From NCBI GenBank assembly GCA_902765855.1, contig CACXBF010000001.1, forward strand, positions 315,117-379,116: a stretch of DNA of 64,000 nucleotides, given 5' to 3'. A model generated the notes under the pieces. That model was given only the letters and a program-made list of their open reading frames with translations. It made no database searches and was not told where the DNA came from. This document shows, piece after piece, positions 1-64,000 of the stretch (the stretch's first letter is position 1; each line of letters begins with the position of its first letter). This DNA is from an uncultured Ruminococcus sp. (GTDB lineage Bacteria > Bacillota > Clostridia > Oscillospirales > Acutalibacteraceae). The translations under genes and the position numbers were made by a program.

Positions 1-70
1 GAAACCATCTGCACAGTGGGAAATTATGGTTCTCGTTACCGAAGATGGTGCGGAGGTTCTCTGTTACTAA
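1..70 (+). CDS. C-terminal end of a gene cut by the window edge (possibly M24 peptidase)
   Basis: Reading from base 2, an open frame runs to a TAA at 68-70 and gives a 22-residue tail containing WEIMVLVTEDGAEVL. A tail of the form 'LVTEDG-x-E-x-L' is common at the C-terminus of M24 (Xaa-Pro aminopeptidase-like) peptidases, which is the only clue to function. An intrinsic terminator follows directly, which supports this being a real 3' end. Too little is present to be sure of the family. Confidence 0.4.
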   Translation, partial: KPSAQWEIMVLVTEDGAEVLCY

Positions 71-84
71 TTTTTAGATATTTT

Positions 85-118
85 AAAGCGTTGGCAAGGA
101 ATTTTGTCAACGCTTTTT
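85..118. terminator. Intrinsic terminator between converging genes
   Basis: A 9-bp perfect stem (85-93 with 108-116, AAAGCGTTG/CAACGCTTT) is followed by a T run on the plus strand. A's precede it, so it can also serve the minus-strand flippase gene whose stop codon lies at 120-122. Confidence 0.75.
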
Positions 119-119
119 G

Positions 120-1631
120 TTAATCTATTCTTAACTTTTGTACTGAAAATTTCTTATCATTTCGCCTTGTTATGTATAATAATAAAATATATCCAATGCA
201 CGAAAGTAAAATTTTTAGGATTAAGCCTAATATGCTGTCTTGCTTGAACGGTAACATTATAATCAATATACAAGGTAAGGCAACACAAAGCAAAGGACGA
301 ATTATCCACTCAAATATTTTAAGTCTTAATTGCACAACTTTAAGAAATCTCCAGATACTAAGGCTTGTATTAAGTAATTCGCTGACAAATATCACGATGA
401 TAAAACCTTTAATTCCCATAATCGGTAGTAGGAAATATGTCAATATAACTCTTATTACAGAATCTATGAAATTAAATATTAAATAGCTTACTTGCTCATT
501 AAGTCCTTTTAGTATGCCGTCAACAACACTGTCGAGATACATAAGCGGGATTACAGGTGCAAGAATTGCTATATATATGCCTACATCGCTTGAATGATAA
601 ATTACTGTTCCTAATTCATTTGATAAAAATATCATTATTGCCATAACCGGAATGGAATATAAAAGTCCGATTCTGAAAAGCCGTTCGGATATTCGTCTGA
701 CGGAGTTTTCTTTATTTTGTGCCTTAGCTTGGGATATTTCTGGAATAATCAGCGTTGAAAGTGGCATTATAAAAATCGCTGGGAAAGTTATTATCGGCAT
801 AACCATTCCGCTTATTGTTCCATAGGTTGAAAGTGCATTTGTGTAGTTTGAGCCGTTCTTGCGAAGTCCTGTAGGGATAAGCGAATTTTCGATAGCTGAT
901 AATCCCGAACGCAGACAAGAACTTCCTGTAACGGGTAGGGCTATTGAGGTGAATGTGCTTATAAAATGTGGAACTCTTTTCGGTTTACCTTTGATTTTTG
1001 AAACGCTTATTCTGTAAAGTAAGTAGGAATATATGCACGAAATTACTTCTGCACCTGTTGTACCGATTACGATTGAACAGCAGGCGTATTCAAGTCCCAT
1101 AGGGGCAAGCTTTCCGACAAGAATTGCGAAAACGGCTATTTCTGCAATCTGTTCTAAAATCTGTTCAAAGGATGTTGTTATTACACTTCTTCTTGCAAGA
1201 AAGTATCCCCTTAAACAAGCTGAAACAGCCATAAATGGCAAACTTGGCGCAAGAATTTTAATTGATAAAACCGTTCTTGAATCGCCTAAAAAAACACTTC
1301 CAAGCTCATTAGAAAATGCAAACATCATAATTCCAAATGCCGTACTTATGCCTACTGAAATTATCAGACAAAGAGTTACACAGCGTTTGGCAATACCGTT
1401 TTCACCTCTTGCAAGATAATCTGTTACTAACCTTGTTACAAACAGGCTTATTCCTGCGGTTGTTACCGAGGCAAAGAACATATAAACTGTTAAAATAAGC
1501 TGATAAAGTCCGATTCCCTCTGCACCTATTGTATTTGACATATATACACGAAATGCAAGTCCCATACTTCTTATTATTAAGGCTGTTGCTACAAGAAGTA
1601 TTGAATTTACGAGAAATTTTTTCTTATTCAT
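120..1631 (-). CDS. SpoVB-like polysaccharide/lipid flippase (MOP superfamily)
   Basis: This 503-residue integral membrane protein has about 14 hydrophobic segments and no soluble domain. It matches the polysaccharide-transport/SpoVB branch of the MOP flippases (MATE/MurJ fold) in length and in the N-terminal pattern of a first helix followed by GLAFRVYMSNTIGAEGIGLYQ, which is typical of stage V sporulation protein B relatives. Such proteins move undecaprenyl-linked glycans or lipid II across the membrane for cell-wall or spore-cortex synthesis. Start: ATG with GAAAGGCGG upstream. It is a single-gene unit separated by about 450 bp from the operon behind it. The exact substrate cannot be told from sequence. 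Confidence 0.85.
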   Translation of the reverse strand: MNKKKFLVNSILLVATALIIRSMGLAFRVYMSNTIGAEGIGLYQLILTVYMFFASVTTAGISLFVTRLVTDYLARGENGIAKRCVTLCLIISVGISTAFGIMMFAFSNELGSVFLGDSRTVLSIKILAPSLPFMAVSACLRGYFLARRSVITTSFEQILEQIAEIAVFAILVGKLAPMGLEYACCSIVIGTTGAEVISCIYSYLLYRISVSKIKGKPKRVPHFISTFTSIALPVTGSSCLRSGLSAIENSLIPTGLRKNGSNYTNALSTYGTISGMVMPIITFPAIFIMPLSTLIIPEISQAKAQNKENSVRRISERLFRIGLLYSIPVMAIMIFLSNELGTVIYHSSDVGIYIAILAPVIPLMYLDSVVDGILKGLNEQVSYLIFNFIDSVIRVILTYFLLPIMGIKGFIIVIFVSELLNTSLSIWRFLKVVQLRLKIFEWIIRPLLCVALPCILIIMLPFKQDSILGLILKILLSCIGYILLLYITRRNDKKFSVQKLRID

Positions 1632-2034
1632 ATCAGTCCGCCTTTCGCAAAAGCTATGATATACATTTATATGCGGACAAGATTGAATTTAAGAATAATT
1701 AAATCGTAAAAATAGGATAATACAAGCTTATATATTTTTAGTGAGCTTTTAATTGGCAACGCTCTTATGCACCTACTTTTAGTAACTAATTTACTGCAAA
1801 TACAATTAAAAGCTTTAAATTATATAACACTTAATGTGTATCTTATATATTTATTATAAGTGGATAATTCTAATTTGTCAAGCGCTTTAACACAATTTGT
1901 GTAAATGATAGAGGGCTATATAGGTAGCAAAGACTTTTATAAATTATACAATATAAGCTTTATTTTTATAGGATGTTTTAAAATTGGACTTTGAACTACA
2001 AACCTTTCATTTTTTAGGAAAAATTATCAGCTAA
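1632..2034. other. Non-coding AT-rich spacer with a 12-bp inverted repeat
   Basis: No convincing gene is seen here. The only clear structure is a perfect 12-bp inverted repeat, AGCTTTTAATTG at 1744-1755 and its complement at 1803-1814. The 47-nt interval contains a smaller hairpin (AGTAA...TTACT). It lies about 110 bp upstream of the flippase start and could be a leader structure, a small RNA or a degenerate mobile element. No T run follows the stem on either strand. Confidence 0.4.
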
Positions 2035-2064
2035 AAAGGGAACGAAAATATTTTCGTTCCCTTT
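2035..2064 (-). terminator. Terminator of the aromatic operon
   Basis: A 30-nt perfect palindrome (AAAGGGAACGAAAAT and its complement) lies just after the sirtuin stop and runs into a T run on the minus strand. Confidence 0.85.
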
Positions 2065-2078
2065 AAATTTACAATAAA

Positions 2079-2792
2079 TTATTCAATAACATTACTTAAA
2101 ACCTTACCTATAGAGTCGTGTATGACTATATCAGCCTTACTGTCAACAGGTGTTTCGGATTTATTTATAAGCACAAGATATTTTCCATTGAAATACTGAA
2201 TTAAACCAGCCGCAGGATAAACATTAAGCGAAGTTCCACCAATAATAAGCATATCACAATTAGCAATAAGCCTTACAGATTCATTTATGGTGCGTTCATC
2301 AAGACCTTCTTCATATAAAACAACATCGGGCTTAATTATACCGCCACAAGTACAGTGTGGAACACCGGTGCTTTCGGCGATATATTCTGCTGAGTAGAAC
2401 TTATGGCATTTCATACAGTAGTTTCTTAAAACAGAACCATGAAGTTCAAATACATTTTTAGAGCCTGCCGCTTGATGAAGTCCGTCTATATTTTGTGTAA
2501 CTATGCCTTTTAGCTTGCCTTCTTTTTCAAGTTTCGTAAGGGCAAGGTGAGCTTTATTCGGTTTGACATCAAGACAGAGCATTTTTTCTCTATAAAAATC
2601 ATAGAAATCCTTAGTATTACGCATAAAGAAAGTATGGCTTAGAATTGTTTCGGGAGGAAATTTATATTTTTGATTATAAAGACCGTCAACACTTCTGAAA
2701 TCGGGAATACCGCTCTCGGTAGAAACTCCGGCTCCACCAAAGAAAACTATACTTTTGCTTTCGTCTATGGCTTTTTTCAATTCATCATACAT
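2079..2792 (-). CDS. cobB: SIR2-family NAD-dependent protein deacylase (sirtuin)
   Basis: The 237-residue protein carries the full sirtuin signature. GAGVSTESGIPDFRS (about residues 20-34) binds NAD, TQNIDGLH lies near 99, HGS near 118 holds the catalytic histidine, and CMKC with CTCGG (about 126-150) are the zinc-ligand pairs. GGTSLNVYPA forms the second nucleotide-binding loop. Bacterial sirtuins remove acetyl or other acyl groups from lysines using NAD, for example on acyl-CoA synthetases and metabolic enzymes. It is the last gene of the aromatic operon, 27 nt after the SGNH hydrolase, followed by a strong terminator. Start: ATG with AAGGGGCGA upstream. Its link to aromatic amino-acid synthesis is not obvious. 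Confidence 0.93.
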   Translation of the reverse strand: MYDELKKAIDESKSIVFFGGAGVSTESGIPDFRSVDGLYNQKYKFPPETILSHTFFMRNTKDFYDFYREKMLCLDVKPNKAHLALTKLEKEGKLKGIVTQNIDGLHQAAGSKNVFELHGSVLRNYCMKCHKFYSAEYIAESTGVPHCTCGGIIKPDVVLYEEGLDERTINESVRLIANCDMLIIGGTSLNVYPAAGLIQYFNGKYLVLINKSETPVDSKADIVIHDSIGKVLSNVIE

Positions 2793-2819
2793 TTGATTCG
2801 CCCCTTAGTTTTAAGAACT

Positions 2820-3446
2820 TTATTTGAAAATTTTTCGGATTTCTTTTTCAATAGCTGTGGCAAGTTTTTTGTGTTCGGCTGCGGTCATATGTTCGCAGTC
2901 TACCTCAGAGGCTACGGCGTAATTTTCCGCCGCAAGAAAATAACAATTCTTTTTCTTTGCGAGATTTTCAAATTTTGTTGCAAGCGAGTGTGATGTTTTT
3001 ACAGATTGTGCATTATATGTTGAATTTATTGAAAGAATGTTCTCTCTAAGCAGTATTGGGGAGATAAGTAATATCTGCAAAGAATTTGGATTTCCACAGG
3101 AAGAAATAGCTTTATCAATAAGCTTTCCGCAGTTTGCTGTGATTTTTTCTGCAGTCATTTTGTAAAAATATTTGAGGTCATTTGTGCCAAGCATAATTAT
3201 GAGTAAATCTATCGGAGAATTACTGCGAATAGAATTTTCTATGCTTTTTAGTCCGTTTCTGCCCGAAAACATAGGGTCATCAAGTGCAACTGTTCTTCCA
3301 CACACGCCGTCCTCGATTATTTTAAAATCATTTCCGAGCGATTTTGAAAGTAAGCCTGTCCAGCGAATGTTTTCGTTGAATTGCCCTGAACGGTCCGGCT
3401 TGTAGCCGTAAGTATTTGAATCTCCAAAGCAAAGTATATGCTTCAT
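2820..3446 (-). CDS. SGNH/GDSL-type hydrolase
   Basis: This 208-residue protein has the SGNH hydrolase blocks: GDSNTYGY at residues 7-14 (block I, catalytic Ser), GTNDLKYF near 87 (block III) and DCEHMTAAEH near 187 (block V, Asp-x-x-His). It resembles small cytoplasmic arylesterases or acyl hydrolases of the TesA/rhamnogalacturonan acetylesterase superfamily. No signal peptide is seen. Its ATG shares one base with the TGA stop of tyrA (TGATG), so it is translationally coupled. The substrate is unknown. A deacylase here and a deacetylase next to it may be coincidence. Confidence 0.82.
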   Translation of the reverse strand: MKHILCFGDSNTYGYKPDRSGQFNENIRWTGLLSKSLGNDFKIIEDGVCGRTVALDDPMFSGRNGLKSIENSIRSNSPIDLLIIMLGTNDLKYFYKMTAEKITANCGKLIDKAISSCGNPNSLQILLISPILLRENILSINSTYNAQSVKTSHSLATKFENLAKKKNCYFLAAENYAVASEVDCEHMTAAEHKKLATAIEKEIRKIFK

Positions 3447-4276
3447 CAGCCGTCAGTCCTCTCTTTTATATCTCTTGCTTTTGAGAGAAGTTCTGCAACT
3501 GCATCATTATTACCCTCTGCAACAGCGTTTCTTATGCTTGTTATATTTTCAATAAATTCATCAAGTTCACTTACAAGAGAATTTTTGTTTTCGGAGAAAA
3601 GCTCTGTCCAAAGTGGAACATTTATTCTTGCTACTCTTGATACATCACGATAGCTTCCCGCGGAAAAACCTTTATGATTTGTACAGCTTTCATTCAAAAC
3701 GTAAGCACAGGCAATAACATGAGGAAGCTGTGAAGTATAAGCTATCATTCGGTCGTGTTCTTCAGGTGTGGCAATCTTTATGATTCCAAAGCCGATTTTT
3801 TTCATAAGTGCGGAAACGAAGGTTATGTCCTTTTCATCAGCACCGCAAGGCACTATTATGTAGCTGGCATTTTGGAACAAATCAGCGTCAGAGGAGGCAA
3901 AGCCGTTTGTTTCCTTGCCTGCCATAGGGTGACCACCGATAAATTTAAAGCCGTATTCTTTTGAAAGCTGAACAAGTTCGGGGCATATCTGACCTTTAAT
4001 TCCTGATGTATCGGTGACTATACAGGATTTCGGGATAATATCGGCATTATCACGCACGAACTTTACAGCAGCTTCTGGGAAAGTTCCGAGTATAATCATA
4101 TCAGCAGCTTTGATGGATTCTCTTGTGCCAATTTCGTGTATTGCACCGCAGGCAAGAGCATCTTGCAGAGGTTTTTCGCTTCGATTTATGCCGATTATAT
4201 GGTGGTCAGTGTATTTTGCCAAAGCCTTAGCAAAAGAACCGCCTATTATTCCAAGTCCTGATATGATGATATTCAT
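3446..4276 (-). CDS. tyrA: Prephenate dehydrogenase
   Basis: The 276-residue enzyme starts with a Rossmann NAD(P)-binding loop (GLGIIGGSFAKAL, residues 7-19). It carries GGHPMAGKE near 114, the TyrA substrate-site motif with the catalytic His, and SQLPHVIACAY near 183. It oxidatively decarboxylates prephenate to 4-hydroxyphenylpyruvate, the last committed step to tyrosine. There is no fused chorismate mutase and no C-terminal ACT domain, so feedback control probably rests on AroF and on the operon attenuator. Start: ATG with GGAGTGA upstream. It lies in one operon with aroF. Confidence 0.93.
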   Translation of the reverse strand: MNIIISGLGIIGGSFAKALAKYTDHHIIGINRSEKPLQDALACGAIHEIGTRESIKAADMIILGTFPEAAVKFVRDNADIIPKSCIVTDTSGIKGQICPELVQLSKEYGFKFIGGHPMAGKETNGFASSDADLFQNASYIIVPCGADEKDITFVSALMKKIGFGIIKIATPEEHDRMIAYTSQLPHVIACAYVLNESCTNHKGFSAGSYRDVSRVARINVPLWTELFSENKNSLVSELDEFIENITSIRNAVAEGNNDAVAELLSKARDIKERTDG

Positions 4277-4300
4277 AAGATAGTCACTCCAAATAAAGAT

Positions 4301-4774
4301 TTATTTTTGATAAAATACAAGCGTTAGTTTATCGTTTATTATCTTAGTTTTTCCTGTAGTTCGATAACCCATCTTTTCATATAAATGGCAGTTTCCCTTT
4401 TCCTGTATAATTGTGTCAAGTTCCCAATTTTTACTGCCATGGATTTTCTCGGCAAGTATAATTGCTTTTTGAGCAATACCCATATTGCGAAATTTAGGTA
4501 ATATAAATATAGGACTTATTCTCTTTCGGTTATTATTTCCTGAATCAACCACACGCACTGCACCAACAGTTTGTTTATCAAGCTGTATCATATAAAAGTA
4601 TGTTTCCGGCTGTTTTAATCTGAATATTGTCTTTTCAAGCGGTTCTGCCGTAGGACTTGTTTCAAAATCCTGATATTTTTCAAAAAGCTTTGCAAAGGCT
4701 TCTTTTTGCATATGCCAGATTTTTGGGGCATCGGCAAGTGAAGCTCTTACTAAGCATATATCAGAATTATTCAA
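4301..4774 (-). CDS. GNAT-family N-acetyltransferase
   Basis: This 157-residue GNAT-fold protein shows FILPKFRNMGIAQKAI (about 93-108) as the acetyl-CoA pyrophosphate loop (motif A), then LDTIIQEKGNCHLYEKMGY as motif B. The acceptor cannot be predicted. The start is TTG (4774-4772), overlapping the end of aroF, with GAGG 9 nt upstream inside aroF. Translation is therefore coupled to aroF. It is the middle gene of the aromatic operon. Confidence 0.8.
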   Translation of the reverse strand: MNNSDICLVRASLADAPKIWHMQKEAFAKLFEKYQDFETSPTAEPLEKTIFRLKQPETYFYMIQLDKQTVGAVRVVDSGNNNRKRISPIFILPKFRNMGIAQKAIILAEKIHGSKNWELDTIIQEKGNCHLYEKMGYRTTGKTKIINDKLTLVFYQK

Positions 4775-5792
4775 TAGTCATAGCCTCATCATAAGCTTTT
4801 TTCATAGCGAATACACGCTTTGCGACTAAATCGAACTGCTCAGGTGTAAGTGATTGAGCGCCATCAGAAAGTGCGTGAGGTGGGTCATTGTGTACTTCAA
4901 TCATCAAGCCGTCTGCTCCTGCTGCAACTGCTGCCATAGCAAGTGGTTCTACGAGCCAAGATTTTCCTGAAGCGTGGCTTGGGTCAACGATAATAGGAAG
5001 ATGTGTAAGCTTTCTCAAGACAGGAACAGCGGAAATATCAAGTGTGTTTCTTGTTGCGTTTTCATATGTGCGGATACCTCTTTCGCAGAGAATAACCTTA
5101 TCGTTGCCGCCTGCCATAATATACTCGGCACTCATAAGAAATTCCTCGATTGTTGCCGCAAGTCCTCTTTTGAGAAGTATAGGCTTATCAATTTTGCCAA
5201 GTTCTTTGAGAAGCTCAAAATTCTGCATATTTCTCGCACCGACTTGAATTATATCGACATTCTCAAACATATCAATATGAGAAACTCGCATAATCTCTGT
5301 TACAATCGGTAGGCCTGTTACTCGTCTTGCCTCTTTGAGGAGGTCAAGTCCCTCTGCCTTTAAGCCCTGGAAAGCATATGGAGAGGTTCTCGGCTTGAAT
5401 GCTCCGCCACGCAGGAAAGTTGCACCTGATTTCTTGACCTTTTCTGCGATACCGTTGAGTTGTTCTTCGCTCTCAACAGAGCAAGGACCTGCCATAATAC
5501 AAAGGCTGCCATCACCGATTTTTTGTCCTCCGTCGAATGAAATTACTGTATTATCCGGGTGGAATTTTCTATTGGCTTTTTTATATGGCTCCTGGACACG
5601 CTTTACATTTTCGACTATATCTTGCGCGGAAATGTAGTCGATGTCAATTTTGGTTGTGTCGCCAATTAAGCCGAGAACGGTGGATTCGACACCTGTCCAT
5701 TCATTAACCTTAACGCCGTATTCCTGCTCAAGCTTATTTTTGAACAGAAGGGAATCTTCCTTTGTAGCTGTGCTTTTAAGTACTATAATCAT
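4767..5792 (-). CDS. aroF: 3-deoxy-7-phosphoheptulonate (DAHP) synthase, AroF/type I-beta
   Basis: The enzyme condenses phosphoenolpyruvate and erythrose 4-phosphate, the first step of the shikimate pathway. Residues 1-70 form the ferredoxin-like regulatory domain known from the Tyr/Phe-inhibited Thermotoga-type enzymes. The barrel follows, with AGPCSVES near 100, GGAFKPRTSPYAFQG near 128, KRGL near 205, and DPSHASGK near 270. Length is 341 residues from the chosen ATG at 5792-5790, which has AGGAAAG 6 nt upstream. An in-frame TTG 18 nt earlier would overlap that ribosome binding site and is less likely. As first enzyme it is the natural target of the Tyr/Phe-rich leader upstream. Confidence 0.95.
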   Translation of the reverse strand: MIIVLKSTATKEDSLLFKNKLEQEYGVKVNEWTGVESTVLGLIGDTTKIDIDYISAQDIVENVKRVQEPYKKANRKFHPDNTVISFDGGQKIGDGSLCIMAGPCSVESEEQLNGIAEKVKKSGATFLRGGAFKPRTSPYAFQGLKAEGLDLLKEARRVTGLPIVTEIMRVSHIDMFENVDIIQVGARNMQNFELLKELGKIDKPILLKRGLAATIEEFLMSAEYIMAGGNDKVILCERGIRTYENATRNTLDISAVPVLRKLTHLPIIVDPSHASGKSWLVEPLAMAAVAAGADGLMIEVHNDPPHALSDGAQSLTPEQFDLVAKRVFAMKKAYDEAMTIE

Positions 5793-5814
5793 TATAATCT
5801 TTCCTTTCAAAAAT

Positions 5815-6777
5815 TCAATTTATATTTTTTGATTTAAGAATGTTTTCTTCATTTTTAATTACATTTGGCTTGAAAATTATATTATCTCTGTCTTTCAAGA
5901 ATTGCTCAAAAGCTATTTTTAAGCCGTCTGTGAATGGGGTTTCCTGTGAATAAATCTCGTTAATCTTGCTTACATCAAGAACATTATCGTAATCAAAGAA
6001 CGGGAAGAAATCACGAGCTGAATAAGAATCCGACTTATAATCAAAGCAAACTGTTTTCGCCTTCCTGCCTATTGAATCTGCACAGGATTGTATCCATTCG
6101 TTTACAGTTACAGGCTTTTTGTTACCTACATTAAAAATATTTGTGCCATGTAAGTCAGATTCGATAAGCGTTTTGATTATATTTGCAAGGTCGCCTGAAT
6201 AGATAAACTGTAATTTAGTTTCTCCATTATTTGGGACAATAATCGGTTTATCTTTTAGAAGATGTTCAAAGATAAATGATTCTCGCTGTGCATAATTGTT
6301 TTCGCCGTAAACATACGGTGGTCTTAATATAAACAGATTTGTGCCGACTTTATCAAAGTTTTTTATCAGATAAATTTCGGCTTCAATTTTATTTGTGCCG
6401 TAGTCTTTCCAATATTTATTTTCCGCAAGGGAATCATTCTCACTGAAAGGAATATTCAAATGCTCAACATCGTAAACCGCACTTGAGCTTATAAATACAA
6501 ATGATTTTATGCTTTCAAGGCTAAGGCTTTCACAAAGAATTTTGCTTTGTTCTGCATTTGTACCGCTGACATCAATTACAAAGTCGAAATGTTTTTCTGA
6601 GAGAGCGATTTTCATAGCTTTGGAATCGTTTCTGTCGCAGATTATCGTTTCGACATTTTCACTTTTGGGTTTTGTACCACGATTAAGAACAGTTACTGAA
6701 TATTCTTTTGAGAGAATATCTGCAATTTTCTTTCCGATGAAATAACTTCCACCCATAAGTAAAACTCTTTTATTCAT
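5815..6777 (-). CDS. NAD-dependent epimerase/dehydratase (extended SDR), first gene of the aromatic operon
   Basis: This 320-residue protein opens with the Rossmann loop GGSYFIGKKIADIL (about 9-22). It has SSSAVYDVEH and a YGENNYAQR-type region, as in extended short-chain dehydrogenases acting on nucleotide sugars. The N-terminus 'VLLMGGSYFIGKKIA...VLNRG' also resembles the CSP41-like branch, whose members have lost typical epimerase activity, so the reaction is uncertain. Start: ATG 6777-6775 with AAGGAAA 6 nt upstream. A longer in-frame extension lacks a ribosome binding site and would run into the attenuator. The gene lies 22 nt upstream of aroF and directly behind the attenuator terminator. 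Confidence 0.85.
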   Translation of the reverse strand: MNKRVLLMGGSYFIGKKIADILSKEYSVTVLNRGTKPKSENVETIICDRNDSKAMKIALSEKHFDFVIDVSGTNAEQSKILCESLSLESIKSFVFISSSAVYDVEHLNIPFSENDSLAENKYWKDYGTNKIEAEIYLIKNFDKVGTNLFILRPPYVYGENNYAQRESFIFEHLLKDKPIIVPNNGETKLQFIYSGDLANIIKTLIESDLHGTNIFNVGNKKPVTVNEWIQSCADSIGRKAKTVCFDYKSDSYSARDFFPFFDYDNVLDVSKINEIYSQETPFTDGLKIAFEQFLKDRDNIIFKPNVIKNEENILKSKNIN

Positions 6778-6850
6778 AGGAACTTTCCTTTCATAAATAT
6801 TTTGGCGAATTTTGTTTTTTAGTATAAGCCGGCAATAATACTTCAAAAAC

Positions 6851-6881
6851 AAAAAGGACAAAGCCCGAAAGAGCTTTGTCC
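6851..6881 (-). terminator. Attenuator terminator of the aromatic operon
   Basis: A 9-bp perfect stem (minus strand GGACAAAGC at 6881-6873 with GCTTTGTCC at 6864-6856) is followed by TTTTTG and more T's. It lies between the leader peptide stop (6914) and the first structural gene (6777). Its 5' arm and loop can instead pair with 6926-6941 (GACAA with TTGTC, CTTTCGG with CCGAAAAG), giving a mutually exclusive antiterminator. Confidence 0.88.
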
Positions 6882-6913
6882 TGAAAATTCACCTTATTGA
6901 GAAAACATAGAGT

Positions 6914-7018
6914 TTAAGGCTTTTCGACAACACTTTTCGGCACAGCAAAATAAACCGTATTAAAATAACGGTGATAATAATAGCTGTTAAATCGCATTGT
7001 GTAAGCCGAGAATGTCAT
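6914..7018 (-). CDS. Tyr/Phe-rich leader peptide (34 residues) of the aromatic attenuator
   Basis: This small gene starts at ATG 7018-7016 with a strong AGGAGGA 9 nt upstream and stops at TAA 6916-6914. The product has 6 Tyr and 4 Phe among 34 residues, concentrated in SYYYHRYFNTVYF (residues 12-24). The Tyr cluster lies just upstream of the antiterminator 5' arm (6926-6941). A ribosome stalled for charged tRNA-Tyr or tRNA-Phe would leave that arm free to pair. A ribosome reaching the stop would cover it and let the terminator form. This is the classic trp/phe-type attenuator design. It regulates the epimerase-aroF-GNAT-tyrA operon behind it. The peptide itself needs no function. Confidence 0.88.
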   Translation of the reverse strand: MTFSAYTMRFNSYYYHRYFNTVYFAVPKSVVEKP

Positions 7019-7050
7019 TCAGACTTTCCTCCTTTTTCCTCTATGGATTA

Positions 7051-7079
7051 ACAATAACATATTTATTTTTTGTTGTCAA
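7051..7079 (-). promoter_or_regulatory. Sigma-A-type promoter of the aromatic operon
   Basis: On the minus strand TTGACA (7079-7074) is followed after 17 nt by TATTGT (7056-7051). This places the transcript start about 12 nt before the leader ribosome binding site, so the leader peptide lies at the very 5' end of the mRNA as an attenuator needs. Confidence 0.8.
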
Positions 7080-7171
7080 GGTGAAATTTTATTATTTATT
7101 ACAAAGTGAAATAGCTATTTTAAAATGACAAAATTCATCTTTTTATGAAAATGAATATACTTTTACTTTTG

Positions 7172-7200
7172 TTGACGGTTCAAAAATGGTATGATATAAT
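7172..7200 (+). promoter_or_regulatory. Sigma-A-type promoter of the DUF6270-like gene
   Basis: TTGACG (7172-7177), 17-nt spacer, TATAAT (7195-7200), about 33 nt before the start codon. It diverges from the attenuator promoter. Confidence 0.85.
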
Positions 7201-7232
7201 ATTTGTGAAATGTTATACAGGAGGATTTATTT

Positions 7233-8537
7233 ATGCCAGAAAATCTATTTACGGCAGATAAAAATATAAGTATCAGTATTCTTGGTACTTGCATAAGCAG
7301 AGATATTTTTGGTATGCAGAAAAATGATGGCGGATATAAAATTGACCGCTTTATTCAATCTATAAGTCCAATTTCAGCAGTAACAGAAAGTATGTTGATA
7401 AAAAATATAGAAGAGAATTATAATCAAATTGATATGATTTTTTCTGATTTGAGTAATTTTTATAAGAGAGTTCTTATATCAGATTTAAAAAAGAATGTCT
7501 TTGAATATATGTCAGAAATACATTCTGATTATTTACTTATTGATGCGGGAACTATGAGATATAACTTAGTTAAGTATATAGAAAATAATAATATTGAATT
7601 TTTATCAATCGTATTTCCTAAAAAGATAAAATTATTAAAGGAAAATGGATTTATTCCAAATGATACTACAACAATAACTTTAGATGATATAAGTGACGAA
7701 GAATTTAATGAATATATGGACCGATATATAAATGAAATGTTGAAAATTTATACAGTGGATAGAATAATTCTGCTGGAATGTGAACCGGCTTTACTTTACT
7801 TGAAAAAGGACAAGACATATATAGATACATTTCAATATGATACGATTTTTTCTTGGAAAAAAAATATCGATAAGGGATATCGTTATTTGAGGAAAAAATT
7901 ATCAGGGTGCCATATAATTGAATTTCCTGACGGAATTATAGCTGATGAAAATCATAAATGGGGTAGGTCGTCGTTACATTATGTCAGAGAATATTATGAC
8001 TACGCTTTTGAAGCTATAAAACAAATTACTTATAGCGGATTGACATATGCTGAGGAACGAAATGTATTATGCGAATTAAAAGAGAAATGCGAAGATTTAG
8101 TTAAAAATCGTTACGGATATAATTTTGCTCGTACTTTTCGTTATTATGATAGTCGCAATAATTTATGTTTAAGAATGACAAGCTATGAAAAATATATGAA
8201 AGAGCTTGTACTAGATGAAAATAAAATATATAGGGTTAAAAAGTTTTTTCAAAAAAATAAATATAAGCATTGTGCGTTTTACGGATTTGGCGAAATCAGC
8301 AAATTATATATTCCGTTTTTTAAAAAATGGGGAATAAGTGTTGATTATATTATAGAAGAAACAAATCGCATTGAATATGAAGGTATTCCGATTATTAAAA
8401 AAAGAATGAATAAATATCCTGATGTGCAGGTTATGATAATTGCTGATATTGTAGCGGCTGACCAAGTAAAAGAAAGATTGGAAAAAATGGGATTGACATA
8501 TCCTGTTTTAGATGCTTATGAAATATTTAACGGCTAA
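7233..8537 (+). CDS. DUF6270-like protein with an added C-terminal domain
   Basis: The first 300 residues start with ISILGTCISRDIFG (about 11-24), the pattern I associate with DUF6270, a family of unknown function seen near polysaccharide and glycosyl-transfer genes. The serine/cysteine-rich nucleophile-like loop and a later HYVREYYDYA resemble an SGNH-like layout, but this is only a resemblance. Residues about 340-434 form a separate domain starting CAFYGFGEISKLYIPFF, like the dinucleotide-type GxGExxxxY loop of small Rossmann domains that end some surface-glycan enzymes. It has no signal peptide or membrane helix. Start: ATG with AGGAGG 8 nt upstream and its own promoter. AT content is higher than in its neighbours. 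The function is unknown. Confidence 0.6.
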   Translation: MPENLFTADKNISISILGTCISRDIFGMQKNDGGYKIDRFIQSISPISAVTESMLIKNIEENYNQIDMIFSDLSNFYKRVLISDLKKNVFEYMSEIHSDYLLIDAGTMRYNLVKYIENNNIEFLSIVFPKKIKLLKENGFIPNDTTTITLDDISDEEFNEYMDRYINEMLKIYTVDRIILLECEPALLYLKKDKTYIDTFQYDTIFSWKKNIDKGYRYLRKKLSGCHIIEFPDGIIADENHKWGRSSLHYVREYYDYAFEAIKQITYSGLTYAEERNVLCELKEKCEDLVKNRYGYNFARTFRYYDSRNNLCLRMTSYEKYMKELVLDENKIYRVKKFFQKNKYKHCAFYGFGEISKLYIPFFKKWGISVDYIIEETNRIEYEGIPIIKKRMNKYPDVQVMIIADIVAADQVKERLEKMGLTYPVLDAYEIFNG

Positions 8538-8593
8538 ATTTATTGGATTTATCTTGATTATATGAATGAACCGTTTGAAATGAATTAATGCTA

Positions 8594-8986
8594 TTAGGAA
8601 TTGGCGATGGTTAGAGCGATTTTTTCCGTGAGCGGAATTAAATAGAAGGTCATTAAGATTAGCCAACAGATGTGGAATATATTGATTATGGCATATATTC
8701 CAATAGCACAATCTAAGATGTATTTTATAGGCTTTATTTGTCGTTCAGTTGCGTTTCTGAATCTATGGCGAAGATATAACAAAAGTATAAATGGTACAAT
8801 ACACTTCAGAATAAAGCCCCAAAAATTATTTATAGGCATTGAAAGAATAGGATTTATTTCTTGAAACATTCCGCTTTGAATTAATATCAAGGTGAAAATA
8901 TAGTCGCTGACATTCAGTGCATATATTATGATTATTCTTATATCAAATATAGTCCATACTGCAAATTTTTGTAAAATATCTTTCAA
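8594..8986 (-). CDS. Small membrane protein, DUF5658-like
   Basis: The 130-residue protein has four hydrophobic segments and the signature NVSDYIFTLILIQSG followed by EINPIL, which resembles DUF5658 membrane proteins of unknown function. I prefer the TTG start at 8986-8984, because GAGGTG lies 6 nt upstream. The alternative in-frame GTG (8995) is inside that ribosome binding site. The binding site itself is part of the terminator hairpin of the LysM gene (8989-9032), so expression is probably limited by that structure. It faces the DUF6270-like gene tail to tail. Confidence 0.7.
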   Translation of the reverse strand: MKDILQKFAVWTIFDIRIIIIYALNVSDYIFTLILIQSGMFQEINPILSMPINNFWGFILKCIVPFILLLYLRHRFRNATERQIKPIKYILDCAIGIYAIINIFHICWLILMTFYLIPLTEKIALTIANS

Positions 8987-8988
8987 AA

Positions 8989-9032
8989 ATATCACCTCGA
9001 AAAGAGTATAGACTTCTTTTCGAGGTGATATT
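8989..9032 (-). terminator. 17-bp hairpin: LysM terminator that also holds the next gene's ribosome binding site
   Basis: The perfect inverted repeat pairs 8989-9006 with 9016-9032, with a loop of about 9 nt and a TTTTTG run on the minus strand, a full intrinsic terminator. Its 3' arm contains GAGGTG, the only ribosome binding site for the downstream DUF5658-like gene. When the hairpin is formed the site is buried. Confidence 0.8.
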
Positions 9033-9063
9033 CATATATTGGGTATTTTTGCTTAATGCTATT

Positions 9064-9531
9064 CTATGAAAGCTTTATCTGCTGACCCGGATAGATAACG
9101 TTTGGCGTTGTTATTTTATTAAGGTTTATAAGTTCGCTTACGCTTGTATTGAATTTTTTTGCGATAGAATAGAGCGTATCGCCGGGTTTTACTGTATAAA
9201 CACTTGGCGATGATTGTGCCTTGACCGGTATACGCAAAACCTGGTTTATGGCTATTGTTTCGGGGTCTTCAAGCTCGTTTGCATTGGCAATTTCGCCGAC
9301 CGTCGTGCCAAAATATTCCGCAAGAGAATATAGAGTATCTCCCGGTTGAACTGTATATGTTATAAAATTTGATTCATCAAAGACAGGTATTCTTAAGCTT
9401 TGGTCGGGGTAAATCTTAAAAGGTGCTACTATGCCATTTGCACGAGCAATAGCATCAACAGATGAACCGAATTTTTCGGCGATATTGTGAAGTGTATCTC
9501 CTTTATTTACGGTATATACTATTATAGCCAA
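9064..9531 (-). CDS. Triple LysM-domain protein
   Basis: The 155-residue protein consists almost wholly of three LysM motifs, at about residues 6-50, 58-103 and 110-154. Each has a (K/P)GDTLxxIAxxF core and an ending such as YPGQQIKLS. LysM binds N-acetylglucosamine-containing glycans, chiefly peptidoglycan. No signal peptide, catalytic domain or anchor is seen, so it may act inside the cell (spore coat or cortex proteins of this kind exist) or be exported in a non-classical way. Start: TTG at 9531-9529, with AGGAGG 7-8 nt upstream. No better ATG is available. Confidence 0.88.
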   Translation of the reverse strand: MAIIVYTVNKGDTLHNIAEKFGSSVDAIARANGIVAPFKIYPDQSLRIPVFDESNFITYTVQPGDTLYSLAEYFGTTVGEIANANELEDPETIAINQVLRIPVKAQSSPSVYTVKPGDTLYSIAKKFNTSVSELINLNKITTPNVIYPGQQIKLS

Positions 9532-9683
9532 TTAAATTCCTCCTTGAAATGTTTTCCTCATATATTATATGTTTTATGATTAAGAGGGGTTCTTATTTGA
9601 TGACAAATATTCTTATATATCATTGCCCTGAAAGGGAATTATTGTATAAGTGTAAAAATTCATTTCTGAATTGTTTCTATTCC

Positions 9684-9715
9684 TTGCGGATAGCGTCGAA
9701 ATGTGCTATTATAAT
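9684..9715 (+). promoter_or_regulatory. Possible promoter of the LRR protein gene
   Basis: TTGCGG (9684-9689) is followed by TATTAT at 17 nt and by an overlapping TATAAT at 9710-9715. This is a weak match in the -35 box. Confidence 0.4.
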
Positions 9716-9771
9716 GACTAATGAAAGACTTAATAGATAAATGTGTTTAGTATAAAGGAATGATTAAAATA

Positions 9772-11340
9772 ATGAGAAAATCTAAACGGGCTTTTTCATT
9801 TGCTTTGGCTTTTTCCTTGCTTGTTTCGTTGGCGGTATATGCCCCTGTAGCATTTGCTGATAGCTCAAGCAGTAATGAAGCCTTTGAATATGAGGTTAAT
9901 AAGGATGGCGAAAGTATAACTATAACTTCTTATCGTGGACTTGGCGGAAGTGTAAAAATTCCGTCGGATATAGACGGTAAGGAAGTTACAGGTATAGGTA
10001 AGGCGGCTTTTGCTTCGTGCTCGCAGATTGAAGTGCTTTCTATACCTGTAAGTGTTGATAAAATTGACGAACTTGCTTTTTCAGGTTGTTCTAAAATAAA
10101 GGAAATTTCTATACCTGATGAAGTTACGGAAATTGGAAAAATGGCTTTTGCAAACTGCACAAGCCTTGAGATTGTTAATTTTGGGGATAAGCTACAAAAG
10201 GTTGGAGATTATGCTTTTATGGGCTGCGTTTCGCTTAATAAGCTGATTTTGCCTGATAATACTGAAAATGTAGGTCAGTATGCTTTTTATAATTGTAAAT
10301 CTCTCGAAAAACTTGGCGAACTTCCGAATATTAAAACTATAGGGGGTCATGCCTTTGAAAATACAGCATGGATAAATAATTATAAAGATGATTATATTAT
10401 ACTTGGAGACGGAGTGCTTATAAGCTATCGTGGTAAGGCGGAAAACCTTACTTTACAGGAAAATATAAAGACGGTTGGGGCGAGTGCTTTTCTTGATAAT
10501 AAAACTGTAAAAAATATTAAAATAACCAAGAATACAAAGACGATTCAAGAGGGAGCATTTGAAAGTTCTGTGTTAGAAACTGCCGACCTTTCAGCCTCTG
10601 GAGTAAGTATTGCTGACAAAGCTTTTTCGGATTGTACTCAGCTTAAAGAAGTTAAATTTTCGGATAGTACATCTAAGATAGGTAAAAACGCTTTTAAAAA
10701 TTGCGTTTTATTGAAAAGTATAAGCTTGCCAAAATCTTTGAAAACTGTTGAAAGTAATGCTTTTAATGCATGTTCATCACTTAAAAATATAAATCTTGGA
10801 AGCGGTGTTACAGTAATTGAAGAGAAAGCTTTTGAAAATTGTATAGCATTAGGTATGATTGAGATTCCTGAGAATGTTAGCAAAATTGAAGATGATGCTT
10901 TTGACAACTGCATAAGTCTTACAAGGCTTGTTATAAAAGGAGGACCTAAGATAGGGTCGGCTTTCTCCAGTTGTGATAATCTTGAAGAGGCTGCATTTTA
11001 TGTCGGAACTGTTTCTATAAAAGATGATGCTTTTAAGAATTCAAAAAATCTTACAATTTATGCAAATAGCGGAAGTAATGCCGAAAAATTTGCTGATGAA
11101 AAGCATTTTGAATGTAAACGACTTTCAGATTTTGAGAAAAAATCATATGTATATAAGGGTATGCTTAAAGTTGACGAAGAGGAAGGCTTTTCCGGTGGAT
11201 ATACATTTATTGTGATTTTGATAATTGTCGTTGACTGTGTTATTGCTTTTTCGGTTAGTGCTTATGTACTTTTAAAAGGACCCGGAAAAAAGAGTATGCG
11301 TCATGTTAAAAAATCAGAAAGCAGACACTCAGCAAAATGA
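9772..11340 (+). CDS. BspA-like leucine-rich-repeat (LRR_5) surface protein
   Basis: A secreted, membrane-anchored protein of 522 residues. An N-terminal signal peptide (cleaved near AFA-DSSSS) is followed by some 14 LRR_5 repeats of about 23 residues with the core 'xIGxxAFxxCxxLxxIxIPxxV', from about residue 45 to 430. One transmembrane helix (about 475-498) and a basic tail follow. BspA-like repeats mediate adhesion to host or bacterial surfaces in several gut and oral organisms. The ATG at 9760 directly abuts the AAAGGA site, so the ATG at 9772 is preferred. It is monocistronic. It shares its repeat type with the split gene at 35-38 kb, but that one lacks a signal peptide. Confidence 0.88.
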   Translation: MRKSKRAFSFALAFSLLVSLAVYAPVAFADSSSSNEAFEYEVNKDGESITITSYRGLGGSVKIPSDIDGKEVTGIGKAAFASCSQIEVLSIPVSVDKIDELAFSGCSKIKEISIPDEVTEIGKMAFANCTSLEIVNFGDKLQKVGDYAFMGCVSLNKLILPDNTENVGQYAFYNCKSLEKLGELPNIKTIGGHAFENTAWINNYKDDYIILGDGVLISYRGKAENLTLQENIKTVGASAFLDNKTVKNIKITKNTKTIQEGAFESSVLETADLSASGVSIADKAFSDCTQLKEVKFSDSTSKIGKNAFKNCVLLKSISLPKSLKTVESNAFNACSSLKNINLGSGVTVIEEKAFENCIALGMIEIPENVSKIEDDAFDNCISLTRLVIKGGPKIGSAFSSCDNLEEAAFYVGTVSIKDDAFKNSKNLTIYANSGSNAEKFADEKHFECKRLSDFEKKSYVYKGMLKVDEEEGFSGGYTFIVILIIVVDCVIAFSVSAYVLLKGPGKKSMRHVKKSESRHSAK

Positions 11341-11384
11341 TTTTGCTAATTACAATATTGTAATGAAATATATGTAGAGATTTG

Positions 11385-11413
11385 TTGACAATTATATGTA
11401 ATGAGTCTAACAT
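11385..11413 (+). promoter_or_regulatory. Promoter of the O-acylation cluster
   Basis: TTGACA (11385-11390), 17-nt spacer, TAACAT (11408-11413). It opens the transcript that carries the hairpin leader at 11420-11478. Confidence 0.65.
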
Positions 11414-11419
11414 AATAAG

Positions 11420-11478
11420 AGGTTTGTGAAATACTACGATGGTAGCTTTTATATAGTTTTTGTGGTATTAACAAACCT
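11420..11478 (+). promoter_or_regulatory. Structured 5' leader (hairpin) before the SGNH lipoprotein
   Basis: AGGTTTGT (11420-11427) pairs with ACAAACCT (11471-11478), and AATAC with GTATT inside. A small inner hairpin CTAC-GATG-GTAG is also present. T-rich sequence follows and then the ribosome binding site of the next gene at about 11489. It could act as an attenuator. I do not recognise a known riboswitch. Confidence 0.45.
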
Positions 11479-11498
11479 TTTAATTTTGGAGGTAAGGT

Positions 11499-12323
11499 AT
11501 GAAGCGTATAGGAATTTTACTTATAATAACAGCTTTGGCAACAGCCATTATTTTTAGTGCTTGTGGAGAAAATAGCTCGAAAACATCGTCTAATAAGTCT
11601 GAAAGTTCTACTGTGAAAAATTCAAGTTCTGAGGTTTCAAAGCAGGCGTCTAAAGACAATGAATCTTCTAAAGATACATCAAAAACTTCAGAAAAATCTA
11701 CCGAATCTAAGACTGGGGTGGAGGCAAGCTGGTTTGATGATGCAGTATTTGTGGGAGATAGCGTAACGCTTAAATTGTCATATTATGCGGATAATGGCTC
11801 TCTTGGAAAGGCGGAGTTTCTCTGTGCAGGAAGCTTAGGCTATGGTGCGGCACTGCAGGATATAGACGCTGAGGGAAATGTTCACCCTACATATGAGGGA
11901 GAAAAGTATACTGTTGATGACGGTATAAAAATGCTTGGCTCAAAAAAGGTCTTTATTATGTTTGGCATGAATGATATAGGTCTTTATGGCATAGATGATA
12001 CTATTAAAAATATGAAAACTTTGACTTCGAGAATTAAAGAAAAGAGTCCTGATGTTGAAATTTATATTCAGTCTGTAACTCCTATGTTGGAGAGTATGCA
12101 GTTAAAAGATTTGAACAATAAGTCCATTGATGAGTTTAATACTAAGCTTAAAGCAGAAGCTGAAAAGCTTGGATATAAATATCTTGATGTTGCCTCTGTT
12201 ATGAAAGATGAAAAGGGAAATTTGATTTCAGAATATTGCAGTGACCCTGAGGCTATGGGAATACATTTCTCTGATGATGGCTGCAAGGCTTGGGTTGAAT
12301 ATTTGAAACAGAATGTTGAGTAA
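11499..12323 (+). CDS. SGNH-hydrolase lipoprotein of the O-acylation cluster
   Basis: The 274-residue protein has a lipoprotein signal (lipobox FSAC, Cys near 21) and a Ser/Lys-rich linker to about residue 75. An SGNH hydrolase domain follows: FVGDSVTL with Ser88 as nucleophile, FGMNDIG near 152, and GIHFSDDG with His256. The Asp usually three residues before the histidine is Met here, so the triad may be completed differently. In clusters with MBOAT and DHHW proteins such enzymes are thought to transfer or trim acetyl groups on surface glycans. Start: ATG with GGAGG upstream. The next gene begins 35 nt later. Confidence 0.82.
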   Translation: MKRIGILLIITALATAIIFSACGENSSKTSSNKSESSTVKNSSSEVSKQASKDNESSKDTSKTSEKSTESKTGVEASWFDDAVFVGDSVTLKLSYYADNGSLGKAEFLCAGSLGYGAALQDIDAEGNVHPTYEGEKYTVDDGIKMLGSKKVFIMFGMNDIGLYGIDDTIKNMKTLTSRIKEKSPDVEIYIQSVTPMLESMQLKDLNNKSIDEFNTKLKAEAEKLGYKYLDVASVMKDEKGNLISEYCSDPEAMGIHFSDDGCKAWVEYLKQNVE

Positions 12324-12358
12324 TTGTTATGATTTATGAAAAAGAGAGGATTTTGAAA

Positions 12359-12940
12359 ATGAAAAAGGTTTTTGCAGTAATTTTATCGGCTATGATAGTT
12401 ATGTCACTTGCTGCTTGTGGGAATTCAGATAGTGGAGTAAATTCAAAAGTAGAAAGTTCGTCTTCTTCGGCAAGCACAGAAAGTTCAAAAGTTGAATCAA
12501 ATCAGATTGAATCTAAAAATGAAAGTTCAAATACTTCAAATACTGAAAGTTCTGTTTTAAAAACTGCTCTTAAAAAGGTAAAAGCAGAAGTAGAGCTTCC
12601 AAGCGATATGGCTGATTTTGACGCAAGGAGATTAAAGCGTGTTTTCGGAATAACTGATGAACAAGCAGAAGATTTTTCTGGTGCAATATGTACCGACGGT
12701 CTTAGACAAGACGAATTTATATATGTTAAGGCTAAAGATGAGGCTACTGCAAAGGAAGTTGCTGATAAGCTTCAAAATGACTGGCAGTCAAAGTATAATG
12801 TTATAAAGAACTACGACCCAGACCAAGTTAAAATTATTGAGAGTGCAAAGGTTGAAACAAATGGTCTTTATGTTTCTCTTGTAATATCTGAAAAAGCAGA
12901 TCAGATTAAGCAAATTTATAATGACGCTATTGGAGCTTGA
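12359..12940 (+). CDS. DUF4358 lipoprotein
   Basis: The 193-residue protein has a lipoprotein signal ending LAACG (Cys near 19) and a Ser/Glu/Asn linker to about residue 60. A globular domain follows that contains DFDARRLKRVFGI and DEFIYVKAKDEATA, which I recognise as DUF4358. The function is unknown, but the family is regularly encoded beside MBOAT and DHHW genes in Firmicutes, as here. The start at ATG 12359 has AGAGGA 8 nt upstream. An earlier in-frame ATG at 12329 lacks a site and would disrupt the signal peptide. Its linker composition resembles that of the preceding lipoprotein. Confidence 0.82.
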   Translation: MKKVFAVILSAMIVMSLAACGNSDSGVNSKVESSSSSASTESSKVESNQIESKNESSNTSNTESSVLKTALKKVKAEVELPSDMADFDARRLKRVFGITDEQAEDFSGAICTDGLRQDEFIYVKAKDEATAKEVADKLQNDWQSKYNVIKNYDPDQVKIIESAKVETNGLYVSLVISEKADQIKQIYNDAIGA

Positions 12941-12975
12941 TTTTGAGTGTTAGAGAAATGCGGTGATGGTTCGAT

Positions 12976-14373
12976 TTGGTTTTTTCAAGCTTAATATTTT
13001 TATTTGTATTCTTGCCGTTTGTATTGGCGGTTTATTATATCACCCCGAGAAGATTCAGAAATCTAACGCTTTTTATAGTAGATTTAGTCTTTTATGCGTG
13101 GGGTGAACCTTGGCTTGTTATACTTATGCTGTTTTCAATATTGCTGAATTATACATCCGGTATATTGATAGGCGTAAATAGAGAGAAAAAGGGTTTAACA
13201 AAATTTATTTTTATACTATCGGTAATATTAAATCTTGGCTTGCTTGGTTTCTTTAAATATGCAGGATTTATAGGAGAAACGCTTAATATGGTTATGCCGT
13301 TTCTCAATATTCCGATTTTGGAGATTGCCTTGCCTATCGGAATTTCGTTTTATACATTTCAGACTATGTCCTATACGATTGATGTATATAAAAACACCGT
13401 AAAGGTGCAAAAGAATATTATTACCTTTGGTACATATGTATCGCTTTTTCCGCAGCTTATTGCCGGTCCGATAGTAAGATATGAAGATGTTGCTGAACAG
13501 CTTATGCACCGAAAGGAAACACTTCAAGACTTTACAGATGGAGTTAAATTATTTTTAATTGGTTTATCTAAAAAGGTTTTACTTGCAAATGAAATGGGCA
13601 ATCTTTGGGACGCTGTTCGTGAGAGCGGTACGCAAAGCGGTGCGTTAGGTTCTTGGGTTGGAATAATCGCATATACATTTCAGATATACTTTGATTTCTG
13701 CGGATATTCAGAAATGGCAATGGGACTTGGCAAGATGTTCGGTTTTGACTTCCTGAAAAACTTCGATTATCCGTATATTTCAAAGAGTGTTACAGAGTTC
13801 TGGAGGAGATGGCATATTTCACTCGGAACTTGGTTCAGAGAATATGTTTATATTCCGCTCGGTGGCAACAGAAAAGGACTTTCCAGACAGATTATAAATA
13901 TAGCTGTGGTGTGGTTCTTGACGGGCTTATGGCATGGTGCAAGCTGGAATTTTATCTTATGGGGACTTTATTTCGGAGTATTACTTATGATAGAAAAACT
14001 CTTTATGTTGAAAGTTCTGAAAAAAGCTCCTGCCATTATTTCACATATCTATTCGATAATAATAATAATATTTGGTTGGGTGCTTTTCTATTTTGAAAAT
14101 CTTAATGAGATGGGAGTATTTCTTGCAAGAATGTTTGGCTCCGACGGCTTTATGATGTCGGGTGATATTTCTGTAAAGATTATTTCGTATATTCCTTTAC
14201 TTATAGTTGCGGCTATAACTTCTACTCCGCTTATAAGTAAGCTTTATCATAAAATTAAGAGCAAGCCTATTATTTATGTGATTGATAATGCCGGTTGTGT
14301 TCTTGCTTTATTATTATGTACGGCGGCTCTTGTAAGCAGTGATTACAATCCATTCTTATACTATAAATTCTAA
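12976..14373 (+). CDS. MBOAT-family membrane O-acyltransferase
   Basis: This 465-residue polytopic protein matches the DltB/AlgI branch of the MBOAT family. It starts MVFSSLIFLFVFLPF, has PQLIAGPIVRY near 160 and FWRRWHISLGTWFREYVYIP (about 275-294), and WHGASWNFILWG with the essential histidine at 320. Such proteins pass acyl groups, usually acetyl, across the membrane to extracytoplasmic acceptors. The TTG start (12976) follows GGTGATGG, and homologues begin with the same residues. It lies in an operon with two lipoproteins upstream and the DHHW protein 10 nt downstream, together a complete glycan O-acylation module. Confidence 0.92.
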   Translation: MVFSSLIFLFVFLPFVLAVYYITPRRFRNLTLFIVDLVFYAWGEPWLVILMLFSILLNYTSGILIGVNREKKGLTKFIFILSVILNLGLLGFFKYAGFIGETLNMVMPFLNIPILEIALPIGISFYTFQTMSYTIDVYKNTVKVQKNIITFGTYVSLFPQLIAGPIVRYEDVAEQLMHRKETLQDFTDGVKLFLIGLSKKVLLANEMGNLWDAVRESGTQSGALGSWVGIIAYTFQIYFDFCGYSEMAMGLGKMFGFDFLKNFDYPYISKSVTEFWRRWHISLGTWFREYVYIPLGGNRKGLSRQIINIAVVWFLTGLWHGASWNFILWGLYFGVLLMIEKLFMLKVLKKAPAIISHIYSIIIIIFGWVLFYFENLNEMGVFLARMFGSDGFMMSGDISVKIISYIPLLIVAAITSTPLISKLYHKIKSKPIIYVIDNAGCVLALLLCTAALVSSDYNPFLYYKF

Positions 14374-14383
14374 GTGATGTGTT

Positions 14384-15523
14384 ATGAAAATAAAAAACAT
14401 TATTAAATATTTGCCGACAGTGATTTTCTGCGGATTTATCTTTGCTTTTGCGATATTTTATTTTGTATTGCCAAAATCAAATTATTCCGCTCAGGAAAAA
14501 AGAAAACTTTCAGATTTCCCTGAATTTACAGTAGAAAAACTTGCTGACGGAACTTTTCAAAGTGGAATAGATGATTACCTCTCTGACCATATGACCGCAA
14601 GAAACTTTTTTGTCGGTTTCAGTGCAGGATATGAACTTGTTACAGGCAGAAACGGCTCTAAGGGAATCTATCTTGGCAGTGACGGTTATTTATTCCCTAA
14701 GCCAACCAAAGACAGCGAGATACTTTCTCAAAATGCCGAATATATCAATGAATATGCTGAGTATTCGAGCATACCTGTATATATGACGGTTATTCCGTCA
14801 ACGGGATATATAAACAGCGATAAATTGCCGTTTGACCACGAAGAATATAAGGATAACGAGCTGATTTCTTCATTTAAGAACAAGCTAAGTGAGAATATCA
14901 AGTTTATTGACGTAACAGAGGATTTTAAGGAAAAAGCTAAGTCTGAACAGCTTTATTACAAAACAGACCATCACTGGACAAGCAAGGGTGCGTTTGAATG
15001 TTATAAGCTTTTAGGAAATGCTATGGACTATGAACCTGTTGATGAAAGTGAATTTTCTGTTGAAACGATTGATGGCTTTTACGGAACTTCATATTCCAAA
15101 AGTGCTTTATGGACTCTTTCTCCTGATAAGATAGAGCTTTGGAGCAGGAAAAATCAGCCGAACGATTCCGTTAGCGTTGAAATTTCGGACGGCGGAGAGG
15201 TTATAAGTTCTGATAGTTATTTCTTTCGTGAACAGCTTAAAAATGATGACAAATACCCTGTTTTCCTTGATGGAAATCACAGTCTTGTGAAAATTAAGAA
15301 CAGTAATGCAAAAGGCGGAAAGTTGATTGTTGTTAAGGATTCATATGCACACGCAGCAGTACCTTTTTTATCGCAGAATTACAGCGAGATAATTATGGTA
15401 GACTTGCGTTATTATAAAAAAGATGTTTCAGCACTTGCTGAGGACGAAAAAGCAGATGCAATTCTGCTGCTTTATTCAATAGATAATCTTGCAACAGACA
15501 AAAATCTTGCATATTTATATTAA
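14384..15523 (+). CDS. DHHW-family (AlgJ/AlgX-like) acyl-transfer partner
   Basis: The 379-residue protein has a single N-terminal membrane anchor (about 10-28) and an extracytoplasmic domain. It carries the family motif DHHW at residues 195-198, and VKDSYAHA with Ser320, the likely nucleophile. The fold is SGNH-like, as in AlgJ and AlgX. It is expected to take the acyl group exported by the MBOAT and place it on the surface polymer. Start: ATG 10 nt after the MBOAT stop. The partner genes are directly upstream, and queA follows after 12 nt, perhaps by read-through. Confidence 0.88.
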   Translation: MKIKNIIKYLPTVIFCGFIFAFAIFYFVLPKSNYSAQEKRKLSDFPEFTVEKLADGTFQSGIDDYLSDHMTARNFFVGFSAGYELVTGRNGSKGIYLGSDGYLFPKPTKDSEILSQNAEYINEYAEYSSIPVYMTVIPSTGYINSDKLPFDHEEYKDNELISSFKNKLSENIKFIDVTEDFKEKAKSEQLYYKTDHHWTSKGAFECYKLLGNAMDYEPVDESEFSVETIDGFYGTSYSKSALWTLSPDKIELWSRKNQPNDSVSVEISDGGEVISSDSYFFREQLKNDDKYPVFLDGNHSLVKIKNSNAKGGKLIVVKDSYAHAAVPFLSQNYSEIIMVDLRYYKKDVSALAEDEKADAILLLYSIDNLATDKNLAYLY

Positions 15524-15535
15524 GAGGTTTTGAGT

Positions 15536-16564
15536 ATGAAAACAAGCGATTTTTATTATGATTTACCTGAAGAATTGATTGCACAAACTCCATTAGAGCC
15601 GAGGGATAGTTCTCGACTTATGGTTTTGCATAAAAAGACAGGAAAAATTGAGCATAAGCATTTTTATGATATTATTGATTATCTGAATGAGGGCGATTGC
15701 CTTATTATGAATGATTCAAGGGTATTGCCGGCGAGAATTTACGGAGTTAAGGACGAAACTAACGCAAATGTTGAATTCTTGCTTTTGAATTGCGTTGAAG
15801 GCAAAAAATGGGAAGCTCTTGCAAAGCCTGGAAAGCGTGCTAAGATTGGTACAAGCTTTAGCTTTGGCGATGGTCTTATGCGTTGTAAGGTTGTTGATAT
15901 ACTTGATGACGGTAATAGAATACTTGAATTTGAGTGTGAGGGCAGTTTCTACGAGAATCTTGACAAGCTTGGTCAGATGCCTTTACCGCCATATATCCAC
16001 GAAAAGCTCAAGGATAAGGAACGCTATCAGACTGTTTATAGCCGAGAAATAGGTTCTGCTGCTGCGCCGACAGCGGGTTTGCACTTCACAAAGGAACTTA
16101 TGAAAAAAGCGGAGGAAAAGGGCGTTAAAATTGGTTTTGTTACACTTCATGTAGGTTTGGGAACATTCCGTCCTGTAAAGGTTGACGATGTAACAAAGCA
16201 CAAAATGCATTCAGAACATTATGAGATGAGCGAAGAAACGGCTAATCTCATTAACGAAACCCATAAGAATGGTGGCAGAGTTTTTTGCGTTGGTACTACA
16301 AGCTGTAGAACTGTTGAATCTGTTGCAAAGCGTGAGGGTGAAATTAAGGCAAGTGACGGTATGACGGATATTTTTATATATCCCGGTTTTGAATTTAAGG
16401 CTATGGATTGCCTTATTACAAATTTCCATTTGCCTGAAAGCACTTTAATTATGCTTGTTTCAGCTTTTGCAGGCTATGATAACATTATGAATGCGTATAA
16501 CACCGCTGTTGCTGAAAAATACAGATTTTTTAGCTTTGGTGATGCTATGCTTATTGTTGATTGA
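15536..16564 (+). CDS. queA: S-adenosylmethionine:tRNA ribosyltransferase-isomerase
   Basis: The 342-residue enzyme matches QueA throughout: [15 protein letters not shown] near the start, [11 protein letters not shown] near 58, [10 protein letters not shown] near 178 and [14 protein letters not shown] near 297. QueA converts preQ1 in the tRNA wobble position to epoxyqueuosine. Tgt and other queuosine genes are not in the window. The ATG at 15536 has AAGAGG 8 nt upstream. A TTG two codons earlier is less likely. No terminator separates it from the O-acylation cluster. Confidence 0.95.
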
Positions 16565-16580
16565 TTGCAGAGGTGATATA

Positions 16581-17405
16581 ATGGTATTTCTTTATGCTTC
16601 AACAACGATTGTTTATTATTTGCTATTGGTTCTAACGGCCACAGCCTTAGCTTTTAGTGTAACTACTAATGAAAGCTCTATTTTTATTATTTCTATTGTA
16701 ATAGTGATTGTGGCAATTTTTGGACTTGTAATAACAAGTAAGTTTGCAAGTAGTAAATATAAAAAGTCACTTTGTAAGCTTAATTATGATGTGCATGGCT
16801 ATCTTGACGAACAGTATAAATTTCTTAACAAATTGTTTATAAGCAAAAATGTTAGAAATACTATAAACTTAAATATTGCAAGCGGCTATATGAACAATGA
16901 ACAATATAATGATGCACTTGATATTTTTTCTCAATTTGCAGCGGACGGTTATCAGGGCTTGAGCCTTGATATGAGGTTTTTGGTTTTTATGAAACAGACA
17001 GAATGTTACATAAATTTAAACAGATTTGATATGGTATCTTCATATATTAATAATGGTGAAATGATACTTCGTACAGCGAGATTTCCTGCAAATATATATT
17101 ATGAATTGAATTTATTACTTGAATATACTGTTGCAGAATATAATTTAAAATTAAACCCTAATCAGCAGAATGCACAGGAACTTATAAATCGAATAAATGC
17201 TGTTTTAAATAATAACTTAACAAAAAATGGGTTTAAATCTATTTTGATGAGATACCAGCTTGGTGCTTTATATATGCTTACCGGGGATACAAATAGTGCG
17301 GACAGTGAGTTTTATAATATCTTACAGACTGGCTCGATGCTTCCTTGCGTCAACAGAATTAAAGCGTATAATCAAACTGGTGATATGAGTGTACTGAAAA
17401 TATAA
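16581..17405 (+). CDS. Membrane protein with TPR-like cytoplasmic domain
   Basis: The 274-residue protein has two N-terminal transmembrane helices (about 5-22 and 30-52). An all-helical region follows in which NLNIASGYMNNEQYNDALDI (about 100-119) and later helix pairs resemble tetratricopeptide repeats. TPR regions bind partner proteins, and no enzyme motif is visible. The ATG at 16581 has GAGGTGAT 4 nt upstream. The open frame extends upstream into queA but lacks a binding site there. It is the last gene of the transcript, with a terminator directly behind it. No specific family is recognised. Confidence 0.7.
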   Translation: MVFLYASTTIVYYLLLVLTATALAFSVTTNESSIFIISIVIVIVAIFGLVITSKFASSKYKKSLCKLNYDVHGYLDEQYKFLNKLFISKNVRNTINLNIASGYMNNEQYNDALDIFSQFAADGYQGLSLDMRFLVFMKQTECYINLNRFDMVSSYINNGEMILRTARFPANIYYELNLLLEYTVAEYNLKLNPNQQNAQELINRINAVLNNNLTKNGFKSILMRYQLGALYMLTGDTNSADSEFYNILQTGSMLPCVNRIKAYNQTGDMSVLKI

Positions 17406-17416
17406 CATTATAAAGC

Positions 17417-17452
17417 AAAATGCAGACTGCCGAAATACAGTCTGCATTTTTT
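17417..17452 (+). terminator. Intrinsic terminator
   Basis: A 13-bp stem (17417-17429 with 17438-17450) has a T run in and after its 3' arm. It ends the queA/TPR-protein transcript. Confidence 0.9.
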
Positions 17453-17553
17453 GTATTTTTATTTTATTAGAGGAAAGAAGGAATTTTGTTTGTTCATTAT
17501 TATATACGAACGAACTTTAAAAAATCCACGCAAAAAATAAAATTTTTGGAAAA

Positions 17554-18213
17554 TTATTTTTTAATACTAAGCCCTGAACCAACCTCAAAGTGATAAGTTA
17601 CTATGCCGAGGTCAATTTTTGTTAGTGTGCCTTTTAATGCTTGAAGTTTAAGAGCTTTGCCATCAAAGATGAAAAGGAATTTTTGCTGATTCATTGCTGT
17701 TGGTGCGAGCATTGCACAATGCATACCCTTTTCAAACCATTTTGGAGCGTTGCCTTCTATTTTGCAAAGTTCTTCCATAGGCTTACTTTTGTGCGGTACG
17801 CCTTGAGTTTCGCCATAGCCTATTGCAATGACACAGACAAGCTTTTCTCCACTATTTATTGTACAAGCACATTTTCTTCTTTTATATGTTCCTGCTACCC
17901 AACAGGTATTAAGTCCCATTTGCTGAGCCTTTAATACGAGTCTTTCTCCATAATAGCCGACATGTTCCTCTAAATTGGCAGTTTTAGGGCCTACAAGGGC
18001 TATGTAATTCTTTACATTATTAAACTTGCCATAATGTGCCATAAAGCCTGTGAACGCCTTTGGTTCGTTCAGAATGAGCTGAATATTGAGGTTGCCGAGC
18101 TTATTGCATTTTTCTATTTCACTGTTAAGCTCTTCAATCTTTTCAGGTTCGATTTCTTTATCTTGATAGCTTCTTACTGCGTGACGCTCTTCTATCGCTT
18201 GTATAATATCCAT
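17554..18213 (-). CDS. Nitroreductase-family flavoprotein
   Basis: The 219-residue protein begins IIQAIEERHAVRSYQDKEIE, the FMN-binding start of nitroreductases. It carries the nitroreductase-type segment YGERLVLKAQQMGLNTCWVA (about 89-108) and MLAPTAMNQQKFLF (about 168-181). Members reduce nitro compounds, flavins or quinones with NAD(P)H, and some act in unrelated biosynthesis. The substrate is unknown. Start: ATG with AAGGAGT upstream. It stands alone, with the dispersed intergenic repeat upstream of it. Confidence 0.85.
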   Translation of the reverse strand: MDIIQAIEERHAVRSYQDKEIEPEKIEELNSEIEKCNKLGNLNIQLILNEPKAFTGFMAHYGKFNNVKNYIALVGPKTANLEEHVGYYGERLVLKAQQMGLNTCWVAGTYKRRKCACTINSGEKLVCVIAIGYGETQGVPHKSKPMEELCKIEGNAPKWFEKGMHCAMLAPTAMNQQKFLFIFDGKALKLQALKGTLTKIDLGIVTYHFEVGSGLSIKK

Positions 18214-18279
18214 TTTCAGATACTCCTTAAATTATAAAATAATAATATATTTTAATGTAAGCTTGATTATAACTTTTAA

Positions 18280-18660
18280 TCAACATTTGTCTTTCAGGGA
18301 ACCCCCTGCGAGGCTTCCCTACGAAAAACATTCCACTGGGATGTTTTTCTACCCTCCTGCGCTTTGAGGAGCATAAAAAGTTTTGCTCTCCGCGTAGAGC
18401 GACCAAAGGCTCTGCCTTTGGAAACTGCAAGCCTTTGAGAAGGCTTGCAGCGAAATTTTTAAGTGTCTTTTGGGAGTGCATTAGCTAATCGTAGGGGCGA
18501 ACTGTGTTCTCCCGTTCGGTAGTTTCCTCGACCGCGTCAATAAACTGCTCTTGCAAGTGTCGAGCGAGACTTGCGAGAGCGATTCCGCGTCTTGTCCTGT
18601 ACGGTCACGCACCGCGTCTTAAAAGTGGAGGCACTCCGCCTTGAGCGAAACTTTTTAATT
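18280..18660. repeat. Dispersed intergenic repeat, copy A (longest)
   Basis: This 380-bp segment is visibly richer in G+C than its surroundings and lies between acpP and the nitroreductase gene. The left half (about 18286-18470) matches copy C at 44.0 kb almost end to end, with shared blocks such as GGAAC(C/T)C(C/T)CTGCGAG, CTACGAAAAA and CTTTGAGGA. The block TTTGGAAACTGCAAGC is shared with B and C. The right half (about 18470-18655) matches copy D, with TCGACCGCGTCAATAA and GAGCGATTCCGCGTCTT. It contains a spurious 84-codon frame. No transposase or clear terminal repeats are seen. Confidence 0.7.
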
Positions 18661-18667
18661 TTATAAA

Positions 18668-18703
18668 CAAAAACGACTGCCACAGTTTTTTCGTAGCAGT
18701 CGT
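18668..18703 (-). terminator. Terminator of acpP
   Basis: An 8-bp stem (18673-18680 with 18696-18703, ACGACTGC/GCAGTCGT) is followed on the minus strand by TTTTTG. It lies 18 nt after the acpP stop. Confidence 0.85.
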
Positions 18704-18720
18704 AAATTTGCTTTTTCAGA

Positions 18721-18948
18721 TTAAGAATTAGCTTCGATATATTTTACGAGATCGCCAACAGTCTTAATGTTCTCGATTTCTTCATCAGGAACTTCGATTT
18801 CGAACTCGTCTTCGATAGACATAAGAAGGTCAACAACATCAAGTGAATCTGCACCTAAATCATCAGCGATTGTTGTTTCAGGTGTAATCTTATCCTCCTC
18901 ATAATCAAACTGCTCTGCAAGGATAGCCTTTACTTTTTCGAGTACCAT
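18721..18948 (-). CDS. acpP: Acyl carrier protein
   Basis: The 75-residue acidic protein has the DDLGADSLDVVDLL motif, in which Ser35 takes the 4'-phosphopantetheine arm. Length and charge are typical of fatty-acid synthesis ACP. The usual fab neighbours are absent, so it is a solitary acpP with its own terminator. Start: ATG with AGGAGGAG upstream. A nested pair of palindromes about 60-80 bp upstream of the start may be an operator. Confidence 0.95.
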   Translation of the reverse strand: MVLEKVKAILAEQFDYEEDKITPETTIADDLGADSLDVVDLLMSIEDEFEIEVPDEEIENIKTVGDLVKYIEANS

Positions 18949-19004
18949 TTGAACTCCTCCTAATAAAAATATGATTTCAAGAAAATTGCGGTATTATATC
19001 TTTT

Positions 19005-19038
19005 AGTTGTAGACAACCACGAATTTCGTGGTATAATA
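19005..19038. promoter_or_regulatory. Candidate operator between acpP and aroE
   Basis: Two adjacent palindromes occur here: GTTGTAGACAAC (19006-19017) and ACCACGAATTTCGTGGT (19016-19032). The second abuts a TATAAT-like box on the plus strand (about 19032-19037). On the minus strand a TATAAT lies about 12 nt after TTGTCT. The arrangement suits a repressor site for acpP or for a divergent promoter. It does not match the FapR consensus as I know it. Confidence 0.45.
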
Positions 19039-19214
19039 ACAATTAAGAAAAACACCGACTTAAAAATCTTTCTTACACAAATAATATTATTGGTAAATCT
19101 GCACTTTGTCAATAGTTAATTTGCTTTTTTTTAATTATTTCAAAATTATCTGTAAATTTTGTGTAATTTTATGGATTTAGTGTAGGCTTTTACCAACAAA
19201 AAGGAGCTGTTATT

Positions 19215-20057
19215 ATGAGCGAAAGAAAATTTGCAGTTATAGGACATCCGATAGGACACACAATGTCACCATTTATACATAAAAGACTTTTTGAACTATC
19301 GGGAATTGGCGGGGATTATTCTGTCTATGATATAGCACCTGAAGAATTGTCTTCTAAATATTCTGAACTTAGAGCTTTAGATGGATATAATATTACTATT
19401 CCACATAAGCAGGCTATTATTCCTTTTATTGATAAGCTTGATAAGAAAGCACAGCTTTACGGTTCTGTAAATACTGTTAAGAACGGCGAAATTGCTGAAG
19501 GCTATACGACTGACCCCGATGGTTTTCTTATGGCTCTGAAGGCTGCGAAAATCCCATTAGAAAAGAGTGTAGTAATTCTTGGCTGTGGTGGTGTTGCAAG
19601 AACATTTGCATATGAGGCTGCTATGGCAGGTTGTAATACAGTTATTGCAGTGCGTCCTGATGACCTTCCTGTTGCGGCATCGCTTGCAGGTGAGCTTAAA
19701 ACAAAAATCTATAAGGCGTATGTAAGCACATGCCTTATAAATCGTTTAAAGGGCGATTTCGACTTACTCATAAACGCTACGCCACTTGGTATGTACCCTA
19801 ATGTTGACAATATGGCACCTACTCCTGAGCTTCTTGCAAGATGTGAAAATGTTTTTGATGCAGTTTATAATCCACTCGAAACAAAGCTTATAAAGATGGC
19901 TCGTGCTAATGGCTCAAAAACCCTCGGCGGTATGTCTATGCTCGTATGGCAGGCGGTAAGAGCTCACGAAATTTGGGATAATGTGAGCTATAAAGACGAG
20001 GATATAGCACAGCTTATTGAGGATAGTGCAAAGGAAGTTACTAAGCTTTTTAGCTGA
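19215..20057 (+). CDS. aroE: Shikimate dehydrogenase
   Basis: The 280-residue enzyme reduces 3-dehydroshikimate to shikimate. It has the substrate loop GHPIGHTMSPFIH (about 9-21), YNITIPHK with the catalytic Lys near 66, TDPDGF near 98, and a GCGGVARTFAYEAA nucleotide loop near 122. The C-terminus carries GGMSMLVWQA. Start: ATG with AAAGGAG upstream. aroK follows 20 nt after the stop, so the two consecutive shikimate steps are co-expressed away from the aroF/tyrA operon. Confidence 0.95.
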   Translation: MSERKFAVIGHPIGHTMSPFIHKRLFELSGIGGDYSVYDIAPEELSSKYSELRALDGYNITIPHKQAIIPFIDKLDKKAQLYGSVNTVKNGEIAEGYTTDPDGFLMALKAAKIPLEKSVVILGCGGVARTFAYEAAMAGCNTVIAVRPDDLPVAASLAGELKTKIYKAYVSTCLINRLKGDFDLLINATPLGMYPNVDNMAPTPELLARCENVFDAVYNPLETKLIKMARANGSKTLGGMSMLVWQAVRAHEIWDNVSYKDEDIAQLIEDSAKEVTKLFS

Positions 20058-20077
20058 TATATCAAAAAGGATTGGTA

Positions 20078-20584
20078 ATGATGAACTGTAATATAATTTT
20101 ATGCGGATTTATGGGAAGTGGAAAAAGCACTGTCGGACTTTTACTTGCCAAAAAACTTGGAATGTCATTTATAGACCTTGATACATATATAGAGAAAAAA
20201 GAGGGAATGACAGTTTCTAAGATTTTTGAAAAATATGGAGAACAATATTTTCGCAAGCTTGAAAAGGAATCTGCAAAAGAACTTGCTGAAAAAAATGGTT
20301 TAGTTATTGCGGCAGGTGGCGGAACTCTTGTTGATAAAGAAAATGCAGATACATTCAGAACAAGTGGAAAAATTGTTTTACTTGATTTGCCTGTAGAGGT
20401 TATTGCGGAGCGTTTAAAAGGAGATAATTCTCGTCCGCTATTACAACGTACAGACAAAGACAAGGCTATGCGTGAACTTTATGAGAAGCGTATGCCACTT
20501 TATAAATCTGCGGCTGATATAACGATTAATGCCGCTGCTGCACCGCTTATCGTTTGTGGCAGAATTATCGACGCTATCGGCTGA
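20078..20584 (+). CDS. aroK: Shikimate kinase
   Basis: The 168-residue P-loop kinase has GFMGSGKSTVG (Walker A, about 9-19), DLDTYIE (shikimate-binding Asp), FRKLEKES and AAGGGTLVD, the family fingerprint. It phosphorylates shikimate at the 3-position. The start is ATG 20078, with AAAAAGG 7 nt upstream. A TTG two codons earlier overlaps the site. It forms an operon with aroE and is followed by a strong terminator. Confidence 0.95.
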   Translation: MMNCNIILCGFMGSGKSTVGLLLAKKLGMSFIDLDTYIEKKEGMTVSKIFEKYGEQYFRKLEKESAKELAEKNGLVIAAGGGTLVDKENADTFRTSGKIVLLDLPVEVIAERLKGDNSRPLLQRTDKDKAMRELYEKRMPLYKSAADITINAAAAPLIVCGRIIDAIG

Positions 20585-20651
20585 GTTGATTATTCAGTAA
20601 AATTTATGCCGATATACTACCAAATAGATGAATTCATTTTTGAGATTTTTA

Positions 20652-20692
20652 TAAAATTATGGGCGAACAAAATTCGCCCATAATTTTATATT
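20652..20692 (+). terminator. Terminator of aroEK
   Basis: A 16-bp perfect stem (20652-20667 with 20673-20688) with a 5-nt loop is followed by a T/A-rich tail. It also lies just upstream of the ribosome binding site of the next gene. Confidence 0.8.
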
Positions 20693-20710
20693 TATTAAGA
20701 GGTGTTTAGT

Positions 20711-21118
20711 ATGAACAGAATTGAAAAAGCTAAGGAAAATCATAAAAATGGTTATAATTGCAGTCAGGCTGTTGCTTGTGCATTTTGTGACGAAGTTGGT
20801 ATTGATGAAAAGACAATGTTTGCACTCACAGAAGGCTTTGGTTTAGGTCTTGGCGATATGCAGGGAACTTGTGGGGCTATTTCCGGTGCAGCTATAATAC
20901 TTAGTATGAAAAATAGTTGTGCTAATCCACAAGAACCTATAAGCAAGGGTGCAACATATAAAATTATAAGAAAACTGACTTCAAGATTCAGAGAAAAGAA
21001 TGGTTCAGAGCTATGTCACGAATTGAAAGGCTCTAATAATAATGGTGTTCCGCTTCGTGAATGTCGTGGTTGTGTTGAAGATGCAGCTACTATTCTTGAG
21101 GAAATTCTTGCGGAATAA
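20711..21118 (+). CDS. C_GCAxxG_C_C family protein
   Basis: The 135-residue protein shows the spaced cysteines that name this family: NCSQAV (about 17-22), the GTCGAISGA core (about 56-64), then SELCHEL and CRGCVEDAA. This pattern marks probable redox or metal-binding proteins, common in anaerobes, often annotated as split-soret cytochrome-like or simply C_GCAxxG_C_C. The reaction is unknown. The ATG at 20711 has AAGAGG 8 nt upstream. An in-frame GTG at 20702 overlaps the binding site. Confidence 0.85.
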   Translation: MNRIEKAKENHKNGYNCSQAVACAFCDEVGIDEKTMFALTEGFGLGLGDMQGTCGAISGAAIILSMKNSCANPQEPISKGATYKIIRKLTSRFREKNGSELCHELKGSNNNGVPLRECRGCVEDAATILEEILAE

Positions 21119-21124
21119 ATATAT

Positions 21125-21375
21125 TATTGTAGGGGATTGTAGGGGCGAATTGTGGTAATTACTTCGACTATGGCGACAATCTTGCCTTATTTATTACAAG
21201 TGGAACTTGTAGAGTAATTTTGCGTTTTGGCAACGGAGGCACTTCACAACCCCTGCGTTTAGAAAAGTATAAAGCATTTCGCTGTCCGCAGACGGCGACT
21301 AAAGGCTTTGTCTTTGGAAACTACAAGCTTTTGAAAAAGCTTGAGCAAAACTTTAAAGTTTTTTGTCAGGGGATT
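21125..21375. repeat. Dispersed intergenic repeat, copy B
   Basis: It fills the gap between two converging genes. It shares GTAGGGGCGAA(C/T)TGTG with copy A, and the block around TTTGGAAACTACAAGC, then CTTGAGCAAAACTTTAAAGTTTT, with copies A and C. The left part is otherwise divergent, which indicates a mosaic. Confidence 0.6.
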
Positions 21376-21391
21376 CTCAGCAATAAAAATA

Positions 21392-21417
21392 GGAACGATT
21401 CAATTACGAATCGTTCC
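21392..21417 (-). terminator. Terminator of the Na/Pi cotransporter gene
   Basis: A 10-bp stem GGAACGATTC/GAATCGTTCC (21392-21401 with 21408-21417) is followed on the minus strand by TATTTTTATT. Confidence 0.85.
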
Positions 21418-21442
21418 CATTTCATTTTATATAAGTTTTTAA

Positions 21443-23212
21443 TCAGGTTGCCTTAGTATTGCTTTTTGGAAGAGCATATTTATTTTCATATTCCTGAAAA
21501 TACTTTACAAAATCTGAATCAGAGCCTGTCTTGATTTCGTGTAAATACTCGTGTGTATCAAATGCAGCCTTATCAATCTCAATAACACAAACTGCTATAT
21601 TAGAGCAATGGTCTGAAATTCGTTCGTAGTTTGTGATGAGATCCTGAAGAATAAAGCCAAGCTCAATAGTACAGCGACCTTCACGAAGTCGTCTGATGTG
21701 GCGGATTTTAAGTTCCGCTTTAAGCTCGTCAATAACTTCCTCAAGAGGCTCTACCATATGCGCAGTTGTTACATTTGAGTTTTCAAAAGAGTCCATAGTT
21801 TTTGTTACAATTTCTTTTATCGCATCTGAAAGAATACCGATTTCTTCCTGAGCCTTGTCCGAGAAAGAAAGTTTCTTTTCGTCCATTTCTTTGGCAACAC
21901 CTAAGATATTTACTGCGTGGTCACCAATTCTTTCAATATCGCCGATTGCATGAAGTATCTTAGAAATTTCATTGCTATCCTTAATTGTAAGGCTCTTACT
22001 ACTCAGCTTGACGAGATATGTTCCGAGGACATCTTCATACATATCAATCTTATTCTCATTTTCGGTGATTTCATTATCATCTTTTTGAGAATAATGACCG
22101 ATTTGTGACATAGCGAGGAAGAGATTTTTCTTTGAAAGCTCTGCCATTTTGTTTGTCATATTTTTGCACTGCTCAACAGCGAATGACGGTGCATTGAGGA
22201 AACGCTCATCAATAAATGGCATATCGTCATCATCGCCCTTATCAGGGATTGTGAGCGTAGCAAGCTTGCCAAGCTGTTTTGCGAAAGGCAAAAGAAGGGC
22301 AGTAGATGCGAGGTTAAAAAGGGAATGTACAAGAGCAATATCTGCAGGGGTTGTAGCCTGATTGATGAATCCAAAATGGAATATTGCATTTGCAATATAG
22401 AAAAGAGAAAGCCATACGATTGTGCCTATAATATTAAAGTATAGATGAACAAAGGCTGTGCGTTTTGCGTTCTTATTTGCACCTATGCATGAAATAAGGG
22501 TTGTTGCACAAGTACCTATGTTTTGTCCCATTATAATAGGTATAGCCGAGGCAAAGGATATTGCACCGGTTACGGTAAGAGCTTGCAGAATACCGACAGA
22601 GGCTGACGAGCTTTGAATAATAGCCGTCAACAAAGCACCTGCGATAACGCCGAAGAATGGGTTTTCAAACATTGTGAGGAAGCTTGCAAACTCAGGAATT
22701 TCAGCGAGTGGCTTAACAGCGTCACTCATAGTTTCCATACCAAACATAAGAATGGCAAAACCTACGAGAATGTTACCCACATCACGCTTTTTTCCTTCCT
22801 TACATAGCATAATAAGGATAATACCTATAACAGCTATGATAGGCGAAAAGCTTTCGGGCTTAAGTAGTTTCATTAAAAGACTGTCACCCTGTATGCCTGT
22901 GAGGCTTAGAATCCACGCCGTAATGGTTGTACCGACATTTGCACCCATAATTATTCCGATAGCTTGTGAGAGCTTCATAATTCCTGAGTTGACAAAGCCG
23001 ACAGCCATAACAGTTGTTGCAGACGAGGATTGAATGATGCAGGTTACACCCGCACCGAGAAGAACTCCCTTGATGGTGTTATTGGTCAGTTTTTCAAGAA
23101 TTCTTTCGAGCTTACCGCCAGAGAGTTTCTCTAAGTTGTCGCCCATAAAATTCATTCCGAAAAGGAAAAACGCCAATCCGCCGAACAAAGTAAAAATTGA
23201 CAGAATGTCCAT
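21443..23212 (-). CDS. Na+/phosphate cotransporter with C-terminal PhoU domain
   Basis: The 589-residue protein combines a duplicated Na/Pi-cotransporter membrane domain with a cytoplasmic PhoU-like helical domain (about 350-560). The membrane domain carries the QSSSATTVMAVGFVNSG repeat near 60 and its partner IIQSSSASVGILQALT near 195, which form the transport path. The PhoU part shows HAIGDIERIGDHAVNI and NYERISDHCSNIA, the paired metal-binding motifs. It should import inorganic phosphate with sodium under control of its own PhoU part. Start: ATG with GGAGAGG upstream. It diverges from pstS across a PhoP-box-like array and is probably co-regulated with it. Confidence 0.92.
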   Translation of the reverse strand: MDILSIFTLFGGLAFFLFGMNFMGDNLEKLSGGKLERILEKLTNNTIKGVLLGAGVTCIIQSSSATTVMAVGFVNSGIMKLSQAIGIIMGANVGTTITAWILSLTGIQGDSLLMKLLKPESFSPIIAVIGIILIMLCKEGKKRDVGNILVGFAILMFGMETMSDAVKPLAEIPEFASFLTMFENPFFGVIAGALLTAIIQSSSASVGILQALTVTGAISFASAIPIIMGQNIGTCATTLISCIGANKNAKRTAFVHLYFNIIGTIVWLSLFYIANAIFHFGFINQATTPADIALVHSLFNLASTALLLPFAKQLGKLATLTIPDKGDDDDMPFIDERFLNAPSFAVEQCKNMTNKMAELSKKNLFLAMSQIGHYSQKDDNEITENENKIDMYEDVLGTYLVKLSSKSLTIKDSNEISKILHAIGDIERIGDHAVNILGVAKEMDEKKLSFSDKAQEEIGILSDAIKEIVTKTMDSFENSNVTTAHMVEPLEEVIDELKAELKIRHIRRLREGRCTIELGFILQDLITNYERISDHCSNIAVCVIEIDKAAFDTHEYLHEIKTGSDSDFVKYFQEYENKYALPKSNTKAT

Positions 23213-23439
23213 AATACCTCTCCTAATTTTCAGTTTTAACGAGGGAATTTTTACGCTTTTATTATATAGGTCTTACCTGAGAATTACCTAAAAAAATAAA
23301 AGTAAAAATTAGATAAAAATGCTACAACATATTCATTATTACATAAATTTCTTGAAATGTAAATTGCTTAAAATTCTAAATAATTGATTTTTCTCAAATT
23401 ATTTTAATTAAATCTAACAAACAAAATGGTTGAAAACTT

Positions 23440-23539
23440 TTTATACTTGCCGTAAATGTCAGTTTTATAAATTCTGTGTAAATTCTGTGTAAAAAAGATG
23501 ATTTTTAACATAAATAATTAAAAATCGACGGGATATGAT
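23440..23539. promoter_or_regulatory. PhoP-box-like repeats and divergent promoters between the Na/Pi cotransporter gene and pstS
   Basis: On the minus strand TTTACACAGAA occurs twice in perfect tandem (23493-23483 and 23482-23472), and TTTATA follows in the same 11-bp register. This gives TTTACA-N5-TTTACA-N5-TTTATA, the layout of Firmicutes PhoP boxes. The third repeat sits 20 nt before a TATAAA (23445-23440) directed at the cotransporter gene. On the plus strand TTAACA (23505-23510) and a TATGAT (23534-23539) point towards pstS. The remaining intergenic sequence (23213-23714) is AT-rich with no gene. Confidence 0.65.
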
Positions 23540-23714
23540 AAGATTAATAGATTTAAAATGATTTATTGAATATTTATTTTATGAAAGAAATTGGAATTGT
23601 ATTTTACATATCTTTTACTGTCGTTTGCTTTTTAATTTTACGAGCATAGCATAGAATATTCTTGTACCCGGAAAATAAAAATTGTTTAGAGTAAAAAAAG
23701 GAGATTGTTTGGAA

Positions 23715-24638
23715 ATGAAAGTAAAATCAACAAAGAAGATTTTGGCAGTATTGGCAGCCTCAGTATTGGCAGTTTCAGCATTTACAGCTTGTAACAGTAA
23801 CTCAGGAAATGGTTCATCATCTGGCACAACGGGTTCAGCAGATACATCTTCATTTGATAAAACAAAGCAAGTTACAGTAATTACTCGTGAGAATGGTTCG
23901 GGTACAAGAGATGCTTTTATAGAACTTACAGGACTTCTTGAAAAGGGCAGTGACGGTTCTAAGAAGGATAACACAACCGCTTCTGCATCTACACTTAATA
24001 ATACACAGGCTGTTATGAGTAGCGTCGCTGGTAATCAGTATGCAATCGGTTATATTTCACTCGGTTCTTTGAATGATACAGTTAAAGCTTTCAAAGTAGA
24101 CGGCGTTGAAGCAACAGCAGAGAATGTCAAGAATGGCACATATAAGATTTCTCGTCCATTTAATATTGCAACAAAGGGTGAAGGCGATGACCTTACAAAA
24201 GATTTCATCTCTTATATCCTTAGTAAAGACGGACAAGATGTTATTACAAAAGAAGGTTATGTCAGCGTAATAGATGATGCAAAGGCTTATGCAGGTTCTA
24301 AGCCGGCAGGTAAGATTGTTATAGCTGGTTCTTCTTCAGTTTCTCCTGTAATGGAAAAGCTTGTTGAAGCATATAAGCAAATCAATACAGGTGCAGAGAT
24401 TGAACTTCAGACACAGGATTCTTCTTCAGGTATTAAGGCGGCTATAAGCGGAACTTGCCAGATTGCAATGTCTTCTCGTGACCTTAAGGACGATGAAAAA
24501 GAAAGCCTTACACCACAAAAAATAGCCCTTGACGGTATCGCAGTTATCGGAAGTAATTCAAACCCAACAGACAACCTTACACTTGACCAAATTAAGAGTC
24601 TTTATGACGGTTCAATTACAACTTGGAAATTGAAGTAA
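23715..24638 (+). CDS. pstS: Phosphate-binding lipoprotein PstS, halves in permuted order
   Basis: The 307-residue protein has a lipoprotein signal (TACNS, Cys near 25). The two phosphate-binding loops are both present but in reverse order. First come ENGSGTRDAFIELTG (about 56-70) and AIGYISLGSLNDTVKAF. The segment GSSSVSPVMEKLVEAYKQ (about 200-217) with TQDSSSGIKAAISGT and AMSSRDLKDDE, normally the N-terminal half of PstS, closes the protein. This is a circular permutation relative to the E. coli order, which I believe is frequent in Clostridia. The ATG at 23715 has AAAGGAG about 10 nt upstream. It is the first gene of the pst operon. Confidence 0.92.
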   Translation: MKVKSTKKILAVLAASVLAVSAFTACNSNSGNGSSSGTTGSADTSSFDKTKQVTVITRENGSGTRDAFIELTGLLEKGSDGSKKDNTTASASTLNNTQAVMSSVAGNQYAIGYISLGSLNDTVKAFKVDGVEATAENVKNGTYKISRPFNIATKGEGDDLTKDFISYILSKDGQDVITKEGYVSVIDDAKAYAGSKPAGKIVIAGSSSVSPVMEKLVEAYKQINTGAEIELQTQDSSSGIKAAISGTCQIAMSSRDLKDDEKESLTPQKIALDGIAVIGSNSNPTDNLTLDQIKSLYDGSITTWKLK

Positions 24639-24654
24639 TTTAATTAAAGATAAA

Positions 24655-24813
24655 TAAAGTTATTTTGGTGGGAGCGGCAATAATGAAATTGCCGTTCCAT
24701 ACCTATGTAAAAATGATTTTTAAACGAACAAGAACGATTCACAGTATAAAAGAGCAACTGTGTATCACGCTAAGCGGCATAAACGCCGTCCTTAACAACA
24801 AGGTGGTTATAAA
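24655..24813 (+). other. Structured spacer between pstS and pstC
   Basis: GGAGCGGCAAT (about 24671-24681) can pair with ATTGCCGTTCC (24688-24698). No T run follows, so it looks like an mRNA processing or stabilising hairpin that would keep pstS mRNA more abundant than the rest. A 45-codon frame (24683-24820) with GGTGGGAG upstream overlaps the pstC start. Whether it is translated is unclear. Confidence 0.4.
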
Positions 24814-25671
24814 ATGGTAAAATATAAAGAACAAATTATGAAAGTGGTGTTCTTCATAGCAGCACTTGTGTCGATTGCGGCGGTTGCCTTGATTTGCATA
24901 TTCCTCTTTGCAAATGGCGTTCCTGCAATGGCTAAAATCGGAATATTTAATTTCATTGGTGGTTCTACTTGGGCACCATCAAATGAACCGGCAGAATATG
25001 GTATCTTCCCGATGATTCTTGGTTCTATATATGTAACAGCAGGTGCTTTGGTCGTAGGTGTGCCGATTGGACTTCTTACAGCAGTTTATCTCGCAAAGTT
25101 CTGTCCTAAACATATATATAAAGTATTAAAGCCGGCAGTTGAACTTCTTGCAGGTATTCCATCAGTTGTTTATGGCTTTTTTGGCTTAGTTGTTCTTGTA
25201 CCGTTTATTCGTGATAATATCGGCGGAAATGGAACAGGTAGTATACTTACCGCATCTATTCTTCTTGGAATTATGATTCTCCCTACTATTATTACTGTTT
25301 CTGAAAGTGCCATAAGAGCTGTTCCAGATAGCTATTACGAGGGCTCGCTCGGTTTGGGTGCAACTCACGAAAGAACAGTTTTCAGAGTAATACTACCTGC
25401 TGCAAAGTCTGGTATTCTTGCAGGAATTGTTCTTGGAATAGGTAGAGCTATTGGCGAAACAATGGCTGTTATACTTGTTGCAGGTAATCAGGCGATTATT
25501 CCTAATAGCGTTTTAAGCGGGGTAAGAACTCTTACAACAAATATTGTTATGGAAATGGGTTACGCATCGGGCTTGCATCGCGAAGCACTTATTGCAACGG
25601 GCGTTGTACTCTTTGTACTTATTCTTCTAATAAACGCTCTTCTTTCAGTAGTAAAAAGGAGGTCTGAATGA
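24814..25671 (+). CDS. pstC: Phosphate ABC transporter permease PstC
   Basis: The 285-residue permease has six hydrophobic segments. It carries the PstC/PstA-specific ELLAGIPSVVYGFFGL segment (about 109-124), followed by the cytoplasmic coupling loop with ALGATHERTV-like SLGLGATHERTVF and GIGRAIGETMAVILVAG near 210. It forms the membrane channel with PstA. Start: ATG with AAGGTGG upstream. It overlaps pstA (ATGATG). Confidence 0.95.
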   Translation: MVKYKEQIMKVVFFIAALVSIAAVALICIFLFANGVPAMAKIGIFNFIGGSTWAPSNEPAEYGIFPMILGSIYVTAGALVVGVPIGLLTAVYLAKFCPKHIYKVLKPAVELLAGIPSVVYGFFGLVVLVPFIRDNIGGNGTGSILTASILLGIMILPTIITVSESAIRAVPDSYYEGSLGLGATHERTVFRVILPAAKSGILAGIVLGIGRAIGETMAVILVAGNQAIIPNSVLSGVRTLTTNIVMEMGYASGLHREALIATGVVLFVLILLINALLSVVKRRSE

Positions 25672-26591
25672 TGGCTGAAAATGTTATTGAAACTAATAAA
25701 AGTAATGAGATTGATGTAGATAAGATTAAGGCGAGAAATGTTCAGACTTTTGCTCAGAAATTTAAGCAGTATAAAAATCATCCTACTTCACTCATACTTT
25801 ACCTTCTTGTATGGGTTGCAGCTATTGCAACTATGGCAACAGTTGTCTTTCTTATCGGATATATTCTTGTAATGGGTATTCCTTATATAAATGCGGATAT
25901 ATTTTCGCTGAAATATACTTCTGATAACTGTTCTCTTGTTCCGGCGCTTGTAAATACTATTCTTATGACCTTACTTTCACTTATAATTGCTGTTCCGCTT
26001 GGAATTTTTTCGGCAATATATCTTGTAGAATATGCAAAGCGTGGTAATAAGCTTGTTTCGGTTGTTCGTACAGCGGCTGAAACGCTTCAAGGTATACCAT
26101 CTATTGTATATGGTTTGTTTGGTATGCTCTTCTTTGTAGAAGCTCTTCATTGGGGTTATTCGCTTCTTGCAGGTTCTTTTACAGTTGCAATTATGATTCT
26201 TCCACTTATTATGAGAACAACAGAAGAAGCATTGCTTTCTGTGCCTGATTCATACCGTGAGGGTAGCTTTGGACTTGGAGCCGGCAAGCTGAGAACAGTT
26301 TTTAAGATTGTTTTGCCGTCAGCTGTTCCCGGTATACTTGCGGGTGTTATCCTTGCTATCGGTCGTGTTGTCGGTGAAACTGCGGCACTTATCTATACAG
26401 CCGGTGCGGTTGCGGATTACCCGAAGGACCTTATGTCCTCGACAAGAACACTTGCAGTTCATATGTATAACCTTTCTAATGAGGGTTTACACACTAATCA
26501 GGCGTATGCAACGGCAGTTGTACTTCTTGTACTTGTGCTTTTAATTAACTGGCTCTCAAGTGTAGTTGCTAAGAAAATTACCAAGAAATAA
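25668..26591 (+). CDS. pstA: Phosphate ABC transporter permease PstA
   Basis: The 307-residue permease has an N-terminal cytoplasmic extension of about 45 residues before the first helix. ETLQGIPSIVYGLFGMLFF (about 138-156) and AIGRVVGETAALIYTAGA match PstA. It pairs with PstC. Its ATG overlaps the pstC stop. A second ATG at 25671 is equally placed. Confidence 0.95.
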   Translation: MMAENVIETNKSNEIDVDKIKARNVQTFAQKFKQYKNHPTSLILYLLVWVAAIATMATVVFLIGYILVMGIPYINADIFSLKYTSDNCSLVPALVNTILMTLLSLIIAVPLGIFSAIYLVEYAKRGNKLVSVVRTAAETLQGIPSIVYGLFGMLFFVEALHWGYSLLAGSFTVAIMILPLIMRTTEEALLSVPDSYREGSFGLGAGKLRTVFKIVLPSAVPGILAGVILAIGRVVGETAALIYTAGAVADYPKDLMSSTRTLAVHMYNLSNEGLHTNQAYATAVVLLVLVLLINWLSSVVAKKITKK

Positions 26592-26609
26592 TCGGAAAGG
26601 CGTGGCATT

Positions 26610-27371
26610 ATGTCAAATAAAAAAGATAAAATTGTTGTTGAGGGCGTTGATTTATATTACAGTAAGTTTCACGCTTTGAAAAATATTAATCTAAAAATGA
26701 AAGAAAAAGAGATTACCGCATTTATCGGACCTTCAGGCTGCGGCAAGTCTACTTTGCTTAAATCATTAAACAGAATGAATGACCTCGTTGAAGGTTGTAA
26801 AATTACAGGCGATATTCTTCTTGACGGAGAGGATATTTTCGGTGATATGGACGTTAATATCTTAAGAAAAAGAGTAGGAATGGTTTTTCAGAAGCCTAAT
26901 CCTTTTCCGATGAGCATTTATGATAATATCGCTTACGGACCTCGTACACATGGTATTCGCTCTAAGGCACAGCTTGATGAAATTGTTGAAACTTCACTTA
27001 AAAACGCGGCTATCTGGGACGAACTCAAGGACAGGCTCAAAAAAAGTGCTTTAGGACTTTCCGGTGGTCAGCAACAAAGACTTTGCATAGCAAGAGCCTT
27101 AGCTGTTAAACCTGAGGTTTTGCTTATGGACGAACCGACAAGTGCCTTAGACCCGATTTCGACTTCAAAGATAGAAGACCTTGCAATGGATTTGAAAAAC
27201 GAGTATACTATTATTATGGTTACGCATAATATGCAGCAGGCTGCCCGTATCTCCGATAAAACTGCCTTTTTCCTTCTTGGCGAGGTCGTAGAATATGATG
27301 AAACAGAGAAATTATTCTCTACTCCACAAGATAAAAGAACAGAGGACTACATTACGGGGAGGTTCGGATAA
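26610..27371 (+). CDS. pstB: Phosphate ABC transporter ATP-binding protein
   Basis: The 253-residue ATPase has Walker [20 protein letters not shown] (about 33-51), in which the NRMND extension is typical of PstB. The Q-loop is [14 protein letters not shown], the signature is [15 protein letters not shown] and Walker B is [12 protein letters not shown]. It powers PstCA and, with PhoU and PhoR, senses phosphate supply. It starts 18 nt after pstA, and its stop overlaps the phoU start by one base. Confidence 0.96.
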
Positions 27372-28027
27372 TGAGAAACAGTTTCGATATGCAGCTTAGA
27401 AAGCTGAACAATGAGCTTATAGAGATGGGTTCTCTTATTGAGACAGCTATTGCGAGAGCATATAATGCACTTATCAATCAGAATATCGAAGTTGCACGAG
27501 AAAATGTAGAATTCGATAGAGAGATTGACCAGAAAGAAAAGGAAGTTGAAAACATTTGTCTGAAGCTTTTACTTCAACAACAGCCTGTTGCATCTGATTT
27601 GAGACTTATTTCATCTGCAATCAAGATGATTACTGATATGGAGCGTATAGGCGACCAGGCGGCAGATATTTCTGAGCTGACGATTCTTATGGCTAAAACA
27701 CAGTATATTAAACGACTTGACCATATCGAACAGATGGCTAAGGCTACTATTGAAATGGTTACAACGAGTGTAGACGCCTTTGTTAAGAGAGATTTGGAAC
27801 TTGCTCGCTCGGTTTTTGCAAGAGATGATATTGTAGACAACCTTTTCGTAACAATAAAAAACGACCTTATTGAGCTTATAAGAGAAGATGTAAATAACGG
27901 CGAACAGGCAATAGACCTTATTATGGTGGCTAAATATTTTGAGAGAATAGGCGACCATGCGGTTAATCTTGCAGATTGGGTTATTTTTTCAATATTAGGT
28001 CATCACGAGGAGTATGACGGTAATTGA
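27371..28027 (+). CDS. phoU: Phosphate signalling protein PhoU
   Basis: The 218-residue all-helical protein contains two PhoU repeats with the metal-binding signatures DMERIGDQAADI (about 78-89) and YFERIGDHAVNLADW (about 190-204). PhoU links the Pst transporter to the PhoR kinase and limits phosphate uptake. Both ends overlap neighbours (pstB and phoB), showing tight translational coupling. Confidence 0.95.
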   Translation: MRNSFDMQLRKLNNELIEMGSLIETAIARAYNALINQNIEVARENVEFDREIDQKEKEVENICLKLLLQQQPVASDLRLISSAIKMITDMERIGDQAADISELTILMAKTQYIKRLDHIEQMAKATIEMVTTSVDAFVKRDLELARSVFARDDIVDNLFVTIKNDLIELIREDVNNGEQAIDLIMVAKYFERIGDHAVNLADWVIFSILGHHEEYDGN

Positions 28028-28698
28028 TTATTTATGTTGTTGAGGACGATACAGATATAAGGGAGCTTGAAAGCTATGCTCTCAAGAACAGCGGCTATGA
28101 CATAGTACAATTTGATTCGGGAAAAGAAGTTTTCGATAGCTGTCTTGAAAAACAGCCTTCTATGATACTTCTTGATATTATGTTGCCAGATGAGGACGGA
28201 CTTTCTATTCTTAAAAAGCTTCGTGCTAATGATAAGACAAAAAATATTCCTGTTATATTGGTGACGGCTAAATCAACTGAACTTGACACTGTTAAGGGAC
28301 TTGATATGGGTGCGGATGACTATATAGCAAAGCCTTTTGGCGTTATGGAGTTGGTTTCTCGTGTTAAGGCTCTTTTACGCCGAACAGAAAAGCAACAGCA
28401 ACCGTCTGATGGAATAAGTTATCAGAACATCAATATCGACGATGAAAAGCATGTTGTTACGGTTGATGAAAAGCCTACGGAGTTAACCTTTAAGGAATAT
28501 GAGCTTTTGAAATTTCTTATAATGAATAAAGGAATTGTCCTTACAAGAGAAAAAATAATGAATAAGGTTTGGGGCTTTGAATATGAAGGAGAAAGCCGAA
28601 CCGTTGATATGCACATAAAAACCTTAAGACAAAAGCTGGGAGAAAGTGGTTCTGTCATTAAAACCATTAGAAATGTCGGATATAAGCTTGGCGAATAA
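28024..28698 (+). CDS. phoB: Phosphate response regulator (OmpR/PhoB family)
   Basis: The 224-residue regulator has a receiver domain with acidic pair ED(D) at 7-9, phospho-acceptor Asp51 (MILLDIMLP) and Lys103 (IAKPFG). A C-terminal winged helix follows (KEYELLKFLIMN, then WGFEYEGESRTVDMHIKTLR). When phosphorylated by PhoR it should bind PhoP/PhoB boxes such as the repeats before pstS. The start is TTG at 28024, overlapping the phoU stop as TTGA. The usual N-terminus (IIYVVEDD) fits this start. Confidence 0.93.
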   Translation: MIIYVVEDDTDIRELESYALKNSGYDIVQFDSGKEVFDSCLEKQPSMILLDIMLPDEDGLSILKKLRANDKTKNIPVILVTAKSTELDTVKGLDMGADDYIAKPFGVMELVSRVKALLRRTEKQQQPSDGISYQNINIDDEKHVVTVDEKPTELTFKEYELLKFLIMNKGIVLTREKIMNKVWGFEYEGESRTVDMHIKTLRQKLGESGSVIKTIRNVGYKLGE

Positions 28699-28739
28699 TT
28701 AGCTTTATTCGTATAATTGAATGATAATTAGAAATGACT

Positions 28740-28772
28740 AACGGGAAATCCTTGCTTTGAGGGTTTCCCGTT
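28740..28772 (+). terminator. Hairpin between phoB and phoR
   Basis: A near-perfect 12-bp stem (AACGGGAAATCC with GGGTTTCCCGTT) is followed by only a short T-rich stretch (TTATACTT). It probably acts as a partial terminator, keeping kinase levels below regulator levels. Confidence 0.6.
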
Positions 28773-28810
28773 ATACTTAGAAGGCTAAAAATTAATAGGC
28801 GGTGATTTTT

Positions 28811-30475
28811 TTGGAAGGAAAAATAAATACTCACCTTTTTATAATGGGACTTGTTACTGCTATTTTGGTTTCGCTTATTACGTGGTTAGTATTTTTTAAC
28901 GCTTTTCAGAATCAGGTGAATACTGACCTTAAAACTGATGCACAGCTTATTGCGACAAGCTATGATTATATTTCGGATAATAATAAGCTGAAAGATTTTG
29001 CAAAGGGACAGACGAGAATTACTCTTATCACAACCGACGGAAGCGTTATCTTTGATAGCGAAAAGAAAAGTGATGAAAATCATCTTGAACGCTCAGAAAT
29101 TCAAGAGGCTTTACGAGATGGTGAGGGATATTCTTCAAGATATTCAAAAACTACTCGTACCAATACATATTATTATGCAATGAAGCTTTCTGATGGAAAT
29201 ATACTTAGAGTTGCAAAGGATGCAGATGCTCTAAATAGCGTATTTACAAGTATACTTCCATATATGATTTTGATATTTATATTGCTTTTGGTTATGTCGC
29301 TTGCAATAGGATTCTTTCTTACAAAGAAAATTATCAAGCCTATTACAAAGCTTTCGGAAAGCGTTGATGATATTGGAACTGATATTGACGCAGATGATAT
29401 TTATCCCGAATTATCTCCGTTTATTACCGAAATTATTGCACAAAAGCGAGAAATTAGGTATCAGCTTGGTAAGGTTGAAAGAGAAAAAAATAAGGTTGCA
29501 GCTATTATTCAAAATATGGCAGAAGGAATGATTCTGCTTGACCTCGATAAAAATATTCTACTTATGAACGAGGCTACAAAAAGGATATTTAATGTAGGTG
29601 ATGTAAATCTTAAACACGATAGTTTACTTTATATCTCAAGAGATAAAGATGTAAACGATTGCGTTGATAAAGCTCTTGATGGCGAAAATAGTTCGCTTGA
29701 GCTTATGCTTAACGGAAGAATATATCAAATGATTGCGAATCCGGTTGCATCACAGGGAGAACAAATTGGTGTTATCTGTCTTATAATAGATGTTACTGAG
29801 AAGAAAGAAATTGAAAGCATGAGGCAGGAGTTTACTGCTAATGTTTCTCACGAACTTAAAACCCCACTTACATCTATTTCTGGTTATGCGGAAATGATTG
29901 AAGCAGGAATTGTAAAAGAGGAAGATATAAAGAATTTTGCTGGCAGAATTCGTAAGGAATCTGCAAGACTTTTATCACTTATCAGTGATATTATTCTTCT
30001 CTCAAGGCTTGATAATAGTCAAAAGGTTGAGGCTATACGGAAAGAAACAGTAGATTTGCTTACTATTGCTCAGAAATGTGCTGATGATATTGCAGTTCAG
30101 GCAGAAAGACAGGGCGTAGTAGTTAAAGTAAGTGGCGAAAGTTATATTATGCGAGGAAATATGACCTTACTTACAGAACTTGTTCAAAACCTCTGTGATA
30201 ATGCCGTAAGGTATAACCGTGATAAAGACGGTAAGGTGGATATTACGGTTGGAAACGGATTTATTGATGTTAAGGATACAGGAATAGGTATTCCGCCCGA
30301 ACATAGAGCAAGGATTTTTGAAAGATTTTATCGCGTCGATAAAAGTCGTTCTAAGGAAAGAGGAGGAACGGGTTTAGGTTTGGCAATAGTTAAGCATATA
30401 TGCGAGCTTTATGACGCTAAAATTGACCTGAAAAGCTCCGAGGGCTTTGGTACGGAAATAAAGATAACATTTTAA
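28811..30475 (+). CDS. phoR: Phosphate sensor histidine kinase PhoR
   Basis: A membrane kinase of about 554 residues. Domains are a helix near 10-32, an extracytoplasmic sensor domain to about 155, a second helix (about 155-180), a linker, a PAS domain (about 235-340), HisKA with the phospho-acceptor in NVSHELKTPLTSISGYAEM (His347), and HATPase_c with NLCDNAVRYN, DTGIGIPPEHRARIFERF and GGTGLGLAIV. It is the partner of the regulator just upstream. The TTG start at 28811 sits 5-6 nt after GGCGGTGAT. The in-frame GTG at 28802 lies within that site and is less likely. Confidence 0.93.
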   Translation: MEGKINTHLFIMGLVTAILVSLITWLVFFNAFQNQVNTDLKTDAQLIATSYDYISDNNKLKDFAKGQTRITLITTDGSVIFDSEKKSDENHLERSEIQEALRDGEGYSSRYSKTTRTNTYYYAMKLSDGNILRVAKDADALNSVFTSILPYMILIFILLLVMSLAIGFFLTKKIIKPITKLSESVDDIGTDIDADDIYPELSPFITEIIAQKREIRYQLGKVEREKNKVAAIIQNMAEGMILLDLDKNILLMNEATKRIFNVGDVNLKHDSLLYISRDKDVNDCVDKALDGENSSLELMLNGRIYQMIANPVASQGEQIGVICLIIDVTEKKEIESMRQEFTANVSHELKTPLTSISGYAEMIEAGIVKEEDIKNFAGRIRKESARLLSLISDIILLSRLDNSQKVEAIRKETVDLLTIAQKCADDIAVQAERQGVVVKVSGESYIMRGNMTLLTELVQNLCDNAVRYNRDKDGKVDITVGNGFIDVKDTGIGIPPEHRARIFERFYRVDKSRSKERGGTGLGLAIVKHICELYDAKIDLKSSEGFGTEIKITF

Positions 30476-30485
30476 TATTAGACAA

Positions 30486-30526
30486 AAAACCTCTGTAACT
30501 TATTATCTGAGTTACAGAGGTTTTAA
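30486..30526. terminator. Bidirectional terminator between phoR and the M23 peptidase gene
   Basis: A 15-bp perfect stem (30486-30500 with 30510-30524) has A's on the left and T's on the right, so it works for both converging genes. Confidence 0.9.
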
Positions 30527-30554
30527 TTTATAGCGTTTTATTTAAAATTTTGAG

Positions 30555-31952
30555 TTAAAATAATCCCGGGTATTCATCAAGCGGATTATAGCGTTGGGAA
30601 TGGTCCCATATGGTTGAATACTTTGTTTCAAAATGTAGGTGTGGTCCTGTCGAATATCCGGTTGAACCTACACGACCTATAAGTTGACCAGTGCTTACAT
30701 GGTCACCATAGCTTACATAAACAGCTGATAGATGGCCATATAAGCTTGTTTTGCCATCACTGTGTTCTATTACTACATAGTTTCCATAACCGCCTCCACA
30801 GCCGCAGGACGAGCTTTTACCATAATCGTGAGTACAGCCGCTATATGATGAAACAACCGTACCTTCTCTTGCGGCGATGACCTGTGCACCATAAATTCCG
30901 CCGCCGGCTATATCTAATGCACCATGATTACTTGCGCCTCGGTTTTCATCAAATGTAGATATGAGATAATAAAATCCTGGGCATGGCCACACATATTCAC
31001 CGTAGCTTGGAGTAGGCGTTGGTGTTGGATTATCATTATCATTATCGTTATTGTTATTGTTATTGTTAGAGTTGTTGTTAGAATTATTATTAGAGTTATT
31101 ATTAGAATTGTTGTTAGAATTATTGCTTGGCTTTGTGGGATTGTTACTTGAATTATTATTAGATGGTTTATTATTGGAATTTTGCTTTTTTGCATTCTCT
31201 TCAGCCTGTTTTTTCTGTTGTTCGAAATATTCTTTAAGTTCTTTTTCGAGTGCAGCTTGGCTTTCTTTGTTTTCTCCGATTGAATCAAGAGTTGCACTTT
31301 CTACTCCTTGAAGTTCGGCAATAATAGAACTATTTTCTTCGGAGAGCTTATTAATTTCGCTTTTTTGGCTTTCAAGCGATTTCTTTGCCTTTTCAACAGA
31401 GTTTTTTTCTGCTTGCAAGGATTTTTGCTGTTCGCTTATGGTGGACATTTCTGCTTTAAGTTCGCTAATTAAGTTACTGTCATAAGATGAAATGCTTTCA
31501 ACAAGCTCAGCTTTGTCGATAAAATCGGAAAAATCTTTTGCTCCAAGAATAATTTCAAGAGACGAGGTATCACCTGCCATATAAATAGCACGAAGTCTGG
31601 CACGAAGTTGAGTCATTTTATTTTCAATTTTAGAAAGCTTATCGTCAATTTCAGCTTGCTTTTGCTTAATGCTTTTGTTAAGTGCAATGATTTTTTCATC
31701 GCTTAGCTTTATTTGCTTGCTAAGAATTTCAATTTTTCCTTGAAGAGCCTTTGCATACTCTTGTTTTTCGGAAATATTATTGCGCGTTTTTTTGAGCGTG
31801 TTTTCATATTGCTCAGCTTGCTTTTGCAATGCGGCTTGTTCACTTTTGTTAGATTCAGCATCAAATGCGAAGGTGGACTGTGAGAGTGCAAGAGCCATAG
31901 TTAGTATTGAGGCAGTAATAACCAAGGTCTTTTTTCTTTTTTTACCAGCCAA
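30555..31952 (-). CDS. EnvC/PcsB-like M23 peptidase with coiled coil
   Basis: This 465-residue secreted protein has a signal peptide (cleaved near TFAFD), a long coiled coil (about 35-250) rich in Lys, Glu and Gln, and an Asn/Ser linker with Asp-Asn and Thr-Pro steps (about 260-325). A LytM/M23 zinc domain follows, with His343 and Asp347 (HGALD) and His438/His440 (GPHLHFE). Such proteins cut peptide cross-links in peptidoglycan and are switched on by FtsEX through the coiled coil. The gene overlaps ftsX by 11 nt in one operon, the expected partner. Start: TTG with AGGAGGAGA upstream. The linker DNA is a simple repeat and may vary in length. Confidence 0.9.
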   Translation of the reverse strand: MAGKKRKKTLVITASILTMALALSQSTFAFDAESNKSEQAALQKQAEQYENTLKKTRNNISEKQEYAKALQGKIEILSKQIKLSDEKIIALNKSIKQKQAEIDDKLSKIENKMTQLRARLRAIYMAGDTSSLEIILGAKDFSDFIDKAELVESISSYDSNLISELKAEMSTISEQQKSLQAEKNSVEKAKKSLESQKSEINKLSEENSSIIAELQGVESATLDSIGENKESQAALEKELKEYFEQQKKQAEENAKKQNSNNKPSNNNSSNNPTKPSNNSNNNSNNNSNNNSNNNSNNNNNNNDNDNDNPTPTPTPSYGEYVWPCPGFYYLISTFDENRGASNHGALDIAGGGIYGAQVIAAREGTVVSSYSGCTHDYGKSSSCGCGGGYGNYVVIEHSDGKTSLYGHLSAVYVSYGDHVSTGQLIGRVGSTGYSTGPHLHFETKYSTIWDHSQRYNPLDEYPGLF

Positions 31953-32856
31953 GAATCTCTCCTCCTTCTTTTTTGAGGTATTTTGAAACAGATATAAAAC
32001 TTCCTAAAGCACCTATAAGAACAGCAGAACCTAAGAATGCAAGAATAATATAAATCCAAATATCGGATATAGGAATACTTGCTTTATATACGACGGACGC
32101 AATGCCACGGACGGATTCCAATATAGGATTATACAGAGCAATCATAACAATAGATGAAATAACTCCTGAAATAAGACCTATAACCATACCTTCAACCAAG
32201 AACGGTATTCGTACAAATGAATTTGTTGCACCGACAGATTTCATTATGCTAATTTCAAAGCGTCTGGAATACATTGTCATTTTAACTGTATTTGAAATTA
32301 TAAAAAGCGTAACAAGTCCCAAAATTATTACGGCGGCTATACCTATGTATGTTACTAAAGTATTTAGCTTAGTAAGCTTTCTTGCAATATCACTGCGGTT
32401 TCCTATTTGATATACGCCGTCAATTTTTTTAATTTCTTTTACGGTTTCTTCATATTTTGAGAAATCTTCTAAGCTTACTTTATATGCGTGCGGCAAAGGG
32501 TTATTTTCACCTTTCATATTGGCATAAATATCATCGCCAAGCATTTCCTGATAATCTTCGATAGCCTTAGATTTTGAGTAAAATTCGCTTGATTTTACAT
32601 TATCAATCAAATCAAATTTAGCGCCAAGCTTAAGAGCGTCAACATCAGAAATTTGTGGGTCAAGATATACGGTAATCATATTAGTATCGCCAATAGATGA
32701 GATAAGGCTTGAGGCGTTCATAGATGTAACGACAGCCGCACCTGTAATCAAAAGGCAAGAAATAAGAACGCCTATACTTGCAAGCGACATCATTCGGTTA
32801 GTCCAAATACTTTTTATGCCCTCTTTTATGAGATAGCCTGAGCTTCTGAATTTCAT
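31942..32856 (-). CDS. ftsX: Cell-division ABC permease FtsX
   Basis: The 304-residue protein has four membrane helices (about 25-45, 173-193, 222-245, 270-292). An extracytoplasmic loop between the first two contains YLDPQISDVDALKLGAKF. RRFEISIMKSVGAT (about 195-208) is the typical coupling segment of the FtsX/MacB permeases. With FtsE it transmits ATP hydrolysis to the periplasmic-side peptidase. It overlaps ftsE by 4 nt (ATGA) and the peptidase gene by 11 nt. Confidence 0.95.
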   Translation of the reverse strand: MKFRSSGYLIKEGIKSIWTNRMMSLASIGVLISCLLITGAAVVTSMNASSLISSIGDTNMITVYLDPQISDVDALKLGAKFDLIDNVKSSEFYSKSKAIEDYQEMLGDDIYANMKGENNPLPHAYKVSLEDFSKYEETVKEIKKIDGVYQIGNRSDIARKLTKLNTLVTYIGIAAVIILGLVTLFIISNTVKMTMYSRRFEISIMKSVGATNSFVRIPFLVEGMVIGLISGVISSIVMIALYNPILESVRGIASVVYKASIPISDIWIYIILAFLGSAVLIGALGSFISVSKYLKKEGGEILGW

Positions 32857-33530
32857 TGCTCTACCTCCCGAATATAATCACCGACAATTTTTCCGCCGTT
32901 GATTTTGATAATTCTGCCACCGAATTCATTTACGAGGTTATGTTCGTGTGTGACAATTAAAACTGTTGTGCCGCGCTTATTTATTTCAACAAGAAGTTCC
33001 ATAATCTCATATGAAAGTTCTGGGTCGATATTTCCAGTAGGCTCGTCAGCAATTATGAGTTCAGGATTATTTACCAATGCTCTTGCAAGGCTGACGCGCT
33101 GTTGCTCGCCGCCTGAAAGTTCGCTTGGTTTGCGGTCGGCTTTTTCTGAGAGTCCGACAAGACCGAGAATATACTCGACACGCTTACGGACAGATTTTTC
33201 GGAAACGCCGATTACTCTCATAGCAAAGGCAACATTATCAAAAACAGAAATTTTTTCAATAAGTCTGAAATCCTGAAAAACTATTCCCATGGTTCTGCGT
33301 AGATATGGGATTTTTCGTTTTTTGATTTTTATAAGATTATAACCGTTTACAGAAATTTCGCCTTCTGTGGCAGCTTCTTCACGCATAATTAGTTTTAGAA
33401 ATGTACTTTTTCCTGCTCCGGAAGGTCCGACTATAAAGACGAACTCTCCTTTGTTTATATCCAAATTTATATCTTCGAGAGCTTTTGTGCCTGTTGGATA
33501 TACTTTGGATACATTTTTAAAATGAATCAT
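32853..33530 (-). CDS. ftsE: Cell-division ATP-binding protein FtsE
   Basis: The 225-residue ATPase has Walker A GPSGAGKSTFLKLI (about 34-47), signature LSGGEQQRVSLARALVN and Walker B LIIADEPTGNID, as in FtsE. YPTGTKALEDINLDI at the start and the Q-loop VFQDFRLI agree. It is the first gene of the ftsE-ftsX-peptidase operon. Start: ATG with AAAGG upstream. Confidence 0.96.
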   Translation of the reverse strand: MIHFKNVSKVYPTGTKALEDINLDINKGEFVFIVGPSGAGKSTFLKLIMREEAATEGEISVNGYNLIKIKKRKIPYLRRTMGIVFQDFRLIEKISVFDNVAFAMRVIGVSEKSVRKRVEYILGLVGLSEKADRKPSELSGGEQQRVSLARALVNNPELIIADEPTGNIDPELSYEIMELLVEINKRGTTVLIVTHEHNLVNEFGGRIIKINGGKIVGDYIREVEQ

Positions 33531-33671
33531 AGATAAGACCTTTCTTTTAGTAAATAATAGGGAAGTTTAATATTAAAAATATTGTTTATACAATATCGAT
33601 GTAATATATTTTGACATTTTTCGATATTTGTATAGTATTAATAAAAAATTAATCCCTATATAAACCAAGAA

Positions 33672-33712
33672 GTCGCCTTATAGAGACAGAAAACTGCCTG
33701 CTACAAGACAAC
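33672..33712 (-). terminator. Long hairpin between the CdaR-type gene and ftsE
   Basis: On the minus strand a 12-bp stem including G-U pairs encloses a 6-bp inner stem with a TTTT loop. It lies 36 nt after the regulator stop. The following sequence is only moderately T-rich, so it may be a terminator or a leader structure of ftsE. It pairs better as minus-strand RNA because of the G-U positions. Confidence 0.55.
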
Positions 33713-33748
33713 TTTATTCTTGAGTCTGTAATGTTTATGTTTACAAAA

Positions 33749-34834
33749 TTAGTATTTTATTGGGTTAGATGAAAGATATTTCTTAACCATAAGTGCTACT
33801 TTGAATACGATAGCATCTTCAAATTCTCTGAGGTCAAGGCCGGTAAGCTTCTTAATCTTCTCAAGACGATAAACAAGAGTGTTTCTGTGAACAAAGAGTT
33901 TTCTTGATGTTTCTGAAACATTAAGGTTATTCTCGAAGAAACGCTGAATTGTGAAGAGAGTTTCTTGGTCAAGAGACTCGATAGAACCACGCTTGAATAC
34001 TTCTTTAAGGAACATATCGCAGAGTGTTGTTGGAAGTTGATAGACAAGACGAGCGATACCGAGATTATCATAGCTTACGATAGTCTTTTCTGTATCGAAT
34101 ACTTTACCAACCTCAAGGGCAATCTGTGCTTCTTTATAAGAACGGGCAAGGTCTTTAATTCCCTCAACAGGAGTTCCTATACCGATAACGCAGTGTGTAT
34201 AGAATTCGCCGGAAAGCGTATCTACAATAGAACTTGCAAGTTTCTCGAGGTTTTTAGAATCTGTTTCTGGCTTAATTTCCTTGACAAGCGCTATATCGGA
34301 TTCATTGATATTGATAACAAAATCCTTGCTCTTATCAGGGAAGAGATTCTGAATGACATCATAAGCAGAAATATCGTTTTTAGAGATAATTTTGATGCCG
34401 AAACATACACGAGTAACCTCAGAATTGAAACGAAGTTCTTTTGCTTTTAAGTATATATCGCCAGGAAGGATATTGTCAAGTATGACATTTTTGATGAAAT
34501 TGCCGCGGTCATATTTTTCATCATAATATTGTTTTATGCTTCCGAGAGATATAGCGAGAAGCATAGCATATTTTTGCGCAAGGTCATCGTTGCCTGCTAC
34601 AAAAACAGCATATTCACATCTTGGCTTACTGCCGAAAGGCTTGTAAGTATAGCCGTTAAGTACAAAAGGTGCGGCGGAGGAGAGCATATCTGTTGTAATA
34701 TTTTCGTTTACTTCGCCAATTTTGCCAAGTTCACTGCAAGCGATAACGACAGATGTTTCGTCAATAACTCCGATGGCACGGTCGATGGTATCTCTCATTT
34801 GGTGGATAACGCCTTGAAAAAGTCTGTTAGACAT
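33749..34834 (-). CDS. CdaR/PucR-family transcriptional regulator
   Basis: The 361-residue protein ends in the PucR-type helix-turn-helix: RFFENNLNVSETSRKLFVHRN, continuing TLVYRLEKIKKLTGLDL (about 304-342). Before it lies a GGDEF-like CdaR domain (about 130-265, with YKEAQIALEVG at its end), and the N-terminal 110 residues resemble a sugar-diacid or GAF-like sensor. Members respond to small metabolites such as glycerate, purine derivatives or sugars. The ligand here is unknown, and no obvious target operon adjoins it. Start: ATG with GAGGTATAAAT upstream. Confidence 0.85.
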   Translation of the reverse strand: MSNRLFQGVIHQMRDTIDRAIGVIDETSVVIACSELGKIGEVNENITTDMLSSAAPFVLNGYTYKPFGSKPRCEYAVFVAGNDDLAQKYAMLLAISLGSIKQYYDEKYDRGNFIKNVILDNILPGDIYLKAKELRFNSEVTRVCFGIKIISKNDISAYDVIQNLFPDKSKDFVININESDIALVKEIKPETDSKNLEKLASSIVDTLSGEFYTHCVIGIGTPVEGIKDLARSYKEAQIALEVGKVFDTEKTIVSYDNLGIARLVYQLPTTLCDMFLKEVFKRGSIESLDQETLFTIQRFFENNLNVSETSRKLFVHRNTLVYRLEKIKKLTGLDLREFEDAIVFKVALMVKKYLSSNPIKY

Positions 34835-35032
34835 ATTTATACCTCACTTTATGTTTAATATATAGTTCGTATGAATTATCGCCCGATAATATAAAATCTC
34901 TCTATACATTTTACACAAAAATAAGAAAAAAATCAACCTTTTAAAAGAAATTTCATAGAAAATTTTGTGTAAGGTAATGAATGATGAAATATGAGCTTGA
35001 TTTGTATATTTTAGCAATGATATTTTAATGGA

Positions 35033-35064
35033 AAAAGCCTCTCGAATTAACGAGAGGCTTTTAA
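35033..35064 (-). terminator. Terminator of the split LRR gene
   Basis: A 12-bp perfect stem AAAAGCCTCTCG/CGAGAGGCTTTT (35033-35044 with 35051-35062) has a T run on the minus strand. Confidence 0.9.
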
Positions 35065-35074
35065 GTATTTTAGT

Positions 35075-36705
35075 TTAGGTGATGCTCTTGCATCTTACAC
35101 GATTAAGTCGGCAATATCTCTTGATATAGGCATTGTCTTGTGAACAATAAACAACAAGAGAACGACAACCGAGAAATGCATTTTCTTCGATTTCTGTAAT
35201 AGTATCAGGAAGCGTGAGGGATTTAAGTCCTGAACACTTACTGAATGCACCGTAACCTATTTTTGTAATTCTTGATGGAATATCGAGAGTTTTAAGCTTT
35301 TCACAGCCTGTGAATGAACCCGGAGCGATTTCTGTGACAGCTTCAGGAAGATTTATTGTTGTAAGAGATTCACACCAGCTAAAACAATTCTTATGTATTT
35401 GAGATACACTTTCAGGAACTTTAATTGTTTGGAGTGACTTACAACCGCTGAATATGTTTTCAGCAAGACCGTGAATGCCATCAGGAATTTCAATATCAAC
35501 TATGCTTGCGCAGTTCATAAAAGCATGTCTGCTTATATGTTGTATTGATGATGGTATCTTGAAATCTTTGAGTTTTTCACAGCTACCAAAGCACTCTGCA
35601 TTTATTCTTGTGATGCTATCAGGAAGTTTAATAGATGTAATTGAAGAACAACCTTTAAATGCACATTTTCCTATTTCAGTAACACCATCAGGAATATTGA
35701 TTGTAATAAGCTTGATGCAGCCCTCAAATGCACTATCGCCGATTTCTTTAAGAGATTTAGGAAGTGCGACAGCTTCTATCTTTTGATTATCTTTAAAGGC
35801 TTCGTCATCAATACGAATAACGCCCTCAGGAATTTGAATATGATTGAGGGTGAACTTATTAGCGTCTTCCTTTGTGAATACTTCACTGGTGCTTGAAGTT
35901 TCGGGAACGCTTGGTTCTGGAATATTTACTACAATATTTTCTGCTGTAGGCTCTTCAGCCGGAGCAACATTTGTCTCTGGTTGAGGAATCGGAATTTCAA
36001 CAACTGGCATGGTTTCCATTGACGGCTTTTCCATCGATGGCTTAGAAATAGGCTCATCAGATGGTTTTATATTTAAGGAAGAAAGGTCAACCTTGTGAAT
36101 AGGTTCATGATTTTCTGCCGGTGTTTGAATTACCGGTTCAGCAGAAACCGGAGTTTCTTGATGTAACGCTGTGTTTGAAACGCTGAAACCATTTGTACGG
36201 TCTGATGTACCAGTTGAATTTGTTGGAATATCAATAGGTTTAACATCAGCAACTCTACTATTTCCTCTGTTATGTACAGCCCATGGAGCATTCATATATT
36301 GGTCTATATCAACATTATTTTTCTTGGCTGTTGATTCTGGCTGTGGAATGAATGGAGCCTCTGATTCCGGATTTGTTTCAGCAACCGGCTCTGGCTCAGT
36401 TTCTTTTTCAATAGGCTGTGGCTCAGGTTCAGGCTGTGGTTCGGGTTGTGGCTCAGGTTCCTTTTCAGCTTCAGATTTTACTTCTTCAACAGGTTGCGGA
36501 ACAGGCTCATTTACAGGATTTTGTTGAGCGTTAGGTTGAGGAGGCATACCCCAAGGATTATAAGGCTGTTGCTGACCTTCAGCCCCCTGTTGAGGAGGCA
36601 TACCCCAAGGACCGTAAGCCCAAGGATTATAAGGCTGTTGCTTACCCTCAGCACCTTGTTGAGGAGGCATACCATAAGGACCGTAAGCCCAAGGATTATA
36701 AGGCT
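35075..36705 (-). pseudogene. C-terminal part of the split gene: Pro/Glu-rich linker and LRR_5 domain
   Basis: This frame continues the upstream half after a frame change at about 36705. It opens within the YNPWAYGP repeats, passes a Pro/Glu-rich linker (EPEPQPEP-type) and a Ser/Pro-rich stretch, and ends in about ten LRR_5 repeats (core IPxxVxxIGxxAFxGCxxL, last about 260 residues). The only start-like codon is a TTG at 36730 inside the repeat with no ribosome binding site. It is therefore probably not translated on its own unless the ribosome shifts by -1 in the 36511-36730 overlap. The LRR part is intact, with no stop codons, which suggests a recent or reversible break. Confidence 0.75.
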
Positions 36706-38388
36706 CATACCATAAGGACCGTAAGCCCAAGGATTATAAGGCTGTTGCTGACCCTCAACACCTTGTTGAGGTGGCATACCCCACGGACCATAAGCCCAAG
36801 GATTATATTGTTGCTCGGGTGATGAACCAAATGGTGTTTGTTGAGGAGCAGAGTTTTGTTCAACCTGCTCGTTTGTATGTTCACTTGTATTATTTTCAGA
36901 TTCTTCTACTGGTGTTTCAAAGACAGGTGATTCGATAACCGGCTCTTTAGCTTCTTCGGTAGGAGCTTCAAAGACAGGTGACTCGATAACTGGCTCTGTA
37001 GATTCCTCAGTAGGAGCTTCAAAGACAGGTGACTCGATAACCGGTTCTTTAGCTTCTTCGGTAGGAGCTTCAAAGACAGGTGACTCGATAACCGGCTCTT
37101 TATCTTCTTCAGTAGGAGCTTCAAAGACAGGTGACTCGATAACCGATTCTTTAGCTTCTTCGGTAGGAGCTTCAAAAACAGGTGACTCGATAACCGGTTC
37201 TTTAGTTTCTTCAGTAGGAGCTTCAAAGACAGGTGACTCGATAACCGGTTCTTTAGTTTCTTCGGTAGGAGCTTCAAAGACAGGTGACTCGATAACCGGT
37301 TCTTTAGCTTCTTCGGTAGGAGATTCAAAAACAGGTGACTCGATAACCGGTTCTTTAGCTTCTTCTGTAGGAGCTTCAAAGACAGGTGACTCGATAACCG
37401 ATTCTTTAGCTTCTTCGGTAGGAGATTCAAAAACAGGTGACTCGATAACCGGCTCTTTAGCTTCTTCTGTAGGAGCTTCAAAGACAGGTGACTCGATAAC
37501 CGATTCTTTAGCTTCTTCGGTAGGAGCTTCAAAGACAGGTGATTCGATAACCGGCTCTTTAGCTTCTTCGGTAGGAGCTTCAAAGACAGGTGACTCGATA
37601 ACTGGTTCTTTTTGCTCTTCGGCAGGGGTTTCAGAGACAGATGATTCTGTATTAGTCTTGTTTAGTTCTTCAGATTGTTGTTCGACAGATTTATCATTTT
37701 CAGGTGACTGCTCAAATATCTGAGGTTCGTAAACATAGAAATCATCTTGAGTATGGTGAGATGGCTTATTAAGCTCTTCTTCTGATACTTCTATTACTTC
37801 CTGTTTCTTATCATCCCATGTATCACCATTGCTTTCAACAGGATTAACCCAAACTTTATCAGGCTGAACCCAGACTTCGTTTGAATTCTCTTGATTCCAA
37901 GGGTGACTTACTGTTTCTGGAATTTGATACATATGAATATTTGGAGTAATTCCAAACATAGGAACACTCCATCCGAGAGCGTATACTATAGTTTCTACAG
38001 CATAGCATGCCCATTTTTCAGCCATGCAGGCATCTTGCGTCAAAATTTTGATTGACTGGAGAATTGCAATACACTTATCAATTTCGCTTTGGTCTGTAGC
38101 ATCGTACAATGTAGTACAGACTCCTTCGTTCATTGCTTCGACAATTACTTTTCTTTCCTGCTTGAGCTTAGGCATAAACTTGTTTAGAAGCTTTGTAAAT
38201 TGTTCATTATCAACAATTACATCACTGCCGAAATTATCGACAATATAACGAACACCTTCCTTAGCATTAGTGAAGGTTATTTGTCTTGGAGCTTCTTTTT
38301 CAAGGCTTGCACCGCAGAAAGGGCAACGCTGTATGAGATCTATGCGATTGCTTGCTTTCCACTCGCTACCGCATTCAGGACACTGCAT
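36511..38388 (-). CDS. Zinc-ribbon, repeat-rich protein, N-terminal part of a frameshifted gene
   Basis: This 625-residue frame starts with a zinc ribbon (CPECGSEW...CPFCGASL, residues 3-25). A helical domain follows (IVDNFGSDVIVDNEQFTKLL to YAVETIVYALGW, about 48-150), of a kind often found at the head of bacterial multidomain proteins. Then come an acidic region, fourteen 17-residue EPVIESPVFEAPTEEAK repeats and PYNPWAYGP(W/Y)GMPPQQG repeats. After PYGM the frame changes, and the last about 64 residues are a hydrophobic repeat (SLIILGLTVLMVCLLN-type). These residues are the shifted reading of the same repeat DNA. No signal peptide is present, so it acts in the cytoplasm unless the new tail anchors it. 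Start: ATG with GCGGTGAT upstream. Confidence 0.8.
   Translation of the reverse strand: MQCPECGSEWKASNRIDLIQRCPFCGASLEKEAPRQITFTNAKEGVRYIVDNFGSDVIVDNEQFTKLLNKFMPKLKQERKVIVEAMNEGVCTTLYDATDQSEIDKCIAILQSIKILTQDACMAEKWACYAVETIVYALGWSVPMFGITPNIHMYQIPETVSHPWNQENSNEVWVQPDKVWVNPVESNGDTWDDKKQEVIEVSEEELNKPSHHTQDDFYVYEPQIFEQSPENDKSVEQQSEELNKTNTESSVSETPAEEQKEPVIESPVFEAPTEEAKEPVIESPVFEAPTEEAKESVIESPVFEAPTEEAKEPVIESPVFESPTEEAKESVIESPVFEAPTEEAKEPVIESPVFESPTEEAKEPVIESPVFEAPTEETKEPVIESPVFEAPTEETKEPVIESPVFEAPTEEAKESVIESPVFEAPTEEDKEPVIESPVFEAPTEEAKEPVIESPVFEAPTEESTEPVIESPVFEAPTEEAKEPVIESPVFETPVEESENNTSEHTNEQVEQNSAPQQTPFGSSPEQQYNPWAYGPWGMPPQQGVEGQQQPYNPWAYGPYGMSLIILGLTVLMVCLLNKVLRVSNSLIILGLTVLGVCLLNRGLKVSNSLIILGVCLLNLTLNKIL
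36536..36812 (-). repeat. 69-bp tandem repeats (YNPWAYGPWGMPPQQGAEGQQQP) with a 31-bp deletion
   Basis: About four to five copies of a 23-codon unit lie here. At 36705/36706 one copy goes straight from the GGTATG to AGCCTTATAAT. It lacks 31 nt present in the other copies (from CCTCCTCAACAAGG through GGTCAGCAAC) and so breaks the reading frame. Confidence 0.85.
36895..37608 (-). repeat. Fourteen 51-bp tandem coding repeats
   Basis: Fourteen in-frame copies of a 17-codon unit (EPVIESPVFEAPTEEAK) run 714 bp without interruption. They differ only by single substitutions such as P/S, A/S, A/T/D. Such near-identical arrays expand and contract by recombination or slippage. Confidence 0.92.
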
Positions 38389-38579
38389 AAAATATCACCG
38401 CTTTCAAATTTACTCATCTATTTAACTATACTAAATTCTTTCGGAATTTTCAATAGATATTACAAAATTTTATAAAATTTTTATAAATAATAATCAAAAC
38501 GCCAAATTTATGATACATTTAAATATAATATTAGGTATAAATTAAAGTTAATTTTATACATATTTAAATATTAAAATAA

Positions 38580-39677
38580 TTATTCTCGACTTTTACTTAA
38601 TTTTTTCATTTCAATACTTACACTATCAATATTTTTTTTAGAATTTTTATCTCTGTGCTTTAACCAAAACGGCATTTGAAATATTCCTACGATTGTTCCA
38701 AACCCATATGCTATATGAAGCATAGGAAAGATAAATGGCAAAAGAAATTCGCTAAAATGTTTTTTTGCCGGAATAACAGCTGTGATTGTCATAACAAGGT
38801 CGGCTAATAGATAAGCTATTCCAAGAATATATAAAGGTACTTTTAAGATTTGAAGTCCACAGACTATACCTATTATGTTTAGTGCTATACAGCCTATTAT
38901 TGCCAAGACAAAACAGAATGGTACAAAATGAAAAACAGAAAGGCATTTAGGACAAACTCCAAGAGTTAAGCCTATCCATCTGCCGTTTCCGAATTTCTGC
39001 GCAAGCATTTTTTTAAGAGTTGTTCTTGTGTGTTGATATGAGATTATATCAGGTGAAAGGCAAAATTTGTATCCCGCCTGACGCATACGGTAATGAAGTT
39101 CGTTATCTTCTGTTCTGCCGAGAGTTTCATCAAATCCGCCTACATTTTCAAAGACTTCTCGTCTGTATGCAGCGTGAAACATAGAGTCTACATATTGTTT
39201 CTTATCGCTTTCTCTGCGATAAGACGCTATTGAACTGCCAAACATAGAACTTTCTGCGAGAAGTAGAGTTTCTTTCATTGGAGTTGGGTCTATTATAATG
39301 TTAGGTCTTGAACCACCGCTTATATTTTCTCCGCTTTCAATAACATTGATATTTTTTTCTATAAAATCATTTGGGATAGATGCGTGTGCGTCAACTCTGA
39401 TTATGACATCACCGATTGACTTTTTAAGAGCAGTGTTCCAACCCGATGCCTGTGAACGCTTATTATTTTGAAGAATATCTACACTTATATAATCTTTGCT
39501 GTTTGAATGGGAAAATTGCTCCATTATTTTTTGCGTGTTATCCTCTGAGAGTGAATTGACAAGAATTATTTGAGTAAGCTTGTGCGGATATGTTTGATAG
39601 AGAATATCCGAAAGTATACCTGAAATCGTATTTTCCTCGTTATACGCAATTACACAGATTGAAACTGTCAGACTCAT
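38580..39677 (-). CDS. Family 2 glycosyltransferase with C-terminal membrane helices
   Basis: The 365-residue protein begins with the GT-A fold: VSICVIAYNEENTISGILSD (about 4-23), VDAHASIPNDFIE near 95 with the DxH/DxD-like metal site, and GGFDETLGRTEDNELHYRMR (about 180-199). It ends with three membrane segments (about 245-340) and a short basic tail. It resembles the ExoA-type succinoglycan/extracellular polysaccharide transferases. The acceptor is unknown. Start: ATG with CAGGAG upstream. It diverges from the RsuA-like gene. Confidence 0.88.
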   Translation of the reverse strand: MSLTVSICVIAYNEENTISGILSDILYQTYPHKLTQIILVNSLSEDNTQKIMEQFSHSNSKDYISVDILQNNKRSQASGWNTALKKSIGDVIIRVDAHASIPNDFIEKNINVIESGENISGGSRPNIIIDPTPMKETLLLAESSMFGSSIASYRRESDKKQYVDSMFHAAYRREVFENVGGFDETLGRTEDNELHYRMRQAGYKFCLSPDIISYQHTRTTLKKMLAQKFGNGRWIGLTLGVCPKCLSVFHFVPFCFVLAIIGCIALNIIGIVCGLQILKVPLYILGIAYLLADLVMTITAVIPAKKHFSEFLLPFIFPMLHIAYGFGTIVGIFQMPFWLKHRDKNSKKNIDSVSIEMKKLSKSRE

Positions 39678-39727
39678 TGTTTTTCTCCTGATTTATCCCA
39701 AGATAGGGAGGATATTTATTCCTGATT

Positions 39728-39757
39728 ATTATACTATTATATGTAATTCGTTGTCAA
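39728..39757 (-). promoter_or_regulatory. Promoter of the glycosyltransferase gene
   Basis: Minus strand TTGACA (39757-39752), 18-nt spacer, TATAAT (39733-39728). Confidence 0.75.
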
Positions 39758-39773
39758 ACATCGTAATGAAAGC

Positions 39774-39802
39774 TTGCAGGAATAAAATTGATATGTTAAA
39801 AT
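39774..39802 (+). promoter_or_regulatory. Promoter of the RsuA-like gene
   Basis: TTGCAG (39774-39779), 17-nt spacer, TAAAAT (39797-39802), about 20 nt before the start codon. Confidence 0.65.
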
Positions 39803-39823
39803 CTATCCGAAAGGGGATTTTTT

Positions 39824-40543
39824 ATGGCTCTTTTAAGAATAGATAAAATTCTGTCATCACAGAATATTGCAAGTCGAAAGGAAATAAAATCATTTATAAA
39901 ACAAGGTAGAATAAAGGCTGATGGAAAAATTGTAGTGAGGCCTGAGGGTAAATTTGACCCCGAAAACTGTGAAATTACTCTCGATGATGAACCGATTTTA
40001 TATAAGCGTTACATATATATAATGTTAAATAAGCCGAAGGGTGTTGTTTCTGCAAGCAGAGATAGTCGAGAAAAAACAGTGCTTGACCTACTTCCGCCCG
40101 AACTCAGACGCAAGGATTTATTTCCTGCGGGTAGGCTTGATAGAAATACAGAGGGTTTGCTTATAATTACAGACGACGGGGAGTTTTCGCATAAATTACT
40201 TGCACCTAAGAGCCATGTCAATAAGCTATATGAAGCAGTTGTTGACAGAAAGCTCACAGAAAACGATATTGAAAAATTCAGGACAGGCATAAATGAAGGC
40301 GGAGATGATTTTCTGCCGGCGGATATGAAAATTATTAGCGATAATACTGCTCTTGTGGAAATTTGTGAGGGCAAGTTCCATCAGATTAAGAGAATGTTTC
40401 ATGCGGTCGGGGCAGAAGTTTTAGAACTTAAAAGGCTTAGAATTGGTGGTCTTTTACTTGATGAAAAGCTTTCACTTGGAGAGGCAAGAGAGCTTGATTC
40501 AGAGGAAATCAGGCGAGCCTTGAGTAGAGAAAAAATACTTTGA
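39824..40543 (+). CDS. RsuA/RluB-family rRNA pseudouridine synthase
   Basis: The 239-residue enzyme has an N-terminal S4 RNA-binding domain (LRIDKILSSQNIASRKEIKS, about 4-23). The synthase domain follows, with LNKPKGVVSA near 69 and GRLDRNTEGLLIITDDGEF near 104, in which the Asp is the catalytic residue. KFHQIKRMFHAVG near 188 completes the family pattern. It isomerises a single uridine in rRNA. The short form suggests the RsuA (16S U516) type rather than RluB, but this is not certain. Start: ATG with AAAGGGG upstream. Confidence 0.9.
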   Translation: MALLRIDKILSSQNIASRKEIKSFIKQGRIKADGKIVVRPEGKFDPENCEITLDDEPILYKRYIYIMLNKPKGVVSASRDSREKTVLDLLPPELRRKDLFPAGRLDRNTEGLLIITDDGEFSHKLLAPKSHVNKLYEAVVDRKLTENDIEKFRTGINEGGDDFLPADMKIISDNTALVEICEGKFHQIKRMFHAVGAEVLELKRLRIGGLLLDEKLSLGEARELDSEEIRRALSREKIL

Positions 40544-40599
40544 ATAGTGTAATTAAAGATACTAAAATTATAAAAAATGGTTCTTAGAATAAATTTTAC

Positions 40600-40631
40600 A
40601 CAAATTGCACAAAAGTAACTATGCAATTTGT
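40600..40631. repeat. 10-bp inverted repeat downstream of the RsuA-like gene
   Basis: ACAAATTGCA (40600-40609) pairs with TGCAATTTGT (40622-40631) around a 12-nt loop. A run of T's appears only after a further 16 nt. It may be a weak terminator or an operator for the ATPase gene 150 bp downstream. Confidence 0.4.
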
Positions 40632-40780
40632 ACAAAAAGACGGCTCTTTTTTTGTTTTTAGGCAATATACATAAACCGGACACCTTAGATTTAGTAAAAA
40701 AATGAATACCATTCTTTTTTCAAATCTGTTATTATATTATTATTGAATTAAATCGGGTTACCCACAGGAGGAAGCAAATT

Positions 40781-41890
40781 ATGGCAAGTTTATCACTTAG
40801 AAATGTATATAAGATTTATGACGGTAATGTTGTAGCTGTTAGCGACTTCAACCTCGAAATCGAAGATAAAGAGTTTATTATCTTTGTTGGACCTTCAGGC
40901 TGTGGTAAGTCAACTACTCTCCGTATGATTGCAGGTCTTGAGGAAATCAGTAAGGGCGAACTTTATATCGGTGATGTCCTTTCTAACGATATTTCACCTA
41001 AGGACAGAGATATTGCGATGGTTTTCCAGAACTATGCTCTTTATCCTCATATGACTGTTTTTGATAACATGGCTTTCGGTCTTAAGCTCAGAAAGACTCC
41101 AAAGGAAGAAATGAGAAGAAGAGTTGAAGAGGCTGCTCGTATTCTTGATATTTCTCATCTTCTCGAAAGAAAGCCAAAGGCTCTTTCAGGTGGTCAAAGA
41201 CAGCGTGTTGCTCTTGGTCGTGCTATTGTTCGTGACCCGAAGGTCTTCCTCCTTGACGAACCGCTTTCAAACCTCGACGCTAAGCTCCGTACTCAGATGA
41301 GAACAGAGATTTCTAAGCTTCATAAGAGACTTGGTACAACATTTATCTATGTTACACATGACCAGACAGAGGCTATGACAATGGGTGATAGAATCGTTGT
41401 TATGAAGGACGGCTTCATTCAGCAGGTTGATACACCACAAAACCTCTATGAGAAGCCATGCAACCTCTTCGTTGCAGGATTTATGGGTGCTCCTCAAATG
41501 AACTTCATCAATGCTACAATCGTAAGAGCAGGTGAAGACTACGGTATTTCATTCGGTAAGTATACTATTACTCTTCCGGAGTCTAAGAATAAGAACAACA
41601 TTCTTTCTAAGTTTGTTGGCAGAGATGTTATTCTCGGTATCCGTCCAGAAGATGTTCACGATGACCCAGAGTTCCTCGAGAGAGCAACTGACATTATTGA
41701 GGCACAGGTTGAAGTTACAGAACTTATGGGTGCTGAAATCTATGTTTATATGACAATCGAGGGCGAATCTGCTGTTGCTCGTGTTGACCCATCATCTACT
41801 GCTGAAGCAGGCGAGCCAATCGAAATTGCATTCGATGTTGAAAAAATTCATATCTTCGATAAGGAAACAGAGAGAACTATCACAAACTGA
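40781..41890 (+). CDS. Solitary sugar ABC-transporter ATPase, MsmK/UgpC type
   Basis: The 369-residue ATPase has Walker [20 protein letters not shown] (about 37-55), Q-loop VFQNYALYPHMTV, signature LSGGQRQRVALGRAIVRDPK and Walker B FLLDEPLSNLDAKLR. The extra C-terminal regulatory OB domains (about 240-369, with GIRPEDVHDD) are typical of the MalK/UgpC/MsmK group. No permease or binding-protein genes adjoin it. In Firmicutes such an orphan ATPase often serves several maltodextrin or other oligosaccharide importers, which would suit the starch enzymes nearby. Codon use is of the highly expressed kind. Start: ATG with AGGAGG upstream, and its own terminator. Confidence 0.92.
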   Translation: MASLSLRNVYKIYDGNVVAVSDFNLEIEDKEFIIFVGPSGCGKSTTLRMIAGLEEISKGELYIGDVLSNDISPKDRDIAMVFQNYALYPHMTVFDNMAFGLKLRKTPKEEMRRRVEEAARILDISHLLERKPKALSGGQRQRVALGRAIVRDPKVFLLDEPLSNLDAKLRTQMRTEISKLHKRLGTTFIYVTHDQTEAMTMGDRIVVMKDGFIQQVDTPQNLYEKPCNLFVAGFMGAPQMNFINATIVRAGEDYGISFGKYTITLPESKNKNNILSKFVGRDVILGIRPEDVHDDPEFLERATDIIEAQVEVTELMGAEIYVYMTIEGESAVARVDPSSTAEAGEPIEIAFDVEKIHIFDKETERTITN

Positions 41891-41911
41891 TAATTATTTT
41901 CTGAATATTAT

Positions 41912-41943
41912 AAAAGGCAGAGGCTTAGGCTTCTGCCTTTTTG
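41912..41943 (+). terminator. Terminator of the MsmK-like gene
   Basis: The stem AAAAGGCAGA/TCTGCCTTTT (41912-41921 with 41932-41941) has a T run following. Confidence 0.85.
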
Positions 41944-41961
41944 TATTGAAAAAATTTTTTC

Positions 41962-41999
41962 TTGACATAGTGTGTGATATACAGTATAATGATTACACA
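41962..41999 (+). promoter_or_regulatory. Promoter and likely PadR operator
   Basis: TTGACA (41962-41967), 17-nt spacer, TATAAT (41985-41990). An interrupted inverted repeat TGTGTGAT (41971-41978)/ATTACACA (41992-41999) straddles the -10 box, well placed for autorepression by the PadR protein just downstream. Confidence 0.75.
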
Positions 42000-42022
42000 C
42001 AATAAGGTGTGAGGTGAAGTAT

Positions 42023-42367
42023 ATGAATCATGATGAAATAGTTTCAGGTCTTATTTTGGAGTTAAGACGAGGAACATTGATACTTTTGGTTCTTAGCCAG
42101 CTAAAAGAACCAATGTATGGATATAACCTTGTCAAAAAACTTCAGGATAATGATATACCTATTGAAGCAAATACACTTTATCCTTTAATGAGGCGTCTTG
42201 AATCTCAAGGTCTGTTAAAAAGTGAGTGGGAAACAAGTGAGGCAAAACCAAGAAAATACTATAAGATAACTGATGATGGCTTGATTGTACTTGAGAGAGT
42301 AGTTAATCATTGGAATAACTTTTCAAAAAATGTTAATAGATTATTGGAGGATAACAATGAAAAATGA
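42023..42367 (+). CDS. PadR-family transcriptional regulator
   Basis: The 114-residue protein is a short PadR (subfamily 2) winged-helix regulator. It has LRRGTLILLVLSQLKEPMYG (about 12-31), the wing-helix segment ANTLYPLMRRLESQGLLKSEW and KPRKYYKITDDG. Such regulators repress a neighbouring transporter or membrane-protein gene and often themselves. The ATG at 42023 has GAGGTGA upstream. The next gene starts inside its last codons (11-nt overlap), so the two form a regulator-membrane protein pair. Confidence 0.92.
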   Translation: MNHDEIVSGLILELRRGTLILLVLSQLKEPMYGYNLVKKLQDNDIPIEANTLYPLMRRLESQGLLKSEWETSEAKPRKYYKITDDGLIVLERVVNHWNNFSKNVNRLLEDNNEK

Positions 42368-43361
42368 TTTGATTGAAAGATATATCTATGCAGTTACTAA
42401 AAGATTGCCGCAAAAGGTTAGAAAGGATATTTCTAATGAGCTTAGAACATTGATTGACGATATGTTGGCGGAACGCTGTGGCGAGCTTGTTCCTGAAGAA
42501 AAGGATATAAGAGTTGTACTTACAGAGCTTGGAACTCCCGAAGAACTCTATGAAAAATATAATCCTGACAATAAAAAATGTCTGATAGGCTCTCCGTATT
42601 ACTCTACTTATAAATATGTACTTAAAATCGTTATGATTTGTACTATTTTTGGTGTTATTCTTGCTAATATAATTTCGGGAATTCTTGATTTTTCAAAAAG
42701 CAATAGTATAGAAAATGTAGTATCATCGTCTGCGAATTTTATTGCGTCTTTAATTACAAATTTAATTATAAGTGTTGGAGCAGCATTTGGTTTTGTAACA
42801 GCACTTTTCGCATTTTTTTACCATAAGGATATTAAAATTGATACAACAAGCAATCTGGATAGCTTACCTTCTGTTCCTGAGAAAAATGAAAAAATATCAA
42901 AAGTAGACTCAATTATTAGTATTGGATTATCAGTGATATTTTTAATTGTATTTCTTACTGCACCGCAGATTTTCTGTGTTGTTATGTATAATGAATTTAT
43001 TCCGATTTTTAATTTTGAAACAATCAGGCAAACTTGGTATATAATTGTGATGTTCAGTGTTGTCGGAATTATAAGAGATGTAGTTAGGCTGATAGAAGGA
43101 AGATACAGCAAAAAGGTTATGATAACAACTGTAGCAGCGAATATTATTTCAGGTTTTCTGTCGCTCTGGTGGCTTATGAATGACAGAATTATGAATCCTA
43201 AATTTGCGGATAATATTTCTAAAATATTTAATAACGAGAGTACATTTATAATTAATATTTTTAGCAACTTCCAATATTTCTTTTTAGGTCTTATAATTTT
43301 CGCATTGCTCTTAGATATATTAGTTACAGTATTTAAATATTTGAAAAACAAGGAAAAATAA
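42357..43361 (+). CDS. Membrane protein with N-terminal HAAS-like domain, partner of PadR
   Basis: The 334-residue protein has an N-terminal helical domain (about 1-70, with IYAVTKRLPQKVRKDISNEL and LGTPEELYEKYNP). This is typical of HAAS/DUF1700-type modules that are nearly always encoded next to PadR regulators. It continues with about six to seven membrane helices (from about 85). The function is unknown, and PadR-HAAS pairs are thought to sense membrane or envelope stress. The ATG at 42357 has GGAGG 8 nt upstream and lies within the padR coding end. Translational coupling is likely. Confidence 0.8.
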   Translation: MKNDLIERYIYAVTKRLPQKVRKDISNELRTLIDDMLAERCGELVPEEKDIRVVLTELGTPEELYEKYNPDNKKCLIGSPYYSTYKYVLKIVMICTIFGVILANIISGILDFSKSNSIENVVSSSANFIASLITNLIISVGAAFGFVTALFAFFYHKDIKIDTTSNLDSLPSVPEKNEKISKVDSIISIGLSVIFLIVFLTAPQIFCVVMYNEFIPIFNFETIRQTWYIIVMFSVVGIIRDVVRLIEGRYSKKVMITTVAANIISGFLSLWWLMNDRIMNPKFADNISKIFNNESTFIINIFSNFQYFFLGLIIFALLLDILVTVFKYLKNKEK

Positions 43362-43363
43362 AA

Positions 43364-43948
43364 ATGACAACAATTTATTTTGTAAGACACGCACAGCCGG
43401 AATACTCTTGGAAGGACGACAAAACCAGACCTCTCACAGGTGAGGGAATTGCCGATAGTGAAAGGGTTTATGGAGTCTTGAAAGATATTAAGCTAACCTA
43501 TGCGGTATCAAGTCCGTATAAAAGAAGTATTGATACAATCAAGCATTGTGCGGAAAGCCATGGATTGAGGATTGATACAGACGAACGCTTTAGGGAGCGT
43601 GAAAAAGGTTTTAATGGCAATAATTTCGGAATGTTCCAAAAGAGATGGAAAGATTTTGACTACCATGAGGAAGGAGGAGAGTCGCTTAGGAATGTTCAGG
43701 AAAGAAACATTTCGGCTTTATTTGAGATTTTAGACAATCACCCAAATGATAAGATAATTCTTGGTACACATGGAACGGCTTTAAGTACGATTTTGAATTA
43801 TTTTGACCATAGCTATAATTGTGATAGTTTTTTGAGAATGATTGACTTTATGCCATACATTATAAAATTAGACTTTAATGGCATAGAGTGTGTCGGAAAA
43901 GAAGAAATACTTATTGTAAAAAAGGAATTTAAGGGAAGTAAGAAATAA
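43364..43948 (+). CDS. Histidine phosphatase family protein
   Basis: The 194-residue protein has the phosphoglycerate-mutase-like fold. YFVRHAQPEY (about 4-13) carries the catalytic His of the RH motif, SSPYKRSIDT lies near 48, EREKGF near 83 holds the acid residue, and GTHGTALS near 133 the second His. Substrates of this group vary widely (phosphoglycerate, cobalamin precursors, phospho-sugars). It starts 2 nt after the membrane protein gene and ends at a strong terminator, so it belongs to the PadR operon. Confidence 0.88.
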   Translation: MTTIYFVRHAQPEYSWKDDKTRPLTGEGIADSERVYGVLKDIKLTYAVSSPYKRSIDTIKHCAESHGLRIDTDERFREREKGFNGNNFGMFQKRWKDFDYHEEGGESLRNVQERNISALFEILDNHPNDKIILGTHGTALSTILNYFDHSYNCDSFLRMIDFMPYIIKLDFNGIECVGKEEILIVKKEFKGSKK

Positions 43949-43950
43949 TA

Positions 43951-43992
43951 AAAAGCACTTTGAACTAAATTATTTAGCTCAAAGTGCTTTAT
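43951..43992 (+). terminator. Terminator of the PadR operon
   Basis: A long stem (43951-43969 with 43971-43989) AAAGCACTTTGAnCTAAAT is followed by T's. Its two arms match almost completely. Confidence 0.88.
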
Positions 43993-44029
43993 TATTGATT
44001 AAAAAACTATCAAGTTAAAAGTTATAATA

Positions 44030-44222
44030 AACATTTATTTTTAAGGGAACTCTCTGCGAGATTTTCCTACGAAAAATATTCCGTTGGAATTTTTTTATCC
44101 TCCTGTGCTTTGAGGAATATAAAGTATTTCGCCATCTGTGGACAGCAACCAAGGGTTCTGTCTTTGGGAACTGCAAGCTTTTGAAAAAGATTGAGCAAAA
44201 CTTTTAAGTTTTATCAAACCTA
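44030..44222. repeat. Dispersed intergenic repeat, copy C
   Basis: This segment of about 190 bp between converging genes aligns along its whole length with the left half of copy A (18286-18470): CTGCGAGATTTTCCTACGAA, CCTCCTGTGCTTTGAGGAA, GGGAACTGCAAGCTTTTGAA and the AAACTTTTAAGTTTT end. The copies differ by many substitutions, so the family is old. Confidence 0.7.
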
Positions 44223-44227
44223 TGTTA

Positions 44228-44728
44228 TTATGCACCAAAAAGATTTTTTACTAAAGCAATTCCTGCATCTGTGACAGTAATGACTATCCAAACAACAATT
44301 ATAAACAAAACTATTGAGGCTAACTTTACCCAAAAACGCTTTCTTGGACTCATATCTTGGTCTGAATCATCAATTTTTATATCATCTGGAACGGTTATGG
44401 TGTTATCCTCCGGTTTCATTGCACCTATTCCTATCAAAACATCACAAGCGTGGTTATATGCGGCAAGAGGCACAATAATATTATTTTCGCCGAGGTCACC
44501 CTCGTTAAGAATTTTCATATTTACATTGCCCTCAGCTTCTTTAATTACGCAAGGGATACTCTCACTTTCTAAGGCGGATTTTATACGTTCAAGTTCAAAT
44601 CCGCCTGTTGTTATGATACAGACGGGGGATTCGCCGGCAGGATTTTCAATAAGGGTTTTACCACATTTTTGGCATTTATCATTTTGAGTGTCAAATATTT
44701 TTTTGCAGCGTGAACAATATTTTATCAT
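44228..44728 (-). CDS. Zinc-ribbon/DUF2007-like membrane-anchored protein
   Basis: The 166-residue protein has a zinc ribbon (YCSRCKKIFDTQNDKCQKCG, residues 4-23). A DUF2007-like signal-transducing domain follows (about 36-100, GGFELERIKSALESESIPCV and ENNIIVPLAAYNHA). It ends with one transmembrane helix (about 133-155). This arrangement is common in Firmicutes, and its function is unknown. The ribosome binding site is weak: AAAGGTGG lies about 20 nt upstream of the ATG. It stands alone. Confidence 0.75.
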   Translation of the reverse strand: MIKYCSRCKKIFDTQNDKCQKCGKTLIENPAGESPVCIITTGGFELERIKSALESESIPCVIKEAEGNVNMKILNEGDLGENNIIVPLAAYNHACDVLIGIGAMKPEDNTITVPDDIKIDDSDQDMSPRKRFWVKLASIVLFIIVVWIVITVTDAGIALVKNLFGA

Positions 44729-44926
44729 AAATTTAAGGACACAGTTGCCCTAAACCACCTTTCAATAGTATTAAAGCTAATAAAAATATTATAGTCTATT
44801 GCACTATACTTGTCAAATTAACTCGAATGTGCCTTAAAATACTATGAATTTGCACAAAACGAGGTGTGTAACTTTAGCAAAAATAACACAAAAGTTGAGT
44901 TTGAAGCAAAAACTTCGGAAATTTTA

Positions 44927-44955
44927 TTGCAAAGTTGTAAGAATTGTGGTATATT
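44927..44955 (+). promoter_or_regulatory. Promoter of the starch-binding protein gene
   Basis: TTGCAA (44927-44932), 17-nt spacer, TATATT (44950-44955). The untranslated leader is about 80 nt. The rest of the 314-bp gap (44729-44926) holds no gene or clear structure. Confidence 0.65.
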
Positions 44956-45042
44956 TAACCTAAATTGAAATTGTGTTTATCATTGGGTAAACAATAATTC
45001 CAATAAATAAAATTTTCTAATATTAATTAGGAGGAAATTACA

Positions 45043-46173
45043 ATGAATAAGAAAGCTTTAAGTATTCTTCTTGCAGGCGCAACAGCAGCTTCTGTAGTTG
45101 TTGCTTCAGCAGCTTCAGCATCAGCTGTTTATGAAGATTTTCAGCTAGAGGGTGCTACATACGGCGTTATCGGCGATTTCAATAGCTGGGGCGGTGATGT
45201 AGCTCTTACAGATGAGGACGGAGACGGTCTCTACACAGCGACTGTATCAGTTCCTGCTGAGGGTTCTTCTTATAAGGTTCGTGCAAACGGCGGTTGGGAT
45301 TACAGTTGGGGTGCAACCAATGCAGACGGCGTTACAGCTAACAGCCAGGATAACTGCAAGTTTGACGAATCAGTTTATGGCAAAGATGTAACTGTTTACT
45401 TTGATACTCGTACAGGTAAGAGCGGTGTTGATACATGGTATGTTGGCACAGAAGAGCCAGCAGCTCCTACACCTTCAGAGTCTTCACAAGAGTCTTCACA
45501 GGAATCTTCAGAGGAATCTTCAACTCCTGAAGTTCCAGCAGGTAAGTATGCAGAAGCTTATAAGAAAGCATCTGAGCAGCTTGGTGAAGAGAACCTCTCT
45601 AAGTACTATTTCTTCGATAACAGCGAATCAAAGTGGGCTAAGGTTGGTGCTTACTGGTGGACTCCTGCTGAGAACGCAACATGGCCAGGACAGGAAGCTA
45701 TCCAAATCGAGGGTACAGATGTTTGGGCTATTGAGTATAATGCTGAAACAACAAAGATTATCTTCAACAACCTCGTTTCTGACGATGAGTATACAGTAGA
45801 TAATCCAAAGATTCAGACAAGCGATGTTAAGGTTGACGCTACAGCAAATGCTGGTAATATCTACATTCCAGATGTATCATCTGCAGATGCTAAGGAAGAT
45901 GGCGCTGCTGTTACATATAAGGAAGGTAACTGGGTAGTATTCGATGCTTCTGGCGAGCCTTCAGTTGTACCAGAGCCAAGTGAAGAAGAATCAAGCAATT
46001 CTGCTTCAGCAGATGATTCCAAGACTCCTTCAACTCCTTCAAACGATGGTAAGGACGGTAAGAAGGGCGTAGAGACAGGTGATTCTGCAACACCTATCGC
46101 TCTTGCAGCAGTATTTGCAGCAGCAGCTCTTACAGCAGTTGTTCTTACAAAGAAGAAGGTTTCTTCTAAGTAA
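45043..46173 (+). CDS. Secreted, membrane-anchored starch-binding protein (X25 + CBM26-like)
   Basis: The 376-residue protein has a signal peptide (to about 30). A pullulanase-associated E-set/X25-like domain follows (YGVIGDFNSWGGDVALTDED to about 125), then a Ser/Glu-rich linker (135-170) and a CBM26-type starch-binding module (YFFDNSESKWAKVGAYWW to about 295), with the aromatic residues expected to stack on glucose units. A Ser/Pro/Asp linker leads to a C-terminal anchor: VETGDSATP, a hydrophobic helix and a Lys-rich end. The TGD before the helix resembles sortase-type signals of Ruminococcus relatives but is not LPxTG. No catalytic domain is present, so it likely helps cells adhere to starch. 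Start: ATG with TAGGAGG upstream. Codon use suggests strong expression. Confidence 0.87.
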   Translation: MNKKALSILLAGATAASVVVASAASASAVYEDFQLEGATYGVIGDFNSWGGDVALTDEDGDGLYTATVSVPAEGSSYKVRANGGWDYSWGATNADGVTANSQDNCKFDESVYGKDVTVYFDTRTGKSGVDTWYVGTEEPAAPTPSESSQESSQESSEESSTPEVPAGKYAEAYKKASEQLGEENLSKYYFFDNSESKWAKVGAYWWTPAENATWPGQEAIQIEGTDVWAIEYNAETTKIIFNNLVSDDEYTVDNPKIQTSDVKVDATANAGNIYIPDVSSADAKEDGAAVTYKEGNWVVFDASGEPSVVPEPSEEESSNSASADDSKTPSTPSNDGKDGKKGVETGDSATPIALAAVFAAAALTAVVLTKKKVSSK

Positions 46174-46197
46174 TTTATAAATCAAATATAATTTGGA

Positions 46198-46225
46198 CCT
46201 CCGCCGTAAAAAGCGGAGGCTTTTT
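46198..46225 (+). terminator. Terminator of the starch-binding protein gene
   Basis: The stem CCTCCGC/GCGGAGG (46198-46204 with 46213-46219) is followed by a T run. Confidence 0.9.
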
Positions 46226-46234
46226 GTTTATGTA

Positions 46235-46255
46235 GGGACGGATTTATTCCGTCCC
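46235..46255 (-). terminator. Hairpin after enolase
   Basis: The stem GGGACGGA/TCCGTCCC (46235-46242 with 46248-46255) lies 17 nt after the eno stop. On the minus strand no T run follows directly, so it may be only a partial terminator. Confidence 0.55.
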
Positions 46256-46271
46256 TTTAGATTATGAAGTT

Positions 46272-47552
<1,281 letters not shown>

Positions 47553-47601
47553 TTAGATTATTTTGAGTAAATTCGGGAAAAATATTCATAAGCAGAGAAA
47601 A

Positions 47602-47775
47602 TTAAAATAAAAATCCTTTTTGTTCTTCTTGTCTTGCAATAGCCTGCATTTCTGAAAAGCTTCTTGCGTCCTCCATTTCAATTTTTTGCTTTATACTTTC
47701 TGGTAATGAACAAAAATATTCATAGCTTGAAAGGTCAGCGTCAAGTAAATCACTAAGACAAAGATATTCAGCCAA
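47602..47775 (-). CDS. Small acidic protein of unknown function
   Basis: The 57-residue soluble protein (LAEYLCLSDLLDADLSSYEY at the N-terminus) is mostly helical, with no recognised domain. Reality is supported by AGGAGGTGAA 8 nt before the TTG at 47775. The in-frame GTG at 47784 lies in that site. It is upstream of eno in the same direction, with 70 nt between, and could share its transcript. Confidence 0.55.
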   Translation of the reverse strand: MAEYLCLSDLLDADLSSYEYFCSLPESIKQKIEMEDARSFSEMQAIARQEEQKGFLF

Positions 47776-47924
47776 GAAATTCACCTCCTGAAATTATTAT
47801 TAGCTGTTTATTTTATATAAATATAGGTAATAGCTACCGTAAATTAAGGAGATTGTTTAAAATTGAGCTTTGAATAATTTTTTGTATAAAGCAAGATGTT
47901 TTGGTTAAGATAATTGAGGACGAC

Positions 47925-47970
47925 AAAAGCTGGCCGAAAAAATCGGTTCGGGCAGTCGTTATAAACTTAT
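47925..47970 (+). promoter_or_regulatory. Structured leader before the DUF1540 gene
   Basis: ACGAC pairs with GTCGT at the base, and CCGA with TCGG around AAAAA in the middle. No T run follows. It is a compact RNA structure 20 nt before the ribosome binding site. I do not recognise it as a known riboswitch. Confidence 0.35.
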
Positions 47971-47989
47971 AATTTAAGGAGAATTAAAA

Positions 47990-48166
47990 ATGGATTGTAA
48001 TTGTCAGCCAAACAAATGTATTGAATGTACAGTAACACAATGTTCAAATCACTGCGAATCAGCTAACTATTGTTCTCTTGATACTATTAAGGTAGGTACT
48101 CACGAGAATAATCCAACAGTTAAGCAATGTACAGACTGTCTTTCATTTGAGCCAAAGCATATGTAA
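47990..48166 (+). CDS. DUF1540 cysteine-rich small protein
   Basis: This 58-residue protein, too short for usual gene calling, has nine cysteines. It carries CTVTQCSNHCESANYCSLDT and VGTHENNPT then CTDCLSF, the DUF1540 pattern (C-x4-C...YC-x5-I-x-VGTHE). Such proteins probably bind a metal such as zinc or iron, are frequent in Clostridia and have no known role. Start: ATG with AAGGAG 8 nt upstream. A strong terminator follows. Confidence 0.9.
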   Translation: MDCNCQPNKCIECTVTQCSNHCESANYCSLDTIKVGTHENNPTVKQCTDCLSFEPKHM

Positions 48167-48188
48167 TCTAAGCTAAAAAGCTAAAAGC

Positions 48189-48233
48189 AAAACGCAGTAA
48201 AGCCAAACGAAAATTGACTTTACTGCGTTTTTT
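48189..48233 (+). terminator. Terminator of the DUF1540 gene
   Basis: A 14-bp stem (48189-48202 with 48218-48231) is followed by T's. Confidence 0.9.
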
Positions 48234-48235
48234 GT

Positions 48236-48480
48236 TGATTTAAAGAATTTTGCCGTCTGCGGAGAATGACAATGGCGTTGCTCTTGTTCTATGAGCTTTT
48301 GAAAAGGCTTGAGCGAAACTTTTATCTGTCTTAGATAAGTGCGTCAGCTAAGCGGTAGTTTCTTCGACCGCGTCAATAATTTTCCCTAATTCACTACGAG
48401 CGAGACTTGTCGAGCGATTCCGCGTCTTGGGAGCGGCGGCTCGCCGCAAAAGGCTTGAGCGAAACTTTTGAGTGTCTTAA
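48236..48480. repeat. Dispersed intergenic repeat, copy D
   Basis: This GC-richer segment lies between converging genes and reaches the stop codon of ade. Its centre and right part match the right half of copy A: GGTAGTTTC, TCGACCGCGTCAATAA, GAGCGAGACTTG and GAGCGATTCCGCGTCTT. Its own end repeats a short block (AAAAGGCTTGAGCGAAACTTTT) twice, at about 48311 and 48448. Confidence 0.68.
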
Positions 48481-50187
48481 TTACATTTCAAATATTCCCA
48501 TATCGGTTATTCTTATTTCAGGAATCACTGGTAGTGCCATAAATGAAAGTGTTATAAATGGGTCTATATTTTTGTTTACACCTAAATTTCTTGCGGCGGA
48601 TATAGTTTTATCAAGCTGTGAAATAAATTCATCTGTTGGAAGTACACTCATCAATCCGCCGAAAATAAGTGGTAGTGATTCGATAACTTCTCCATTGCTT
48701 ACAACGGTATATCCGCCTTTAATATGCTTTAGTTCCTCTACTGCAAGAAGCATATCACTGTCATTATCTCCGACAACGATTATATTATGTGAATCGTGTC
48801 CAACGGTTGTGGCAACTGCACCATTTTTTAAACCATAGCCTTTTATAAGACCTATTCCCATATTGCCTGTTGCGTGATGACGCTCTATTACTGCAATTTT
48901 CAGAAGCTCTTTTTTTGCAAGAGCTTTTTGTGCATCAGCATAGGTGTATTCAAGCTTTTTAGTGATAATCTGATTGTCAATAATTCCTATTATAGAATAT
49001 TTATCATTTTTAGGAAGTTCAAAATTTGAAATTTTAATAGGCGCATAATTTACAGAATTGAGTAGATATTCAGGACAACTCAACTTTTGCTCGAAGTTCA
49101 AATTTTTAAACGGAATACCGTCTTTATAAATTTCCGATATGCTGACATTTTCCATATCATCAAGTATAACTAAATCTGCTTTATATGATGGTGCAACTGC
49201 ACCTATATGCTTTAAGCCATAAATTTTTGCGGCATTTATAGTTGCCATTTTGTATGCGTTGATAGGGGAAAGTCCAAGTGCGATAGCTTTCTTTATATTA
49301 CAGCGTATAGTACCCTCTTTGCAAACATCGCTTAGGTGTTTATCGTCTGTACAGAAAGCCATATTATTTGTATCTATTGAATTATCAACGACACCACGAA
49401 TTATATCTTCAAGATTTTTTGCGGCAGAACCTTCTCTTACAAGAACGGAAAGTCCAAGGCTAAGCTTTTCTATCGCTTCATCAAATGATGCTGATTCGTG
49501 GTCGGTCATAATTCCTGCAGCTTTATATGCTGAAAGAGGATTGCCTGAAAGCATAGGAGAATGTCCGTCTATTATTTCATTATCAAAGGCATCAAGCTTG
49601 TTCATAACATCTTCAGAACAACCAAGTACACCCGGAACATTCATCATTTCACCAAGTCCGAGAACACGAGGATTATTTTTAAGTTTGATAAGTTCATCAG
49701 CAGTTAAAACTGCACCGGCATGTTCAAACGGTGTTGATGGTACACAGCTTGGCAACATAACAAAATAATTTATAGGTAGATTTTCGGTCATCTCAAGTAT
49801 GCTTTCAAGAGCAGGCATACCACCGACATTTCCTATTTCGTGAGGGTCGGTGATTATAGTTGTTGTGCCGAAACGAACTTCTTCACAAGCATAGACATTT
49901 GGAAGAACCATAGATGATTCAACATGAACATGAGCGTTTATAAATCCAGCAGAAACATATTTTCCCTTAAGATTTACTATCTCGAAATCTTCGGAGCTTG
50001 GATACATCTCAGAATAGTCTCCGATAGCGGCAATATAGCCATCTTTAATGAGAATATCTCCTGAATTTATTTTTTCTGTAAAAACATTTATAATTTTACC
50101 ACCGCGCAGTATGAGGTCCGGCTTGATTTCTCCCATAGCGGTTCTGATAAGTGATTGCCTGATTTGTGAAAATGGCTTTTCTGTCAT
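48481..50187 (-). CDS. ade: Adenine deaminase
   Basis: The 568-residue amidohydrolase converts adenine to hypoxanthine and ammonia in purine salvage. It has NAHVHVESSMVLP (about 83-95) with the first metal-binding histidines, TDPHEIGNVGG near 117, DGHSPMLSG near 198, a CTDDKH near 278 and the Ade-specific C-terminal domain (HHATGNMGIGLIKGYGL, about 435-451). Length and motif order fit the AdeC/YerA type. Start: ATG with AAAGGAAG upstream. No purine riboswitch is visible in the upstream region. Confidence 0.95.
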   Translation of the reverse strand: MTEKPFSQIRQSLIRTAMGEIKPDLILRGGKIINVFTEKINSGDILIKDGYIAAIGDYSEMYPSSEDFEIVNLKGKYVSAGFINAHVHVESSMVLPNVYACEEVRFGTTTIITDPHEIGNVGGMPALESILEMTENLPINYFVMLPSCVPSTPFEHAGAVLTADELIKLKNNPRVLGLGEMMNVPGVLGCSEDVMNKLDAFDNEIIDGHSPMLSGNPLSAYKAAGIMTDHESASFDEAIEKLSLGLSVLVREGSAAKNLEDIIRGVVDNSIDTNNMAFCTDDKHLSDVCKEGTIRCNIKKAIALGLSPINAYKMATINAAKIYGLKHIGAVAPSYKADLVILDDMENVSISEIYKDGIPFKNLNFEQKLSCPEYLLNSVNYAPIKISNFELPKNDKYSIIGIIDNQIITKKLEYTYADAQKALAKKELLKIAVIERHHATGNMGIGLIKGYGLKNGAVATTVGHDSHNIIVVGDNDSDMLLAVEELKHIKGGYTVVSNGEVIESLPLIFGGLMSVLPTDEFISQLDKTISAARNLGVNKNIDPFITLSFMALPVIPEIRITDMGIFEM

Positions 50188-50226
50188 TACGTATACTTCC
50201 TTTTTAGATAAAATACCTTTAAATTT

Positions 50227-50256
50227 ATTATACTATATAGTAACTTATAGCTTCAA
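50227..50256 (-). promoter_or_regulatory. Promoter of ade
   Basis: Minus strand TTGAAG (50256-50251), 18-nt spacer that includes the palindrome TACTATATAGTA, TATAAT (50232-50227). The palindrome overlaps the spacer and could be an operator. Confidence 0.6.
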
Positions 50257-50376
50257 GTATGAAAAAATAATATGTCAAATTTGCCGAAAGTAATTGCATT
50301 ATTATGAATATATTACTATACAAATGTGACATTTATAGGTGAATAATAAAATGTTTACCAAAAATAAAAAAACGGC

Positions 50377-50404
50377 TTGAAATATTGATTTAATATGATA
50401 AAAT
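50377..50404 (+). promoter_or_regulatory. Possible promoter of the pullulanase gene
   Basis: TTGAAA (50377-50382), 16-nt spacer, TAAAAT (50399-50404). The 333-bp intergenic region is otherwise AT-rich without visible genes. Confidence 0.45.
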
Positions 50405-50520
50405 TATATGGTATGGCAAAAGTTTAAGTTTTTAAAAGATGATTTTAGGAAAAGTTGTAAAAAATGTAACTTATCCAAATTTATATTTGCACGCTTTTTG
50501 TGATATTGGGAGGTTCCAGC

Positions 50521-53500
50521 TTGGCAAGGTTAAAAAGGCTTTTATCAGCTATGTTATCAGCAACAATTTTATTAGGAGGTATAGCAATGACTGTTCCAAA
50601 TATGGCGTATGCAGCTGAGAAAAAATACGCTCATGAGCTTGATAAGCAGGCTTATGACGGAAACGACTTAGGTGCAAATTATACCAAAGAAAAAACTACC
50701 TTTAAGGTATGGGCACCAAGTGCTGAAAAAGTATATCTTAAGCGTTATACAACAGGAAGTGACAGTGAGCAGGGTGCGAGAGTTATTTCTAATTTGAAAA
50801 TGCTTAAAGGCGATAATGGCATTTGGTATTATACAGTCTTTGGAGATATTAAAAATACCTACTACACATATATTGTAACAACTGATGGCAAGTCTCAGGA
50901 AACCTGTGATATTTATGCTAAAGCTGTTGGTGTAAATGGCAATAGAGCGATGGTTGTTGACCTCGATTCAACGGATCCTGATGGCTGGGATAAGGACAAG
51001 CATATAACCTATGATTCTCCGACAGATACAGTTGTTTGGGAAGTTCATGTTCGTGATTTTTCTATAAGCCCGGATTCTGGCGTTACGGACGCTAATAAGG
51101 GTAAGTATCTTGCATTTACAGAAAAAGGCACAACCCTCAATAATCAGGGAGTTATCTCAACAGGTATAGATTATCTTAAAGAACTTGGCGTGACTCATGT
51201 TCAGCTTTTACCTGTTTTTGACTATGCAACTATTGACGAAACTCAAGACGGTGCATTTAACTGGGGTTATGACCCAAAGAACTATAATGTTCCGGAAGGT
51301 TCATATTCTTCCGACCCTTATGACGGAAATGTCAGAATTAATGAGTTTAAACAGATGATTAAGGCACTTCATGATGCTGGTATCGGTGTTATTATGGACG
51401 TTGTTTACAATCATACTTATACTGCAAAGGATAGCTCATTCCAAAAGACAGTTCCTAATTACTATTATCGTATGAATAAAGACGGAACATTCAGCAATGC
51501 TTCAGGGTGTGGAAATGAAACCGCAAGTGAACACGCTATGTTCAGAAAATATATGATAGATTCTATTCTTTATTGGATTCAGGAATATCATATAGATGGT
51601 TTCCGTTTCGACCTTATGGGTGTACACGATGTAACAACAATGAATAAGATTCGTGAAGCCGTTGATAAGCTTGACGGCGGAAAGAAAATTATTCTCTACG
51701 GTGAGCCTTGGACAGGCGGTACTATCGGAACAAGTCAAGCTACTGCTATTCAGAGTAATATAAATAAACTTGACAATAGAATTGGTGCATTTAATGACAA
51801 AATCCGTGATGCAATTAAGGGTGATGTTTTTATTGCGGCTAACACTGGTTTTATACAGCATGGTACTAACGACAGTGATATTATAGACAGCATACAGGCA
51901 AATAACACAAAGACTACTACCGGAGGTTGGGCAAATCAGCCTTCGCAGTGTGTAAGCTATGTTTCGGCACATGATAATTATACTCTTTATGATAAGCTTG
52001 TACTCTCTGCAAGAACCGACCAAAACTTTACAGACAGAGACGATGAGCTTGTAGATATGAATAAGCTTGCAGGAGCCATGTATATTACTTCACAGGGCTT
52101 GACATTTATGCAGGCAGGTGAAGAATTTGCAAGAACTAAAAAGGGCGATGAAAATAGCTACAAATCGTCTACAAGCATAAATATGCTTAATTGGTCCAAT
52201 GTTGAAAAATATCGTGATTTGGTATCTTATTACAGTGGACTTATCGAAATTAAAAAGGCATTTTCGCCATTCAGAGATGCTACAACAGGTGCGTCTGAAA
52301 GAATGGTATTTGCTGAAAATAACAGCGATGGTTTAGTTGCATATACTCTAACAAATACAGAAAAGAAACTTAAATCAGAGTGGTCGCAGGTTGCTCTCAT
52401 ATTCAATTCCTCAACTGAGGAAAAAGAAGTAACCCTCAAGGGTGATAAGCTTCCAAGCGAGTGGACTGTTATTGCAAATAAGACTTCAGCAGGCGTTAAG
52501 AGTCTTGGAACAGTAAAGGGAAATACAGTTAAGGTTGCCGCAGGTTCAGCTTTGATTCTTGTTGATAAATCAAGCTTTGAGAAAATCAATCTCACAAGCG
52601 ATAAGTGCAAGGTTACTATCGAATATAAAGACAAGGCAACAGGTGAAGTTATAAATTCTCAGGTTATCACTGGCAAAGAGGGAAGTAAGTTCACAACCTC
52701 AAAGGACGAATCTTTAAACCTTAGATATGATTTTGACAGCGTAAACGGTAATGAGAGCGGAACATTTACAAAGGCTGACCAAACTGTAACTTATTACTAT
52801 AATAAGTTTGAGGGTGCAGTCGGCAAGGTTACTGTAAAGTATATGCGAGCAGGCGATGAAGCTTTTGGTATGGCAGCACAGGAAATAGCAAGCTCAGTTA
52901 CTATTGAGGGCAGAGAAGGCACAGCTTATACAACAACAGTAAAGGCTATTGACGGTTTTGAGCTTGACCTCGAAAAACTTCCTGATAATACGGCAGGAAC
53001 ATTTACAGGTGAAGAACTTGAAGTGGTTTATTACTATAAAACTAAGGAAGCTGACAAGCTTGTTATAAACTACTATAATAAAAACGGTTGGGAAAAAGTC
53101 GGTGCATATGTATTTACACTTGGCGACGATGATAAGCGTAATGTAATATCTGCAAAAAGCCCTGGTACAGAAATGAAAAAAAGCAGTGAAGATGGTTGGT
53201 ATACTCTCACTATTGATGCGAGTGAGGCATATTGTATTTTCACGAATATGAAAGACCCTGACAACGGTATCAAAACCGATAAGAGTTCAACAGGCAAGGG
53301 ATATTCACTTCGTGGCACTTGCTGGGTTGATGGAGATAGCGTAATATATTCAGGCAAGGTTACTGCAGTTTATATTGGTGCTGATGGAAAGGTCTTAGAT
53401 AAAAAGGTGATGACAGGCAAGGCTGACGGCACATCAAGCTATACGACAGAGGCTATGAAGTTCGATGGCTATGAACTTATAGAAACACCTGCCAATGCCA

Positions 53501-53679
53501 ATGGCGTCTATACTGAGAATGATATTTATGTAATTTATAATTATTCGGAAAAATATAAGGTTCCGGAATTTGTAATGCCGCTGGTTATCAGTTTGTCATC
53601 TGCGGCAGTAGTTTCTTTTGCGGGTGCGGTTGTAGCTCTTATTTCTACAAGAAAACGCAAAGCAAAAAGAGGTTCTTAA
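50521..53679 (+). CDS. Surface-anchored type I pullulanase, GH13 with CBM48, MucBP and starch-binding modules
   Basis: The 1052-residue protein begins with a signal peptide (to about 36). A CBM48 follows (KVWAPSAEKVYLKRY) and then the GH13 catalytic barrel (about 150-590) with nucleophile Asp364 (GFRFDLMGVHD), acid/base Glu395 (YGEPW) and Asp485 (SAHDN). Two MucBP-like repeats (about 694-760 and 769-840) lead to a starch-binding CBM25/26-like domain (about 846-945), a third MucBP-like repeat (945-1010) and a C-terminal helix with a Lys/Arg tail. It should cut alpha-1,6 branches of pullulan and amylopectin at the cell surface. There is no LPxTG, so the helix is the anchor. The TTG at 50521 has GGGAGG 6 nt upstream. 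Confidence 0.92.
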   Translation: MARLKRLLSAMLSATILLGGIAMTVPNMAYAAEKKYAHELDKQAYDGNDLGANYTKEKTTFKVWAPSAEKVYLKRYTTGSDSEQGARVISNLKMLKGDNGIWYYTVFGDIKNTYYTYIVTTDGKSQETCDIYAKAVGVNGNRAMVVDLDSTDPDGWDKDKHITYDSPTDTVVWEVHVRDFSISPDSGVTDANKGKYLAFTEKGTTLNNQGVISTGIDYLKELGVTHVQLLPVFDYATIDETQDGAFNWGYDPKNYNVPEGSYSSDPYDGNVRINEFKQMIKALHDAGIGVIMDVVYNHTYTAKDSSFQKTVPNYYYRMNKDGTFSNASGCGNETASEHAMFRKYMIDSILYWIQEYHIDGFRFDLMGVHDVTTMNKIREAVDKLDGGKKIILYGEPWTGGTIGTSQATAIQSNINKLDNRIGAFNDKIRDAIKGDVFIAANTGFIQHGTNDSDIIDSIQANNTKTTTGGWANQPSQCVSYVSAHDNYTLYDKLVLSARTDQNFTDRDDELVDMNKLAGAMYITSQGLTFMQAGEEFARTKKGDENSYKSSTSINMLNWSNVEKYRDLVSYYSGLIEIKKAFSPFRDATTGASERMVFAENNSDGLVAYTLTNTEKKLKSEWSQVALIFNSSTEEKEVTLKGDKLPSEWTVIANKTSAGVKSLGTVKGNTVKVAAGSALILVDKSSFEKINLTSDKCKVTIEYKDKATGEVINSQVITGKEGSKFTTSKDESLNLRYDFDSVNGNESGTFTKADQTVTYYYNKFEGAVGKVTVKYMRAGDEAFGMAAQEIASSVTIEGREGTAYTTTVKAIDGFELDLEKLPDNTAGTFTGEELEVVYYYKTKEADKLVINYYNKNGWEKVGAYVFTLGDDDKRNVISAKSPGTEMKKSSEDGWYTLTIDASEAYCIFTNMKDPDNGIKTDKSSTGKGYSLRGTCWVDGDSVIYSGKVTAVYIGADGKVLDKKVMTGKADGTSSYTTEAMKFDGYELIETPANANGVYTENDIYVIYNYSEKYKVPEFVMPLVISLSSAAVVSFAGAVVALISTRKRKAKRGS

Positions 53680-53744
53680 TTTTAAAATTAAATAGGTCAT
53701 CGGAGGACTAACAATCGCAATTGTGAAGTCGATAAGATGTCGGG

Positions 53745-53780
53745 TGCGCTCGATTATTGAGAGATAATCGAGCGCATTTT
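53745..53780 (+). terminator. Terminator of the pullulanase gene, abutting the next ribosome binding site
   Basis: A 13-bp stem (53745-53757 with 53764-53776) is followed by TTTTTATGGGAGGAG, so the T run merges with the site for the MATE gene. Confidence 0.85.
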
Positions 53781-53799
53781 TATGGGAGGAGAAAAATTT

Positions 53800-55128
53800 A
53801 TGAAAATACAGCTTTCAGAGCATTTTACACTTAAAAAACTATTGAAATTCGTATTTCCGTCAATAATTATGATGATTTTTACATCAGTATATGGAGTTGT
53901 TGATGGAATATTTGTTTCCAATTTCGTAGGCAAGACACCTTTTGCGGCAGTTAATTTAATTATGCCATTTTTGATGATTCTCGGTGCATTGGGCTTTATG
54001 ATTGGTACAGGAGGAAGTGCTATAATTTCTAAAACTCTTGGCGAGGGCGATAAAGAAAAAGCAAACCAGTATTTTTCTATGTTGGTTTATGTAATGATAG
54101 TTTTGGGAGCAATTTTGACAGCTTTAGGCTTGACTTTTATGCGACCTATTTCAATACTTCTTGGAGCAGAGGGCGAAATGCTCGAAAATTGCGTTATATA
54201 CGGCAATATAATTATAACTGCCTTAATTCCTTATATGCTTCTTAACTCATTTCAGAGCTTCTTCGTTGCGGCAGGAAAACCACAGCTTGGACTTGGTGTA
54301 ACTGTTGCTGCAGGCGTTACAAATATGGTTCTTGATTTCGTGTTTATAGTATTATTTAATTGGGGAATAGCAGGTGCGGCAATAGCAACAGCCATAAGCC
54401 AGCTTGTAGGAGGAGTAATTCCACTATTTTACTTTTCAAGCAAGAATAGCAGTTCCTTGCATTTAGGCAAGACAAAAATGTATTGGAAGATTTTGTTGAA
54501 AACTTGTGCGAATGGTTCATCAGAGCTTATGACAAATCTTTCTATGTCAATAGTAAATATGCTCTATAACTATAAGCTTATGGAATATATAGGCGAAGAC
54601 GGAGTTGCAGCATATGGAGTAATAATGTATGTAAACTTCATTTTTGTTTCAATTTTCCTTGGATATTCAATAGGAAGTGCCCCTATTGTAAGTTATCATT
54701 ATGGTGCGAGAAATAATAGCGAATTGAAAAATCTTTTTCATAAGAGCTTAGGCTTTGTAAGTGTTGTAGGTGTTGCTTTGGCGGTGCTTTCAATAAGCTT
54801 TTCAGGAGTTCTATCAAGTATATTTGTCGGATATGATGCAAAACTTTTTGAAATTACACAGCATGGACTTATTATTTTCTCATTCTCTTATCTGATATGT
54901 GGCTTCAATATTTATGGTTCGGCGTTTTTCACAGCCTTGAATAATGGTGTTATTTCGGCTGCAATATCTTTTTTAAGAACACTTTTATTCCAGATAGCAT
55001 CAGTTATGCTTTTGCCTTTGATACTCGGTCTTGACGGCATATGGCTTTCAATCACCTGTGCAGAACTTTGTGCTTTAGTGGTTACAGTTATATTCCTTAT
55101 AACAAATAGAAAGAAATATAATTATTAA
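53800..55128 (+). CDS. MATE-family multidrug/metabolite transporter
   Basis: The 442-residue protein has 12 predicted membrane helices and the MATE layout. The N-terminal half has the motif GVVDGIFVSNFVGKTPFAAVNL (around residues 30-50), GTGGSAIISKTLGEGDKEKA near 75, and AAGKPQLGLGVTVAAGVTN near 163 at the start of the second half. Such carriers export drugs or metabolites using Na+ or H+. The substrate is not predictable. The ATG at 53800 has GGGAGGAG 6-8 nt upstream. An in-frame ATG six codons earlier overlaps that site. Confidence 0.92.
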   Translation: MKIQLSEHFTLKKLLKFVFPSIIMMIFTSVYGVVDGIFVSNFVGKTPFAAVNLIMPFLMILGALGFMIGTGGSAIISKTLGEGDKEKANQYFSMLVYVMIVLGAILTALGLTFMRPISILLGAEGEMLENCVIYGNIIITALIPYMLLNSFQSFFVAAGKPQLGLGVTVAAGVTNMVLDFVFIVLFNWGIAGAAIATAISQLVGGVIPLFYFSSKNSSSLHLGKTKMYWKILLKTCANGSSELMTNLSMSIVNMLYNYKLMEYIGEDGVAAYGVIMYVNFIFVSIFLGYSIGSAPIVSYHYGARNNSELKNLFHKSLGFVSVVGVALAVLSISFSGVLSSIFVGYDAKLFEITQHGLIIFSFSYLICGFNIYGSAFFTALNNGVISAAISFLRTLLFQIASVMLLPLILGLDGIWLSITCAELCALVVTVIFLITNRKKYNY

Positions 55129-55260
55129 GCATTTTTAGGATAAGATAATTTTATGGGTTTTGGTGTATGCTTAAGCCTATCTCTTTTACTACTTTTTTAC
55201 TTAATTTATGGCTGTTCTATTGTTAGTCTTTACAATTTTTCGGCGAAGATACTCCAAAAC

Positions 55261-55289
55261 TTGATTTTTTTCGCAGTTAGTATTACAAT
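55261..55289 (+). promoter_or_regulatory. Promoter of prs
   Basis: TTGATT (55261-55266), 17-nt spacer, TACAAT (55284-55289). A small GC hairpin (CGCCC...GGGCG, about 55302-55317) lies in the leader. Confidence 0.6.
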
Positions 55290-55376
55290 ATTAATTGGAA
55301 ACGCCCCGCTTTGGGCGAAGTCTGTTTTTAAACAGATATTAAAAACTTCATAGAAAATTTAGGGGGATTATCAGTA

Positions 55377-56336
55377 ATGAATTTTCATGGTAAGGACATC
55401 AAGATTTTCACTTGTAACTCTAACATTCCTGTCGCACAGCAGATAGCTGCTTGTCTTGGAATTCCTGTCGGCAAGTCCGATGTTTCAAGCTTCAGCGACG
55501 GTGAAATCGCTGTTTCGCTTCATGAATCAGTAAGAGGTTCAGACTGCTTTATTGTTCAGTCAACCTGTGCTCCTGTTAATGACAATATTATGGAGCTTCT
55601 TATTATGATTGACGCTATGCGTCGTGCTTCCGCAGCAAGAATCACAGCCGTTGTACCGTATTTCGGCTATGCTCGTCAGGACAGAAAGTCCAAGCCTCGT
55701 GACCCAATCTCAGCAAAGCTTGTTGCTGACCTTATCACAACAGCAGGTGCTGACAGACTTCTTACTATGGACCTTCACGCTGCACAGATTCAGGGCTTCT
55801 TCAATATCCCTGTTGACCACCTCCTCGGTGCTCCTCTTCTTGCTAACTACTTCAAGAAGATGATTGGCGACAACCCAGATGATTATGTTGTTGTATCCCC
55901 CGACCTTGGTTCTGTTACAAGAGCAAGAAACTTTGCTACACGCCTTGGTTGCCCGATTGCTATTATTGACAAGCGTCGCCCAAGAGCAAATGTATGCGAA
56001 GTTATGAACATCATCGGTGATGTTAAGGGCAAGAAGGTTATTCTTGTTGACGATATGATTGATACAGCAGGTACACTCTGCAACGCTGCTAAGGCTACAA
56101 TCGAGCTTGGCGGAGCTACTGAGGTTTATGCTGGTGCTACACACGGCGTTCTTTCTGGTCCTGCTATTGACAGAATTAAGGAAAGCCCAATCAAGGAGCT
56201 TATTCTTCTCGATACAATTCCTGTACCACAAGATAAGATGCTTGATAAGTTCACAATGCTTCCAGTTGCTCCTGTATTTGCAGAGGCTATTGAGAGAATT
56301 TATGAGGACAAGCCGGTTTCCTCTATTTCACTTTAA
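55377..56336 (+). CDS. prs: Ribose-phosphate pyrophosphokinase
   Basis: The 319-residue enzyme makes PRPP from ribose 5-phosphate and ATP. It has [19 protein letters not shown] (about 42-60), [20 protein letters not shown] near 102, the [12 protein letters not shown] segment near 132, [11 protein letters not shown] and the PRPP loop [15 protein letters not shown] (about 222-236). The codon choice differs from its neighbours in the way of highly expressed genes. Start: ATG with AGGGGGAT upstream. It is single, with its own promoter and terminator. Confidence 0.97.
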
Positions 56337-56362
56337 TTTCTAAAGCTGCATAACATAAAACA

Positions 56363-56401
56363 AACTTTAGGGAATCCTTCTTTAGGGTTCCCTAAGTTTA
56401 T
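56363..56401 (+). terminator. Terminator of prs
   Basis: The stem AACTTTAGGGAATCC/GGGTTCCCTAAGTTT lies about 30 nt after the stop, with a T-rich end. Confidence 0.75.
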
Positions 56402-56452
56402 AATTAGATATAAATTTCTTGATTATTGATTAGCGAAAGTCAGGTGATATAA

Positions 56453-57598
56453 ATGAAAGTTGTTGATATAAGAAATGTTTTCGAGAAAAGACGGATTCAG
56501 CTTTTTTATGTTGACGATGATTTTATATATTACGCAGAAGAAAAGCTTCAGGGCGAACTTAGTAATCTCTATATACTTGAATATAATCGTGATACTCGCA
56601 GAGAAAGACTTGTTACAAATTATACACTTGAAGATTCTTCTTTTGTGCAGCATATTTTTGCGTTTGAAGAAACCATACTTCTCGTGCTTGAAAACGGTTC
56701 AAGCAGTCTGTGGGTAGTTGAACTTGATAGACGCAGTGGAATGGAGCTTAGTCGCAGAAAGCTGAATTTTACGGGAAGATTTTATGAGTGTAAAGCCATA
56801 GATGCAAACAATATTATTTTTACAGCTGCACCTGATGAAAAAAGCAAGAATTTCTTTAAGCAGTATAAAGCTTTAACGAAGTGCGATACACTTGCTTATA
56901 TTTACGATATAGAGCAAGATAAGAAATCGTTTATACGCTGTCCTCTGATTTCAAAAGTTGGTTGCGACAGCTTATTTACAGTTAAGACCACTGAGGGCAA
57001 TAAGCTAATTATTCTCGACCCTTGGGGTGATGAGGAAACAAAGCTATATTACTTTAGGGAACAAAGATGGATTAGTGCTGATATTCGTGATAATATATGG
57101 ATTTGCGATTTAGATGCTGCTTTGCTTGAACTTAAAGACGGTAAGGAAAATCTGACGGTTCACTGTGTTGCAAGTGCTGATATTAAAGGTATGGTGCGTT
57201 ATGCCGCAATAACAGATAAAAAGCTATATATGAAAGCCACACACTTTAAATCTGGTGTTGAAAAAATATGCTCATATGATTTTGAGGATAGAAAAATAGA
57301 GGCTCTTGCAGAACTTCTGCCCTGTGAAGATAACGAAACATATTATGTTGAAAATCGTACAGGTCAGACATACAGACTTACTATTGATGAGAATAAAACC
57401 CTTGTTGAAAGTATGATGAATGATTTTAAGTTTGAGTATAAAACCTCTTTTGGTAAATTTATTGCCTGTATAGAAAATCGTTTCATCATTACAAATAGCG
57501 ATAATAAGGCTGTCTACATTATAGATACAAAATCAGGCACAGAGAATAAATATGACTGCAAATGCGAAATCTATGGTAGCACTTTAGTTCTTTATTAA
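56453..57598 (+). CDS. Protein of unknown function, beta-rich
   Basis: The 381-residue soluble protein has no signal peptide or membrane helix. Its sequence is a succession of short strands with alternating charged and aromatic residues (YYAEEKLQGELSNLYILEYN, LLVLENGSSSLWVVELDR, LYMKATHFKSGVEKICSYDF). This suggests a beta-propeller-like or repeat fold such as DUF5050-type proteins, but no family is recognised. Start: ATG with AGGTGATATAA upstream. It stands alone between prs and rimP. Confidence 0.55.
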   Translation: MKVVDIRNVFEKRRIQLFYVDDDFIYYAEEKLQGELSNLYILEYNRDTRRERLVTNYTLEDSSFVQHIFAFEETILLVLENGSSSLWVVELDRRSGMELSRRKLNFTGRFYECKAIDANNIIFTAAPDEKSKNFFKQYKALTKCDTLAYIYDIEQDKKSFIRCPLISKVGCDSLFTVKTTEGNKLIILDPWGDEETKLYYFREQRWISADIRDNIWICDLDAALLELKDGKENLTVHCVASADIKGMVRYAAITDKKLYMKATHFKSGVEKICSYDFEDRKIEALAELLPCEDNETYYVENRTGQTYRLTIDENKTLVESMMNDFKFEYKTSFGKFIACIENRFIITNSDNKAVYIIDTKSGTENKYDCKCEIYGSTLVLY

Positions 57599-57701
57599 GC
57601 TTAGTTTATATTTTATGTTAGAAAATTAAATAAAAATTTGCCCGAAATATGTAATTATCAGAAAACTGTAGTAAAATCGGGATTTAATTCGCATAAAACC
57701 C

Positions 57702-57730
57702 TTGCATATATCGAAATTATATGTTAAAAT
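57702..57730 (+). promoter_or_regulatory. Promoter of the rimP-nusA-infB operon
   Basis: TTGCAT (57702-57707), 17-nt spacer, TAAAAT (57725-57730). It is followed by a leader with a terminator-like hairpin at 57754-57777. Confidence 0.7.
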
Positions 57731-57753
57731 TATTAACAAGAATAGGAATTGTA

Positions 57754-57778
57754 AAAGAGTGGGGCGACCCGCTCTTTT
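57754..57778 (+). terminator. Leader hairpin of the nusA operon
   Basis: AAAGAGTGGG (from about 57754) can pair with CCCGCTCTTTT, leaving a short loop, and a T run follows. It lies between the promoter and rimP, so it may act as an attenuator. NusA-dependent control of its own operon is plausible but not shown. Confidence 0.6.
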
Positions 57779-57814
57779 ATCGTGTTTAAGGACTTTTGCT
57801 TAAAGGAGGAGCGT

Positions 57815-58294
57815 ATGGCAGAAAAAAAACAGGGAAACACAGTTTCAGTCGTCTGGGATTTGGCAAAGCCTATCGCCGAAAAACTTGATCTTAGCCTTTG
57901 GGATGTTCGCTTTCAAAAGGAAGGTGCTGTCTGGTATCTTAGAATCTTTATCGACAAGCCAAGCGGTGTTACAATAGAGGATTGCGAGGCTATGAGCCGA
58001 GCAATAGACGAACCGCTCGATAAGCTCGACCCGATAGAGCAGAATTACTGTCTTGAGGTTTCTTCACCGGGAATAGAGCGTGACCTTATTCGTGATGAGC
58101 ATTTTGAAGAATTTCTCGGTGCTCCGATAATGATTAAGCTTATTCGTCCAAACGAAAATGGTGTTCGTGAGCTTAAAGGTACGCTTATAGCACACGATAA
58201 GGATAGCGTAACTCTTATGCTTGATGGCAACGAAAAAACAACTATTCAAAAGAAAAATACGGTCTATATAAAGTTAGATGACTTTTTAATATAA
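57815..58294 (+). CDS. rimP: Ribosome maturation factor RimP
   Basis: The 159-residue protein helps 30S subunit assembly. It has LWDVRFQKEGAVWYLRIFID (about 30-49), GVTIEDCEAMSRAIDEPLD and YCLEVSSPGIERDL near 80, the RimP core, followed by a C-terminal Sm-like barrel. The ATG at 57815 has AAAGGAGG upstream. The frame extends 11 codons earlier without a site. It is the first gene of the operon. Confidence 0.95.
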   Translation: MAEKKQGNTVSVVWDLAKPIAEKLDLSLWDVRFQKEGAVWYLRIFIDKPSGVTIEDCEAMSRAIDEPLDKLDPIEQNYCLEVSSPGIERDLIRDEHFEEFLGAPIMIKLIRPNENGVRELKGTLIAHDKDSVTLMLDGNEKTTIQKKNTVYIKLDDFLI

Positions 58295-58311
58295 TTGGAG
58301 GTTATTGGAAA

Positions 58312-59415
58312 ATGAATACAGAGCTTTTTGAAGCATTGAAGCTTCTTGAAAAGGAAAAGGGAATACCTGTTGAATATATGCTTTCTCAGATTGAGAAATC
58401 TATACTTGTTGCCTGTAAGAGTGCTTACGGCGGAAACAACGATGCAAGAGTCGAGATGGACCCAGAAAAGGGCAAATTCGATGTTTACTTAAATAAGGAA
58501 GTTGTTGAAGAAGTTTTCGACCCCGATTATGAGATTTCACTCCAAGATGCTCGTGCTATTAACGCAAAGGCTCAGCTTGAAGATAAAATTGGTGTGAAGC
58601 TTGACCCTAAGCAATTTGGCAGAATCGCTGTTCAGGTTGCAAGAAATACAATTCGCCAAGGTATTCGTGACGGTGAAAAGAGCCAGGTTCTTGTTGAGTT
58701 CCAGAGCAAGGTTCAGGAAATCGTTTCTGCACAGGTCGAAAGAGTTGACCCTAAAACAGGCAATGCTACAATCCGTATAGGAAAAGCAGAGGCTGTTCTT
58801 CCAAGAGGCGAGCAGGTTGCCGGAGAGGTTATCAAAGAGGGCGACACAATCAAGGTTTATGTTGCTGATGTTAAAAACACAGAAAAAGGACCTCGTGTTA
58901 TCATTTCAAGAACTCACCCTGACTTTGTTAAGCGTCTTTTCGAGAAAGAAGTTCCTGAAATTTATGACGGTATCGTTGAAATTAAGTCTGTTTCAAGAGA
59001 GGCCGGTTCAAGAACAAAGATTGCTGTATTCAGCCGTGATGAGAATGTTGACCCAAGAGGAGCTTGTATCGGACCTCGTGGCGTAAGAGTAGGAGCAATC
59101 GTAAATGAGCTTGCCGGCGAAAAAATAGATGTTGTTGAATATAGCGAAGACCCAGTTAAGTTTATTGCTGCTGCATTGTCGCCCGCTGAAGTTGTTAAGG
59201 TAGAGATTGACCCTAACGGCGAAAAGGTATGCAAGGCAACAGTTCCTGATAGTCAGCTTTCACTTGCAATCGGTAATAAAGGACAGAATGCAAGACTTGC
59301 AGCAAAGCTTACAGGCTGGAAGATTGATATTCGCCCAGAAAGCGGATTCTTTGGCGAGGACGAAGAAGATACTTCTGCTAAAAAGGAAGAGTATGTTGGT
59401 GACGGCTTAGAATAA
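58312..59415 (+). CDS. nusA: Transcription factor NusA
   Basis: The 367-residue protein has the NusA N-terminal domain (1-125), an S1 domain (about 130-200, with VEFQSKVQEIVSAQVERVDP), and two KH domains (about 230-345, with DPRGACIGPRGVRVGAIVNEL and SLAIGNKGQNARLAAKLTGW). No C-terminal acidic repeats are present, as usual in Firmicutes. It modulates pausing, termination and antitermination of RNA polymerase. Start: ATG with GGAGG upstream, 17 nt after rimP. Confidence 0.96.
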   Translation: MNTELFEALKLLEKEKGIPVEYMLSQIEKSILVACKSAYGGNNDARVEMDPEKGKFDVYLNKEVVEEVFDPDYEISLQDARAINAKAQLEDKIGVKLDPKQFGRIAVQVARNTIRQGIRDGEKSQVLVEFQSKVQEIVSAQVERVDPKTGNATIRIGKAEAVLPRGEQVAGEVIKEGDTIKVYVADVKNTEKGPRVIISRTHPDFVKRLFEKEVPEIYDGIVEIKSVSREAGSRTKIAVFSRDENVDPRGACIGPRGVRVGAIVNELAGEKIDVVEYSEDPVKFIAAALSPAEVVKVEIDPNGEKVCKATVPDSQLSLAIGNKGQNARLAAKLTGWKIDIRPESGFFGEDEEDTSAKKEEYVGDGLE

Positions 59416-59518
59416 TTATTATAAAGTATAAAGAAGCATAAAGCTCCTATAAGGGGTTTGAAAAATTGAGGGCAATGTTCCCGAAATAAAGGATAGAAAG
59501 GCGGCGAAGAAAAGAAAA

Positions 59519-59818
59519 ATGCGACAGAAAAAAGTACCTTTGAGAAAATGCACAGGCTGTGGAGAAATGAAAGAAAAGAAAGAGCTTGTGCGAATTGTAA
59601 AAGCTCCTGATTTGAAGGACGAAAATGGCGAGGTTGTTCAAGCGGGTGAAATTTCAGTAGATTTTACTGGAAAAAAGCCCGGTCGAGGTGCATATATTTG
59701 CCGCAGCAACGTCTGCCTTGCCTCCGCGAAAAAAGCAAGACGGCTTGAAAGAGCTTTCTCATGCAAGATTTCGGAAGAAATATATAACAAGCTCGAGGAG
59801 GAATTTACTGGTGAATGA
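59519..59818 (+). CDS. rnpM: RNase P modulator RnpM (YlxR)
   Basis: The 99-residue basic protein has the YlxR fold: PLRKCTGCGEMKEKKELVRI (about 7-26), GRGAYICRSNVCLASAKKA and the conserved zinc-like cysteines. YlxR binds RNA and modulates RNase P in B. subtilis. Start: ATG with GGCGGCGAAG upstream. Its 3' end overlaps the L7Ae-like gene by 8 nt. Confidence 0.92.
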   Translation: MRQKKVPLRKCTGCGEMKEKKELVRIVKAPDLKDENGEVVQAGEISVDFTGKKPGRGAYICRSNVCLASAKKARRLERAFSCKISEEIYNKLEEEFTGE

Positions 59819-60128
59819 AAAAATTCTATCGTTTCTTGGTTTGGCGAGGCGTGCAGGTAAACTTTCACTTGGCTTCGACCCTGCGGTTGACGCTATGATT
59901 CATGGAAGATCAAGACTATTGCTCTTGTGCAATGATTTATCAGAACGCTCAAAAAGTAAAATTCTGAAAATCGTAGAACGCACGAAAACCGAGACTATCT
60001 CGTTAAATATATCTATGAATGAGGTCGGAATGGCGATAGGAAAGACCTCGGGCATTATTTCAGTAGATGATGAGGGCTTTGCAAAAAAGCTCGTTATGCT
60101 TTGCAATGATATGACAGGAGGAAATTGA
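59811..60128 (+). CDS. L7Ae-family ribosomal protein (YlxQ-like)
   Basis: The 105-residue protein of the L7Ae/L30e fold starts [20 protein letters not shown]. It has [16 protein letters not shown] and [12 protein letters not shown], as in YlxQ, a kink-turn-binding protein encoded between ylxR and infB in many Firmicutes. The GTG at 59811 has GAGGAGG about 9 nt upstream. The upstream frame extension lies inside rnpM and has no site. Confidence 0.9.
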
Positions 60129-60132
60129 TTAT

Positions 60133-62529
60133 ATGATTAAATACAAGGTAAGTGAAGTAGCTAAGGACCTTAATGTTCCAAGCAAAGCCGTTATAGAGGC
60201 TATCAAGGAATGCTGCGGTGTAACAAAGAAGAGCGGTAATGTTCTTACAGACCAAGAACTTAATGTAGTTTTTGAGTATTTTACGCAGAAAAATCAAGTT
60301 GAAAATTTTGACGCATATTATGCTTCGAGAGATGCCGAACCTGAAAAAACAGAAAAAGCGGAAAAAACTGATAAGCCTGCAAAAGCTAAGGACGAAAAGT
60401 CTAAGAACGACCAAAAGCAGGGACAGAAGAAAAATAATCAGCAAAATAATTCTCAGAAAAAGCAGGATAAGCCACAGGATAAAAAGACTTCACAAAAAGC
60501 ACAGGCAAAGAAACCGGAAGAACCTGTCATTGAACAAGAGCAATCTCGTGGCAGAGTTATAAATACAAGAGCCGCACAGGTCGATATTGAGCGTTATAAT
60601 GAGAAGTACGACCGTATGGCAAGTGAAAAGCTTGGCGGCGGAAAGAAGAGCGAAAGCAAGACTACTACTCAAAAGCAGAAATTCACTCAGCGTTCACAGC
60701 AGCGTGGAAAATCCAGAAGTTCAAAGCGTGAAACAGAAAAGGAACGCTTAGAGAGAATTGCAGCAGAAAGAAAGGCAAAGCCTATCACTGTTTCTATTCC
60801 CGATGAAATTACTGTCGGAGAACTTGCTTTAAGACTTAAAGCAACAGCAGCAGAAGTTATCAAAAAACTCTTTATGATGGGTACTATGGTAACAGTTAAT
60901 GATGTTATTGATTTTGATACAGCATCACTTGCAGCTATGGAATTCCATGCAAAGGTTGAAAAGGAAGTTGTTGTTACTATTGAGGAAAGAATTATTGACG
61001 ATAGCGAAGACGATGACGACAACCTCGTAACTCGTGCTCCTGTTGTAGTTGTTATGGGACACGTTGACCACGGTAAGACTTCTATTCTTGATGCTATTCG
61101 TCACGCTAATGTTACATCAACAGAGGCAGGCGGCATCACACAGCATATTGGTGCTTATAGAGTTAATGTCAACGGAAATGACATTACTTTCCTTGATACT
61201 CCGGGACACGAAGCTTTCACAACTATGAGAGCAAGAGGTGCTCAGGTTACTGATATAGCTATACTTGTTGTTGCTGCTGATGACGGTATTATGCCACAGA
61301 CAGTTGAAGCTATTAACCACGCAAAGGCTGCGGGAGTTTCTGTTATAGTTGCTATAAATAAGATGGATAAGATTGGTGCTGACCCTGAAAGAGTTAAGCA
61401 GCAGCTTACAGAATATGGACTTGTACCTGAAGAATGGGGCGGCGATGTTCCGGTTATTCCAGTTTCAGCACATACAAAAGAAGGTCTTGACGACCTTCTC
61501 GAAATGGTAACGCTTGTTGCTGAAATTAAAGAGCTTAAAGCTAACCCTGACCGTCCTGCAAAGGGTACTGTTATCGAGGCTCGTCTTGATAAGGGTAGAG
61601 GTCCTATTGCATCTGTTCTCGTTCAGAACGGTACTCTCAGAGTTGGAGATATTATCGTTGCCGGTACAGCCGTAGGTCGTGTAAGAGCGATGACAAATGA
61701 AAAGGGCGAAAAGGTTAAGGAGGCAGGTCCGTCATTCCCTGTTGAGATTACAGGTCTTGACGATGTTCCGTCAGGTGGCGACATATTCAACGCAGTTTCT
61801 GATGAAAGACTTGCTCGTGAACTTGTTGAACAGCGTAAGGAAAAGCAGAAAGAAGAACAGTGGGGCAATCAGACAAAGGTTACTCTCGATAACCTCTTTG
61901 ACCAAATGCAGCTTGGCGAAGTTAAGGAACTTAAAGTTATCGTTAAGGCTGATGTTCAGGGTTCTGTTGAGGCTGTTAGACAATCACTCGAAAAGCTTTC
62001 TAATGACGAAGTTCGTGTTAATGTCATTCATGGCGGCGTAGGTGCCATCAGAGAATCTGATGTTATGCTTGCATCTGCATCTAATGCGATTATCGTTGGC
62101 TTTAATGTTCGTCCGGACCCGGTTGCTGCTGAAAATGCAGAGCGTGATGGCGTTGATATGCGTCTTTATAGAGTTATCTATGACTGCATAGAGGAAATCC
62201 AGTCCGCTATGAAGGGTATGCTTGCACCAAAGGTAAGAGAAGTTGAGCTTGGTAGAGTAGAGTGCCGTACAACCTACAAGATTACAAATGTCGGTATTGT
62301 TGCGGGTTCTTATGTACTCTCAGGCAAGGCTGTAAGAGGTGCCGATGTTCGAGTAGTAAGAGATGGTATTGTCATAGCTGATGATAAGATTGCATCATTG
62401 CAGAGATTTAAAGATTCCGTCAAGGAAGTTGCTGCTGGCTTTGAGTGCGGTATTACACTTGAGCGTTTCAGCGATTTGAAGGACGGCGATATTTTCGAGG
62501 TTTACGAGATGCAGGAGTATACAGAATAA
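60133..62529 (+). CDS. infB: Translation initiation factor IF-2
   Basis: The 798-residue GTPase has a basic, low-complexity N-terminal region (about 60-215) and a first IF2_N module near the start ([19 protein letters not shown]). The G domain (about 300-465) carries [35 protein letters not shown] and NKMDKI. The C-terminal domains II to IV follow. It delivers initiator tRNA to the ribosome. Start: ATG at 60133 with AGGAGG upstream. The previous stop is 4 nt upstream. Confidence 0.97.
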
Positions 62530-62597
62530 GTATATAATCTCACAGAATAATATACTCATTGAAAATTTATTATACAAAGTAATAACGGCAAATCGTT

Positions 62598-62635
62598 GTT
62601 AAAAAAGCGGTGGCAATAGCTGCCGCTTTCGTGTA
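62598..62635 (+). terminator. Possible partial terminator after infB
   Basis: The imperfect stem AAAGCGGTGGC/GCTGCCGCTTT lies about 70 nt after infB. The T run is short (TTTCG), so it probably only reduces read-through into rbfA. Confidence 0.45.
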
Positions 62636-62724
62636 ATAAAGATAATTTCAGATAGAAAAATAATAATTTAGTTTTAATTCGATGATTATTTCGTATAATA
62701 GAAATATGTAAGGAGGCTAAAATA

Positions 62725-63087
62725 ATGAAAAGCTTTAAATCAGTAAGAAATTCCGAAGATATTATGCGTGAACTTACTGCTATATTGAGAGAAATGAAAG
62801 ACCCAAGACTTCATAATTCTCTTATAAGCATAGTAAGAGTTGATGTTTCGAGCGATGTTTCATACTGTAAGGTTTATATAAGCTCTATGAGCGGTATGGA
62901 ATCCGCAAAGGAGGCTGTAAAGGCTCTTAAAAATGCTGCCGGCTATGTAAGAAGTGAACTGGGTTCAAGACTTACTCTTCGCCATGTTCCGGCATTGACT
63001 TTTATTGCAACAGATTCTATTGAATATAGTGCAAATATTAACAGAATTCTGAATGATGTAAAGGAAGATAAACATGATAACGCTTGA
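62725..63087 (+). CDS. rbfA: Ribosome-binding factor A
   Basis: The 120-residue protein has the RbfA KH-like fold (IMRELTAILREMKDPRLHNS, KVYISSMSG, then SELGSRLTLRHVPALTFIAT). It assists 16S rRNA maturation in 30S assembly. Start: ATG with AAGGAGG upstream. It overlaps the nrnA gene by 14 nt. Confidence 0.95.
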   Translation: MKSFKSVRNSEDIMRELTAILREMKDPRLHNSLISIVRVDVSSDVSYCKVYISSMSGMESAKEAVKALKNAAGYVRSELGSRLTLRHVPALTFIATDSIEYSANINRILNDVKEDKHDNA

Positions 63088-64000
63088 GTCTGCCGCTAAA
63101 ACTCTTTTATCTAAAGATAAAATTCTTATATTGACACACCGTTCTCCTGATGGTGATACTATCGGTTCGGGATATGCTCTTGCTATGGCATTGCGTAAGC
63201 TTGGTAAGAATGTTAAGGTCGATTGCACAGACCCGTTCCCTGATAAGTATTCATATTTTACTGATAAACTCGAAAAACTCGAATTTGACGAGGAATTTGT
63301 TGTCAGCGTTGATGTTGCAGACACAAAGCTTCTTGGTGAAAAACTTTCAGGCTACGCCGATAAGATAGACCTTTGCATAGACCATCATGGTTCAAATACT
63401 AAATTCGCAAAGGAATATTATGTTGAAGCCAGTGCCGCAGCCGCAGCACAGGTTATTGAAAAACTTATCAGACTTATGAATGTTGAATTTGATAAAGATA
63501 TAGCTAACGCCATTTATACAGGTATTACGACAGATACAGGTTGTTTCAGATATACAAATGTTACGGCAGAAACTCATAGAATTGCCGCAGATATGATAGA
63601 CTGTGGTGCGGAATCCGGTATGATTAACCGCCTTATGTTTGAAACAAAGTCACGCTCAAGGCTTGAAATAGAACGCAGAGTAATGGATTCTATGCAGTTT
63701 TATCTTGACGGAAGATGTGCAATAGTTTATGCAACTATTGATATGATGAAAGAATCCGGCGCTGTTGACAGTGATATGGAGGGAGTAGCCTCTTTGCCAA
63801 AACAGATAGAGGGAGTTATGGTTGGAATAACTCTTCGTGAAAAGAATAACGGCAAGTTTAAAGTTTCTGTAAGAACGACAGACGAAATTGATGCATCGAA
63901 TATTTGTGCAAATTTTGGCGGCGGCGGTCATAAGGCTGCTGCCGGCTGTATGATAACAGGTACGCTTAATGAATCTATAGAACAGATTGTAACAGTTGTC
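63074..64000 (+). CDS. nrnA: DHH-family nanoRNase/pAp phosphatase (partial at the window end)
   Basis: The frame starts at ATG 63074, overlapping rbfA by 14 nt, and is open to the last base. 309 codons are present and the 3' end is missing. It has the DHH motifs HRSPDGDTIGSGYALA (about 19-34), VVSVDVADT near 76, DHHGSNTKF near 103 and GITTDTGCFRY near 151, and the DHHA1 segment NFGGGGHKAAAGC near the end. The bacterial NrnA enzyme degrades short RNA and pAp. The short form after rbfA is the standard Firmicutes arrangement. Confidence 0.9.
   Translation, partial: MITLESAAKTLLSKDKILILTHRSPDGDTIGSGYALAMALRKLGKNVKVDCTDPFPDKYSYFTDKLEKLEFDEEFVVSVDVADTKLLGEKLSGYADKIDLCIDHHGSNTKFAKEYYVEASAAAAAQVIEKLIRLMNVEFDKDIANAIYTGITTDTGCFRYTNVTAETHRIAADMIDCGAESGMINRLMFETKSRSRLEIERRVMDSMQFYLDGRCAIVYATIDMMKESGAVDSDMEGVASLPKQIEGVMVGITLREKNNGKFKVSVRTTDEIDASNICANFGGGGHKAAAGCMITGTLNESIEQIVTVV

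Follow-up and report, generated by a model that had tools for sequence, protein, structure and literature searches.

We describe a probable ribosome-mediated transcription attenuator ahead of the epimerase-aroF-GNAT-tyrA operon of an uncultured Ruminococcus, in a window of 64,000 nucleotides (the whole stretch of DNA that was analysed). With a probability that we put at roughly 0.88, the availability of charged tRNA-Tyr and tRNA-Phe controls the operon. A predicted switch of the same kind precedes aroF in dozens of related bacteria.

The first-pass annotation of this DNA had proposed a 34-residue open reading frame (ORF) rich in Tyr and Phe on the minus strand, with a ribosome-binding site and a consensus promoter just upstream, and all of these are present (Table 1). 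The ORF encodes MTFSAYTMRFNSYYYHRYFNTVYFAVPKSVVEKP; a recount returns the six Tyr and four Phe, and the aromatic cluster claimed for residues 12-24 indeed holds seven of these ten. The ribosome-binding site is strong, with GGAGG placed 9 nt 5' of the ATG, and the promoter matches the consensus at 10 of 12 positions. Transcription would start at about 7044, a position taken from the -10 element.

Table 1. Features of the leader and of the operon behind it, in positions of the window.
Feature	Position	Strand	Details
Promoter TTGACA-17-TATTGT, TG ahead of -10	7051..7079	-	sigma-70 type
Ribosome-binding site AAAGGAGGAAAG	7024..7035	-	
Leader peptide ORF	6914..7018	-	34 codons, 6 Tyr + 4 Phe; 94 distinct leaders precede aroF
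Region 1 (CACAATGCGATTTAACAGC), partner of region 2	6983..7001	-	predicted by folding; duplex -13.3 kcal/mol
CGA-TTT (Arg-Phe) codon pair, near-invariant	6989..6994	-	in 84 of 94 leaders, in frame in 82
Hairpin P1 inside the ORF (ACCGU..ACGGU), Tyr-Phe codons in loop	6954..6972	-	predicted by folding; covarying helix in relatives
Region 2	6926..6946	-	antiterminator strand 6941-6926
Intrinsic terminator stem-loop, regions 3 + 4 (region 3 = 5' arm)	6855..6882	-	12 pairs
Terminator U-tract TTTTGTTTTT	6845..6854	-	
NAD-dependent epimerase/dehydratase family gene, first behind terminator	5815..6777	-	PF01370
aroF-type DAHP synthase, second gene	4767..5792	-	TIGR01361
GNAT acetyltransferase	4301..4774	-	
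tyrA, prephenate dehydrogenase, fourth gene	3446..4276	-	PF02153, PF20463

Behind the ORF, the terminator that had been placed at 6881-6851 was found as a stem (6882-6855) plus U-tract; it is the single terminator-like site within 6500-7500 (shuffled sequences: mean 0.3, sd 0.6), and its hairpin (3:4) has an energy of -18.3 kcal/mol. The alternative partner claimed for its 5' arm, inside the last codons of the leader, was recovered as well: 6941-6926 can pair with the arm and loop (6880-6865) at -16.2 kcal/mol, a bare-duplex value that excludes the loop cost. To this anatomy we add hairpin P1, which sits between regions 1 and 2. As a whole, the 199-nt leader RNA has a more stable fold than any of its 200 dinucleotide shuffles (z -3.28). 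The features expected of an amino acid attenuator are thus found together, namely a leader ORF (presumably translated) with promoter and ribosome-binding site, conserved codons for the operon's end product, an intrinsic terminator between leader ORF and operon, and an antiterminator that is mutually exclusive with the terminator and coevolves with it.

In the mechanism that we infer, comprising translation of the leader, stalling, read-through and a response to two amino acids, RNA polymerase would start near 7044 with a ribosome trailing on the leader ORF. When Tyr- or Phe-tRNA is scarce, the ribosome would wait on the Tyr/Phe codons and cover region 1 and P1; region 2 could then pair with region 3, so that no terminator would form and the operon would be transcribed. 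When both tRNAs are plentiful, the ribosome would reach the stop codon and cover part of region 2, allowing the 3:4 terminator to form. Without any translation, 1:2 could form and termination would follow. As the leader intermingles codons for Tyr and Phe, running short of either amino acid should open the operon; a single T-box reads one tRNA.

The comparison with relatives started from an AroF search in 398 genomes of the window's family, which gave a match in 254. Upstream regions were taken from the 30 best loci, 59 further loci in order of score and 80 named loci, yielding 169 regions. The first 89 regions stem from genomes without names and are the best-scoring AroF matches in order (three loci near contig ends were skipped, and L182 was too short); among the named records, uncultured Ruminococcus, Ruminococcaceae, Oscillospiraceae, Clostridiales and Clostridia predominate, next to a few isolates. 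The collections overlap, and 156 regions are distinct by the last 230 bases ahead of aroF. Leaders were called by a finder, tuned on the first examples, that looks for a short ORF, a ribosome-binding site, a terminator and a Phe/Tyr preceded by Gln, Asn or a basic residue, and that requires at least four F/Y/W within the first 36 residues.

A leader with terminator was found in 105 of the 169 aroF upstream regions (duplicates counted), which is a lower bound because L176, L181, L193, L195 and L060 bear leaders or leader-like ORFs too. Dropping L059, which is no leader, and L157, for which the wrong frame had been picked, reduced the 96 distinct cases to 94; L157 does carry a good leader, in another frame than the finder's pick. 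The 75 nt ahead of the start contain a promoter of the window's type in 64 of the 94 leaders, whereas the same search in control windows further upstream gave 1/94, 0/89, 0/88 and 0/87.

Under a mechanical ORF rule, a gene ends at most 140 nt ahead of aroF in 42 of 64 leaderless regions, but also in 22 of 105 leader-bearing ones. In the three such leaderless loci that were inspected further (L096, L082 and L114), aroE and an aroK-like gene for shikimate kinase stand ahead of aroF, and tyrA comes next; in L047, aroF stands behind trpA. A covariance-model search of the 47 leaderless named loci returned no true copy of the leader except the cut-off L060 (68.6 bits), the next best being 22.9 bits (L067, directly ahead of aroF). 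Behind aroF, tyrA was found in 15 of 28 leader-bearing named loci (those of 33 with at least 1.2 kb there) versus 40 of 43 leaderless ones with the same length, and the leader is therefore not tied to tyrA as such.

The codon content of the leaders is biased in frame. In the best 14-codon window of the 94 leaders, Phe and Tyr make up 44% in frame versus 11% and 21% in the other frames, a figure inflated by the finder's demand for at least four F/Y/W and by a choice of window that favours aromatics too. Leaders were therefore also called by a rule that considers nothing but promoter, ribosome-binding site and start codon. Across the 156 distinct regions this gave 91 leaders, 73 of which share their start with the earlier calls; over the whole ORF they hold 21.4% F+Y in frame versus 9.6% and 14.4%, and F+Y reaches at least 20% in 49 of the 91 in frame versus 6 and 11 in the other frames. 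Homologous leaders lacking Tyr/Phe enrichment had been named beforehand as evidence that would speak against attenuation; the enrichment is kept, also without the residue rule. Among the 94 rule-called leaders, the core residues include both Phe and Tyr in 89 and Phe only in five, and 19 also have Trp.

Covariation supports the three predicted helices (first stem, P1 and terminator). The MAFFT alignment A1 holds 81 sequences, omitting from the 94 L125, L179, L147 and ten leaders without CGATTT. In A1, 82.4% of the helix cells pair versus 38.6-47.0% when the helices are slid, and double-sided changes occur at 22 of 24 pairs, with 290 such cells versus 100.6 (sd 16.0) after shuffling. The first stem and P1 are weaker (74.0% and 74.2% of cells paired), and the alignment does not bring all groups into register; in the P1 covariation alignment the window's own row is shifted by one column.

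Predicted duplex energies further indicate that region 2 coevolves with region 1 as well as with the terminator arm. When partners were swapped among leaders, native 2:3 duplexes averaged -11.95 versus -10.83 kcal/mol and native 1:2 duplexes -12.90 versus -11.06 kcal/mol, with 0 of 20000 permutations as good in either case. On 54 dissimilar representatives the counts were 1 (2:3) and 0 (1:2) of 20000; these p-values overstate independence because the leaders share ancestry. Per sequence the effect is modest, with a median native rank of 0.34-0.36 for 2:3 and 0.29-0.31 for 1:2. A lack of compensatory changes in the alternative stems, the other outcome that the first-pass annotation had held to be damaging, is not what the leaders display: such changes are abundant, and native 1:2 and 2:3 beat swapped partners.

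These data also bear on the suggestion that the terminator merely ends a stray short transcript, that the ORF arose by chance and that the operon is transcribed from elsewhere. T-rich DNA readily yields Phe and Tyr codons, and a 34-codon ORF by itself is no evidence; yet promoter, ORF, hairpins and terminator recur ahead of aroF in many relatives, the pairings coevolve and the in-frame enrichment survives without the residue rule, which leaves this explanation scarcely credible.

In the proposed mechanism, the position of the ribosome would decide the fold. We modelled this with truncated transcripts of the 94 leaders, each with 12 shuffles and 12 synonymous shuffles. With the ribosome on the core aromatic codons, region 3 was paired upstream at 0.72 versus 0.60 in shuffled and 0.63 in synonymously shuffled controls (Wilcoxon 9e-10 and 5e-8); with the ribosome at the stop the values were 0.33 versus 0.40 and 0.37, and without a ribosome the mean over the 94 leaders was 0.49. 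As the shuffled controls themselves go from 0.60 to 0.40, about half or more of the contrast between stall and stop is positional and the rest comes from the sequence; stalling exceeds stop by more than 0.2 in just 69 of the 94. For the window, the model gives 0.62 on the Tyr/Phe codons up to F24 and 0.07 at the stop. Without a ribosome it gives 0.55, although 1:2 pairs and coevolves, so that a protective role of 1:2 is not visible there in equilibrium folding. The earlier proposal of ribosome-mediated attenuation of a Tyr/Phe operon is supported by anatomy, in-frame enrichment, covariation and the swap test, with stalling and read-through in vivo as its predicted consequences.

Another RNA switch (a T-box or a ligand riboswitch), with the ORF incidental, might be imagined in its place, as alternative structures and a terminator are common to such switches. 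No Rfam family, amino acid leader families included, matched the window at gathering score, the best sub-threshold matches being His_leader (18.6 of 49 bits) and Thr_leader (13.1 of 55). At the same score, 20 relatives' loci, mostly chosen as leaderless, gave one tRNA and nothing else, and eight leader-bearing loci searched up to an E of 1 gave three sub-threshold matches, all to unrelated families. The genome's own T-boxes stand elsewhere: eight score above the cut-off, ahead of tyrS, trpE, pheS, cysS, leuA, thrS, an ilvA-type threonine ammonia-lyase gene and an acetolactate synthase large subunit gene. None of the eight precedes aroF-tyrA, and the T-box covariance model has no match at the aroF-tyrA leader. 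A T-box or other known riboswitch at this leader was accordingly rejected, and a different RNA switch of any kind seems very improbable. In this genome, pheA directly follows aroC, with no leader between them.

The near-invariance of the codon pair CGA-UUU (Arg-Phe) is the unexpected part of the predicted leader. At the Arg-Phe site, 80 of 87 Arg codons are CGA; at other sites of the leaders the count is 22 of 240, and in 19 aroF genes of relatives, which are not a matched sample, it is 3 of 283. The 102 CGA codons of the leaders are followed by TTT in 91 and by TTC in none, so that Phe after CGA is UUU in 91 of 91 cases. Within A1 the invariance of CGATTT is a product of leaving out the ten leaders without it. 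A further in-frame copy sits inside P1 in eight leaders; in six of these, CG closes the stem and the loop begins with AUUU, and in L178 and L185 the arrangement is shifted by one. Base pairing explains CGA-UUU only partly, because no stretch of region 1 is paired less than UUU: its mean pairing probabilities are 0.24-0.38, those of C, G and A 0.61-0.74. The A of CGA finds its partner in 32 of the 81 sequences of A1.

This conservation also helps to weigh nascent-peptide arrest, in which a conserved peptide would stall the ribosome from within the exit tunnel and free Tyr or Phe would be sensed as ligand, on the model of TnaC, where peptide arrest senses Trp. Many relatives indeed share the peptide R-F-T-G-F-x-Y-P-R-Y-F, and parts of it are conserved within one group. 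Arg-Phe, however, is conserved as nucleotides, the core varies by group (MRFNSYYYHRYF, ARFSGYFF, KKGYYYYGGRYYYAVF) with its Phe/Tyr richness kept, and two genomes from within the genus (L002 and L003) already disagree at the C-terminal end. A peptide motif as the main constraint is weakened by the nucleotide-level conservation of CGATTT, and we regard arrest as improbable.

Under attenuation by charged tRNA supply, the codon pair could have a role of its own. CGA and UUU are both read by wobble, and an Arg-tRNA that pairs poorly in the P site may therefore sharpen the sensitivity of the next Phe codon to Phe-tRNA. It is a tentative idea, and one that we would not favour on present evidence, that CGA-UUU is a dedicated sensitiser; the leader would then be an OR gate for two amino acids, with its trigger tuned. 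Alternatively, it may be an RNA-level pause or binding motif. A NusG-type TTNTTT pause motif after P1 was considered and dropped: it occurs there in 14 of 81 sequences versus 3.5 on average in 200 shuffles, whose highest count was 8, and is not specific to that place because 31 of 81 have it in the columns just before.

The reach of the leader was explored with R1, a covariance model built from A1. The window's element scores 72.2 bits, by construction since its sequence helped build R1, and at most 16.5 bits are reached elsewhere in the genome. An order-wide search of 295 genomes found a match at E 0.01 or better in 89. Of 17 loci inspected, four in other families of the order (L225, L226, L230 and L231) show a leader before a confirmed aroF, with peptides such as MFTANKKGYYYYGGRYYYAVFSSC; L227 is a same-family aroF match, and 11 look like plain terminators or show nothing. 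In L229 (genome G408), the match at about 1620-1730 of the reversed locus has a promoter and a terminator ahead of a gene, and no clear leader ORF. The leaders of L226 and L231, from another family, are almost purely Tyr-rich (YYYY..YYY) and lack CGATTT; lineages may therefore differ in the amino acid that is sensed. In L230 (59-1324, minus strand), the DAHP synthase frame of 422 codons matches its family in two stretches, which suggests an insertion of about 80 residues. The idea that the element also governs a second operon was rejected, as nine extra same-family matches (part of the extra matches, judged by eye) resemble leaderless ordinary terminators.

As to the operon itself, the genes behind the terminator run epimerase, aroF, GNAT and tyrA; the place of the epimerase gene adds to the earlier description, and in the window's genus this gene separates the leader from aroF. 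Its counterpart in the sister genome G002 (L004:1024-1479) has about 151 codons versus 320 and appears internally shortened. On the plus strand, a promoter-like site at 7172-7200 (11 of 12 matches) is directed at a divergent DUF6270 gene (7233-8537), and two transcripts may start back to back from it and from the leader promoter.

Ribosome-mediated attenuation is familiar from the proteobacterial trp, phe and his leaders, with cognate codons, regions 1-4 and a terminator. The leader described here resembles these in its cognate-codon peptide, its 1:2, 2:3 and 3:4 pairings and its terminator before a biosynthetic operon. It differs from them in its mixed Tyr and Phe codons, the aroF-tyrA operon, CGA-UUU and its clostridial host, and it stays below the cut-off of every Rfam leader family.

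The mechanism is already known, with precedents at aroF itself in Corynebacterium and Acholeplasma. For Corynebacterium glutamicum, a transcriptome study mentions a putative attenuator leader peptide with Phe-Tyr-Phe before aroF (PMC4046766); the gene is the same and Phe and Tyr are shared, whereas the host is an actinobacterium and the likeness, for one leader, is by its description only. The uORFC-13-1 motif before aroF has a possible promoter, a ribosome-binding site, a uORF with Phe, an apparent terminator and an extra paired element, its 24 representatives coming only from Acholeplasma and unidentified environmental sequences (PMC8632094); its description, on which our comparison is based, speaks of at least one Phe codon and leaves Tyr codons unmentioned. 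Among Firmicutes, His attenuators are described from the Bacillus cereus group, Eubacteriales and Erysipelotrichales (17 genomes; PMC9413887); they are of the same leader-peptide type and serve histidine operons instead of aroF. The tyrosine operon of the B. cereus group is reported to have a T-box (PMC2494555).

The first-pass annotation had contrasted this leader with the T-box or protein-based control that is usual in Firmicutes. The contrast with T-boxes holds within this genome, whereas the word "unusual" needs qualification, given the leader-peptide attenuators described from Firmicutes (PMC9413887, PMC8632094). No aroF attenuator of Ruminococcaceae or Oscillospiraceae turned up in the literature searched, which included little subscription content, so that this absence is weak; within the searchable literature, the family of leaders appears new.

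The finding suggests how entry into the shikimate pathway is controlled in a large group of gut and rumen clostridia. One and the same genome has T-boxes at tyrS, pheS and trpE, yet a leader peptide at aroF-tyrA; that a mixed-codon leader can answer two amino acids at once is a testable reason for this choice. The CGA-UUU pair, in turn, poses a concrete and testable question on codon context in attenuation.
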